From the NCBI GenBank assembly GCA_015657535.1, contig JADHZB010000262.1, positions 1 through 64,000 on the forward strand: a DNA stretch of 64,000 bases, written 5' to 3'. Each line of letters opens with the position of its first letter. Positions within the stretch are counted from its first letter, which is position 1. Under the pieces are notes generated by a model. That model made no database searches. It was not told the origin of the DNA and worked only from the letters and a program-made list of their open reading frames with translations. This DNA is from Nephromyces sp. MM_2019. Its lineage: Eukaryota > Apicomplexa > Aconoidasida > Nephromycida. Below are positions 1-64,000 of this stretch, piece after piece. A program made the translations under genes and the position numbers.

Positions 1-24
1 ATATATATATATATATATATATAT
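1..24. repeat. (AT)n microsatellite at window start
   Basis: Twelve AT dinucleotide units open the window. The rest of 1-563 is AT-rich non-coding sequence in which I see no gene. Confidence 0.9.
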
Positions 25-563
25 GTATCTACATATTTATTATTTACTTATAAGTTCTCATATTTCTCTCTCAACCTTTACTGCAATTCTGTGAATGATA
101 CTTAATGAGAAAATTGTTTTTCTATACAAATGAAAATTGAATGATCCATATAATTATTTCGAATTTGATTTATATACTCTTTAAGAGAACATTCTAAAAT
201 AAATTCAATACAATAAACCCATTAACACTTTTGTTTGTAACTTAATTCCCTATAAAGGTTTCAACACCTGCAAATGGCCAAACACTTTTTTATGAAGGAC
301 TTGGGAAGACACACATTTCTGTTTATATACATTCGAAATTATTGAAAGTTCGATCAAGCAATCAAATTAATCTTAAAAACACATTAGAGAATTCTTTGGT
401 TAGAATTTTGAATCAAATTTACTAGACTCGAATTTCATGTAACTAATAGATTCAAATATTCTTTGGAATTTATGTATCCCAACATTTTTTTATTTCGTTT
501 GTATCCATAGGTAGATATATATTTTTTTTAACTACACACCAATAATAGGAATACTCCAATACT

Positions 564-1481
564 ATGTTTCATCATAAACAAATTTTTGTACTCAATACAA
601 TTTTATTTCCAACCCTTCAGATATCCGATATCTTACCCGAAACACAGAAACTACTAAAGAAAACTTCATCTTCTTTTTCAAACACAATATTTTGTAAACA
701 AATTGAAACAATAAAAAATGTGTACTTGTTACGTTTTTCTTGTAATAGTACTGACATTTCAAATGCCTTTTATCTAATTCTCGACAAAAATTCTCTTTAC
801 TCTCTCTCTCTGAAAACTCATGAAGAGCAGATTTCATCTAATAAACTAAATAGAAGAAATCAAAATCTCTCATTCCCAAACCAATCAAATGAATATATTC
901 TACCACACTATATTAGGCTAAGAGCCAAATATAACATGAGCTTGAACATCCTAAGGAGTATTATATCTACCTTACTTGAAAGACTTATCAATTTCGATAC
1001 AGCATATGAGACAGAAGATTTATTATATGACTTTAAAGTTGATTTAGATAATAATCAACATCCTACTGGTAAATTTATATCAATATATATGAAGTTAGCA
1101 TATGTTTTATTCTATATTTACGTTTGTCTACTCGGAGTAGCATTTTGAAATTCTATATCTCAAAAACATCTTTAAAAGGTATAGATGATATTTATAAACG
1201 ATTAATTTTTTTCCAGGTCATTCAGTTCTTGTCATCGAATCACTACACCTTTCCTATATACGTCAGCAAGAATATCTTGAAATGGAATGGGGTGAACATG
1301 TTAGTAACTTTAATTTTGTAATTAGAAACACATATGACTTGATAATTTTTTAATAAAAAATTACAACTGACAAATCTTTTAACTATAGGAGGATGTTCCA
1401 GGATCTATAATAAAAGAATGTGTTGATTTAATTTCGGAAACTTTTGAGAGGCTCTCGAGTGGCCATTTAAAGTATCGATAA
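564..1481 (+). CDS. Orphan three-exon protein, about 226 aa
   Basis: I read three exons: 564-1068, 1217-1299 and 1389-1481. They are joined by GT-AG introns that keep the frame (phase 1, then phase 0) and end at a TAA. The first ATG opens the longest frame; an earlier exon is possible. The product has no signal peptide or obvious membrane segment. The N-terminal half is asparagine- and serine-rich. The C-terminal half is more ordered, with helical stretches around ILRSIISTLLERLINF and a conserved-looking segment HSVLVIESLHLSYIRQEYLE that spans the first junction. I do not recognise the family. The support is intron phase agreement and protein-like composition across junctions. The function is unknown. 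Confidence 0.6.
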
Positions 1482-1734
1482 TATACATAAAATTGCTTTA
1501 AGACCCATCTTATTGATTTTTTGATCAAATTTTTATTAGAATCAAGCTTAATCAACTAACTAATATATAAAGTAATTTCGCTACTAGCTGTTTTAGGAAT
1601 TTGAATTCCCATAACTAATAGCTTCAATTTAATAATTTTTTTTAATCAATCAAAATAATAAAGATGTTGAATTATTTAATCTTCTATTTTGTTTATTTAC
1701 TTATTCAATATAGATATTTTTTACTCTTTCAAAC

Positions 1735-1956
1735 TTATCTTACATAGACAACATTGATTGGTTGCATCTCAGTTTCAATACTTTTGAAAGTGATTTCCAA
1801 TGTTGATGAACAATCTTTTGTATACTTTAGATACAAGATATCTCCAGCATTAACAAAAACAGTATATAAGATAGCACAATCTTGCATTATCCACTTCATT
1901 TGTACATGTATAACATCCAATGTACATAATATATAAATATATACAAACCCTGGCAC
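1735..1956 (-). other. Possible minus-strand exon, unassigned
   Basis: An open minus-strand stretch reads as plausible protein in its last 50 residues (QDCAILYTVFVNAGDILYLK and onward). Near its end it carries a strong 5' splice-like site, GTAAGATAAG, just before the stop. I could not find a convincing partner exon on either side. It could be the end of a gene sharing transcription with the 2162-2539 reading frame, or chance. The opposite strand is also open over the same span. Confidence 0.25.
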
Positions 1957-2161
1957 ACATAGATCAAGTATTTGTTACTAAAATTTAAACTCTGCAAGAG
2001 TTCGGGGAAATTGTTTACTAAAAATTTGAAATTAAAAATCATAATATCAATATTAAAAATATAAATATTCAAAGGTTAATCCTAAAGATTTGATTAATGT
2101 AACTTGTGAGGAATTGTAAACAAGTTCGAGCTTGCATTAAGTTGAATTATTATCTATATCA

Positions 2162-2539
2162 CTAATGGTTGAATTGAAGATCCATTTTAAATCTTCGCTT
2201 TGATGTCGGTTTCAGTAGTTTATCAGGTTTATAATTTGGGTCTAGTAAAGTGAGTATGAAAGTTTTGGATATTCGAGAAAAATTTCGAAGTTTACGTCGT
2301 AATGTATTACTATCAGTTTTTTCTAATTTATATCTGTAAGCCTTTGCTAACTTATCTGATGAACGTGATGAGGTATGCCTTGGAGATGTATTTGGAAAAG
2401 TCATAGAAAAAGTGTGACTGTGGTAAGGTTGTAGATTATTACCATCTGTAAATGTTGACTTCATATATATACCATAAATTAAAAGTAGGAGAGGCAATGC
2501 TAAGTTATTCTTCTTCATTATTTTGTTATGGAGACTCAT
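2162..2539 (-). CDS. Small basic protein with secretory leader, possibly apicoplast-targeted
   Basis: A 125-residue frame. The second ATG (residue 8) gives MKKNNLALPLLLLIYGIYM, a textbook hydrophobic signal sequence. It is followed by about 40 residues rich in Ser, Thr, His, Asn and Arg with few acidic residues, then a basic body (TLRRKLRNF, LKPTSKRRF). A signal peptide followed by a basic, hydroxyl-rich segment is the established form of a bipartite apicoplast leader in apicomplexans. The mature part could be a small plastid ribosomal or structural protein, but I do not recognise one. A downstream exon cannot be excluded. Apicoplast targeting is inference. Confidence 0.45.
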   Translation of the reverse strand: MSLHNKIMKKNNLALPLLLLIYGIYMKSTFTDGNNLQPYHSHTFSMTFPNTSPRHTSSRSSDKLAKAYRYKLEKTDSNTLRRKLRNFSRISKTFILTLLDPNYKPDKLLKPTSKRRFKMDLQFNH

Positions 2540-4541
2540 ATGATTACCAAAAATATTGTGGTGTGTGGTAATATAGGTCGTGTTGTTGGGTCAGAATAAA
2601 ATCTATATAGTTGAGTACATCTTATAAAAGTTTAAAAAATATAAGGAATTCATTGTGTTAGAGTTTTAGATCAGAAGAAAGCTATTTACATTAAGTTCGT
2701 TCAATGAATTAGTAGTAGCTGTTATGTCAAGGTTGTGTTATATGTAGTATTTATAATATATAATATACTGAGAAAATGATCCAGGAACAAAAGCTGTCGA
2801 TGTGTTAGGAAAGATTTCAAACCAATAAAATGTATAGAACAAACCAAGTTTGTGTAATTATTATATTAGTTTATCATTGCCTTAAAATAAAGGAGTACTA
2901 ACTCAAACTCAGCAGTATAGTTATATCAGCTTTACCCAAACATTGATGAGTTATTGAGATGCGGGTTTTATTTTTACCATACTCCTTGTCAGCATGCATT
3001 AAACGCTTGTAACAATGGTAGATAGTTCTTAAAAGTTATTACAAGATCCCATTCCTTAGAACTAATTTAATATTCACAATATTGAGTAAACTAATTTTTT
3101 GTTTTCCTTGATTCTCCGGGATTATTACTACATAAATAAAAAGGGCTATGCAAAGATGATTAAAATTTATACTGAGTATATATTAAATTTAATCTGTTAA
3201 ACTATAATACTAATTTTTCAATGGGTTTCTCACTTAAAGTTTTCAATTTACTGTTGTATGTAGAGATGGTATTAAAGGATCAGAGTGTATTCATTTGAAA
3301 AGCGAGATTGATTGTTCTATCTGAAGTTTGTATAGCTCTTATTCATATGTATTAATATTATAAACTGTATTATTTATTATGAATATGAAAAAAAATTACA
3401 AGGTAATTTGAATTTTAGATAGCTCTCAAAATAATTGCACATAATATAAAAATTTGGAATTTAGAATTATTCAAACTACTCTAGTGAAAACCCCCGATAC
3501 TAACGTTACTTTAATAAGCTTGCCACATTTAAATAACCTTTTGAACAATACTGTATTAACGCTTTCAATAAAATAATTGCTTAAATTTTAAAAATAAAAT
3601 TATGGTCTTTTTCGAGTATAAAATGTAAAATAAAACAATTTTGTAGCACCATATTCGGTGGCCACATCTTGAAAGTAGATAAATAAAATTACTTTTTAAA
3701 AGGCTCTAGAGAATTTCTAAAATTTTTGCTAAGGTTTTTATTTTGGAAAAAAGGATATTATAACTAATTTTAAATTGCTTTTTCGGAATTATATTTGCAT
3801 TCACTTCACAATGGTATATCTATCTTTTTAAGAACTCAATCATGGAAAACTATGGTGTAACTAACACTATTATGCACACAATAGTAGATAAAATATGAAC
3901 GTCCAGTATTCAATTAGTAGTTTTTGATGACTTTGATTGCACTTTCAATTCTATAAAATGCTTCATCACTCAAAAATACGTTAAAATTAGTCTTGATATA
4001 TTACATCAAGATTTAGCAACCTATGTAAATGTATGAGCTTTGTGCGGGAAAATATCGTTATTGAAAGTCAAGTATACATATTTTATCCTCTCTTCGCACC
4101 TTGGGCTAACTTAACATAAACAAGTTGATACCAAAAATTAGTTTTTTCGCTTTCTTAGCTATTAATATTAAGCTTTGCTCTAGCTTTTCAACCTACTTCC
4201 TACAATCTTGGATAATTCTTGCAATTTCATGATATCATGATAATAAATTATAATATTCTTGGGAACAATAAGTTGATTTTTAAATCAATATAAGGATATT
4301 CAAGTGTTAATTTAAAAATATCCATTAATTCAAATTTTATAATAATTATTAGACAGTTTAATATACATCTTCTTCAGCCACTGCTAGAGTTGGATATATA
4401 AATGATTACAATAAAATAAATATATAATATACATCACTTATTATACAAACCTTAAAATTACTTAGTAACAATAAAATCTTATGTAAGATAAGCAAATTAG
4501 CTATTTTAATAAGATTAGAAAAGCTGAACTCATAGAACATA
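2540..4541. other. Gene-free AT-rich stretch
   Basis: About 2 kb between a minus-strand frame and the plus-strand dihydropteridine reductase. I see only short frames, homopolymer runs and no recognisable RNA gene. Promoters for the two diverging genes should lie here, but no specific element stands out. Confidence 0.6.
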
Positions 4542-5622
4542 ATGACATTCTGTGGTCGTGCTCTGGTTTATGGGTGTAATGGCTCCCTAGGTCAAAGTAT
4601 AGCAAAAAAGTATATGAATTCTAATTGGCAAGTTTTGGGTTGTGACTTACAGATGAGTTATTTACCACATTCTCACCTATTGATGCCAAAAGGATCTAAC
4701 ATATCTGAGCAAGAAGAGCATGTCGAGTCGTTTATAAAGGTAAAATCTATTAAAAAATTATTTTCACCATATTCAAAGATAACTTGAGCACTACCTGAAA
4801 TAGATAACTTGGTGCTGAGTTATTCACTTTGATTAATCTTAATAAGAATTTTAAATACACATTAGTCAGAAACTTGTGAAGAAGGTTCTCTACTTGATGC
4901 AATTATTTGTACTAGCGGTGGTTTCAGTGGTGCAAACGCGAAAGATCCTGACTTTATTTCAAAATCATATGAAATGATTAACTCAACAGTGTTCCCTTCC
5001 TTGATTTGTTCCAAGTTGGCTTCCAAATACTTAAAAGTATGATTCAATTTTACTGACCACTTTGTTTATTACACTGATGAAAATTATTGATTAAATTTCA
5101 GAAATCTGGTCTATTGGTATTACCAGGAGCTGCACCAGGACTAGAGCCATCCCCATCGATATGTAAGAATGTTTATAATTATGATTTCGAAAATAATTTA
5201 CCTTGATTTGCTCTAATTTGTTATCATTTGATATTTTTATTTCAGTAAGTTACTCTGCATCTAAGGCCTATATTCACTATTTAGTTAAATCTCTGTCTCA
5301 TGCTGACAGTGGAATTCCTAAAGGTATCTATTATATTATTGTACTGTTTATATTTCTTCATTACACAATGAATAAAGAATAAATGTATTACATATAAAAT
5401 TTTTGAATTTAAGGCTTAAAGGTTGTGGGACTCGCTCCAGTGACTTTAGACACTCCAATAAATCGATCAGCAATGCCTGATCAGGACCCTTCAAACTTCA
5501 CATCTCTTGAATTCATATCAGATGAAATCTTAAAGTGGTCAAACAACACTAATTTGTTAAAAAGTGGCTCAATTTTCAAATTTATAACAACAAATGGCAA
5601 AACAATAACTCAAATTTATTGA
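4542..5622 (+). CDS. QDPR: Dihydropteridine reductase (SDR family)
   Basis: Five exons: 4542-4739, 4866-5036, 5102-5162, 5246-5323 and 5414-5622. All GT-AG junctions keep the frame (phases 0, 0, 1, 1) and give 238 residues, against about 244 in human QDPR. This SDR enzyme uses NAD(P)H to reduce quinonoid dihydrobiopterin in the cytosol. Visible features are an N-terminal Rossmann motif YGCNGSLG (G11, G14, G17), a central TSGGFSGANAK that matches the family's GGW.GGNAK, the catalytic pair Y146 and K150 in YSASK, and the near-diagnostic LAPVTLDTPINR plus GS..K.TT.G.T at the C-terminus. The match is collinear from end to end, so the family call is strong. The physiological substrate in an apicomplexan is less certain, because these parasites often lack classical biopterin pathways. 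Confidence 0.93.
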
Positions 5623-8600
5623 AAATTACAAGTCATGTATTTTCCTTGGCTATATTGTGGGGCTTTTTTACATTATTTTCTAATATATAAGATAATTTTA
5701 TTCATTGAATTTTTTCACAGGATTTACTTAAACAAGAAGTCTCAGATTATCATGATTTATTTAGAAACTCAAATAGTTTTATACAGTTGTAAAAATTTAA
5801 AGCAAAACATACTTAATTTTTAAATGTTGATCAACATAGCAACTCTTAAATTGTATCTATAACGACTAAGCTTATTTTAATACATTTTTATAATTTATAT
5901 ATTGAATCTCTGTCCCGGAGCTGCTTATTATTAGTCCACCTATAAATTATTTAAATCATTTTCACTTGGTTCATAGAGCTTAGATTTCTAAAAAAAATAA
6001 AAAGGAATGCTATTTCTATAAAGTAGTGTATAATGTTCAAGTGTTCATACAAATCATGTGGTAAATATTTAGGATTCCCTTATGTTGTTTAGATGATTCA
6101 ATAAGATATGGAACTCAAAACGAGTTTAGTAACAGCATATCTAAAAACGATTGGCTTTATTTTAGTCATGTTTTATATAGGCTAAATTTAATTTGGTACT
6201 TAGATAAGTAAGAATTGTTTTATTGTAAAATAAACCGATTATCTAAAATGTATAAAATAAATTCAGATGTATTTTCCCAAGTGTCTAATTTAATGTTTAT
6301 TTTTTGACTTGGAAGAATTTATTAACACATTTTAGGGTCTAGAATTAACTAAAATACAAACATAAATTTTCAGGATGAAAAAAATTTCTATGATTTTATA
6401 GAAACGAATTAAATTTATTGTACAAACATAGATGACGCAATACTTTTAATGTTAAAAGTGTTGCGTGTGTAAAACATGTAATGTAATGTAAAGAAATAGG
6501 TGATATGAGCAATCGTGGGTATTCAATAACTTACATATATTAAAAAAAAATGTTAATTCTTGTGATAAATCATGTGCGCTTAAATGAAGATATTAGTATA
6601 TATATTAATCAAGCTTGGTAATAATTCTAAATTTCTTTGGTGGCTTAATTTTCAATAATATCCAAGTGTGCTAATTTGTGTTAATTTATACTTGTTAAGG
6701 AATTGTTTTTATAGCAGTTGAGATGTTAGTTTAAAAAAAAATTAAGAAACATTGTATGTTAAAATTATATACGTAAAAATATTTTAATTCAAGTTGCTTT
6801 CGTGTGCGAAATGTGTTTTTATTTCCAATTTTTTTGATACGAGATTTACCTAAACACAAATAGTGACGAAACAATAAATACATTAAACCAAACATGAAGA
6901 TTTCATAGGATTTGCTAACAACAAAAGTTAAAAATCAATAAAAACACTATTAGTTTTGGAGGCTACGAGCTTATATTTTTGCGCACGTAATAAACAAGAA
7001 GGGTTACAATAGAGGTGTTTTAACATATTGTTAGTTGACTTAGGTTCGCACGAATTTTTCTTTTGTTGGAAAAAACAGGACAAATAAAGCATACTAGCAA
7101 ATTACAAAGCTTAAATTTTATTCTTTTTAAACTAAAATTAACAATAACATTTTTATGGTATTGTATTAGGCATAATTAAACTCGATAATTCGTCGAAGCA
7201 TTTTAGATAATATTCTAAAAATTAAGTCATATCTTAATTATACATTCACAGCAAGAAACCATCATAATTAGAAATTTATTAATCATATTCTCAAATAATT
7301 AACATATCAAGATTCTTGGATATTTAAAAAGGTAAGAACATATTATACACTAAATAACATAAATAAGGAGCTAAGAAGTTGTCAAATAACTCCATAACAG
7401 TTCATTATATATATATATATATAACTTATCGATAATTGTAGTATAGAAATTAGGTATTATCTTCTTAAGATATCAACATAGATAATTCATCAAATTTTTA
7501 TAAAAGTTATTGGATAAGAATTTAATTTGTATCTAATAAATATGTGTACTATTTTTTCAATATTTTCACATATATTATCCTAAGTTTGATATATTAATAG
7601 TGCAATTTTATACATTTGGAAATTAAACTAATTATATCACAACTGATATAATATATATACTAAAAGTTTTTAAACCTCGATACATATAACCTAGATCGTA
7701 TAATTAGACATAACATTTTGAATCTATATAACTAAATGTTGTTTTAAATGTATTGTTTTGAATGGTTTTATATAATATAATTAAGAAATAATCTAATATA
7801 TATTAAACAAGTCAAATATATATATATATATATATTGTAATGAGTAAACTTTTCAATTACAATAAGCTCCACACTCAAAAACAAATCTTTAGGTAAAATG
7901 AAGATTTATTGTATAACAATTCAATTAGTATTCTTAATTTTGAATTTGATTAAATAACATTTTTAGTTGTAATTTTTAGAAAAAGTTTTTATATTCAATT
8001 GTTAATATTAAAAAATAAATTTTACTACACAAAGGATAACATATAATTTGATAAAGTTAAGAAAATATATATAGATATGTACGTATATAGATATATACCT
8101 TATTTAAGTACAGTTATAATGAATACAAAACTTAGAATACTCTATAAAGTGATAAAGAGTATTTTTTTTTCAAATTTTATACAATAATATTAAGCAAAAT
8201 ATAAATAAAGAATAAGTAGATAAAATTGTAAAATACTAAGAATCATAAACTGCATATATTAATTACATGTATTATTAAATATATAATATCGAAGTACATG
8301 CAATTAAGTGGTTCTTTTAATCAATAATTTTATTAATATTGAAAAGCTAATAAAATAATTTTCTAATTATGTAGGCATCACTAGATAAAGTATGACAAAC
8401 ATGACCAGAGACACCTATAAGCTTTAGCTTAATAATAAGCTATTTAAGATTTTTTAGAGCTCATTTTTCTTGTTATAATCTTGGGTTTAACTTGTATGAT
8501 GATCGTACAAATGAACGATTTGATTAATTTTTGGTTTTTTTTTTTTTAAATCATATATCCTTTACTAGGGATGCCATTTTAAAGTTTGTTTATATTGCTA

Positions 8601-8771
8601 AGTATATCCTGCCCATTTTTATGCCTCTTCCTTCAACTTAATATGTGTAAAGTTTGTTAGTAAGCATTCAAGCTAATACCTAATCACATTCATCTTTTGT
8701 TCTATAGATATTTAAAATAAATCACGCCCTATCATAAGGAGACTCGCATAACCTCTTCTGTAACTTACAAA
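5623..8771. other. Long AT-rich intergenic region
   Basis: About 3.1 kb with no convincing gene. It holds AT microsatellites near 7405-7423 and 7816-7835, a long hairpin at 6435-6466 (listed separately) and poly-A/T runs. The last part presumably contains the promoter of the first ENT gene. Confidence 0.6.
6435..6466. other. Perfect-length hairpin (15-bp stem)
   Basis: Two 15-base arms, starting ACGCAA and ending TTGCGT, are separated by two bases. They pair throughout apart from one T-G wobble (position 6441 with 6460). In practice the loop would open to about 6-8 bases. It lies about 800 bases downstream of the dihydropteridine reductase stop. It could be a 3' processing or stability element, part of a small RNA, or a relic of a palindromic element. 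Confidence 0.55.
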
Positions 8772-10118
8772 ATGACAAACCCAAGTAATAAAACATCTGA
8801 TAAAGCCACACTCACAGTAAATACAGATGAGCCAATCAAACCGAGCAAATCCCTCATTAGCCCAAGGGATCATATTGAATCATACTTAACCTTCACCTTC
8901 ATTGGGTTTGTCGGTCTCTACTCATGGAATTGTGTGCTTAATGCTTTCTATGATATCATGGGAGATATTTATGGCGACATTGCATTGACAGATTCCATAA
9001 TCTTGCTATACGAAACTTTCAATATCATGATGTACTTTGTCTTAATATACAAAGGAAGTGTTCGACCCAAATTGCTTCAAGCAGGATGTTATATCAACTC
9101 ATGTTTTGTCTTTTTGATTCCAGTCATTATACAATTATTTGGAAATGGTAGCACCACTGGAATAGTACTCTTGCATTTAGTCGTTATACCAATCAGTATA
9201 TGTATTGGTATATTAGTTGGCGTAGGGTTTAGCCTTTCTTCAGCAATGCCAACCAACTATGGTGGGTTCGTAGGTTTTGGTCAGGGAATATCAGGGATTG
9301 GGTCATTTGCATTATACCTATTAAGCGATCGCATACTATTCCAACGCCCCGATGACCCAGATATAAGAATGTCACAGCTCACTAAAACCACCTGGTTACT
9401 GTTTGGATGTGGTGGTGTATTCAACATCATTGGTGGCTTCTTGATTCATAGAATGGAATATAAGAAATGGTTTAATGAACGAGTTACTGCTTATTGGGCA
9501 CAATACCAATTAGAAAATTCACCTAGCGAGAAAGTGGATGAATCAAAGATACCCCTAATTTACAGAAATGCTCGACCTATAAAGAAAATCGTTAGTGATT
9601 GCTGGCCACAGCTATTTAATAGTTATTTTGGCTTGGGTATCACACTCTTCTTATTTCCACTTATAGGGCCATTTGCATGGCTAGGATCTAATATGAATGA
9701 TATAAACGTTGGTACATTTCAAATCTTTGATTTTATTGGCAGATACATACCTGTTATATCTTCTAAATTACGACTAAGGAAGGACCGACTTATTTATGCT
9801 ACCGTGTGCCGGTTCCTTTTCATTCCATTATTTACACTGTGTGCATTTTGGACTCCATTAACATTCTTTAACACTTTTTGGTTTCAAGCATTGATTATGG
9901 CCATATTTTCACTAACAAATGGTTGGATATTAACACAAACCATGATTAACATACCAGAATACGTAGAACGTATTAAAGAAAAAGGTAGAGTAGGTGCATA
10001 TAATGGTTTTGCCATTCAAGCATCTGTTGTAAGTGGTTTGTATGGTTCGAAATTATATAAGATAATTTTGGATGCCTTATTTGGTATGAGCTCTCAAGCT
10101 ACGCCTTTCAATAATTAA
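8772..10118 (+). CDS. Equilibrative nucleoside transporter family protein, paralogue 1
   Basis: A single-exon gene of 448 residues with about 11 hydrophobic segments, the ENT (SLC29) topology. ENTs move nucleosides or nucleobases down their gradient across membranes; apicomplexans depend on them for purine salvage. Supporting motifs are YSWN in the first membrane segment (family (P)WN), a charged cytoplasmic loop near residues 235-275 between TM6 and TM7, LFLFPLIGP starting TM7, FDFIGRY in TM8 (the conserved D..GR), and LTNGW in TM10 followed by a basic RIKEKGRVGAY loop. These align in order with the Plasmodium ENT C-terminal half. It is paralogous to the three genes at 19.1, 24.4 and 27.5 kb but separated from them by a minus-strand gene and bacterial-type DNA. 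The substrate cannot be read from the sequence. Confidence 0.88.
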   Translation: MTNPSNKTSDKATLTVNTDEPIKPSKSLISPRDHIESYLTFTFIGFVGLYSWNCVLNAFYDIMGDIYGDIALTDSIILLYETFNIMMYFVLIYKGSVRPKLLQAGCYINSCFVFLIPVIIQLFGNGSTTGIVLLHLVVIPISICIGILVGVGFSLSSAMPTNYGGFVGFGQGISGIGSFALYLLSDRILFQRPDDPDIRMSQLTKTTWLLFGCGGVFNIIGGFLIHRMEYKKWFNERVTAYWAQYQLENSPSEKVDESKIPLIYRNARPIKKIVSDCWPQLFNSYFGLGITLFLFPLIGPFAWLGSNMNDINVGTFQIFDFIGRYIPVISSKLRLRKDRLIYATVCRFLFIPLFTLCAFWTPLTFFNTFWFQALIMAIFSLTNGWILTQTMINIPEYVERIKEKGRVGAYNGFAIQASVVSGLYGSKLYKIILDALFGMSSQATPFNN

Positions 10119-11011
10119 TTTTGTAGTTATATATATTTATAAACCTCGTCCTCATTTGTAAACATCCTTAAACAGAAAATGAACATGATATATAATTGTG
10201 AAAATATCATTAATTATATCCAACTAAGATAATCAACTTCACTCTACTATCTTAAATCAATATTAATCGTCTTGTTTTACTCTTACCTAGATTTCTTAAT
10301 CTTTGAAACATACTTTCATTTAGTGATCATCTTTATCAATTTCATTATGTATAATTAATTGATTATTATATATAAATATATACATTTAGTGCGTGTGTAA
10401 CGAGGTTAGTTTTTTATATGCTCCAGCTATATAACAAACTGAAATCGAATTAGCTTATAATTCAAATAATCATTTACAAAATGATTGAACATTATATATA
10501 AAAAGTTTAATTAGTTTTTTTTTTATAAACCACTATTACTATTTATTTCTCGAGTCAAATATAAAATAACATTTGGAACTTTTTTTTTAATCTTCATTAT
10601 ATGAAGTCATATTTTTTATTTGAATATAAACATTCAATAAATAAATTACTTCCTAAACCAACACTCATTGTAATTTATAAAATTTGAGAATAAGATGATG
10701 TGTCTATGTGTTTTTAAGTAATTGTATTTGTATTTTTTATGTAAAAATTCTATTTTAAGTGCTACTATGTGTCGTAATGAGATGCTCTAATTCCATCTGT
10801 TTTCTGACCATAAAATGATTTCTAGTACAATTATTTAATATCCTGTATGTATGTAGGGAAAATTTCTTTGTGTGTGAATTTTTATCATGCACCTAATTGT
10901 TAACTACTAGTTTATGAACAAATTATAATTGTTATATATATATATATATATATATATAGTGTACGCTAATCAATTTATCAGTGAATTCGAGTATAACATA
11001 AAGTAATTTTA
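10119..11011. other. Convergent intergenic region with AT microsatellite
   Basis: Lies between the 3' ends of ENT paralogue 1 (+) and coatomer epsilon (-), so both 3' untranslated regions fall here. A (TA)n run spans about 10932-10958. No coding sequence seen. Confidence 0.65.
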
Positions 11012-13281
11012 TTACTTGAAGTGTGAATCAGCCTCCTCAATTTTGCCGAGGTTGCGATAGCAACAAATCAAATTTACAAGCGTGTCAGGATGATCCGGTT
11101 TCTAAATGTCATAAATTATTAGTTTTTTATATATATTAAATGTTATAGCAATCTGCATTGAATTCAATGTGGATAATTGTATATTTATAAATTTATGTGA
11201 AAATGCTGACATTGTGTATTTGTAATTGTAATTGATTATGTGTAAACAAATGAATATTATAGACTGAAATGTGCAATTAAGTTCATATAATGAATTTAAT
11301 TTTAGTATATGAAACATATTTTTTTATCTGGGTGTTTGTGAATGAGAGTATGAAATTAAGTATAGTAAGGGTGAATAATTGAATAATTGAAGGTATTTAA
11401 TTGGCAATGTGTAAAAGAGTGTCTTTAGTTGAATATATTTAGATAACTTTATATAAATGTGTATATAGAACTAATATAAAATTGTACCAGGTTGTAGGCC
11501 TTTAGTAAATCTTCGAGGGCTTCTGCCCAATGTTTTCTATACATGTTACAGATGGCTTTACCTTTGATGATACATAAAAGTATATTAAAATGTATGCTTT
11601 GGATCATTTAGAATTAATAAAGTTCAATAATTATGGAATAAATACGATTAAGATAATTTATAATACATTAATCTGTGTGTAATATACATACCATTGAGTA
11701 ACATGATAGATCCATCTGATTCAATCATGTTGTTATCACTGCATAATGCATGAATATCACCAAATGTCAGGTATGCTTCTTTGTAACTACCCTCAGCTAG
11801 GTTGTGAAGAGAATAAATACAATTTGATTTTGAAAAAAGAGAATAAATGCGTACAGTTTTGTTAAGTTTTAAGTTAAAATTTTCTATACATTAAACATGT
11901 GATGTATTTTTATATTAAAAATAAGTGGTAATAATAATCTTGAAAAGATTGATGCACATTCGTTCAGCTTACCTATACAACTCCAGGCAATAGCTAATTT
12001 ACCTAATGTTTCATCTTCGTCAAATATATTCTTGGTATAAATCATTTATGTAAACACAGATTCAGTTGTGTAAAATATCGCAGCATTATCATTACATATA
12101 TATATATATATAAATATATATATATATATGTCCTATATAATTATTATATACATGTATGTATGACTCAAATGATTGCTGTTCTTGTACTTAGGGTGTTTAT
12201 ATGAGTGTATATAAAATTATAGAGGTTATCATTGATATGCAGACAAGCTATAATAATAGTGCTGCAAGTTTATTTTGACTGCGTGTGCTTATATGAATCA
12301 AAAATTACATTGAATTGTGTGCATAGAATAAGTTTGCTAAGGAGTTTAAAAGAGTGTATTTTATGCAAGTTATAAATTCATATATATTAGTATGTAATAA
12401 CATTAGATTATATGAGATTTCTATCAGTGAGATGTAAAATTTTTATACTCATATATATGTGGTTTTGAAACAATTCAAGAATTCGATTTTGAAAGTTTTA
12501 CCTCATCAATGTGTAGTAGACCAAACTTGCCTAATTTAAGGTAAATTACGGATTTCAAAACCAACATTTCTATTGAGCCATTTTCACATAATTTAAGAGC
12601 CATTTTATCTTCACCCAAGTATGCAAGTGAGGTTGCACATATAAAGCGACATGTTAAATCTGGTATTTTGCTGATTGCATCAATTTGTTCAATAAGTTTG
12701 GTGTCATCTACATCATTTTCCTGAAATTGTGATATATGTAAGATTTGCAAGAAATTAGTATATTAAAAAGGTGTATGCTTTCCTTACCTTTATCATCAAG
12801 TTAGAGTGGAGGGCAAGAGCTTTCAAAGAAGGCTTATTATTTTTTGCATTATTGACGATTTGTGAGTGAGAGATTTCGCCTAATTCAAGATTTATACGTA
12901 ATAAAAACGACATATATTCCTCAGACGATGAGTCATATTTTCCAGTCTTCAATAATTCTACACACTTGTGAAAATAGCCCAAGAAGTAGCTATTTCTAAG
13001 CTGATATCACAAAAGTGTATGTAAATCAATTTATATGAATGATTATCATCTTAGGCAAATATATTGTAATTTGCGTACTATTATAGTTTCAAAAAATTGT
13101 GCGAACATGATCTGTATTGAGGAGTTTGCAATAAAAAGAGTTTATAATGAAATCAGTATACATATATGTACACATTGTTTAAGTTTTGTAAAAAATTCAA
13201 ATTTATAAATATAGATATAGGATATTTCAGATGTCATCAAAAATGATTAGGATTAACCTGTTGCATCATACTCTCAGACAT
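11012..13281 (-). CDS. COPE: Coatomer subunit epsilon (epsilon-COP)
   Basis: Seven minus-strand exons: 13281-13258, 13000-12788, 12720-12502, 12030-11973, 11796-11692, 11561-11488 and 11101-11012. All are GT-AG and phase-consistent, giving 260 residues. Epsilon-COP is a TPR-like helical subunit of the COPI coat, which binds alpha-COP and acts in Golgi-to-ER retrograde traffic. Diagnostic pieces appear in order: LRNSYFLGYFHKCVE at the N-terminus, YLGEDKMALKLCE, IFDEDETLGKLAIAW (family IDED.TLTQLA.AW), SYKEAYLTFGDI, MLLNGKAICNMYRKHWAEA (family LLNG.A.C.M...W..A) and HPDTLVNLICCYRNLGK (family YPETLVNL). The protein is about 40 residues shorter than the human one, mostly at the C-terminus after LGKIEEADSHFK. 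The first exon is only 24 bases, and its assignment is the least certain part. Confidence 0.9.
12095..12129. repeat. (TA)n microsatellite in COPE intron
   Basis: A nearly pure TA dinucleotide tract, interrupted once by AAA, inside the third intron of the coatomer epsilon gene. Confidence 0.8.
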
Positions 13282-14150
13282 CCTTTGCAATGTGTAAAAG
13301 ATATTATAAAGTGTGTAAATAGGATAGTTGTGGTATATATCAATAAGAATAGTGTTGTGTTTTATGCTAAATGAGGTTGGCTTACTACATAAATGTTAAA
13401 GTTTTCTAATTAATTTATATTAAGGTGTCTAATATTTCTGATTGATATGTTGTGGTTAAAAGGGTTAAATGTATATGTATGGGTACATATATTTGATATA
13501 CCAAAGTAAAAGTTGTATTATGTGTGCATGTTACTTCTGTTTATCAAATCTACTAGCCTCCGAAATTAATTAGGTATAACTGTGTATATTTTCGTTATAT
13601 TGATTTTTATCCATATTGTTATATATATTCAAAACATTTTCATATACGTACTTTAATATTAATCGTTATCCACAAGTGAGTGAGAGATTAAAGTTGTGTG
13701 TAGATGCTACTTATAATTTGTTACAGCCTAGAGCATCAATTCAGACTAATGTTTGTGTTTGCTTGTGTGTATGTATGAATGAGTGTGTGCTGAGTGTTAG
13801 CCCATTGTTTTTAAAATCTCAATGTTTAAATGTGCAATAGACAGTTTAAATATGAAAGATTTCAACATTTAAAGGCCAGGTATAAAAAACATAAATATTT
13901 TCACATTGTTCAAAACAAGCTCATTATTATATGTAATTTGACTTATTATGTATCTTATAAAACAAATCAAAGGAGAAATTGAACCGTTATTTGATTTGTT
14001 GTTGTTCTAACGCTTAATATTACGATATATGATAGTCAAATTATTTTTCTACTTCTTATTTGTTTCTCCTAAGACTTAACGTTTACCAACGATTTAATTG
14101 AATAAATGAAGTTTCAAGATTTTTATGAATTTGGTTTATTTTTAAATAGA
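13282..14150. other. Upstream of COPE; left flank of the bacterial block
   Basis: Should hold the COPE promoter. The short plus-strand frame at 13616-13840 ends in a Cys/Val-rich translation of a TG repeat and looks spurious. Somewhere between about 13.9 and 14.15 kb host-like sequence gives way to bacterial-type sequence. I cannot place the junction exactly. Confidence 0.5.
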
Positions 14151-14159
14151 AGAGGGAAA

Positions 14160-14565
14160 TTTTTTTCTTATAATCTTCTATCCTTGCATAGCGTCGAAAA
14201 TAAAGAGAAATTGAGAACCATTACTAACGTACTATTTTCCTGAATCATAAAATAATATGTTCAACCATCAGATTAAATTTTCGAATATCATCAACTAAAA
14301 TTTTACTTTTCCATAAAATTTTTGATCTGATAACGAAAAGGCTATTAAAAAACCTTTATGATCAAGAATATAATTATTAGAACCATTTATACAAGGCTCT
14401 GAGAAAATTTTATTTCAGTAAGTTTCGTTTTAACAGTTATTTTTTAAATTTTTAGTTGTACCATTACTAACAAAATTACCATTATTATTAGTGCTACTGC
14501 ATGATATAAAAAAAATAGAAATCAATGAAGAATTTCATAGAAAAAAGATTGTCTTTAATATTAAG
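14160..14565 (-). pseudogene. bamB: BamB-like outer-membrane lipoprotein remnant
   Basis: Read in three frames on the minus strand, this begins with a bacterial lipoprotein signal: MKF, then after a one-base shift SSLISIFFISCSS with a lipobox cysteine, then an Asn/Gly-rich tether. Next come SEPCINGSNNYILDHKGFLI and AFSLSDQK, and after a lost base in an A run, ILWKSKILVDD. GxLxAxxxxxxKxLWK is the repeat of PQQ-type beta-propellers, which build BamB (YfgL), part of the BAM complex that assembles outer-membrane beta-barrels. Only the first blades are recognisable; then stops accumulate. Its place directly after a YfgM-like gene on the same strand matches the common bacterial yfgM-bamB order, which supports both calls. 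It is clearly non-functional. Confidence 0.55.
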
Positions 14566-14597
14566 AGCGATTTGTAAAAAGTAAGATCATAATCTAA

Positions 14598-15209
14598 TTA
14601 TTTATTTACCTTATTCATTTGGGTTAAAATAATTTTTGTTTGTTCTTTTATAAAATCATTAACATCTTTTTGAGCTAAAAGATTCTTAGCATAAGCCTAA
14701 GCAGAAACTAAATTTTGTTTTTTGATATGAAATAAAATTTTTAAAAACAAAGAAGAGTCAAAATATACTTGTCGATTTTGAAAATAGCTCAAATATTCAA
14801 GCCCCTTATCTTCATAAGATAAAAATTCTGTATATCCCTTATCTAAAATAAAACTTACAAAATATAATCTTGCCAAAGACCTAACTAAATTAGAGTAAGA
14901 AGTATTTTTAACAATATTTTTGATTAGAGAAACATGTTCCTTTTCTCTAAGTTAAAATTTGTAATAAGAAAGCAAAACTAAATCTCTCCCTACATTCTCA
15001 TAATGCATATTTTCTGCATCATTTAGAGTAAAATTTAAATTAAACCCTTTTTTATTAATTGAAAATTGATAAAAAGATTCACTAAATGAAATTTGCTCTT
15101 TTCTTGTATTTTTTTTTCTATTTTCCCATAAAAAAAAAAGTTAACAAGCTAATTAAAGAAAACGCCAATATCGATAAAAAACTATACTGACAATAGATTT
15201 TTTTTTCAT
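14598..15209 (-). pseudogene. YfgM-like (TPR_21-type) bacterial protein remnant
   Basis: The minus-strand frame from the ATG at 15209 is broken by a shift after the start region and by in-frame TAA codons. It gives a charged N-terminus, a hydrophobic membrane-anchor-like stretch, then a helical domain: ENVGRDLVLLSYYKF, stop, KEHVSLIKNIVKN, SNLVRSLARLYFVSFILDKG, QNLVSA, stop, AYAKNLLAQKDVNDF. The pattern of one N-terminal anchor plus alanine/leucine helices around LAR/LA suits YfgM-like periplasmic chaperone-associated proteins. Sequence similarity alone would be weak; adjacency to a BamB remnant on the same strand is the main support. Alternatively it is another anchored helical protein. Confidence 0.4.
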
Positions 15210-15260
15210 TCAATCAAAAAATATAAATTCAAAAATTCTTTTTAAAAAAACAAGCATAAA

Positions 15261-16795
15261 TCATAATATAGAAAAATATTTTTTTAACAATCTAAGCATA
15301 TGGCTTCTTGCTAAAGGAGCAGCAAATCGTGACCCACTCCCCATGTTGCTACAATAGAATGAAATATAAAATTTAGGTTCTGATGATGGAACAAAACCAA
15401 CAGATATAGAATGATTTCTTTTTTATGTTCTATATTTTTCAAATCGTCAAAATCTTCATCTATGGATTTTTTTTGAATCAACTGTGCTGTCCCAGTTTTA
15501 CCAGACATAGTCATTGAATTGAAGTTAAAACTACCTCTATAGTAACCAGTCCCATCTATTTCATTAATGGTTTTATATAAAGCGTCTTGAACTTATTTTA
15601 AATTATCTACAGAAAAACCTAATCGTCTTGATTGGATAGTTCTTTAGCAATGTTGGGCTGATATAAAAATCCTCCATTTGTAATTGCAGAAATTAACATT
15701 GACAATTGAATTGGCGTAACTAAAGTGAAGCCCTGACCAATAGCAAGATTTAAACTATCTCCTAGCATCCATTTTTGACCAAAATTTTTATATTTCCACT
15801 CAACAGAAGGTAAAAAACCTTCTTTTTCATCTGATAAATCTATACCTGTTTCTTTACCAAGACCAAATTCTTGAGCAGCATCCAATATTTTTGATGTACT
15901 ATGATTTTAGCAATGTTATACATTTAACAGTTACAAGAAAATTGTAAAGCCTTAGACATATTTATTAACCCATAACCAGATTTTTTAGTGCAACCAAATC
16001 TTCTAACTCCTATAAAAATAGAACCTTTGCATTCAAATTTTTGATCTATAATGATACCAGATTCAAGAGCCGCTAGAATTGTTACAATTTTAAACACTGA
16101 ACCTGGGGGATTGGACAGATTTATTTAATAAAGGATGTTCTGGATCTGAATTAATATAGACCATTCCTTATAGGAAAGATTAACCATAGAATGAGGATCA
16201 AATCAAGGAAGTGATATCAAAGATAAAATATTACCAGTGGAGTACTCATTAACTACAACACTACCACTCTTATATGGAATAAGGTCAAAAAAATCCTTTT
16301 GTAATTTTGCATATAAATTAGTAAAAACATCACTGCCTTTAATGATATTAGATATTTTAATAAGCTTATTTAACTTACCAAAAGCATCTTTTTCAATTTT
16401 TTTATAACCATCATTACCTTTAAGTTGATTATGATAAAATTTTTCTAATCCAAACTTACCTATATTTATATTTTTTAAATTTTGACTATACTGATCTTGA
16501 AAGCCCCTTTGCAAATATCCCACTGCATGAGATAAAAAAATTTCGTACGGATAAATCCTTGCATTTTCTATATCAATAAAAAAATTGATCAATAATTTTT
16601 TATTTTCTTCTAAAAAACTTGCTTGCTCCCAAAAGATATTACTTTTATTATTTTTTGTCCATATTTGAGACTCTTCTTATTTCTGATAAAGTTTTTGCAC
16701 AAAAATCATTGTTCCATTTAAAAGTTTTCTTTATTAACAAAATTTCTCCTCCTAATTGAGATAAATCTCTACTAGAGAATGCCCCAATGGAAATA
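15261..16795 (-). pseudogene. mrdA: Penicillin-binding protein 2 (MrdA) pseudogene, bacterial origin
   Basis: PBP2 is the peptidoglycan transpeptidase of the bacterial rod-elongation machinery; no apicomplexan needs it. Reading several minus-strand frames gives, in order: part of the dimerisation domain (ARIYPYEIFLSHAVGYLQRG, then IGKFGLEKFYHNQLKG); the active-site segment PGSVFKIVTILAALESG with SxxK (about 16093-16110); SCN (15930-15938) within ALQFSCN; LNLAIGQGFTLVTPIQLS; SGKTGTAQ with the KTG motif (15481-15505); and a C-terminal SISVGFVPSSEPKFYISF and GSRFAAPLARS. All three catalytic motifs survive. The frame is broken by a TAA near 15600, one after SCNC, and shifts near 15.4, 15.9, 16.1 and 16.6 kb. 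The N-terminal membrane anchor and RGxIxDRxG region are missing. The gene stops where a TnpB remnant begins on the other strand. Confidence 0.88.
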
Positions 16796-16802
16796 TTGAA
16801 AA

Positions 16803-17010
16803 GATATTGAATATATAAAGGAGAAAGCGTTAGAATATGGCATAAAGTGCTCCACGGGCTCAGAGAGAGGAACATCAAACACGTGTCCAAAATACCAAGC
16901 TAGACAGAAAGTAACAGGAAGAAATTGAAAATCTAGAACATGTAACTTTATAGGTCATAGAGATCTATTAGGAGCAATGAACCTTCAGAAGATTGAGAGT
17001 ATCACTCTCC
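16803..17010 (+). mobile_element. tnpB: TnpB (IS200/IS605 OrfB) zinc-ribbon remnant
   Basis: The plus-strand frame from 16803 reads LEYGIKCSTGSERGTSNTCP, then KYQARQKVTGRN, a TGA, KSRTCNF and GHRDLLGAMNL. This is the C-terminal zinc ribbon of TnpB/OrfB transposon-encoded nucleases: GTSxTCPxC, then CxxC, then HRDxxGAxN. Two of the four zinc cysteines are gone (the second is Tyr, the third Ser) and a TGA sits where the family often has an aromatic residue. Nothing remains of the RuvC catalytic core upstream; that sequence is instead the truncated PBP2 gene on the other strand. The element therefore probably inserted into, or recombined with, mrdA and was then lost apart from this tail. Confidence 0.75.
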
Positions 17011-17043
17011 ATTTAAAAACACGTCATCTGTTTCTAAGTATTC

Positions 17044-17899
17044 TTATACTAAATATTCTTTTATATATTCCATAAAACTGCTTGTATTTCCTTCATTTTT
17101 AAGATTGTTAATCTCCTTATCAAAACCATTTAGGATTTCGATATCTTGTGATTTTCCCTTAAATACAGGAATAATCACAATTTCTGCAAAAATACTTTAA
17201 TATGTAGGTTCATAGCCTCCGAAGGAATGTATAACTCTTATGCAAACTTCTAAAGCTTCTTTAAGCGAAGTTTGTTTGATTAATTCTTCTGATACGAATC
17301 TTTAAAACTCACTACTGAAAGATTCTTCACCATCGATGATACTGGCAGCTCTTTCAAATATTTCTAGTGCATGATTCTTTATAAAATACTTATCTGGATG
17401 ATGTCCTAAAAGAGTCTGAAAACTCGATAAATCATTTACAAAAGATGCAGTTAGACGAGATTGAGTCCAGGTGGATTCTCTTTGCTCCCTAAAAATTGTA
17501 TTATGACTCAGTAGAATTTGTATCATGTTCAAATCACGTGAAAGCGCAGCGTATTTTAAAGGACTAATGTTACTGATTCCACTTATATTTAAATCAATCT
17601 CTAGATTACTAAGAAGTAATTTTACCATTTCTACCTGAGCACTCAACAGCTATCATTATTGCTGTTGTTTGCCCTATAAAAGCTTGAGTATTCACATCCA
17701 AATTAGGATTTTTTAATAATTCTTTCACTGTATTTAGGTCGTTTACTCTAACCACTTTTAAAAAAATTTCGTTAACCTCTCTCTCTTCTGAAATATAGAG
17801 CTTATTCCCATTTTTAGAATTTGGATTTGCCTCATGAGAATCCATGGAAGAAATTTGAGAGTTATCTGATTTTCTTTGAAGTTTTCTAAAATATATCAA
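17044..17899 (-). pseudogene. Ankyrin-repeat protein remnant, bacterial-type
   Basis: The minus strand reads from the ATG at 17899 through a Ser/Asn-rich N-terminus, then ankyrin units: EIFLKVVRVNDLNTVKELLK, NPNLDVNTQAFIGQTTAIMI, a frameshift near 17645, AQVEMVKLLLSNLEIDLNIS, ISPLKYAALSRDLNMIQILL. A non-ankyrin tail continues past a shift (LIKQTSLKEALEVCIRVIH), through an in-frame TAA near 17197 and on to a TAA at 17044. The leucine pattern, TPLxxA-like turns and DLNMIxxLL helices define the ankyrin fold. Ankyrin proteins are frequent in intracellular alphaproteobacteria, though eukaryotes have them too. Bacterial origin is inferred from its place in the block. Confidence 0.65.
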
Positions 17900-19060
17900 T
17901 TTTCTGAAAAGATTTTTATCTATAATAAATTACTTTTATATTTAGTGTTATATGTATTGAAAAAGATTTGCAGTGTTATAATAGCAAAATGATCACAGTA
18001 ATTGATTAGTATTTTTTATGCTATAAATTTTTGGAATTGTTTTAATTATGTCAAAGTTTAATGTAAACATAACTTTCTGAGTTATCACTACTTACTAGCT
18101 TCGCGAATCAGTAAGTTGTGATACGTTAATCAAGAATAAAAAATTTGCCTACCCACTTTATGAATCCTGATCTTTTGCACCAATATTAAGAATATCACAT
18201 TTTTATAACATTAGAAAAAATAAAATTTTACCGCGGGAAATGATTTAGAAAATTCACATGTTATCTACATTAAGCATTTTGTTATATTTTATTTCTCTGG
18301 TAACTTTATCTAAATATCTTTGAAAAAAAAGCTTATAAGACCTTCACAGACAAAACAGCGTAATTTCTTTGATTTTCTCCAACAGGCTTGAAAACAATTT
18401 AAGAAAAGAATCTTTGCATTGCCTTAAATGCAAAATAAGGAGTATATCTCAGCTCCAGTAACAAACACGTACTAACATATCATGACAACATGAAATGTTG
18501 TTTAAAACATTACACATATCAATACCAAAAGTCCACTATACTGTATTACGACATTCATTCACTTAAATAATAATAATGAAACAACAATTTTGATTATAAA
18601 CTCCATGAAGCCGACTCTTTTTAAATTGAAAACTATCTATTCGCTTTTATCTTTTTAGTGATCCCATACTTTAGAATCCCCATTCCTCCAAATTGATTTG
18701 TGCTTTAAAAGTTGCAAATATATATTACACACAAGAAAATATATCTTCAAATTTACTTAACAAACCCTTGTACATCTTTTACAATATGTAGAAGAATTTA
18801 GTATGCCCTCAGACACAACCCTAACGCTTAATTAGGAAAATCCATTTTAGGGCAAAATTCGCATCGTCAATTTTGAATACGTTTAATTATCAACTCGTAT
18901 TGAAATGATAATTCAATTGCAATGAATTATACCCTTTTTTTATGAGTTTTGTTCTACTAAATGAAATATTACGATTAGATTTTTAATCCACTACAGTACT
19001 TGATCCACGTGCCGTGTTATTGTATCGGATTAAATTTACTATATATATATACAATCAAGA
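17900..19060. other. Right flank of bacterial block and ENT paralogue 2 promoter
   Basis: AT-rich with no recognisable gene. The junction back to host DNA lies somewhere in 17.9-18.5 kb and cannot be fixed by eye. The last 200 bases precede the ENT start. Confidence 0.5.
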
Positions 19061-20512
19061 ATGTATTCCTTTCTGAAGGATATCCCATCTCGTGGAACCG
19101 AGAAGATCGATCTGATTAACCCAATAATTCCCCATCGCGACCACATATTAGCAACAATCAACTTCACACTTCTTGGTTTATTAAGTGCTTATCCTTGGAA
19201 CGCCGTACCAGACATAGTAAACACGGTTATGTATGAATTATACGACACGTCTGAAATTGAAAGCTTGCTTAGAGTACCCATAATCATAAATGAGCTTATA
19301 ATTTTGGGTCTAATATTATATTATTCACATTCGGGTGGTGTGAGGCCAGTTATGCTAAGATGGTCCTGCTTTATTTTTGGAGCGATTGTATTTATTATAC
19401 CCTTTGTTATACAATTCTTTTCAGAGAAGAGCTTCATGATAAAACTACTCATATTTTGGATTGGCTTGCGGTTTGCTTTATATATGGGCATTATCTTCAC
19501 GGTCGGCTCTAGTATATCCTCCACACTACCTGTAAATTACAATGGCATAATCTCAATAGGTAGCGGAATTTCAGGACTTGTATCATTCATTCTATTCTTG
19601 ATGGCAGATCGTGTCATATGGCCTCGATCCTCTGATGAAAATCAGGCCGAAACTAACCTATTGAAGACAACTTGGTTTCTATTTGGAATTGCATCAATAG
19701 TATGTTTAATAGGTGGCATAATGTTTTCTAGATTAATGAACAAGGATTGGTTTAAGAATCGTATTAGGACATTTTGGTCATCTTCGGAAGAAATTGCCAT
19801 AATGAATTTTGGAGAACCTGAGTATGACAAACCACTAAGCTATGAATTAGATGAAGAATTCGAAGTTATATCTGCTTTCGAATTACAAGAAAATGAATCA
19901 GACGACATGAAGTTTAACAAGGAAGAAAAATCTCACGAAACATTCGAGCTGATCAGGGAGCTACCTATTGAACTACAACAACCCAGAGACCCCTTATCTA
20001 TACTAAAAGACTGTTGGATGCCTATTTTCAGTGGTAGTTTAACGCTTTGGGTGACCTTATTCCTATTCCCATTAATAGGACCCTATAGTTGGGATAATTC
20101 CAACGTTGTAAATATTTATATTTGTATATTCCTATTATCCGACACGATAGGTCGTTATATTGGATTTCGAATAAAACCATTTCAAATTAGTATGACTCAC
20201 TTAACAAAATTGTCATTAATAAGAATCGTTTTTATACCATTGTACACCTTACCTGTACTGGTGCAAAACACTATATTCAATAGTATCCTATATCAAGTTA
20301 TTATAATTATTATTCTTTCGATATCCAATGGATTTATTATGACTTCTTCCATGATTTGTGCACCGGAGTTATTAAAGCGTATAAAAGAAAAAGGTAGGGT
20401 AGGTACCTATATAATCCTCCTGTTTCATATCTTTGTAATCTTTGGGTTTTACAGTTCTCGTTTATTTATTTTAACAATTAGTTATTTTCTGAATAAAGTA
20501 AATGATAATTAA
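19061..20512 (+). CDS. Equilibrative nucleoside transporter family protein, paralogue 2
   Basis: Intronless, 483 residues, the longest of the four paralogues because of an acidic cytoplasmic loop of about 70 residues (around 250-310, containing ELDEEFEVIS and QENESDDMKF) between TM6 and TM7. That is where ENT proteins carry their large intracellular loop. Other landmarks are AYPWN in TM1, LFLFPLIGPYSW in TM7, DTIGRY in TM8 (D..GR intact) and SISNGF in TM10 followed by LLKRIKEKGRVGTY. It shares RIKEKGRVG with paralogue 1, so these two are probably the closest pair. Membrane location and substrate are not evident; nucleoside or nucleobase transport is the family role. Confidence 0.88.
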   Translation: MYSFLKDIPSRGTEKIDLINPIIPHRDHILATINFTLLGLLSAYPWNAVPDIVNTVMYELYDTSEIESLLRVPIIINELIILGLILYYSHSGGVRPVMLRWSCFIFGAIVFIIPFVIQFFSEKSFMIKLLIFWIGLRFALYMGIIFTVGSSISSTLPVNYNGIISIGSGISGLVSFILFLMADRVIWPRSSDENQAETNLLKTTWFLFGIASIVCLIGGIMFSRLMNKDWFKNRIRTFWSSSEEIAIMNFGEPEYDKPLSYELDEEFEVISAFELQENESDDMKFNKEEKSHETFELIRELPIELQQPRDPLSILKDCWMPIFSGSLTLWVTLFLFPLIGPYSWDNSNVVNIYICIFLLSDTIGRYIGFRIKPFQISMTHLTKLSLIRIVFIPLYTLPVLVQNTIFNSILYQVIIIIILSISNGFIMTSSMICAPELLKRIKEKGRVGTYIILLFHIFVIFGFYSSRLFILTISYFLNKVNDN

Positions 20513-23500
20513 ATAAGCACTAACGGCAAAATGATTTCCTTTATAGATAAGATTCAGCTACTTATTTAATCTTTAGAAATATAATCAATTATCATGGTTG
20601 ATTTATAAACTGGATTAAAATGTTAACAAATTAAACACCTTCAACGACCATTTACAATTTCGCCATATATCTAACAATTTGACTTCCTTAAAACCAATAC
20701 CAGAATTAATATCTCAAACCAAAGTGTCACTTATATTTGATGATTTTCGTATAGCATATACATTAACTGTTTCTTTTAGGCACCTACATGCCTAATCCCT
20801 ATTATTTTTAACTTAACATATGGCAGTCACTGTAAATTTTTATCTCACGACTCCAATTTATGCATCTTAAGTATTTGCATACTATTATCCCCACTTAAAC
20901 ACCAAGATAACAAAAAATTTTACCCAACTATAGATCATTAATACAAAAGTAAAGATATTGATCTAATATCTTGACACCTACCACGAAAATTTTTTCACAA
21001 TTACCACTTTTAACACTGTTGAACAAGAATTATGTTTTATTATCTTCAACTTCTACCTTTAGAAAACTAGTTGACTATTTTGCAATGTAATATTCTACCC
21101 AGATTTCGCCATAGACATAAACTCAGAAATCCATTGCACCTTACGAATTTTTGTGTGCTGAAACCTATTTTTTAACCTTCAAGATTTGAACATGATCAGC
21201 ATCTCATAAACTAAATCAACTGGCTCCAGATTTCACTTCACTTAATATTATCATTAGAGTTTATGAATCAAGCAAGACATTTGTTTATTTAGCCACTGAA
21301 TATATCTAATTTTTTTTTAAGTTTTAGCATATTATTTTACTATATACAATTTTTTACATAAGCACTGCGTCTAAGACTTTATTGACCTTACTCAGGAACA
21401 CAATCTACTCAAACTTTTATCTCTTTAGTTTTGATATAAGTTTAAACATACAAGCCTCTTAATTTTTATCACTACTGAATAATATTTTTAGAATTTAATG
21501 TGATTTATTTTGTTCCAACAATATAACGAGAAGCACCAATAACAACATTTTTACTATTGCTTATTGTATAGCATTTTTACAATACCACTACAACAGAAAC
21601 TATGATTTTTATCGACTATAATTATGACAAAGGTAACTTTAAATTATTCATGCTAAATATTTGCTATAAATAAATACATTATCATTATTTAAACTATACA
21701 CTTCCCTATTAAAGGCCTCCCTCCATATTAATTTGAAAATATTTTTAATTACACATTAGAAGAAACCAAAAGTTAAAACCTCGTGCACATCCATCTATAA
21801 TAAGCAGTATTTAACCTACTTTTCAACACAAAATTTGAACTAATTTTTTTCAAATTTTGAAAACGAAAATGAATTCCTTAAATATTAGCAACACTTTCGA
21901 TTACATTACAAATATCGCACACTCATTACATTCAGGAATAATTAAACAATTTACGTGTAATAAAATATGTGTAAAAATACATATAGGTGGATGTGTATGT
22001 TAACGGATTACGGGCTCTTTAAGCTTTGGACATCAAAAAACAAGGCAAATTTTTTCACTAGGATCCTATCTCCTTATGAATCTTTGATAGTATTTCCTTA
22101 AGTATTAACACGCAATTAATATTGTAGGATAAAAACATTACTTTTTTTAATACTTTATCAACAAGTTCTTCTTACTATTCTTATTATTTTAGGGATTAGC
22201 AAATTGTTCAAACATCATAGGAGATATCATTTATTAAACACCAGGTAACTTTGACCTTCACATTAAATTTATAACCTAAAAAGGGCAGTACATCGCCTAA
22301 AAAAATATTTTTTATAATTTGTCGAGTTATAATGTAGTATACATTACTGTGTGTTTTGTTAATATAAGTTTCATCATTGAATATTTAACTCGATTATTAT
22401 AGATAAAAATGATAGGTATTCTTTCAAAGGTAAAATAATAAATCTTATTTGAAATAGCTAATTCATAGATTGAAATCGAAATCGGCTTTAATTAAAAGTG
22501 AAAAATTGTGCTGTTTTAAAATTAAGTTTTCGCAGCACCTAATCATAACATAATTTTGACAACCATACTTGTAATTTGTTGATATCAAAGATTACTACAA
22601 ATACTTCATTTACATAGACAAGGTAAAAAATTTTAGTGTTAAAATAGGTACATTATAGATGATTCAGAATTTTAACCGATAAATCAATGCAATTGAAAAC
22701 TTTCAAAATATTTTGTATATATCAAATCCTAAAGACTACACAACAGATATATCATACAAAAGCTATTGGAAAATTTATATAACTTGACATTAGAAGGACA
22801 TTCATAGATGAATAATTATCTAATAAAGTAATTATTAAACTTTTAATAGAAAGGTGAGACTAAAGTTTAAAAAAATTGATCAATCACAGTATAAATTTTA
22901 AAATGCTTTCACTAGTATATGAGTTTCGTTATGTTAAAAAATACTTAACATATATAGATCAAAAATCTAAACTACACCTAACAAGGACAGCAATGAGCAA
23001 GCATCAACTATAATTAAATCATTAATTTACATATCAGATATCGTTGAAAAAAGAAAACAGGAACAAGAAGGTTTAGATGAGGAGTAACAGACACACAACG
23101 CAAATTCATTTGTACAGTTTTTTTACTTCTATTTACTAAGTGTGTTGTAAGTTTAAACTAGTGAGCCATGTACTTTATCCTCTTAACCCAACAACAATAT
23201 ATAAATGATTACTGATTCACGTAGTACGAAGAATTAGAAAAATTTTGATATATATAATTACAAACATTTTTCTGCATTTAACTTAAGTTTTATTTATAAA
23301 ATCAGATTCTTGATTTTAATAAACTTGTTACTTCTGATTAGAGCATTGTATGTGTTAAAGAATAAAATAAAAATTTATTATAAAAAAATAACAAACTCCG
23401 GAGCCAAATACATGTGATATGACAATTTATTAAGCATTTCCAGGTATCGCTTATAATTATATTTACACATCTGAATTTTATATTGTATAGTGAAGTTATA

Positions 23501-24356
23501 TATTATAATTAAACTAGTGAAACCATGTTTATTAAATAACTTTCGATTTCGATTAAAACAGCCTAGAGATTTTAGAACAACTTTGTTCTATTTTGCTTAA
23601 GCAACCAAAAAGATAAAATATGTATAATATATAATGTATGAATAGTAAGCACATCACTTAATTTTGGAAAAAATATGATATTTCTATATTTTTCATGACC
23701 TTGTACACTCTTTTTCAATTCCAAATGTATATATATAATTCAAAGGTTTAACGAAAAGGTACTCCATTATATCCTCGAGGAAAAATCAACACATATTTAA
23801 AGTTACACTTTACCTTTCAAGAATAATTTACCCCAGGTAAATTTATCAAATATATTTGTAGTGTTACTATTGGTTTATTTAAGATACTTTTGATTATTTT
23901 CATTAATCTAATTAGCCTTATGATTAAGATGACAACAACAACTCTGATAGATGATAAGGACATAATTAGATTCATTTTATTATTAGAAACTTGATCGTAT
24001 CTATAACGCACCTTATTTATGCATTACATCAATGATAGTTCAGTTTTAATTGTTTTTACAAGTATGTCATGCTATCTGTAAATTAAAGTAAAGTTTTTTT
24101 TATAACATGTTAATATTTATTATTTGGTATAATTTATTAGCCAGAATTAAAAATTTGTCGTGATAAAACTATTTCGAAAGATTTCCCAATTTTTTTTTAT
24201 ATTTATAAATATAGTGCAATAAGTTACATAAACTCTTGTGGTCATAAACTTAAACTTTAATTTGTTTACAGTCCATTTATTTTGACTCTAGGTTTATAAT
24301 TTTTACAGCAACATTTATAAACCCATAAACCCTGCCCTAAGCAAAATTCACCGAAG
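20513..24356. other. Long intergenic region between ENT paralogues 2 and 3
   Basis: About 3.8 kb without a supportable gene. The first 1.5 kb is visibly richer in C than G on the plus strand, as though it continued the sense strand of the upstream gene. The minus-strand frame at 23817-24011 is a hydrophobic low-complexity translation that I do not accept. Confidence 0.6.
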
Positions 24357-25667
24357 ATGCAGAGTAACTACAAGGATGCATCGAATGCATCTCCTGAAGT
24401 TGACAAGAAAATAATTAATTTTTGCAAGTATACATTCACTTTAATGGGTATTTGTGGCTTTTTATCATGGAATGTTTTTACACATATCGCTAATTTAATG
24501 TCGACGGAGATTTATGGAGACTCCAATATCGGTGATTCTATGCTATTAATTTTTGAGGCAGCTCCATTTACGGCTATGTTAACACTTACTTATATTGGAG
24601 GTATTCGTCCAATACTTTTATGCTTAAATCTCGTATTTGGAGCTGTATGCAGTATGGCTCTTGCTTTACAAGTTGCTTTTACAGTAAGCCCTACCAATAT
24701 TGATCACATTTTTCTTTATCTCACAGCTGCCCTGTTAGGTTTATCTATGGGTGCAACTCTTACTTTAGGTTACTCTTTATCTTCAATCACACATCCTATT
24801 GTTTTCACTGGTCATTTTTCACTAGGCCAAAGCCTGGGTCAAATTTCTTCATTCACTGCTTTTCTATTGGGAAATGAATTCTTTTGGCCACAAATTACAG
24901 AATCTTATTGTATCAATTCACTTAAAAAGACTATTTTATTTCTTTTTTCTACATCCGCAATACTACATCTCATAGGGTCTGCTTCAATGTATCTACTTTA
25001 TAAAAAGCCTTGGTACTTTGAATGTGTAAAGGCTGCAAAAATTACTTCCACTCCTGAAGAAGCAGACAACTCAAAAATTAATGAAATGAATGAAATAAAT
25101 ACCAACGAAAGCAAAAATATAGATTATTCGACTATTGTAGACACGAGACCACCTCGAAAACTTAAGTATTTATTAAAGGATGCATCGTTGACTTTAGCTT
25201 CTGCATTTTTGTGGGGAAGCATATTCTTTTTTCTATATCCTCTCATAGTACCCTACGAGTGGACGGGATCAGATTTTAAGCACAATCTCATTGGTGTATA
25301 TCAACTTACTGATGTCATTGTGAGATACACAGTGAATTATTTTAGTGACCGATTCTCCGCTAGCTACAAAGTAATATTTATTTGCATGGCATTTCGTGCA
25401 CTATTTATACCGCCTGGTTTATTGCCAATGTTATTAAAGTCAAGCTTTTTCAACACAACCCTATATCAAATTTTTTACATTTGCATATTTGCCGCTGTTA
25501 ATGGATCCCTACATATATTGGTATTGATGAAAGCACCGCTCTGTGTAACGAGAGTTAAAGAGAGGGGTAAAATTGGTGTCTACTGTTCTTTCGTTATACA
25601 GTTTGGTATCACATGTGGAATATTCGCTTCTAAGCTATTAAAAATTATTCTTGATAGTATTACATGA
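24357..25667 (+). CDS. Equilibrative nucleoside transporter family protein, paralogue 3
   Basis: Intronless, 436 residues, ENT topology. TM1 has LSWN, TM7 has FLYPLIVPYEW and TM10 has AAVNGS followed by RVKERGKIGVY. TM8 reads TDVIVRY, so the glycine of the family D..GR motif is replaced by Val; the other paralogues keep it. The inter-TM6/7 loop is Asn/Glu-rich (residues about 235-265). The loss of the glycine may mean altered substrate or relaxed constraint. The gene is otherwise intact, with full-length frame and the same C-terminal end as its neighbours. Confidence 0.86.
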   Translation: MQSNYKDASNASPEVDKKIINFCKYTFTLMGICGFLSWNVFTHIANLMSTEIYGDSNIGDSMLLIFEAAPFTAMLTLTYIGGIRPILLCLNLVFGAVCSMALALQVAFTVSPTNIDHIFLYLTAALLGLSMGATLTLGYSLSSITHPIVFTGHFSLGQSLGQISSFTAFLLGNEFFWPQITESYCINSLKKTILFLFSTSAILHLIGSASMYLLYKKPWYFECVKAAKITSTPEEADNSKINEMNEINTNESKNIDYSTIVDTRPPRKLKYLLKDASLTLASAFLWGSIFFFLYPLIVPYEWTGSDFKHNLIGVYQLTDVIVRYTVNYFSDRFSASYKVIFICMAFRALFIPPGLLPMLLKSSFFNTTLYQIFYICIFAAVNGSLHILVLMKAPLCVTRVKERGKIGVYCSFVIQFGITCGIFASKLLKIILDSIT

Positions 25668-27465
25668 TATTAAATTATACCTATGACTTGAATACAAAGC
25701 ATATAAAGTGAAAGTACAACTAAAGTGTCTCTAAAGCACCAAATGAAAATTTTTATCCAACACAATATAGAATTAAGTTTTAAAGAACTGATATTTCACC
25801 CCAGGCTAAATCTCCTTGACTTAAGCCACTATTGAATAAATAAATGTATGCGAAACTGTGAATATTTTCCTTGTTTTATCAAAGCTGTAAGAGATTTAAG
25901 CTACAATTTAGGATTTCTGCTCAAAATTTGATATAAGAACTACTCTGCTTTCACACTGGTAAAAATAAAAACACTAATAAAATAAAGATCTCTTTACATC
26001 TATAAAACAACTCCTGGACTAGAACTCCAAAGCCTGCAAATATAAAAAATAATTCTATCAATTTTTTATACAAACCATTCATAACACTTTGAAATTTGAT
26101 ATTTAACATAACTTTTAGCCAATTCTTTAGATAACATTCACTCCCTAAACCAAATTATTTTATTATTATAGGATAAATACTAAAGGGAAAAGTCTCATTA
26201 GCTAACTTTTTGCCAGCCCGAAATGACTGTCATGTAATGTTTGTATAATCCACATCTAGCCCTTGAATTTATTATTTACTAAAGATTTTCATATTTTCAT
26301 ATACATATATTTATTCATTAGAATTCACGAAATGATATTATCTTAACATTTTATATAGCCAGCCGAGCAAAAGGTATACAACTCTTATAAGGAGACAAAA
26401 GTCATAAGTAAATAATGATTAGCAAATAAGTTACCTACCATTAAGAGCTGGTTATTCATATTTATTATCCTTATCTAATACCTGAATTCTTGAAATATTT
26501 TCTATCACTTGCAGTCGTTTAAGTGAAATTATTTCTGTTTTTTTTGTCAAGACTCTTTGGGGTATCTGTCCTCATTCTCCCTTATCAAACCATTTTAATA
26601 CTTTTATATCAATTGTAAACTCCTGAGCCCTTTTTAAAATTTTTATGTTTTTAACAGTTCTCATTTTGAGCCCTTTTTTTCATAAGCTTGGCTTAAACAC
26701 GCTGGACTTTATTCAATTTCACAACAATGCTAATTTATAAATAATTAAAATTAAAAGTCACTGCCATTTCGAATAGCCACATTGATAAGGACAAGTATTT
26801 ATCAAATCGTTTTCATAATAATTACATAGAATTTTTAATTTAATTTGTTTTTCTCAGTATAATTTATTTCAAGTTTGATAAGTTTTCGATAACGTGAAAG
26901 TGCTCAGGTTTATATCAAAGTTATGTTTATACAAGAATTGTACCATATTTTATATCCTTATTTCTAATGTGTAAGTGAGGTGCAAAATCGAGTTTTATTA
27001 AATTTGCGTAGTGTGATGCTAAGCAGGTTGATTGTTTCAGCGATTTTAATAGAATGAAAACCAAATAACTAATTCTGTCAAGTATATATCATCAACGTAA
27101 CGTTGTGGAATAAAAAATCGAGAATGAGTGCTATTGGTTTGAAATTGTAAACGTTTGAATGCAACTAATACCTAGGACGTCCAAGCACTAGCAAAATTGC
27201 AAGGCTAATTTTAAAATTACAGTAAGGTGAATATGACGATTGCCTGTCACTTATATACATATATTAAATCAATTTAAAGAACCAAATTACCTAAAAAGTA
27301 AGTGCATAACACTCTAAAAGAAAATTATCAATATCTTAGCTCACACAAGATGATAATTATCTCCTTATCGTAACATTATAACAATTACTATTAACATAAA
27401 AACAACATATGTAATCTAACATCAGGAATAATCTTTAAACTCTGATTAATTATTATTTGTAAACT
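25668..27465. other. Intergenic region between ENT paralogues 3 and 4
   Basis: About 1.8 kb, AT-rich, C-biased on the plus strand in its first part. No gene seen. Confidence 0.65.
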
Positions 27466-28806
27466 TTGGGAATAGCTATGGATGGACTCCCACAATATGA
27501 AGAACGATCTTCTTCGACTCCATTACTCGAACTAAAGCCAAAACCAAAAGACAAGCTTTTCTTTGCACTCATTTACACCTCCTTTGGAATGATGTATGCT
27601 TTTCCATGGAACAGTTTAATTAACGTCCTACATATATTGTGTGTAGAACTATATGATGATGATAGTTTAGCGGATAACTTATTAGTAATTAATGAAATCT
27701 TAGCGTTAGCTGTTGTGATCTATTTTTCATTTTACAATAGCGTACTGCCTCGTATCTTTCAAGCATCAACTTTAATATATGGCATCGATTTATTAGGTAT
27801 ACTTTTTATATTTTTGTTCGTTTCAAAAGATTCTGTCTTTCTAAGACCTTTATTATACATATGTATAACAATATTTGGTACATGCTTGGGCGTCGTATGT
27901 ACCATAGGTTTTGTCTTTGCAAGCATGATGCCAGAAACTTACACGGGATATGTTTCTTTAGGATCTGGCATAGCTGGCTTTGTTAGTTTTTTTTTTTTTT
28001 TTATAGCAGATAAAACATTGTGGATAAGAGGAAGCGACAACGCTAATTCACAAATACTTAAGACTATTTGCTTTTTATTTGCTTTCCCAATTGGATTATC
28101 TATTATAATTTTTATTGCATTGTTCTTTTTATATAATAATCTGGTATTTAAGGACCAAATGAGAAAATATTACTTCAGAGAAACAAGTCCAGAAAAGTCA
28201 GATGATGATTTAACAATTGTTAATAACAATAAAGATAATGTAGCTTATAATGTGAAGACCACTGAAGTACCCTTGGAAATGAAGGAATCTAGAGGAATAA
28301 GAGCTATTTGGTGTGATTCATGGCAACAACTTATAACTATACTTGTTACCTCATGGTTAGGCTTATTTTTATTTCCAATTATTGGACCTTACATGTGGGA
28401 TGATTCCTATGTTAACGATTTACAAGTTGGCATTTATCAATTTGGCGATTTTTTTGGAAGATATATGTATAACAACTTCAAATTTTTACGAGTTCCTCGA
28501 AGTCACATAATATATTATGGGTTTTTTCGCCTGCTTTTTGTTGTATTATTTACTATGCCTATATTCATAGATATTGTCAATAATAAAGTTTTCTTGATTC
28601 TTATAATGATTAGTTTTGCCTTTTCTAATGGAGCGGTTGTTGTTCAATCAATGACCTATGCACCTGAATCAGTAGATAGAATTAAAGAAAAAAGCAAAAT
28701 TGGAACTTTTATACCTGTTGGCTCACAGATAATGTTCACAATAGGCATGTCCTCTGCTAAGGGATATAAACTTGCTGTAGAAGCCATTAAAAACAAATTT
28801 TTTTGA
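27466..28806 (+). CDS. Equilibrative nucleoside transporter family protein, paralogue 4
   Basis: Intronless, 446 residues. Motifs: AFPWNSLIN in TM1, LFLFPIIGPYMW in TM7, FGDFFGRY in TM8 (D..GR kept), FSNGA in TM10 and RIKEKSKIGTF after it. A coding run of 16 T at about 27987-28002 encodes successive Phe residues in a membrane segment. It closes the run of three adjacent, same-strand ENT genes. Tandem duplication followed by marked divergence is the likely origin. Confidence 0.87.
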   Translation: MGIAMDGLPQYEERSSSTPLLELKPKPKDKLFFALIYTSFGMMYAFPWNSLINVLHILCVELYDDDSLADNLLVINEILALAVVIYFSFYNSVLPRIFQASTLIYGIDLLGILFIFLFVSKDSVFLRPLLYICITIFGTCLGVVCTIGFVFASMMPETYTGYVSLGSGIAGFVSFFFFFIADKTLWIRGSDNANSQILKTICFLFAFPIGLSIIIFIALFFLYNNLVFKDQMRKYYFRETSPEKSDDDLTIVNNNKDNVAYNVKTTEVPLEMKESRGIRAIWCDSWQQLITILVTSWLGLFLFPIIGPYMWDDSYVNDLQVGIYQFGDFFGRYMYNNFKFLRVPRSHIIYYGFFRLLFVVLFTMPIFIDIVNNKVFLILIMISFAFSNGAVVVQSMTYAPESVDRIKEKSKIGTFIPVGSQIMFTIGMSSAKGYKLAVEAIKNKFF

Positions 28807-31800
28807 TAATTTTTTTGTCAATTTGATTTTTAAAAAATTCTTATGAATAAGGAAATTCATCTTCAATATATTTTTTGAAAAATTCATTAACAATTTGTTG
28901 CAGTATTAAAAAACATTCAATAATTCCGCTTGCAACTATAAAATCTATGATATGAATTAGTTATTATATATACCTTTTCAGTTATACCATATTCTCATAA
29001 TTTTACAACATTAGTGAAGATATTTCTTCCAAATACCTTCGAAAATTTAATTCAACTTTCTCTTTATTCAAACATTCGATTCATTGATTTAGTGATTATA
29101 AAAATGTTTTCAAAGTTTTAAAAAATTATGGCTAAAACAATCCAGATTTAAGTCTAGTTTTTATTTAAGGATATTTTTGTTTCTGTATGCAGTATGATAT
29201 ATTTTTATTGTTGCTGTTTATAATCCATATTGTTTCTGCAAATTAGTAAAAGTTTCATGTCAAGTACAAGGCATGCACACTTTTAAAGAAAATAAATTCT
29301 GTTAGTTTGGGATACCTGTGTAATTTATGGGCCTAGCATCAATTTTGCATTCCACACTGATGTCTATGTTAGGATACAATGTCGGAATTATGAATTACTT
29401 AGTGTAATAGCATTTACAGGAGTCCATATTGGTAACAGTATTATCACAAGTGTTCAGTGATTGCTGTTATGTTTTAAGATTCCCCACATACACACAATTT
29501 GAATCCCAATGATATAAGATTTGAATTCGTCTAATATCTCATTCATTCAAAGAAGTGGTACAATTTTTATACAAGTTTCCATGAATTTGTTTCCAAGAAC
29601 TCCTCTCACATAACCCTGTTATTTCTGATCTTGAAAACTCTGTATTCAGCAATTATCGATCTTAACACCAGTAGAACAATGAAATTTTCTATAGAAATTT
29701 TTATTCTAACCGAAAAATGCTTACATTAGAGAAATAAGAGTTACTCGAATGGTATTCCGTACGAATATTTTTGCTCAGTTATTAAATACTACTTTCATAC
29801 TTATACCTTTGCTTAACACAACCTACACAAAAAATTATATACCAATAGCTCCACTTGTTGTACAATCGATGCTTTTGAGTGCTACTAAAGGTAAGTCGTT
29901 GTGATTCAGTCTTAAATTCTGCGTGACCATCACTAAAGTAGGTATTTTATGTGTATAACTATTCTGTTAATTCCTCGGTTAGGATCCTAAAATGATTCGT
30001 TCCCTCCTCAAAACTAAATTGAAAAAACTTCTAAAATCCTTACTAATTTTTTTTCCATTAGAATTATATTAATTTCACACATAGAATCAGTATCGATCAG
30101 CTCGATAGTTGGAATTCGATTTGGGCAGATAGAAACATAACAGAGGGACCATTCATCACTAAAATGAGATCATTCACATTTCGACATATAATTATCCTTG
30201 GCACTATTTACATAATTTCTACTTTTAGCATTTTGCCTTATATTCCTGGCTAATATTTATGCTGCTAATTTTCTTTTGAAATATTGACTTAGCTGTATTT
30301 ATTTTAACTCATTATCGACTTTATTTTGCCCTTTAACTCTTAAACACATTTGGTCACTTTTAAATTTTTTTGCAAACTCAAACAATACCTGTTAAGAATT
30401 AAAAAGTCAGCATCCTTGTATTTTATAATTTTTTATCATATGATGTTTTAGAAAGCTTTGGAATTAAAAAATCAAGCTGAAAGTTTTAGATAGATTTACA
30501 ATTTAGCAATTAAGGTGTTCCATCTTAGGTTGAGTGTACATGATTCACGTATGTTTTAGTACTCAATTAGTTCTTTTTTTTAATTATGTGTATTAGCTTG
30601 TACTTTGTTTTAGAACTTTATAACAATGCTATTAGAGTTTATTTGGGATATTAAATTGTCACCTAAACGTTGGTTCAAATCACACATTCATATTGTAGCT
30701 CAATTGTTTGCATTAGTGGATGAATTTCTAGAGACAATCTCACTACTACAAAAAGTGCTTCTCCTACGCATACAAAGGAGTTTTTGAGCATTTGAGAACA
30801 ACATATTCAAAGTTGAATCGGATCCAAATATAAGCGGCCTTAAGGATGCTCCCTAATTTTTGAGGCTGAAAAAAATTATTTTTTCAATGCAATAGGTCAG
30901 GAAATTGCCAATACATCTTAGCTATTTACAGCAAGAATGCTTTATTTTTAATTTATTAGGAGCTAAAATTCATATTGTACTTAAATAAGATTTTTCACAC
31001 AATTGACACATATTTAATTAAGCAAGCAAGCAAATGACACTGCTTTGAACTCCCAAATCTAAGAAAATTCGCAATATTCTATCTTAAGAGAAATTTGTGG
31101 TGCTTTCCAAAATTATAAGCATGTTATGTCCATTTATTTTAAAGTTATTCCTGTTTTACATGTAAAGTAAGTCACATCATAACCAACCAATGCTATATTA
31201 TTATGCTATGATAGACTTTTTATGGTTTTTATATCTACATAAACTAGGTTTTCAAATAGTCAAATTAGGTTGCTTCATATTATAAGAAAAAAAAAAGCTG
31301 TATAAATTCAAATTTACTCAATTTAATCTCCAAGAACAGAGCAAATGATTTTATAATTTTAACAATTAAATAACAAACTTACATATGACATAGCTAGTAA
31401 AGTAAACAAAGCCAGACAAGGTACCCTTCGCTTCATTCTATGACTTAAACAAATACCTTGTAGCAGTGATAGGTTATGGTTAACACTCTTAAATTAGCTA
31501 AATATTAAGGCAAACATAGAAAACCTTTTTTTAGAAAAAAAAAATTATCAATAAAAAAACCGAAACTAAGATTAAGACCTTCAGTTCATTTCATGGTAGA
31601 AAAATTCATTTAATAGTAAAATTTCATTGCTGATGTTTCAATTTTTTCTTTAAGCGTATAGGGCATCAAATTCAAAAATTATTTTGATTAAAACAACAGA
31701 TTTTTTCAAGCTATTTTATTCCATAAATTCAACTCCTCTTAACGATTGAAAAGAGACTACGAAGATTATACATGTAACAAAATTGTATCTAAATCCCACT

Positions 31801-33956
31801 GCTCTATAAACAATTAACTATATGAATCGTATCACCATAATTCTGCTTTAAAATTGAATAAAAATTGCTTGAAAATACATTAGTTTTAAAAAACCGGAAA
31901 TTCAAGCACCCTTATAGGTTTTGCTTTTCAGTATTTGAAGGTAAAGCACAAACTATAGTTTTATATGTTTTAGGATGTAGAAAACTTTTTATTGAAATAT
32001 ATTCATCGCAGTTTGTGAAGGAATTTAGGTGGTCATATCTCAAAGTTAATAAATTAATATCAGAAATCTGGACCAATGAATGCAGAACCTTCAGAATATA
32101 TTTTTATTACTCAGAGTTTTATGCCTTGTAAGAGCTGGTGGATTGAAAAGTAATAGTTTATCTCTGGCCAAATTCAGATAATCTGATCTGTGCAATATGA
32201 TTTTCTTTTTTACAGTAATGTTGTAGCTCAGATCTTACATAAAAATGTCTGTCAGGTAAAAATAATTGGAAATTTCTACCCAAAACTATAATAATGTTAT
32301 TTATTAAATTGGAACTAAAACTAAGAAAATTTGGGCCTGTGTTTTTCATACAAAAAATTCTCGAGTTAATGTAACAGTTCTAGGAAGAAATAGCACTATT
32401 AAAACAAAAACCTAAAAGAATCATATATGCATATTCAATTTGATAAATTCTTAAATTTTTCTAGGACGATGCATTGATTCAAATATTTAAATGGCAATCA
32501 CATGGCTCCATAGTGTTGATTTTTAAAGTCAATTTTTTGAGAGCATGGTACGTTGTTAATAAAATAAAGTATTTATTGATCATAAAATAGAATTGTATAT
32601 TAATAGTATCAAAAAAAATTAGTTTTGAGCATAAAAAAAATTGTCAGAGTTTAAGAGCTGAGAGAGTGTTTTTCAGGAGAATTTTCACCATAGTGAGGAC
32701 AAAATTATAAGTGGCTATGTATGCAGTTTAAGAAAACAAAATATACTTAAGGTACCTCGAGTTAATAGTATGGAGTATAATAAAGTCACTCTAGTAAGGG
32801 AATTCATTGATATACACAAGGCAGTTACTGTCCACACAATCAGACAGTACTTTCACCACATGCACAAATAAACAGTCGTTTAAATGTACGATTGATCACC
32901 TTTTCTTTGTATATCCAAAAAATAGACTCAGATGCTTAGCAAGCATTTTCCTACCCACAAAGAGTGTATAGATATGATCTTTAATTAATTTCAACCAAAT
33001 ACAAAAACACTTAATGCTAAAGAGTTTGAATACAACACAGCTGTGAGAGCTAAATTATGCTGTAATACAGTCTATTAAATCAATCACATTTTTGACATTT
33101 TGCAAAAGCAAGGCTTGTTTTGTGAAATTGTAAAGCCGTAATTCTAGCATGTATCTACAGCTGAAGTAAATTAAAAAAAAATCCATAGAATAAAACTCTG
33201 TCATAAAAAACGTTTAACTCTTCCAAGCTGGTAATAGAAACAATTGGATTTCAATTTTGCAAAAAATTACTCAACTTTGCTTTGCTCTATCATTCTAAAA
33301 TTATTCACTTTTACCTTGGCCACGGTGAGATTGCACTAATGAAAAATTTTCTTTGTAATGCTATTTGTTATACTAAGAAGGATTTCCATGCTGATTGTTA
33401 AAGTTAAGTGAAATATTCAATAAATATTGAGTCTAATACTTTAATACCTTCTTAATCTTAATTTAATCCAAATTACCCAATTTTTAAAAATTTGAAAAAT
33501 AAATTGAACATCTCTACATCTGTTTATTAATTATTTCGATTTTTTTTTCACGTTTCTATGCAACTCTTTGTGTAAAATATTTGTTAGATTCCAAGTGTAA
33601 AAATTTTCTTGAAGATTTTATTTACAAAAGTTTTTTCTATCGAAATTCATTTTGTAGCCTTTATCCAAAAATTTTAATAATTAAAAATTTTATTATAGAA
33701 TTTAGATAGCTTAATCTTTTTACTTTATTTCTAACATTCTTCACTTTTGAATACACTTGTCATAATTAAATTTAGACGTCCTGAGAATAGAAGTCTTATA
33801 GAGATCAAAACAGAAAAAAAAAGTCATCACGTATCACTTAATCACTACAATTACTTGAAATTTTCAAGGCTCAAATTTCTTTCTAATTTGAGAAGAAAAT
33901 CAGTGAATATTTTGAAGGGAGAAAAAAGTATAATTGAAAAGATCTCGAAGAGCTAA
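28807..33956. other. Long gene-poor stretch
   Basis: About 5 kb. Frames at 31865-32131 and 33747-33956 lack family likeness and have the composition of translated AT-rich DNA. A short open stretch at 29749-29890 ends in a strong GTAAGT donor (listed separately). The first 1.2 kb is C-biased on the plus strand, as after the other ENT genes. Confidence 0.5.
29749..29890 (+). other. Possible orphan 5' exon with hydrophobic leader
   Basis: An ATG opens 47 codons, hydrophobic (MVFRTNIFAQLLNTTFILIP and onward), and runs into G/GTAAGT, a consensus donor in phase 1. I found no matching downstream exon. It may be a signal-peptide exon of an unrecognised gene, an ENT fragment or chance. Confidence 0.2.
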
Positions 33957-36496
33957 ATGATGGCCGAAAGGGCGAGATATGCAGAGTCTTTAGTGCAGGT
34001 TGGAAATTTTGATTTAAATATACAGGCAATATTTTTTGAACTAATTTATCAAAATAATTTTCAAATAACGAAACAAAGCTAAACATATACAATAACTCTC
34101 ACAAAACAAGAAAATTGTCATTAATTTTTGTGGCAATCTAGATAAACTCATAAAGTTTGAAAAAATACTAATTTTAAACAATAAATATTAAAAATATATA
34201 TTTTTCTTTCCTGGCAATGTTTCATGTCAGAGCTCAGAAGGTTCAGAGGTGGTGCAATGCACAAGACCATTATGCAAAAAAAATGAATTTAGTTCCAAAA
34301 ATTGGAATTTACTCTTTTCAATGATGACTACTGCAATGATGGTTTTAACTCTTATAGGATTAGCTATTTTAATACCAATTGTTGTAAATGGTAAGAATTT
34401 AAAATACTTTATGTAAACAAACACAGCTCACAATGATTACTATTTCCTTAACATCAATCTTCATAATCACACTAAAGAACAAATTATGTCCCCTCAATGC
34501 TACTACTGATATAAAAAAAGATCCAATTGTCATAACACTCGTGACATCATACTCACGCTTCATATTTCATCTCTTAAAAAGTGCAACAAAATATAGTCAG
34601 ATCAGTTCATTAATATTTACATTTACATAAAACAGGAAAAATGATAAATTAGCCATATACATATTTGAATAGTAAAAATATAACAAACTTGTAGATACTT
34701 TCTTCAACAAGCAAACTATTTAACCTACTGTCCTGCAAAAAAACATTATACCACCCTCTTCTACGTGGATTTACACTCTTCTACAACCCATAAAATATAA
34801 AACACTCATGCCATATAATATTGTTTATAAACTTGTATATTAATTTCAAAACAAAAACAAACTCAAAAACACACATGTTAATAACTCCCCTTTACTTACT
34901 CCCCAGCAAAATATTTTTGAGAAAGTCGTGTATAACACCCTTTTAAATTTTCCAAAATAATTTTAAATATACATAACATGCTTCCTTCCTAGATGGTCAA
35001 AACAAAAGACAAGCCGATGGACCATATGATACTGAGGGAGCAATATTGAGTTAGATTTTACTATAAATGAATGAAATTTGATATCTATATTATACCAAGC
35101 TCCCTTTTGGATATATTCACTACAGCACACACATTTTTGTAAAGTTACTTTATCGTCCTATTACATTTTAAAATTATTATATACTTTTGCATATAGATAC
35201 ACTTCCCCAGCATCAATTTATGCCCATAAAAGCACTGAATGAAATTCCATTAGAAATGATTGAACGAATGGAAAGCTTAACACTTCAATGGGGCTCAACT
35301 GGTAGTGGTGAAGAAGTAAAGTACTATTTCCAAATTGAATTTGCTAAACAAGATAAATCAACAGGGATGACAACACTAGGTTTATCTTTTGGCCACAAGC
35401 TAATCTCATCTAATTGTTAGTTTCCCTTAAATATGCATCTAATTACAACTGGAAATCCTTTAAGCATACAATTTAATTAAATTTATAACTTATCACAGCC
35501 ATATACTTGAATCTCTCTGATAATATTATTACCTATTTTATATTTTAGAATTTTGAACGAATTAGAAAATTATTAATAGTACTTGTATATACCACATACA
35601 CTATTGCCCTCACTGCTGTCTTAAATTGAAAGATATGAATAAAATTAAATATTTTCTATGTTGGGCCATAAAAACTTCATCAGTTTAGAATAATGCATAA
35701 ATAATCACTGAGATGACCCATTAAACCAATCTTCCTTAAATTTAACTTCTCAGATCAAGCTATACTATATGATCAAAACCAAAATGTGCTTGGAACAATT
35801 CAATTTGATCAAAGCAACTTAGATGATATAGAATTTCCAAATACACAGAGAGTAATTGAAGATGAGACTCGTGTACTGAATGATGAAGCCGGCAATCCAA
35901 AATTTAGACAATTAGAAAAGAAAGCTACCTATGGCAAATATCCAAATACAGACTTGGGGTATGCAGATAGCTTTTTTGATGCTTATTGCCGCTATGGTTG
36001 TGGTGGTATGGCAGGTATAACAATATATTACACTATTGGTTATTTTAGATAGTGTATTCTTCAGAAAATTGAAATTATATTCATATTTTCTAAGCGATTA
36101 TTTCCTTGTTAGCCATCTTCATATGTATTAAAACAATTAACCTTTTCTTATAAACTTTCTAAGCTTGATAGATATCTCAAGAGTATGAATTCGTTTTTTT
36201 TTAATTCTCATTCTTTAATACATTGAAACAATTTTACATATAATTCAGTTACATTCCCATACTATTATCGACCTTTTTTCGGCTATGGATACCCATTGGT
36301 TGGTACAGAGGCTATGTTTCCACAGGGCTATGGAGGTTATCCTGCAGCAGAAATCTTAGCTTCACAAGCTGGTAGCGTCCCATTACAAGCTGTCTCGAGC
36401 CCAAGAGCAGGTGGACCTGGTAATGGTGCTACTACAGCTCCAAATGGTGCAACTGTGTCCGCTGGTGGTGGGAATATGCAAGCACCATTTATGTGA
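33957..36496 (+). CDS. Orphan single-pass membrane protein, about 328 aa
   Basis: Six exons: 33957-33998, 34231-34390, 34993-35049, 35197-35415, 35754-36014 and 36249-36496. All GT-AG junctions are in phase. The chain starts MMAERARYAES, has two cysteines before a clear membrane segment (MVLTLIGLAILIPIVV, about residues 48-66), then about 260 residues beyond the membrane. Those include a beta-rich part (VKYYFQIEFAKQDKS, ILYDQNQNVLGTIQFD), CRYGCGGM, a Tyr/Phe/Gly stretch (PYYYRPFFGYGYP) and a Gly/Ala/Pro/Asn-rich tail ending MQAPFM. There is no cleavable signal, so it would be a signal-anchor protein. I do not recognise the family. It could be a surface, inner-membrane-complex or secretory-organelle protein; this is speculation. 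The fourth exon end at 35415 has an in-frame alternative 36 bases earlier. Confidence 0.72.
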
Positions 36497-37953
36497 AAAA
36501 AGTCCTAAAATTAATTTATATGGTTTAACAAAATATTTCAGTATTCTGGTAAAGATATATTTGAGAATAATTAAAATACAATACAAGAGTAATGATTTTC
36601 GCTATTGCGAATATATATATATATATATATTGTATATTAAGTAAATAACAAAATGGAATGATATTAGTTAAATTTATTTTTTAACAACTCCAAAAAATTG
36701 AGATGGTAGAATAAATTTGATTACCAATAGAAATATATATATATATTTAATACCCCGAGTTTTAAAAACATAACCAAGCTAATTCGAACGACTCGTTGCG
36801 TTTAACTTGCCAATAACCTAATTGATATAGACATTTGATTTACTTCAAATTTGAAACGTGTTTATACATATAATGAGAGCCTTTTACTACTTCTAGGAAA
36901 AGAATGAAATACTTGTATGCGAGGGTGTGAAACTTAAAAAAGTAATGAATGAAAATCTTTGAACTCCTTAAGTCTATAATACCTAGTATTAGTTATATTT
37001 AACTTCTGATGAATAGTAATGACTATTTCAAAAAACGCAATTCTTGGGAATAAATTGTTAGTGCAATATGGATCAATGTTGAAAATATGTAGTCTTGGAG
37101 CTTTAGAAATGATTACATGAAAAGTTTGGAGGATATTTATTATAATTTATTTTAGTATTCTTAGGATTTTATAAAGTTTCTTATTTTTACTTTGTATTTT
37201 TTTTCCAAAAAGAGCTGAATTTTTTGTACATAATTAGACAGCTTTACTCTAGATTTCCCAAAAGGTGAACTTACAAGTGGAATTTTTAAAATAAGATTTT
37301 TCTTAGGCTGAGGTGAGAATAATAACATTTATTAAGTGTTTTTGAAAAATTTGTTCACAGTGTTAGATATTCCCTAGTCAGGGAACTAGGAATATAAATA
37401 TAATTAAATTTATCAAATGATGTGAAATCAAGAAGCCCGAGAGTTGCTGAAATAATTGAAACCGGGGTTTCATTAATAAAAAGTTATTTAAACGATAGAT
37501 TATTTTTATAAAAATCGTGTATAATTTTATTTCATAGAAAGGAAAATTAATTTATGTGTTTGAAAATGTCTTGAAAACTTACTTTAAAATTCTAACATTT
37601 AAATCATGGTAAAAATAATTTGGTGTACTTTTTTATATTGATATAAAGATTATATAAATTATTGGTCAACTATGAGATATAACTAATTTTCTGAATAGCT
37701 TTTAATCATATCTTCAGACGATTTCCAAAGTTCCTAAAAAATCGAAAGAAATGTGATTTATTTTAGATTTTAAGTGAAATGGAATAAATAAATATTTTTA
37801 TTCTTTTTAGTACGTCACTGAATTTTAAACATTGCATATAAAGTATAAATTATCAAATATATTGTGAGCTTTTTTGAATAATCATTTTCAAATTTTAAGA
37901 AGCTTAAGATATATGTTATTTTCTATTAAAGAAGACGTATTTGTATTCATTAT
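36497..37953. other. Convergent intergenic region
   Basis: Holds the 3' ends of the plus-strand membrane protein and the minus-strand SDR. An (AT)n run lies at 36610-36631. No coding sequence supported. Confidence 0.65.
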
Positions 37954-40871
37954 TTAATTTACTTCAGCGTGTGTATGGCTAATAGCCAAGGGGGTTACTG
38001 ATGAGATTGCACAATCAGCATAAAAGCGACCAGGAAAAAGTTCATCTTTAGGACATGCAGCAACCATTCTAAAAAGATATGAAAGTAATTGAGATATAGG
38101 GGTATTAATACAGAAGAAATTAAAAGGATATAAAACTGTTTATGTAAAGTGGTTTAGGAGTATTAAAACAATGATATAATTTTTTATTGAGGAGTAAATT
38201 TGTGTTGTATATATTTCCATTTGTTGTTTAATTTTATCTCTATATTTTTAGATTGTAATAACATCAGAAATAATTTAATTAATGAAGATATGAGTTCGCT
38301 TACAATTGTGTAGCAGCTCCAGATTGAGAATTTTTAAATAATATTGGTCCCAAAAGATAGTAAATAGAGCGGATAAAAATATTAGTAGGACGTGCTAAGT
38401 CAGTCTTTACAACACCAGGGTGAATTGCATAAGTTGTTGCCGTGGTGCTAGGGTCTTCCCAAAGTCTATTGAGCAAATGCAATGCGAGAAAATTTTATTA
38501 ATATTAGTACTGTGGATTATATTGCAGATATTACAATTATTAAACACGTAGCTTTTCACTAATTAAATTCAAGTAAGTTTCAATTAAATGTTGCTCATGC
38601 TTACTTCTGTTGAAGTTTGCGTGTAAACCATATGTTGCATATTTTCGAAAATGCATATTGAGCAGTGCTGTTGTATCTTTCAAGAGATGGCTTAATGTAA
38701 TTTATAATATTTGGGTTCTGTTGTGGTGTAAGATTTAGGAAAATTAATAACAAAAACATATCTCGTTATGGTATAAGGGGGGACAAGGTTCAAAAGCAAT
38801 AATATTGCTATTGTGTGTAAATGTATATAAAATTACAAAACAAGAACAAGTGGTTATCAATTTAAAGTGCTTAGGAAAAGTAATTCTGGGTGGCAAAGCA
38901 AATATTATGAGGATAACTTTATCTGGGAAAAAGCTGTGGGCGGCACTGCTGATATTAATGATTTTTCCATTTTGTTTCTTAATGGAACTTAAAAGTAATT
39001 TTGTTAAAAAAAAATGTCCCAAATGGTTAGTTGCAAATTGAATATCAACGCTATCTTTAGAAAAGGATCCTACCTTAGGTGCCATAATACCTAAACGAGA
39101 ATAAGCAGATCCCATTAAACTTTTTACAAAATTAAAGGGTGGGTATGTTTAATGTGCTTATTTAAGTGCATAATATTGTAAGTGAATTAATCCACTAATA
39201 TAGGAGTATTAATTTGACCTGCATTGTTGAAAAGCATGTCAATCTTAGGGAAGTTGGCTAAGACTGTATCTGCGAATGATTTGACTGAATTCATGTCATC
39301 AAGGGATAGTGGGGCCATAAAAATATAATCCCTTCAAAAAAGCATTAAGAATAACTAGCTAGTAGAAATATTCAAACTCATCTATATTTATATGTATATA
39401 TTAGCTTGTTATGATGTATATACTCTATTGTGTTTAGGGTGTTTATAATATACAAATATGTGAAATGTCATCTAATTGAGTTTCTGTTGTTTAAATAGGT
39501 TCAGTTTAGGAAATTTGTGGAAAGGGAAAGTGAAGTGTATGAACTTTATATAAATCTTCTACATTTGACTATACTTTAATATAATGTTAATCATATTATA
39601 TATTAAAATGTTTATATAAAATCTAATGCATAGTAACAATATGAAATTTGGTAGCATGTTTTTATGAACTTATGTGAGTATGAAATCTATAAATATTTAC
39701 CCTACGATTAAGACTTAAGAATAATTCGATTTATAAAAATAAAAGCAGTCTATAAATTGTTGAAACAATAGCAAAAATATCCATAAAATAACATACTCAG
39801 ATACTCCTGTTTCATTCACCAATTCTGATATTACGGCCCTAGCTTTATTTTCATCTCTATATCCAATAATAATTTTAGCACCCCATTTTAAAATTTGAAT
39901 AGCAGTAGACTTTCCAATGCCTGATGTAGCACCTGTAATTATTAAAAAAATACTCATTCTTAGTTTCTATTAGGCATTAGTTAATAATAAATGTCAATTT
40001 TACAAAGGTTTACACTTTAAAGATGTGTAAGTTAAGTTTTTGTATTGCTCAGGAATTACCTGTAATTACAACGAATTTTCCACTAAGGTTAGTGCTTTGA
40101 ATAATTTCCTTATTTAATTGTCCACCTTGAGCAATTGACCTAACCGTTTGATACCATAAAGCTCTTGTCGTCATCATACCAAATAAAATAATCGAGATTG
40201 GAGCCTTCTTTATTCTCGAGTATATCAAAGCTCCACCCATTAAATAATCCGATGCAAATATGCTAAAAAAAAATTATGAAAATTAAATTTATATGTTCTG
40301 ATAGGCTATAGATATTTTGATAGAATGATTGAATTTCATTTTAATTCAAGTCATTATCGAAACATAGATAAAATTTTCGCTCAGTTTTTAATTGATAAAT
40401 CATAAAATAGTCAAAAGAAATTGTTAATTTTCATAACTTTAATTTATAAGGTTGATCATATCTAAAAATTATTTATAAATGTGTATCAATATTTCCAATT
40501 GGGGGTTAATTACTTTATTATACAAATATATATAAGTATATGCAGTTGTGATATGTGCGTATATGGGTCTCTATTTGGTTTTTGTTTTGTAAGTGCAATA
40601 ACTACAGATTAGCTTATGCATTAGCTGTTTAAGGTTTGTATGTATAAGTAGTAATATATAGTTTGTATAGGTCTTAGATGTCTTTAAAGGAACATGTTAC
40701 ATAGAGTAGAGGTGCTTTTATGGTAGGTTCATCTATAAAGCATGCATATTTTGCATTCTCTTACCCAAAAGTAGCCATTACAAAAGCTAAGGCTTTGGTT
40801 GAAGGTTCTTGAAGCATCATAAAGACAGAGTTGGAAGTTGGTTGTTTCAATAGCTTTTTATCGTCAGCCAT
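37954..40871 (-). CDS. Short-chain dehydrogenase/reductase, retinol-dehydrogenase-like
   Basis: Eight minus-strand exons: 40871-40765, 40262-40060, 39932-39797, 39331-39219, 39090-38918, 38717-38605, 38465-38304 and 38068-37954. All phases agree, giving 373 residues. An N-terminal region of about 95 residues with hydrophobic stretches (LYMGGALIY-like, SIILFGMMTT) precedes the SDR core, so it is probably membrane-anchored. Core motifs: TGATSGIG (T103-G110, cofactor binding), NNAG (184-187), NHLGHFFLT, ISSAAH with the catalytic Ser, YAFSK (Y265, K269) and HPGVVKTDLAR. This order is that of the RDH11-14/WWOX-type classical SDRs, which use NAD(P)(H) on retinoid, steroid or lipid carbonyls. The natural substrate is unknown. 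The use of the AG before ATTATGGCACC for exon 5 is set by the NNAG match. Confidence 0.9.
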
Positions 40872-43849
40872 TTTGAGTTAGGGAGCTTCAGTCTGAAAGA
40901 TTTTGTATGTTAGTTAGTTCAATGAATCTTGAGAGATGTGTTTTTAAAGAAAAAATGTTATTAGCAATTAAGAATAAATTAATTTTGAGTTTAATATAGT
41001 TTAAGAAATGGAGAGCTGAGTGTATTGTTGATATTTAATAGTTAGTGAAGGATGATCAAAGACATTCCTTCTTGAGCCTTTACATTATTAATTAATTCTT
41101 TCAATTAGAGTCTTAATTTTTACACGTGGAAAATGAACAAGAGTAAACTTATTTCAAATCCTAAAAGTATTGAGCAACTATTTCAATACTAGCTAGCTTG
41201 TAATGCTTCTCGTGTGCTGAATTTTTCTAACAAGTCCGATGTTATCATCAACTTTTGATAAAAGTCTCTCTCGGCTTGTGTTTATTCAGAATGTTTAAAA
41301 AATGACAATAAAACACTTGTCATTGAGTTAATTCTGTCGTGGGTGTCTTAGCTTCTGCTAAAACCATAATCATGTATAGTGTTTATGAATATTCTCCTTA
41401 AGGGCACTTGAATCTAAATTTTAGATTAAATAAAAACTGAAAATAATAATTTCAAATACAAGAATCACTACTTTATTGTATTAACAAAAATAGCAAATAA
41501 TTAGCTTAACAATGGTATATAAACATTACGTAAACAAATTAATCAACTAACTGTTTCATTTAAATATACTAATTTTGTAAACTACTAACCTAAAGCTGCT
41601 TATACCTATATCTCGTTATTTCTAATTTAAGCACATATTTAAATAAATACTGTCAATTCGTTTCTATAAAATTCCAAATGATCTTATTGATTCTTATTAA
41701 TGAGAGCTTATAGACTCCACAACTATTTTGACAAGGTTTAGTCTTTCCTCAAAACCTTTGCAATATGATTCACTCTGTTTAAAAAATAAATCCTCCGAGG
41801 TTGTTTGTATTTAATTCAAGAAATTTCTTTTCGATTTATGAGATTAAAGTTATAAAAGATCCTCCAAGCCTTTAACATTGTATCCTATAAGCCTATCCTA
41901 AGCCCTCTTTTTTTTCTTGGAAAATTACTTGAATTACACTAATTTACTTTATTAAAATCCTTACAGATATTTGATTTAGTTTTCACAAGAATTCCTTGAG
42001 ACATTTGGCTTACTTGCACAAAATTTCTCTAAAATGGTTGAGTTGGTCACGCAAAGTACATTCGTATCACTTTTCTTTTTCTGCCTCTGAAAATATCGTA
42101 AAAAAAAGCTCTTAAGAGTTCCCAAAAAGATTTTATCTCTATAATTTATTCATACGTGATACCTTGAGAAGCTATCATTAAATTCTAACAGGGTATAAAT
42201 AAAAGTTAACTCAAAAGGTAGTTTTTGTTATAAGACTTTTGAAACATAATCATGTGGAATTGGGTTTTAGTAATTTTGGGTGAGGAAAAAAGCTTATATT
42301 TATTCCCTTGCTTCAAAAAACATTTTAACGATTTGAGATTTAATTTTTTTTAAAGTTCTTGGATAAGGAAAGACAAGCTTTGATAGTAAAATTATAATCT
42401 TAAGAGTGTAAAGAATTCCAAATATAAGTTTTAAATCAAGCTATTTGAGTATTATTCAAAGCTTAATAAATTATATTTATATAGGATTTGTTAAGCTAAA
42501 CAAACAATAAATCAAATTCGTATTATGTCAAAAAAATGTTTTCAACTTTAAAATAGTTTTAGTAACATAATTTTCAATGTTAATGTAATAAATTTTGAAC
42601 TATTACTAAAACATTTTGATAATTTTTCAAACAAACTCTGAGTTGATGTGGGTTTAATTAGAAAAAAAGTTTTTAATAAGAATACTCTCTTTATTCAAAA
42701 ACTTGTAAGAAATCTACTCCAAACGACTCAGAAAGGTTGAAAAGATATTATGTTATTAGATATTAAAAAAATTTAAAATAAGTGGGTCAAATGAGTTTGC
42801 GTTTGTGCGATATCAAAGATAATTATAGGTTAAAGTAAGATTGGCGTTATTTGACTACTAGATAAATTGTTTATATTATGAAATGCAAGAATGGTTTTCG
42901 TGGCCATATTTCAAAGATAAAACTCAAAAGGTATGCATTTGTTAAGCACTACTGCTTCAATAAGATTTAAAATTTTTTTTCTTTGAAAAAGAATTTCAAA
43001 TTATAAATAAATATTATAAAATTTAAATTGGCTTTAACCTAACTTGTTCATAAGTTCTATTCACTGTATTTTTGTTTTAGTTTGTTAATTATAATAAATC
43101 TATTCAGGTTAATTTGACAGAAATTCGTAGTAACATGAAATGAAAAAGTGTTGTAAATACTATCTGTTATATGAGTGTGTGTGAGTTATAGGTAATAAAA
43201 GAAATATTGATTTGGTGGGTGTAAATTGTGAAAACGTTTTATCTGAGATTAAATTGGTATGAAAATGTAATTCTCTGTATGTTTATATGCTAAGATACAA
43301 ATATTCTGATCAATTTTTTAATCTTTCGGATTTGATATGTAGAGGATATTTTTGGGGAGAGATTTTGGACTAATATGTACTGAGCTTATATGGTCTGATA
43401 AATAAAAATTAGCAAATATGCTGGAACGGCTATTTAAATGGCTCATAAATGTGTTATCATTTTAAGGGTTCAAGTATGAATTCAAGTGAAATCGGTTTCA
43501 AGGATATTGTTGCACTGAGTGTGCATTTTCAAGTGGATAGTACGAATATAGGAATAACTGGAATTAATAAAATAAAAAGTAACTCTGATTTAAAAAAATA
43601 ATTTAATAATTACATTCATAGAAAATCATATACAAGCATCTAGCTTCTAGCCTCGTAGAGTAGGGTTCATTTTGAATTAAAAATTTGTATAAGTTATATG
43701 AGGAGGATTTTATAAGGAGTAGCCATTAATTGGTTGCAAGGTATAGAATGAGATCGTGTCTTTGAAAAGGTCAGTATGTAAAATAATAATTGTAGGATCA
43801 AAACTATTATGTGAAATCTATGTGTGTGTGGTTGGGTACAAAATTGTTA
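40872..43849. other. Gene-free region between SDR and kinase
   Basis: About 3 kb. Most of it is G-richer on the plus strand, as in the surrounding minus-strand genes, but about 41.5-42.0 kb is C-rich. No frame is protein-like. Confidence 0.55.
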
Positions 43850-48177
<4,328 letters not shown>

Positions 48178-51100
48178 TTTGGTGTGTATAAAGGACCGAG
48201 AGTCAATATTTAGATATTAGTTATCATTTTCATTTTTAAAAATGTAGGTTTGGTAGGATAGGTTGAGGTCGTAAGCTGGTTAATGCTTTAAGGTAATAGT
48301 GAAAACTTATAGGCTCTGGAAATTGGTTGAAGAGTTCGTAAAAATTAGTGCCTATATAGAAAGTGTGTGAGAGGTAAAATTCATCAATCGCTTAGAGTTC
48401 AAAATATAGAAAGTATGGAATGTATTTTTGTGAATAGTATATGAAGCATGTAAGTATGATGAAGTGCATATCTAGGCTATTGTGTTTCAGAATTAAAGCC
48501 TATATACTTTCAGTTTATTTGTTACTTGAGAAATGAAAGAATATAATTTGTTATAGGGTTAAAGAAATTATGTGCCCTCTCAGATTTCTGATATAATTAG
48601 TAAGACTTGTATGCGATAGTTTTCAAGTAGAGGTTGTGACTAAGTCTATTATTGATAATTTGATTGAAGTAAAGGATTGAAGATGCTATGCAAGGCCCAG
48701 CTCTTTATGAGCCTAAAATTTCAAATAAAATTCATTTATAAATTGAAATTCCTATGGCTCTGAAGTGGATTTTAAAGTTTCTGTTCTAAGATTGTTAGGT
48801 TAAGTGCTAAATTCAATTTGAGCTTGTAGTATAGGGTTTTATCTTGTTGGTCTCAGGCAAATTATGAACATTCAGACATAGGAAAAAATCGCAATTATCA
48901 TCAAGATGACAATTGGAGTAAGCTCAAAACAAGATAGTTAGATATATTAGCAAGATTATATATAATAAGGTAGATTATGATCTTTAAATTGATAAGGACA
49001 AAAGTCAATCAAGTTATCCACAAAAAATCCAAATTTAAGCAATTTTATTGTTTCAAGTCGTAGTATTTATAAATTGAAGTCAAGATTCAAACCTAGGATT
49101 ACTAAATAGATTTAATAATATATATAAAAGTCTGAAAAGGTTTAGGTCTATCTTATAACCCTTCAAAATTGAGATTAAAATATCAAGTATGTGGATGTGT
49201 TATTGTTGAGATTATATTTGTAATGTCATTTGTGATAATCCTGGTAGTGATAGTTGATATAGTGTTGGTTTTATTTGTGATATCCATTGTTGGAAGTTGT
49301 TTGGATAGGTAATTTATGTGGTTTCTTTCAAAACGTTGTGTCCTTTGAGCTCTTTTGTACTAAGACCACAGATGTTTGAAGTGAAAATGAAGAGTATAGA
49401 TGTACATATTATCGAAGTATTTTATCAAAGTTTCTACATGATGATGGTTATTTAGCAATTGTAAGAATTACAAAGTTTTAAAATATATCCTTTTTAATAA
49501 ATATCTTGTTGCTTAGAATAGCTGTGAATATGTAACATTATACACTTCTTAATTAGACAGAGGTGGATTGTTTGGATATGCATGTATGGCGAAGTTGTTA
49601 TAATTTTAATTTTGCTACATATGTGTATTATAAAGTCTAACTAGACATAAAATAGAAGCAGAAACCAGCAGCAACTAACTAATACTTAACATATATCAGT
49701 AGAAGCATGTGTGTATGCAGCTTAAGTGACTGGAATTTAGTATTAACGGAAAGTGATTTAGTTTCACGAATAGTGAATGCATCACAGTATGATAAAGATT
49801 TTAAGAGTTTTAAAATTAATGAATTTTATGTTGTGCTACGCTTTAAGCTTGGTGTGCGAGCATACCTTATTTCTTGAGCTCTAACTAGCTAAAGGTAAAT
49901 TGCTAAAAGTGCTTTTTGTTGCTTTAGAAATTTATTATTTTTTGCTCTAAATTTTGAGCTTATGAAATTGTTTTATTTATCTTTTCTTAAGTCAAACCGA
50001 GTATTCTTTCAAATTGCTTTAAATAAGACTAAGGCATTTAATCAATTTTAAAACAAGTATAGATTTGTTTTATGACTAAAATTTTGGAATTTCTTTTTAG
50101 CTTATACATTGTGTAAATGTACTTTTAATCTTTAATAGTAAATATTTTTGAGTGCTTAATACAAAGTAATTTTCTTAAGCATATTCAATATATCTAGATA
50201 AATAAAAAACAGAAACTATTATCAAAATTAAATTTTTGCAAAAATTTTAAATTTGAGAGTCAAGAAAACATTTCAAGTTTGTAATTCATTAATTTTTGAA
50301 TCTATATAATTTAGTCTAAGCAGCATTATACAATTCATCTGGACATAAAATATGTAAGAATATAATTACTTTAGATGCTATTTGAAAACGATTAATAATG
50401 CTATTTAGAATTGTGAGAAATATAAAATATTATAAAAAGTTCAGTTATTCAACCATGAAACCTTCTTAAGACTCAAATCAACTCATGTTGTGGATAATCA
50501 AGAAAGGGAAAAATAGAGATGTATTGAGTAGATTTTAGTTGCATATAATACAATTCGAGGTTTCAATGATACTCTGTTTTTATGTGGCAGCTCTTAATTA
50601 ATTTCTTTAATTGTTTTAAGTTTAAAGTGGTAAGATTCGAGTCCGAACAAAAATAGTCAACCTTTCTTTTGAGCTTGTAATAAGGTTTGTAGGATAGCAT
50701 TGAGCTGATCCCAGTACGATTTATTTGAAGAAAGGAAAACAAATAATTTATCAAATAATAATTGTTACTTTATTTGTTGTTAAGAATGAGGGTAAAAGTG
50801 CGTCAAGATGAGATAAAATCAAACTTTTGGATTGCTTAGTTTACCCATATAAATTCCTTTTTAAATTTCGTTATGTTTATCCTGGGTAACTAATAAAGCT
50901 TTTGAAGAATTGAGCTTATTTGATAGTTTTTATAAATAAATAGTGGGAAATGGGAAAAATTATATAATATATAGCTATTTATCTAATAACACAAGTGTGA
51001 ATAAGCGTACAATGAGGAGATTGTAAATATAAATAATAAACACTAATGTATCAAGCCTATGCAATTGACCATCAAGTAAGGTTGAGCTTTTTAAATCTAA

Positions 51101-52189
51101 ATTATCAGGTAGAATTAGAGTAAGAAAAATTAATCCGAGTAGTGTGAAAATGAATCAGAACTCGAAAATGTGAAAACTATATTACACTAATATTAGGATT
51201 ATTAGCTTTTATAATTTATTCAACATCTTAAGTTTTAAATAACAGTCTAGAACACATGACTTAATTTATGTCAATGTATAAATTATTTAAATTAACATAG
51301 TTGGCTTAATTAAATCCAATATTTTATTGTAAGCTAAGGGCCCTTAAGTTGTTCTTAATGGTGCCACTTGTTTATTGTACAGATGTGTAAAGTGAGTAGG
51401 CTTATTTGTCTTACTTGAATGCGTATGATGTGCAAGCTGTTCGTCATTTTTATTTTTTAATGCGAGTTGTTAGTTCTGTTATCTTATAGAAGTTCGATAC
51501 AAATCAAGTTCAATTAATTCAAAGCTATTCATATTTATAAAGTTTTAATTAAAAATCTAAATTGAAGTGGGACAGATAACCATTGGGTGAAGTGTATCTG
51601 CAAGAAGTATCAAACAAAGTAGAATTCAAAATAAAAATAATTTTTAGTAACTTCAAGGCACTTGTAGCCTATATAGATGTTTATTAGTTCAGAATCAAGA
51701 TTAATTTTCAAGAAGAAATTTATCTGATTGAATTATAGTAATTTATGGCATATGTGGATTTTATATTCGATTTAAGGAAATGTTGAAAAAGGTTCTTCAT
51801 ATCTAAAAAATTCTACGCACCAATAATCTTAACATTAAATTTTTTTTAAAAAATTAGGAAATGACTGAACCAATTCTACACTCAGTAATGAATTAATTAA
51901 TGTTATATGTCTTTTATCAACACTGTGTGGTAAAGTAATGCTTTTCTCATTGTAAAGTGATTTGGTGTTACTATTAGATACTGTTGTGATCTCACTTTAC
52001 ATTGTTGAGATGGCCAATTTCTTTTCACATTGGTCAGGTGGTTAAAATATAAGGTAGATAAGCAAAATCATAAAATGTTATTATACTTATCTTATTACTG
52101 TCTACCGGCAAATGAGAGTTATCATTATATATTGCTAAGTGTTTAGATTTCAATTTTTTAATAATAGAATTTCATTAATAGCATTCTTG
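48178..52189. other. Gene-free region between CDPK7-like gene and NAR1
   Basis: About 4 kb, with G clearly above C on the plus strand, matching the sense orientation of the flanking minus-strand genes. It must hold the 3' region of NAR1 and the promoter of the kinase gene. The frame at 50563-50754 looks spurious. Confidence 0.6.
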
Positions 52190-54433
52190 TTACCACTGTA
52201 TAGGAGTGAGATGTGTATTCATAAGGTTAGAATTGCCTATGGAATCCTTTAAACTATGGTAATTTACAGAAAGCCATGGAGATAATATATTAGAGCTAGG
52301 TGTTGAGGATTCAGGAGATAATGTCTTGTTTAAATATGAAAGTATAGGGTAGATATGTGGATATTCCTCGGGTTGGACAAACTGTGTGTTATTGTCCGAG
52401 TGTAAAAGTTTTTCCAGTTCATCCATAAAGGACTTTTCCTTTCGGAGAATATGAAATTTGTTATTACTAGTTAATAAACCATTGGAAGTTTGCTGCTCAT
52501 TATTGAGAATATTTTCATATAATGAGGAGTGACCTCCACCATTTAGACATCCTTTTGGACAGGCCATGAGCTCTATGTAGTCATAATCAGTTAAATTATC
52601 TATTGAAGCTGGCTTGAGAGGACCTTTAGGAGTTGAAGGGCTTTTGTTTGTTAATCCTTTTACGATCCTAGTTATGTTTTTCAATCCATAGGAGATAGCA
52701 AACCTCAGCACAACTTTTCCTTCAACTTCAAGAGTAAGTTCCTAAAGAATTTCATATATGTAAAAAGGTGTTATATATATTTTCGAAGATCAATTCACTA
52801 GCAAATGCCATAGGAATTTATCTTTTGATGTGAATACCTTAAAGTCTTGGTTTTTAGTACTTTTAAATTGTAAAGGGCCATTGATATCAATCCCATATAA
52901 TGCTTTAGCAGCAAAGCGAAAAAGACATTCGGCATATCCACCATTGGAACTGTTATTTCTTGCAATTCTTAGGGGTATTTTATTTTTGCTATTCCAAACA
53001 GTGTCATTAGCGCAAGTTTCTCCGTGAAAAAAAATAGAAAAGGTTGATGGATTGATTATATTATCAGCGTTTCTCTCTGATAGATCTTCGAATTTCACGT
53101 CATAGATAGCAAATAATTCCAATATTTCTGATGTTGTAATGACTATGTTCACATCAGAGTTAGAGTTGTGTGAATTTCCCTTAAAGTTTATTTCTGGCCT
53201 AGCTGCTTCCACCTTTTTATCATAACAAGGCATCACGCATACATGAAAAATGTCGTCTGGATGAAGGTATTCCATGTAATTTTTAGAAGATGGTGTAAAT
53301 TTATCCTCTTCAGTAGTGTCTGAGTGTGATTCAAGTGCTTGCTCAGAAGTGGATGCTGGGCTGAGATTATGACTGTTCGAGTTTGTTGGATTTGGTATAT
53401 CAATCTTTTTCTGCCTTGTGTATTGGTCAGATTGATTATATACTAGTTTTAGTTTGGAGGGCTTTCTATGATTTAGATAAATAAGTACCAGTTTCTGAAA
53501 AAGTTTCTTGTATTGATTAAATTGTGGGAGTTCCAATGGAGAAGTACAACGAGTGATTGAATGGAATTTTTTCATTCTAGATTGGTTTTCTGCTTCCCTG
53601 AGGAGCGATTTGACCAGGATTCCTTGAATTTGCTGAGATGATCTGACTTTGCTAATGACTTCGAATGAATTCTGATCCATATTCTTTTGAGCGTACAGAA
53701 CCCAAGAAGGGCAATGTGAGCATATTAGAGGAAGCTTACGAGAGGCGAATGAAGTTGTGACATTTGAATCGTTGTTGATTCTCATTTGGGTAGAAGTGGT
53801 TGCAAGTAACTTATCATAGGAAGAAAAAAATTCTTTTTGGGATTCCAAAATCGCGATTGATTCGCTAAGTGACATATCAAAGACATAGTCAAACCCGATG
53901 AAGTGAAAGAATCCAGAAAGTTTGCGCATTACTAATTCATCTGAGGCATCGAAATAACGCGCAAGTGCGGTCCTGCTTTGGGGAGAAATCGAAATAACGG
54001 AAAAAGATTTTTCTTTCAGTTGTATAAGGAATTGATCAACACTTTGTTGTTGCTTGAAAACCAATTCTGAAGTGGTAGCACAACCGCTGCAGCTCAAGCA
54101 GTCACTCATAGTAACACGGGCAACATAGTCATCCCTAATGGGAGCGGTTGTGGTTCGATCGGGATTTTCATTGGGAGGAGTATCTGTTTCAAGGTGGTTA
54201 GATCTTGACTCTGTGTTTGTTTGTTGTTCGATATATGTGGGTGCACTACTTTTTAATTTCTTGGAAGCTGGTTGCAATCTTATTATACCGGATTGTTTGG
54301 GTAATGTCCCGGCTGCCCCCCTCGGAGTTGGAGGAGATTTCTCAACTTTCTGGATGGCTCCTGATATGCATTCCTGTGAAATTATGGAGAAGTCATCGAT
54401 ATTAATTTCTAATTTCACTGTGTTTGTCGACAT
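52190..54433 (-). CDS. NAR1: NAR1 / IOP1, cytosolic iron-sulfur assembly factor
   Basis: Two minus-strand exons, 54433-52838 and 52741-52190, joined in phase 0; 715 residues against about 480 in yeast and human. NAR1 is an Fe-only-hydrogenase-like protein of the CIA pathway. It passes [4Fe-4S] clusters from the scaffold to the CIA targeting complex in the cytosol. Visible: SQEC (Cys22) and DCLSCSGC (Cys112, 115, 118) for the N-terminal cluster; CSHCPSW (238-241); VMPCYDKK (Cys403); ACPKGCLNGGG (Cys593, 597) for the second cluster. All eight or so expected Cys positions are present. The extra length is a Ser/Asn-rich insert at about 285-390, another at about 30-100 and a Ser-rich tail. The chain ends PIQW; a C-terminal aromatic residue is typical of CIA targeting-complex clients. 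Confidence 0.93.
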
Positions 54434-57400
54434 TTTTTGGTAGAAGGTGATTTATAGACTTAGGTAATTTCAGGTCTTCAGCGTATGGTGGGTGTGCCTC
54501 CCATGCATACTTGAGCCTTCAATGTGCTCAATACGATTTAATAATTAGGCAAACCTCAGCAGTGAAGAGTTATCTATGCTTGGTTATAGTTAGAAAGATA
54601 TACAGGCTAAAAATATGAGAAGAGGGGTCAGAAAGGAGGAGGTCTGATTCGAGACATGTAAATTGATTCGATGAAAAATCTTTTTAATTTGTTGAATTAT
54701 TTGAAAGGATGCAAAGAGGATAAATAAAATTCTATCAACATAAAAAATCAAAAATCATTTCATTAGAAATAAAAAAATAAAATGTATTTTATCAATAACC
54801 GCATTACATCAGCAACAATCAACGTCAAAACAGGAAAAATATTCATGATAAAAAGCGTACATTATTAGCATTAGCTTTTTTTCTATTACAACCTAAGATT
54901 TTTATGAGTACTCACATGCATGCCTTAAAGTAAAGATATTTTTTAAAATCAATAATAACTAGCTAGTGTCATGCTACAGGCTAAAAATTTATCCCATAAC
55001 ACACTCACCTAAGCTACTATATATACCTTGTGCGAGTTGATCATAAACATCTTTTATATATATATATACACTTCCAAAGTAAGATAGTAGCCATGAAATC
55101 AATAATTGACATGACATGTGTTTATAAATGATAAATATACACAGTTTATGGAGAAATGAGTTAGCTATCATGAAGATAACGATGTGTTTACATACTCACA
55201 TGTTAGCTCCAAACACCTTAAAGCTTACAATATTACATCGAAGCCAGTATGCTATTTGTGAAGGTGTAAAATAAACTTGGGTAAGTAATTCAAGATTTAA
55301 GATTTAGTAATCAAACTCACATGAGCGGTACAAGCAAGACTTAATATTTAAATTACTCAAAAAAGAGCTCAGCCTTTTAAAAAGTTTTCAAATCAATGGT
55401 TTTTAGTAAACCTTTAAGAACAGTTAATTCATTTTTATATTGACTTATACGAGTCTTTAATCAAACGAACTCTAAGAGGCCAAATATTTAATTGGAACCT
55501 GTTTAGTACAAAGGATTCATACAAAAAACAATTTAATTGAAGTAAATAAAGAAATTTGCTAGATATAAACACAAGGTTACAAAATTATAATTAATTTTAA
55601 TAAAACTAATTATAAGCTTTTTCATTGTGTAACAAGAGCAGATAGATAGATGACTTTTCTAAATATATAATAAAAAAAATATTTTAATTTTTAATTAATT
55701 CAATCTAATTGGAAAATAAGATAAATTAATTTACTAAAATTGTGAAAAATATAAGTAATTATTAGGAAAAATAAGTGCTGTATTTTGCTTGTAACTATTA
55801 TTTTGTTAATCGGTGAATTATTTTAAAAAGCCCTTAAATAAAGCTGTCTACAAATTTGTATCCATATTAGATAGTTTTATATTAAGAGTGTATATAAAAA
55901 TGAAACCTGCATAATCAATACTACTTGTTTTTCTGAGTCTTTTAAATTGATTACAATTTATGAGCCTAATTAACATGTATGACTTTTTAGCCATTATGGG
56001 GTTCAGCATAATAAAAAAGTAGGAAGAATAAATTCTTTAAATTGCTTAAGTCATGATATTTATTTTTGGAAAGTTTTCAAACATTTGAAATACACCCACA
56101 GTTCAAACACAAGATAAGGAAAATGGAACTACATAATTTAGAGAATAAAAGCATGATTTTCAATTTACAGAAAGAAAATTTTAATTATAAGCTTGATAAA
56201 AAACTCCTATCAATTCAATTAAGTAGTACATGATTTACACAACTTAGGGAGTAAGACATGAAACTATATTTATCCTGCTTGCAGAAAATGTTGCTTTTAC
56301 TTTTTAATTAAATCTCCAGTCCAATTTTACGAGTTTATCACTAGTTCCTGGTCATTTTAGTTGCTTTAGTGAATTATTTTTCAATAAAAGCACATACGTA
56401 ACTGAATTTTTCAAAGTTTCAATTAAAACTCAACACCAATTAAACAGTCATTGTTTTGCAATTTTGTACTGCTTTTTAACGCAAGAAAAATAAAACATAT
56501 CATTAATCCAGATTTTATATGTGGCTCCTAAATTCCTTGCTTCAAGATACCGTAAGCTTCTTATAACTTACTACTCTTTTAGCTAGTTAAAACAATTGTT
56601 TGTAGATTGCGATGATTATGTGATTTAATCTTTTTGTAGCATTGAAAAAATCTATAATTAAAACTGCTTCATGATTATCAATCAGATACACTATATTAAG
56701 AAATTCATAATGATCAGGCTTTTAAGACATATATATAGTCGTAGCTCAATAGCATTCTTGATGGTCTTTTGTGTTAGGTTAAGTCTATTACAATTTAATT
56801 TTACATTATCATTTCAAACTAGATGCTAGCTAGCTAGCTAGCTATTAGATTCAAGTATTGCTAATCTACTATTAGTAACTCCATTATCATGGGACCTTTT
56901 GAAATGTGTAAGTTTAGTAAACCCCATACGTCAAGAATTTTCCTAGTATTAAAATCTATAGCAAATTCCTGGGTCTTTTATTTTCTTGGGTCTTGTCCAA
57001 AGATTCCAGATCGTATTTCAAATGGATGTGATGGCTTCTACTCAAGTGTGAATTATCAAAGAAACATATTATTTCCTTGTGTATCTGTAAATTTCTTAAT
57101 TCCCAAAAATCTTGCTTGATATGTCAATTAGCTATCTTTTTTAAAGCAATTGCTAAAATGGGGCGTTAGCAAATTAAACTTTCGGCCCAAGCCTTGTGAA
57201 GCTAATTAAAAAAGGCAAATTATTGTTTTAGCACTGTTTTATCTGGGCTATAATTTTTTTATAATAGCATAACATAATTAACTAAGTCATTTTAAGGAGT
57301 GTCTGCGCTAATATACTAACCCGATTAATATTGTGACTTGAAGTGTTTACTTTTGATTGATTTCCTATTTCGAAAGATAAGATTATGGAAAATTATCACT

Positions 57401-60400
57401 TCTAAAAAGTGTGACTTTCGTTCAGTTCATTAAACAAATATATGATAAACTTAATATTAGCAAAAAAGGTGAATAAAACACTCAAACGTAAAAAATATAT
57501 AAACAAATATTAAAGCAGGATGCTTTTTACAATGCTAAGTTGTAATAAGGTGAGCGGGCACATCCGCGATAAATGTGAAACAATGCCAAGTTAAATCAGT
57601 TAATTCATTCTTTTCTTAAAAACGAAATTCGTCACATTGCTGCTAGTTGAATTAGTAATTAACGCTACGGAAGAATTTTCACAACATAAATTACACTTTA
57701 AAAAAAAAATTTAAACATTCACTACATTTCATGAAGTTTGCTCTGTTGTTAAAAAACTTGTGAAAAAATTACGTACGGGTGTACAAGTGAATACAAGAAC
57801 ATATAATTATCACACACAATGCCTATCTCGAAATTTGACTTTTACAACATTTCCTAAAAAGTTAAAAAAATTGACACATACAGATTTAACCCCTACCTCA
57901 TAAAAACATTCAGTATCGAATTGTTGGAATAAATTGAACATCTAAAACACTGGTAGATCTTTATGAATATAAATTTATACTTATATACATAGTTTTTCAA
58001 ATATCTAACTTTCCCAAAAAATCACTTACGTCGTCTCTGTTTTTTATATTCATTTTTACCGAAACATTATTGACTCAACAGATCATACTATATATAATTA
58101 AACCCATTACACTTCTTTTTACCAGATACCTGCTGAAACATTTCCAACCTATCAGAAATTTAATCCTAACTTTTCAAATAGTAATTAATCATCATACAAC
58201 TTCTATCACAAAAGCACTTTTTAACACTTGTTACAAACCAATTTTTTTTTATTCTAATAACACACATCATCTATTTCAATTCCTCATTATTGAATTACTA
58301 TTCTTTATAAAGTAAACCACTTAACACACAGCTAACGATATAACATATACATTAACACCTCTTTTATCAAATTAAATCTTCACTCATAAAAATGTTTTCA
58401 AGCTCCAATGCTGGGAAACATTACCAGTAGGCATGATTCACTTTCAAATTCCTTATGAACTTCTTTGTTATTATGGACTCTTAAAAGCTTTCGGAAGGTA
58501 CATATGACCTTCTATAACTTTCTCCCAGATACTATTCAGGTAATACGAAGTTTACTTCTTATATCATTCTACTTCTTAGATCCATTTCAATGAATATTGT
58601 TTTAATTCTATATCCCATAATCTATTTCATTAACTATTTGTTTGATAAATCATGATTTCACTCTAAGAATTGGCTCAATTATTCCATTTAATACAAGTTT
58701 AACTCACCCTATGAAACTATCTCATTATAGGGACTATTGCAATACTAAATTTCAATGGTTGATCTTACTTAGCATGCACCCATCTAGCTTTCATTAAACT
58801 TAAGTTTAAGACTTCGACTCATCATTTAGGCAAATCTCTTAGTATTTTGAGAAACTCTATAGCACTTTTAAGCAGAAAAAAATCACAATTTTACAATTTC
58901 TATCCCTCTATTAATCAGCTAAGTCAGTGAATTATACTGGAATTTTTTGTGAGCTTTTTAAAGTTTGTTTTTGCTTCTCTCATGGCTTTTGGGAGATCCA
59001 AGTCTTTAAGATGAACACCAAAGGAAATATAAGCCTAGAGATTTAACCTATGCAAAATACCTTTAAATAGAATTCTCAACCTGTTCAACCACACAACCCA
59101 AGTAAAATCAAATTTGCATATATACCACCTTCAATCTATCTCTTTTGCACGCGAAAGCTAACTAAGGCTCTTATTTATGTCTAATCAATCGGACTATCTT
59201 ATTATGATACACTTACTGTTACTTAATATTATATAATTCATATTCTTCGATTAGTGTAGAATTTATTACAAGAGTGTCAGCCTAGAAACTGATTCAAAAT
59301 ATATCAGGCTGCTTATAAACAAACCTCAACAATTTATATCTATCCTATTAAATCCTAATCAATTATCAAATCTACTTATTTTGACTGAAATAAATTATTA
59401 TTTTAGCTTAAAATTTCAAAGTAAACATACCAAAAGCTTCAATTCAACTATATAAGCTTAATCTAAAATCCTAGTTACTATTTGAACGCTTTCATATCTT
59501 AATCTGAATAATAACCATATTCAAATGTCTAATTTTAACCTCTCGTACTGAGCGATCATCACAAGAACAGTTACTGAGCAAGTTACTACTACTGAGTACA
59601 CCATCATTTATGTTCTGAGATTACATGCAAACTACTTTCCATTTCCACTTCCCATCTCACTTAACAATACTTGATTACACCCAAATCCTGGCGATTAAAA
59701 GGAGCTCAAAATCCCATAGGCTACTCAATAGCATATTGAAAAATGGAAGCATTCTACATCTCATCCAATCAGTCTCAATATATCACAGATAGCCCCTTTT
59801 ATAGAAACTTTAGCATTTCATACACCTAAAGGGTAATCCACCGGAATTTCGGTGACTCAATGAATTTGAGTTTCTTCAGCCATATTCTATTGGCTAAATA
59901 TTCTCTTTTGGAAAGGTATATACAATAAACTACACTAAGGCAGCAAATTAAACGCTTTTTAATCAGAAATACAGAAGAATAGCAAAGAATTTTTCTGGAA
60001 TAGTCGAATGTAAATTACAATTGTAAATGACAAATGATATGGCTAGGAAGTTTAATTGACTATCAGCAATAACAATTGAATTTCAGAGATTTATTAGCTT
60101 ATTGAAACTCACCCTACTACAACACTCAGAAAGCAAGCACAAGTTACATCAACAACTATAATCCTAATAGGAATCTTGGCATTTGCTTCACTACACCTTT
60201 TTTACCTATCTATTTCGTGTAGGAGCTGAATGATTTTTATTTTCAAATTTAACATGAAACCATTTTAAGTAATCAGTAGATAGACTTATAGCTATGAAAA
60301 AAGTTCTTTATTCTGTCAATCGAAGATAAAATTCACCCTTATCATAATTATTGAATATTTCGTTCTTTTAGAACTGTTTTATAACCATTCATATAATTTT

Positions 60401-60813
60401 TTTCTATTTTTAATCCCATAATTTTATACTTAATACAATCTCTACATATTCATACATTCATACTAACTTTGAATTCTTTGATCCTATCTATACATAATAT
60501 TGCCTCACATAAAGGGTCCTCTCTCAAACTTGCATGATCACAACAGCTTCAAACACATTGTTCCGACTTACTCAGCTACACACCTGCTACATTTCCACTA
60601 ATAAAAATAATATTAACTATAAGATCTATAACACAAACCACTAGAAAGATTAATTCTAACACTTGCAGGACAAACTCAAAACCAGCCATTTAACTATCTT
60701 GGCTAATCTTTATCAAAAGTTCACAAGGCTAAATATAAACAATAGTAGAAATTTAGGATATTGTTTATTTAAATTTCTTAATTTTTTATATATAATTGAA
60801 TTCACCCAATACA
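54434..60813. other. Largest gene-free region (6.4 kb), divergent promoters at its edges
   Basis: Between the 5' ends of NAR1 (-) and the sestrin-like gene (+). Scattered short frames (55.0, 56.9, 58.1 kb) have no family likeness. The plus strand is clearly C-rich over G from about 57.7 kb onward. A (TAGC)n tract lies at 56825-56844. No tRNA or other structured RNA was recognised. Confidence 0.55.
56825..56844. repeat. (TAGC)n tetranucleotide repeat
   Basis: Four-plus copies of TAGC in a row; the unit pairs with its own complement, so the tract is self-complementary. Unusual among the AT-only microsatellites of the window. Confidence 0.85.
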
Positions 60814-63800
60814 ATGGCCAGCACTACACCCCCCAAATTAGCTCAGGATTGTAAAGAGATTTTACTTGTACAAAATTATTGTCATGTTGCAAAAATATTA
60901 CAATTTTCTGAAGCAAATAATCTCAATGGAAATCAGTCAGATTGGTAAGTTCGATTTCTTGACAATTTTGAGATAGTTTGAAAGAATTTCTTTTATACAC
61001 TATCACTGAGTAGTTATTTCTGTATTACATATACATGAGTATAATTACACATATACATACAAATTTTATCAATTCTGTATCGTTAAGTATGATATTCATA
61101 TAATCTAAGATATTCTCTATGACCTTTCTCAGATTATAACTACACATATCAGATGTAAATATATGAACACATTATCATTTCCACAGGAATAACAGATTAA
61201 GAGAATTCAATTCATTATTTACCCTTTTCCATCAATGGGAAAACAAGGAGGACACCTCTCGTCTCGTTTTTCATCAAATATGTCGATTAGTTGATAGACT
61301 CTCCAGGATCAATCCTATTGAAGAAATGCGCAAGACAATGGTCATTATCAGACGCAAGATATTCGAGCTTGGTTATGCACCTTCTTTTGAACCATGTGTT
61401 CCTTCTCGTTTCCTATGCTTGGATGACTTGACACCAATTTCTATGGATAGCAACCCTATCTGGAAAAATATTTTTGTTGAATCACATGGACGAATAACAA
61501 CATTACACAGAGCTTTGCACATAAACCCTATGCTACATGAATATCATTATAATATGCATCACTTTATAATGATTGACGAGAGTGGACCACTACCTAGAAC
61601 TTGGAAGCATTTTTTAGCTATTTTAACCGCTTCTAGACATCACTCTGAATATATAACAAGGATGGAGAGCTGCTTATTCTTAGCCTGTGGTGGAGATATC
61701 AATTGGTTACAAGACCCAAGCAGCATACCTGTTAAGTTGAAGAGAATTCAGGTTGGTTTGTATTTTTTAATTCAATTTTTTAGGCTAAGCAGACTCTTGT
61801 TTAACTTCTTTGACAACCACACCAAGCTTATATGATTTATAAGAAACTTTGTCTTAATTTTTATATATTCCTAGTACATAACATATAAGTTAACGAACTC
61901 AAAACCAATTAATTCTACTTAAACAGAATCTGATTAGTCTGCTAGCACATAGACCTTGGGAGGTGACACAGGAAAATTTTCATGATATGATGACAGGTGT
62001 CCAGCCATGGACAATTGCAGAGCTATGCCAATCGTTATTAATTATAGCGTAAGTTTTATAGTGTTATTTAACAAATGCCCTTCATCTTTATGAAGCTTGT
62101 ATGACTAAATCTTTTCTTCCTACATCGTTCGAATTTCATATCCACCTTTCCTTGACGTCATATTCATTTTATATGAATCATGCTTATTCTAAAAAATTTG
62201 ATGGGATATTTTTTTACTCATCAAACTTCTCAAATATATCCAGATTATCTAAATTGATAATATCCAACCTTCTACCATTTTATCTTTCGACACATCTTAT
62301 CAAGATTATAATCACCAATATGATACAACCTTAACCCATAATATCTTCTTACTACAAACATCTATACAAATCAATGCTATGACAAAACATAATTACAATA
62401 TTGGACTTTACAGACACTACCTAGCTCTAACAAGTATGTGCTGGGGACTTGGTTTATCATGTGAAGATTTCGAAGATTTGGGAAGTGATGATTTATGTCC
62501 TGAAAATCCTGATGAGTTTGATGAGTCTGAGAGCTTATCACCTTCAGTCTATGACGATGTCAATTCTGATGCAGATATGAGCACTACAAGGCATGAAAGT
62601 GACACAGCCATTTCCTCATCAACTTTCCAAAGGAATGATGATTATTCACAATCTCTCAACCACAAAATAGAGACAGAAAAATACTTACTCAGTTCACAAT
62701 TGCTTCCCTGTAATTCACATAGAGACACTTCAAATTATGGCTTGAAAGACTTAAAACAAACAATACTTACGCCTATGAACCCATCACAACTTGATGGTAT
62801 TGTTAATCAAAATAGTAATGGCTATATCAAACCATCAAATAATAGGTCCGAAAGTAATGCCTCATATACACCCTCTGAACGACGTAACTTACATACAGGG
62901 AAAAATAAGAATCAAATGGAGCTAAATGAAAATGGTTTGAAGATATATATATCTTTTGTTTTATCTTTATCTAGTTGTCTACTTGAGGCAATATTTTATC
63001 ACGAATAGATTTTTATCAATCATGAAATAATATATATTTAGCACCTTATCCCGACATCTGTAAGGATTTATAAGATCTGTTGCATCACACACACCATTAT
63101 ATATATATATCAGGTACATCAGAAATTATTGATGATCGAACAAGCCGTGAAAAAATCGACTTCGAGTGTGTAGAGCAATTCAAGGAAATGTTAACACTTC
63201 TTGAAAGTCTGAAATTAGATTCCAGTGAAATGGAAAACTATGCCATTAGAGTTAAAAGGAAAGAAGTTGGTAAGCCTATATTCCCTTTTACATACTTTTT
63301 TTACTATTCAATTTTATATCTTACCATATATAAATGCGTGAAATATACAACCAGATCAATCTGCATTAAAGGATGTAATGAACCAAGCACCCAGATTAAA
63401 AACAGCTTATACAGATCAGTTTAGGAGCGATGACACTGAATATGAAAATTTCCAGTACAAACGGTTCACCAAAAAATGTTAGAATTTGCTTTATTAACCA
63501 TTTCATAAAGATAGTAAAAATATCAATACAATTTTTTTAATCATTTACTATTAAATTATTCAAATAATTTTTTAAAACCATTCCATTCATGTCGAAGATA
63601 AGGAATTCGCTTATTAAAGCCTTTACCAATTTTATTTTTACAGTAACTCGCTTGAGAAGCTACACACTTGATGATAATTGTATCCTCATTCTGGATCGCT
63701 ACTATCCTAACTCTTCAACCCTACTCTGCAATGAAATTGAATATCTTACAAGCATGAATTACCAGAGGTCTAATCTTACATTACTTTTCATTATTACTAT

Positions 63801-64000
63801 CAATGATTGATATAAAATTTTGGGGGAGGGTTATTAGATATACGTTGCTCACAAAATTCATACACATATATTTGTGTATAGTATAATTATCTTGTTTACA
63901 ACACTAATATATATATATATATATCATGTTTAATTTAGTTTTGGTGGAGTGCCTGTTGAGACAACCAAGCCACTTATTCATGCAGTTTGGAATTATTCAC
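60814..64000 (+). CDS. Sestrin-like protein (partial, runs off the window end)
   Basis: Eight plus-strand exons are visible: 60814-60944, 61187-61751, 61927-62048, 62414-62934, 63114-63269, 63355-63477, 63644-63767 and 63939 to beyond the window. All are in phase. Sestrins are helical proteins built from two AhpD-like halves; in animals SESN1-3 restrain mTORC1 through GATOR2 and sense leucine. Matches in order: DESGPLPRTWKHFLAILTAS (family GPLP..Y+HYIAIMAA), GGDINWL, LISLLAHRPWEVT (family LLAHRPW.IT), PWTIAELCQSLLIIAHYLAL (family WS..EL..A.VLLAHYHAL), a low-complexity acidic/Asn insert of about 120 residues, YTLDDN...DRYYPNSSTLL and VETTKPLIHAVWNYSH (family VDTSMLRRAIWNYIH). In the N-terminal half the peroxidase-type Cys and His are Ser197 and Glu204. 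The start ATG is the first in the open exon; an upstream exon is possible. Confidence 0.85.
63906..63924. repeat. AT microsatellite in last visible intron
   Basis: Pure AT dinucleotide tract just before the acceptor of the eighth sestrin-like exon. Confidence 0.8.

What the first reader, a model, noticed from the sequence alone, without database searches (positions are those of the whole stretch)
14150..17900. Block of decayed bacterial genes inside an apicomplexan chromosome
Five neighbouring remnants (BamB, YfgM-like, PBP2, TnpB and an ankyrin protein) have no business in an apicomplexan nuclear genome. All are broken by stops and shifts, while host genes on both sides keep clean exons and phases. 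Gene content (outer-membrane assembly, peptidoglycan synthesis, ankyrins) points to an intracellular Gram-negative, probably alphaproteobacterial, donor. Some apicomplexans (Nephromyces, Cardiosporidium) house such bacteria today. If the join is real, this is nuclear integration of endosymbiont DNA in the phylum.
Basis: partly seen in the sequence, partly recalled or inferred. Interest (0 to 1): 0.95.

Follow-up and report, generated by a model that had tools for sequence, protein, structure and literature searches.

The report
Symbiont DNA fossil in apicomplexan chromosome
A dead, patchwork piece of DNA from a bacterial partner appears to sit inside a chromosome of a protist related to the malaria parasite, a trace of symbiont DNA that reached the host's nucleus.

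Summary
Window 14145-16774 (minus) is one collinear block, 90.7% identical over 2,654 columns, to the intact PBP2-YfgM(DUF2659)-BamB locus of MAG "Rickettsia sp. MM_Alph2018", by inference the alphaproteobacterial symbiont of Nephromyces. The copy has 10 stops and 14 frameshifting indels, the stop number expected of neutral decay at 5.6-7% per site. It is a mosaic: PBP2 is cut inside the gene and joined, with a 2-bp overlap, to an internal TnpB fragment, followed by a diverged ankyrin gene. Nucleoside-transporter paralogues stand on both sides, which argues against a misjoin. Contig C1059 strings six MAG pieces together, overlapping by 6, 1 and 2 bp at the first three joins, between LSm5 and RBBP4-like genes. 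C561 holds another mosaic and C1018 a decayed ankyrin copy, each with a host gene identified on one side. PF00905 rang only at the window, and 60 kb of arbitrary MAG DNA gave one weak 157-bp hit. Best reading: NUMT-like integration of endosymbiont DNA. The kind is known; I found no earlier apicomplexan case.

The parts
14145..16774 (-). collinear symbiont block: BamB N-terminal part, YfgM/DUF2659, PBP2 (mrdA) from about codon 86 to its end; all decayed
   Evidence: blastn 90.7% over 2654 columns to L017 5106-7756 of MAG Rickettsia sp. MM_Alph2018; stops and indels
15261..16774 (-). PBP2 (mrdA) remnant, first ~86 codons missing; 3 stops, 7 frameshifting indels
   Evidence: borders mapped; MAG copy is pbp2_mrdA TIGR03423
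14598..15209 (-). YfgM-like (DUF2659) remnant; 2 stops, 2 frameshifting indels
   Evidence: borders mapped
14145..14611 (-). BamB remnant, about the first 157 of 406 codons only (152 compared); 5 stops, 5 frameshifting indels
   Evidence: borders mapped
16773..16774 (.). junction PBP2 | TnpB, 2-bp overlap of the two donor matches; in the MAG, PBP2 continues past it and the C9 TnpB reading frame begins before it
16773..16981 (+). internal fragment of an IS200/605-type TnpB gene, found at four places in the MAG
   Evidence: 86% to MAG C9, 83% to C5, 72% to C10:158363, 82% to C4:144271; TnpB models on the C9 and C5 ORFs, under cut-off
17006..17929 (-). decayed ankyrin-repeat gene, a diverged member of a symbiont family; right end not sharply defined
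   Evidence: 69% to MAG C2, 68% to C6, 66% to C4 over 278-432 bases; 75% to nuclear copy on C561
8772..10118 (+). host equilibrative nucleoside transporter, left side
   Evidence: PF01733; 32.8% aa identity to the right-side copy
19061..20512 (+). host equilibrative nucleoside transporter, right side
   Evidence: PF01733; the 6 solved-structure sequences matched are nucleoside transporters

Best explanation
This is a nuclear integrant of endosymbiont DNA, the bacterial analogue of a NUMT. Fragments of the alphaproteobacterial symbiont's chromosome, presumably released when symbionts were degraded in the host cell, reached the nucleus. They were joined end to end with little or no homology and captured in an intergenic space within a cluster of nucleoside-transporter genes, presumably during double-strand-break repair. 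The insert has no function and has decayed neutrally by about 5-7% per site. Shown here: donor identity, mosaic structure, decay, host genes on the same contig and further loci. Inferred: release by lysis, end-joining repair, lack of function, and that the host is a Nephromyces species.
For: Donor match 90.7% over 2.65 kb with intact donor genes. Junction with 2-bp overlap inside two genes. C1059 insert of six MAG pieces, with overlaps of 6, 1 and 2 bp at the first three joins, between LSm5 and RBBP4-like genes. C561 insert with pieces from MAG C3 and C10 abutting at 0 bp, and a bc1 subunit gene on the contig. C1018 ankyrin copy about 2.4 kb from a uricase exon. ENT paralogues on both sides of the window insert. 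Stops as expected of neutral decay: 10 seen, 8.3 expected at 5.6% and 10.3 at 7%. The only PF00905 matches in the assembly are the window's own two, and 60 kb of MAG DNA gave one weak 157-bp hit.
Against: No read-level evidence. dN/dS over the block is 0.36, not 1, so part of the divergence is constrained; I read that as symbiont-side divergence, but a decayed donor strain could give the same mix. Other inserts are less broken: the C1059 peptidase piece has 1 stop and no frameshift over 362 codons, and one C561 ankyrin piece has neither over 115 codons. 8 of 15 indels lie in homopolymer runs of 4 or more, so a few could be base-calling errors. In C1059 the last joins are not seamless: 167 and 14 bases there match nothing in the MAG. 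On C561 and C1018 a host gene was identified on one side only. Host and MAG identities are inferred from names, markers and literature.
Confidence: 0.9

Rival explanations
1. Assembly chimera: a contig of a decaying symbiont strain was misjoined into host contigs.
For: The sample presumably contained symbiont DNA; decay with dN/dS 0.36 could arise inside a degrading symbiont strain; contig C561 is only 10.5 kb.
Against: Members of one host ENT family stand on both sides of the window insert, so two independent misjoins would have to restore that cluster. Mosaics of other symbiont pieces lie in C1059 and C561, and C1018 carries a decayed ankyrin copy. No symbiont contig was seen with PF00905 or with 60 kb of MAG DNA.
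Confidence: 0.07
2. A transferred gene, most likely an ankyrin gene, was or is used by the host, and the rest came along.
For: Ankyrin-family matches occur at six nuclear places (C130, C561, C1059, C1018, and short ones on C1077 and C342), while 60 kb of arbitrary MAG DNA gave no clear block. The C561 ankyrin stretches keep open frames of up to 220 aa, and one of them has no stop or frameshift over 115 codons.
Against: The ankyrin copies on C1059 and C1018 each have 4 stops against the MAG C4 gene, and C1018 also 3 frameshifts; the window copy's longest open frame is 115 aa. The loci were found through an ankyrin query, which biases the count.
Confidence: 0.03
3. The remnants are host (mitochondrial or anciently inherited) genes, or come from a different bacterium.
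For: Ankyrin repeats are common in eukaryotes (general knowledge), and the window's ankyrin part has no close MAG match.
Against: A 90.7% nucleotide match over three collinear bacterial genes to one named symbiont MAG; ankyrin relatives in the same MAG.
Confidence: 0.005

Closest known systems
Nuclear Wolbachia insertions in insects and filarial nematodes (e.g. PMC3998919, PMC12693587; search listing and start of abstract only)
   Same: DNA of an intracellular Rickettsiales bacterium in the host nuclear genome; that such inserts are mostly decayed is recalled
   Different: Host here is an apicomplexan protist; symbiont is a Rickettsiaceae relative; pieces are short (about 0.1-2.7 kb) and scrambled
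NUMTs and NUPTs, nuclear copies of organelle DNA (PMC7037861; search listing and start of abstract only)
   Same: Mosaic of non-adjacent donor pieces with tiny overlaps, neutral decay (this habit of NUMTs/NUPTs is recalled)
   Different: Donor is a bacterial endosymbiont, not an organelle
Alphaproteobacterial endosymbionts of Cardiosporidium and Nephromyces (PMC7737231; abstract, section 13 and found passages seen)
   Same: Same symbiosis; the donor MAG fits the Nephromyces member
   Different: In the passages seen the paper mentions horizontal gene transfer once, for purine genes, and no nuclear symbiont DNA

Membership tests
Nuclear integrant of endosymbiont DNA (NUMT-like) | Close match to the genome of a present-day symbiont | tested here: met
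   90.7% over 2,654 columns to MAG locus L017; that the MAG is the Nephromyces symbiont is inferred
Nuclear integrant of endosymbiont DNA (NUMT-like) | Flanked by host genes on one contig | tested here: met
   ENT genes at 8772 and 19061 on a 131-kb contig; LSm5 and RBBP4-like on C1059; on C561 and C1018 a host gene was identified on one side only
Nuclear integrant of endosymbiont DNA (NUMT-like) | Decay without selection after transfer | tested here: met
   10 stops, 14 frameshifting indels; stop count fits neutral 5.6-7%. dN/dS 0.36 is a mixed signal, and some other inserts are less broken
Nuclear integrant of endosymbiont DNA (NUMT-like) | Join of non-adjacent donor pieces by end joining | tested here: met
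   Overlaps of 2 bp (window), 6, 1 and 2 bp (C1059), 0 bp (C561); the repair pathway itself is inferred
Nuclear integrant of endosymbiont DNA (NUMT-like) | Junctions present in single DNA molecules | not testable with these tools
   No reads held
Functional endosymbiotic gene transfer | Intact nuclear copy | tested here: not met
   The window remnants are broken
Functional endosymbiotic gene transfer | Expressed nuclear copy | not tested
   No transcript data held

The most novel reading that the evidence does not exclude
Transfer is selective: the symbiont's ankyrin gene family, perhaps because it is multi-copy, on abundant small replicons or beside mobile TnpB elements, is carried into or kept in the nucleus far more often than the rest of the symbiont genome, as an early and continuing stage of endosymbiont-to-nucleus gene flow in an apicomplexan.
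Probability: 0.15. Interest if true: 0.75.

Novelty: new member of a known kind. Interest (0 to 1): 0.68.

Why it matters
[quoted passage not shown] Fragments of the symbiont in the host nucleus would give a fossil record of the partnership: they would show that symbiont DNA reaches the nucleus, that it is scrambled on the way, and that donor strains differed from the one sequenced. Nephromycids would become a protist system in which early endosymbiont-to-nucleus transfer can be measured directly.

Tried and rejected
A search of 5.8 billion proteins with one host ENT gave 7,787 candidates and none scored, so host identity rests on other evidence. Three arbitrary 20-kb MAG pieces against the whole host assembly gave one weak 157-bp hit on C349 (70%, not followed) and nothing else; the same search with MAG C4:1-20000 found the known loci, so it works at 66-92% identity. 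A paper search for the MAG's accession and name found nothing relevant. Searches that paired Nephromyces, Apicomplexa or protist endosymbionts with gene transfer or integrated DNA (20 of 54 listed; 24: 1 of 1; 57: 13 of 14; 58: 15 of 26; 67: 7 of 7; 68: 1 of 1) listed no report of nuclear symbiont DNA in an apicomplexan, judged from titles and abstract starts. PMC9283375, the published form of the Nephromyces species-swarm paper, is not held, so an earlier report cannot be excluded. The idea of one intact donor neighbourhood was rejected. A PBP2 tree was not built: a 90.7% match to a named MAG places the donor better.
Full report
What is there. The minus strand of window 14145-16774 is a single collinear copy of a symbiont locus. 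A 95-aa open piece of the PBP2 remnant found one locus in one-genome-per-species prokaryote contigs: JADHZC010000011.1, "MAG: Rickettsia sp. isolate MM_Alph2018", 93% identical (99 stretches matched a pattern, 1 was confirmed). At the DNA level the match runs over 2,654 columns at 90.7% identity, L017 5106-7756. In the MAG this stretch holds intact PBP2 (594 aa), a DUF2659/YfgM-like protein (204 aa) and BamB (406 aa). The window copy lacks the first ~86 codons of PBP2 and about 60% of BamB (borders).

Decay. Compared codon by codon with the MAG over 853 codons, the copy has 10 stop codons by substitution (PBP2 3, YfgM 2, BamB 5) and 15 indels, of which 14 shift the frame. Differences by codon position are 7.9, 6.9 and 11.6%; dN/dS is 0.36 over 847 codons, 0.31 for PBP2, 0.54 for YfgM and 0.37 for BamB. 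That is a mixture. If constrained divergence has a dN/dS near 0.1 (assumed), about 5-6% per site is neutral and the rest is symbiont-side divergence. Simulated neutral decay of the MAG codons gives 8.3 stops at 5.6% and 10.3 at 7%, against 10 observed. Eight of 15 indels lie in homopolymer runs, so some could be sequencing errors, but neighbouring host ORFs of 448 and 483 aa are unbroken.

Mosaic structure. At 16773-16774 the PBP2 match stops inside the gene and a TnpB match begins, with a 2-bp overlap. Four MAG places match from there on (C9, C5, C10:158363, C4:144271); the reading frames seen at C9 and C5 hit TnpB models under the cut-offs. None lies next to PBP2; the nearest is about 15 kb away on C10. 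From 17006 to about 17929 follows a decayed ankyrin gene, 66-69% identical to three MAG family members and closer (75%) to another nuclear copy on contig C561.

Is it nuclear? The contig is 131 kb. Nucleoside transporter genes stand on both sides (8772-10118 and 19061-20512; PF01733), with a minus-strand reading frame without a Pfam match between (12475-13006). The four copies of the window share 22-33% aa identity. A chimera would have to set symbiont DNA into that cluster by two misjoins. The same assembly has other cases. C1059:39963-41303 is 92% identical to MAG C4, with an ankyrin copy 80% identical beside it. The C1059 insert strings together MAG C1 (-), C10 (+), C10 (-), C4 (+), C4 ankyrin (+) and C10 (-), with overlaps of 6, 1 and 2 bp at the first three joins and 167 and 14 unmatched bases at the last two. 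One open frame there fuses part of an HSP90 to the end of a 5-FTHF cyclo-ligase. Host genes for LSm5 and an RBBP4-like WD40 protein lie to either side. C561 joins MAG C3 (90%) to C10 (94%) without a gap, then ankyrin stretches; on one side the contig has a host cytochrome bc1 subunit 7 gene. C1018 has an ankyrin copy with 4 stops and 3 frameshifts about 2.4 kb from a uricase exon. Decay is uneven: the C1059 peptidase piece has 1 stop over 362 codons, the C561 piece against MAG C3 3 stops and 1 frameshift over 295 codons, and one C561 ankyrin piece none over 115. C1077 and C342 have short ankyrin matches of 176 and 62 bp whose flanks were not read.

Are symbiont contigs in the assembly? PF00905 rang only at the window's own PBP2 (2 matches). 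Three 20-kb MAG stretches (60 kb of the 996 kb in the 11 contigs) gave one weak 157-bp match and nothing else. So I see no sign of the symbiont genome in the assembly, and inserts look rare. With no clear block from 60 kb, a rough upper bound (rule of three, my arithmetic) is about 50 such blocks for the whole MAG outside the ankyrin family.

Who is the host? The assembly is unnamed. It has uricase on three contigs (C548, C1090, C1018); PMC6320678 (passages found) reports purine degradation genes in Nephromyces and Cardiosporidium and says the pathway had been lost in all apicomplexans known before. The bc1 subunit's two best solved chains (9g9t, 9fq7) outscore all others by more than 30 orders of magnitude in E-value, and the ENT of the right flank matches only nucleoside transporter chains, 6 sequences; that these come from apicomplexans or close kin is recalled. 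C. cionae has 34.4% GC (PMC7737231), this window 28.8%, so Nephromyces is the likelier genus. "MM" as Molgula manhattensis is my inference.

Mechanism. Symbiont DNA fragments reach the nucleus, are ligated to each other and into a break with 0-6 bp overlaps, and decay. This works like NUMTs, NUPTs and nuclear Wolbachia inserts. Shown: donor, mosaic, decay, host genes on the contig. Inferred: lysis of symbionts as the source, and end-joining repair.

Novelty. The kind is known, and for Apicomplexa I found no report (listings only, partly capped); PMC9283375 was not held. The odd point is the ankyrin family at six nuclear places against no clear block from 60 kb of other DNA. It was the search handle, so the excess is biased and remains a lead.

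Noticed in passing
window 61167-61832 (+): ORF with a PA26/sestrin domain (PF04636, E 8e-18), which I recall as unusual for an apicomplexan
   Followed up: no
window 8772-28803 (+): Four nucleoside transporter (ENT) genes on one strand within 20 kb
   Followed up: partly
L028 (MAG contig C8, 13.3 kb): Matches host repeat-like DNA in C1059 stretches L016 and L009 at 65-71%; it may be a host contig binned into the MAG, or chance between simple repeats
   Followed up: no
G000 C1077:114045-114220, C342:29218-29279: Two further short ankyrin matches to MAG C4 in the host assembly; flanks could not be fetched
   Followed up: no
G000 C349:21073-21229: 157-bp stretch 70% identical to MAG C10 15976-16135
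   Followed up: no
L008 (C561) 4199-7281 (-): Ankyrin-type stretches with open frames of 160-220 aa, better kept than at the other nuclear loci
   Followed up: partly
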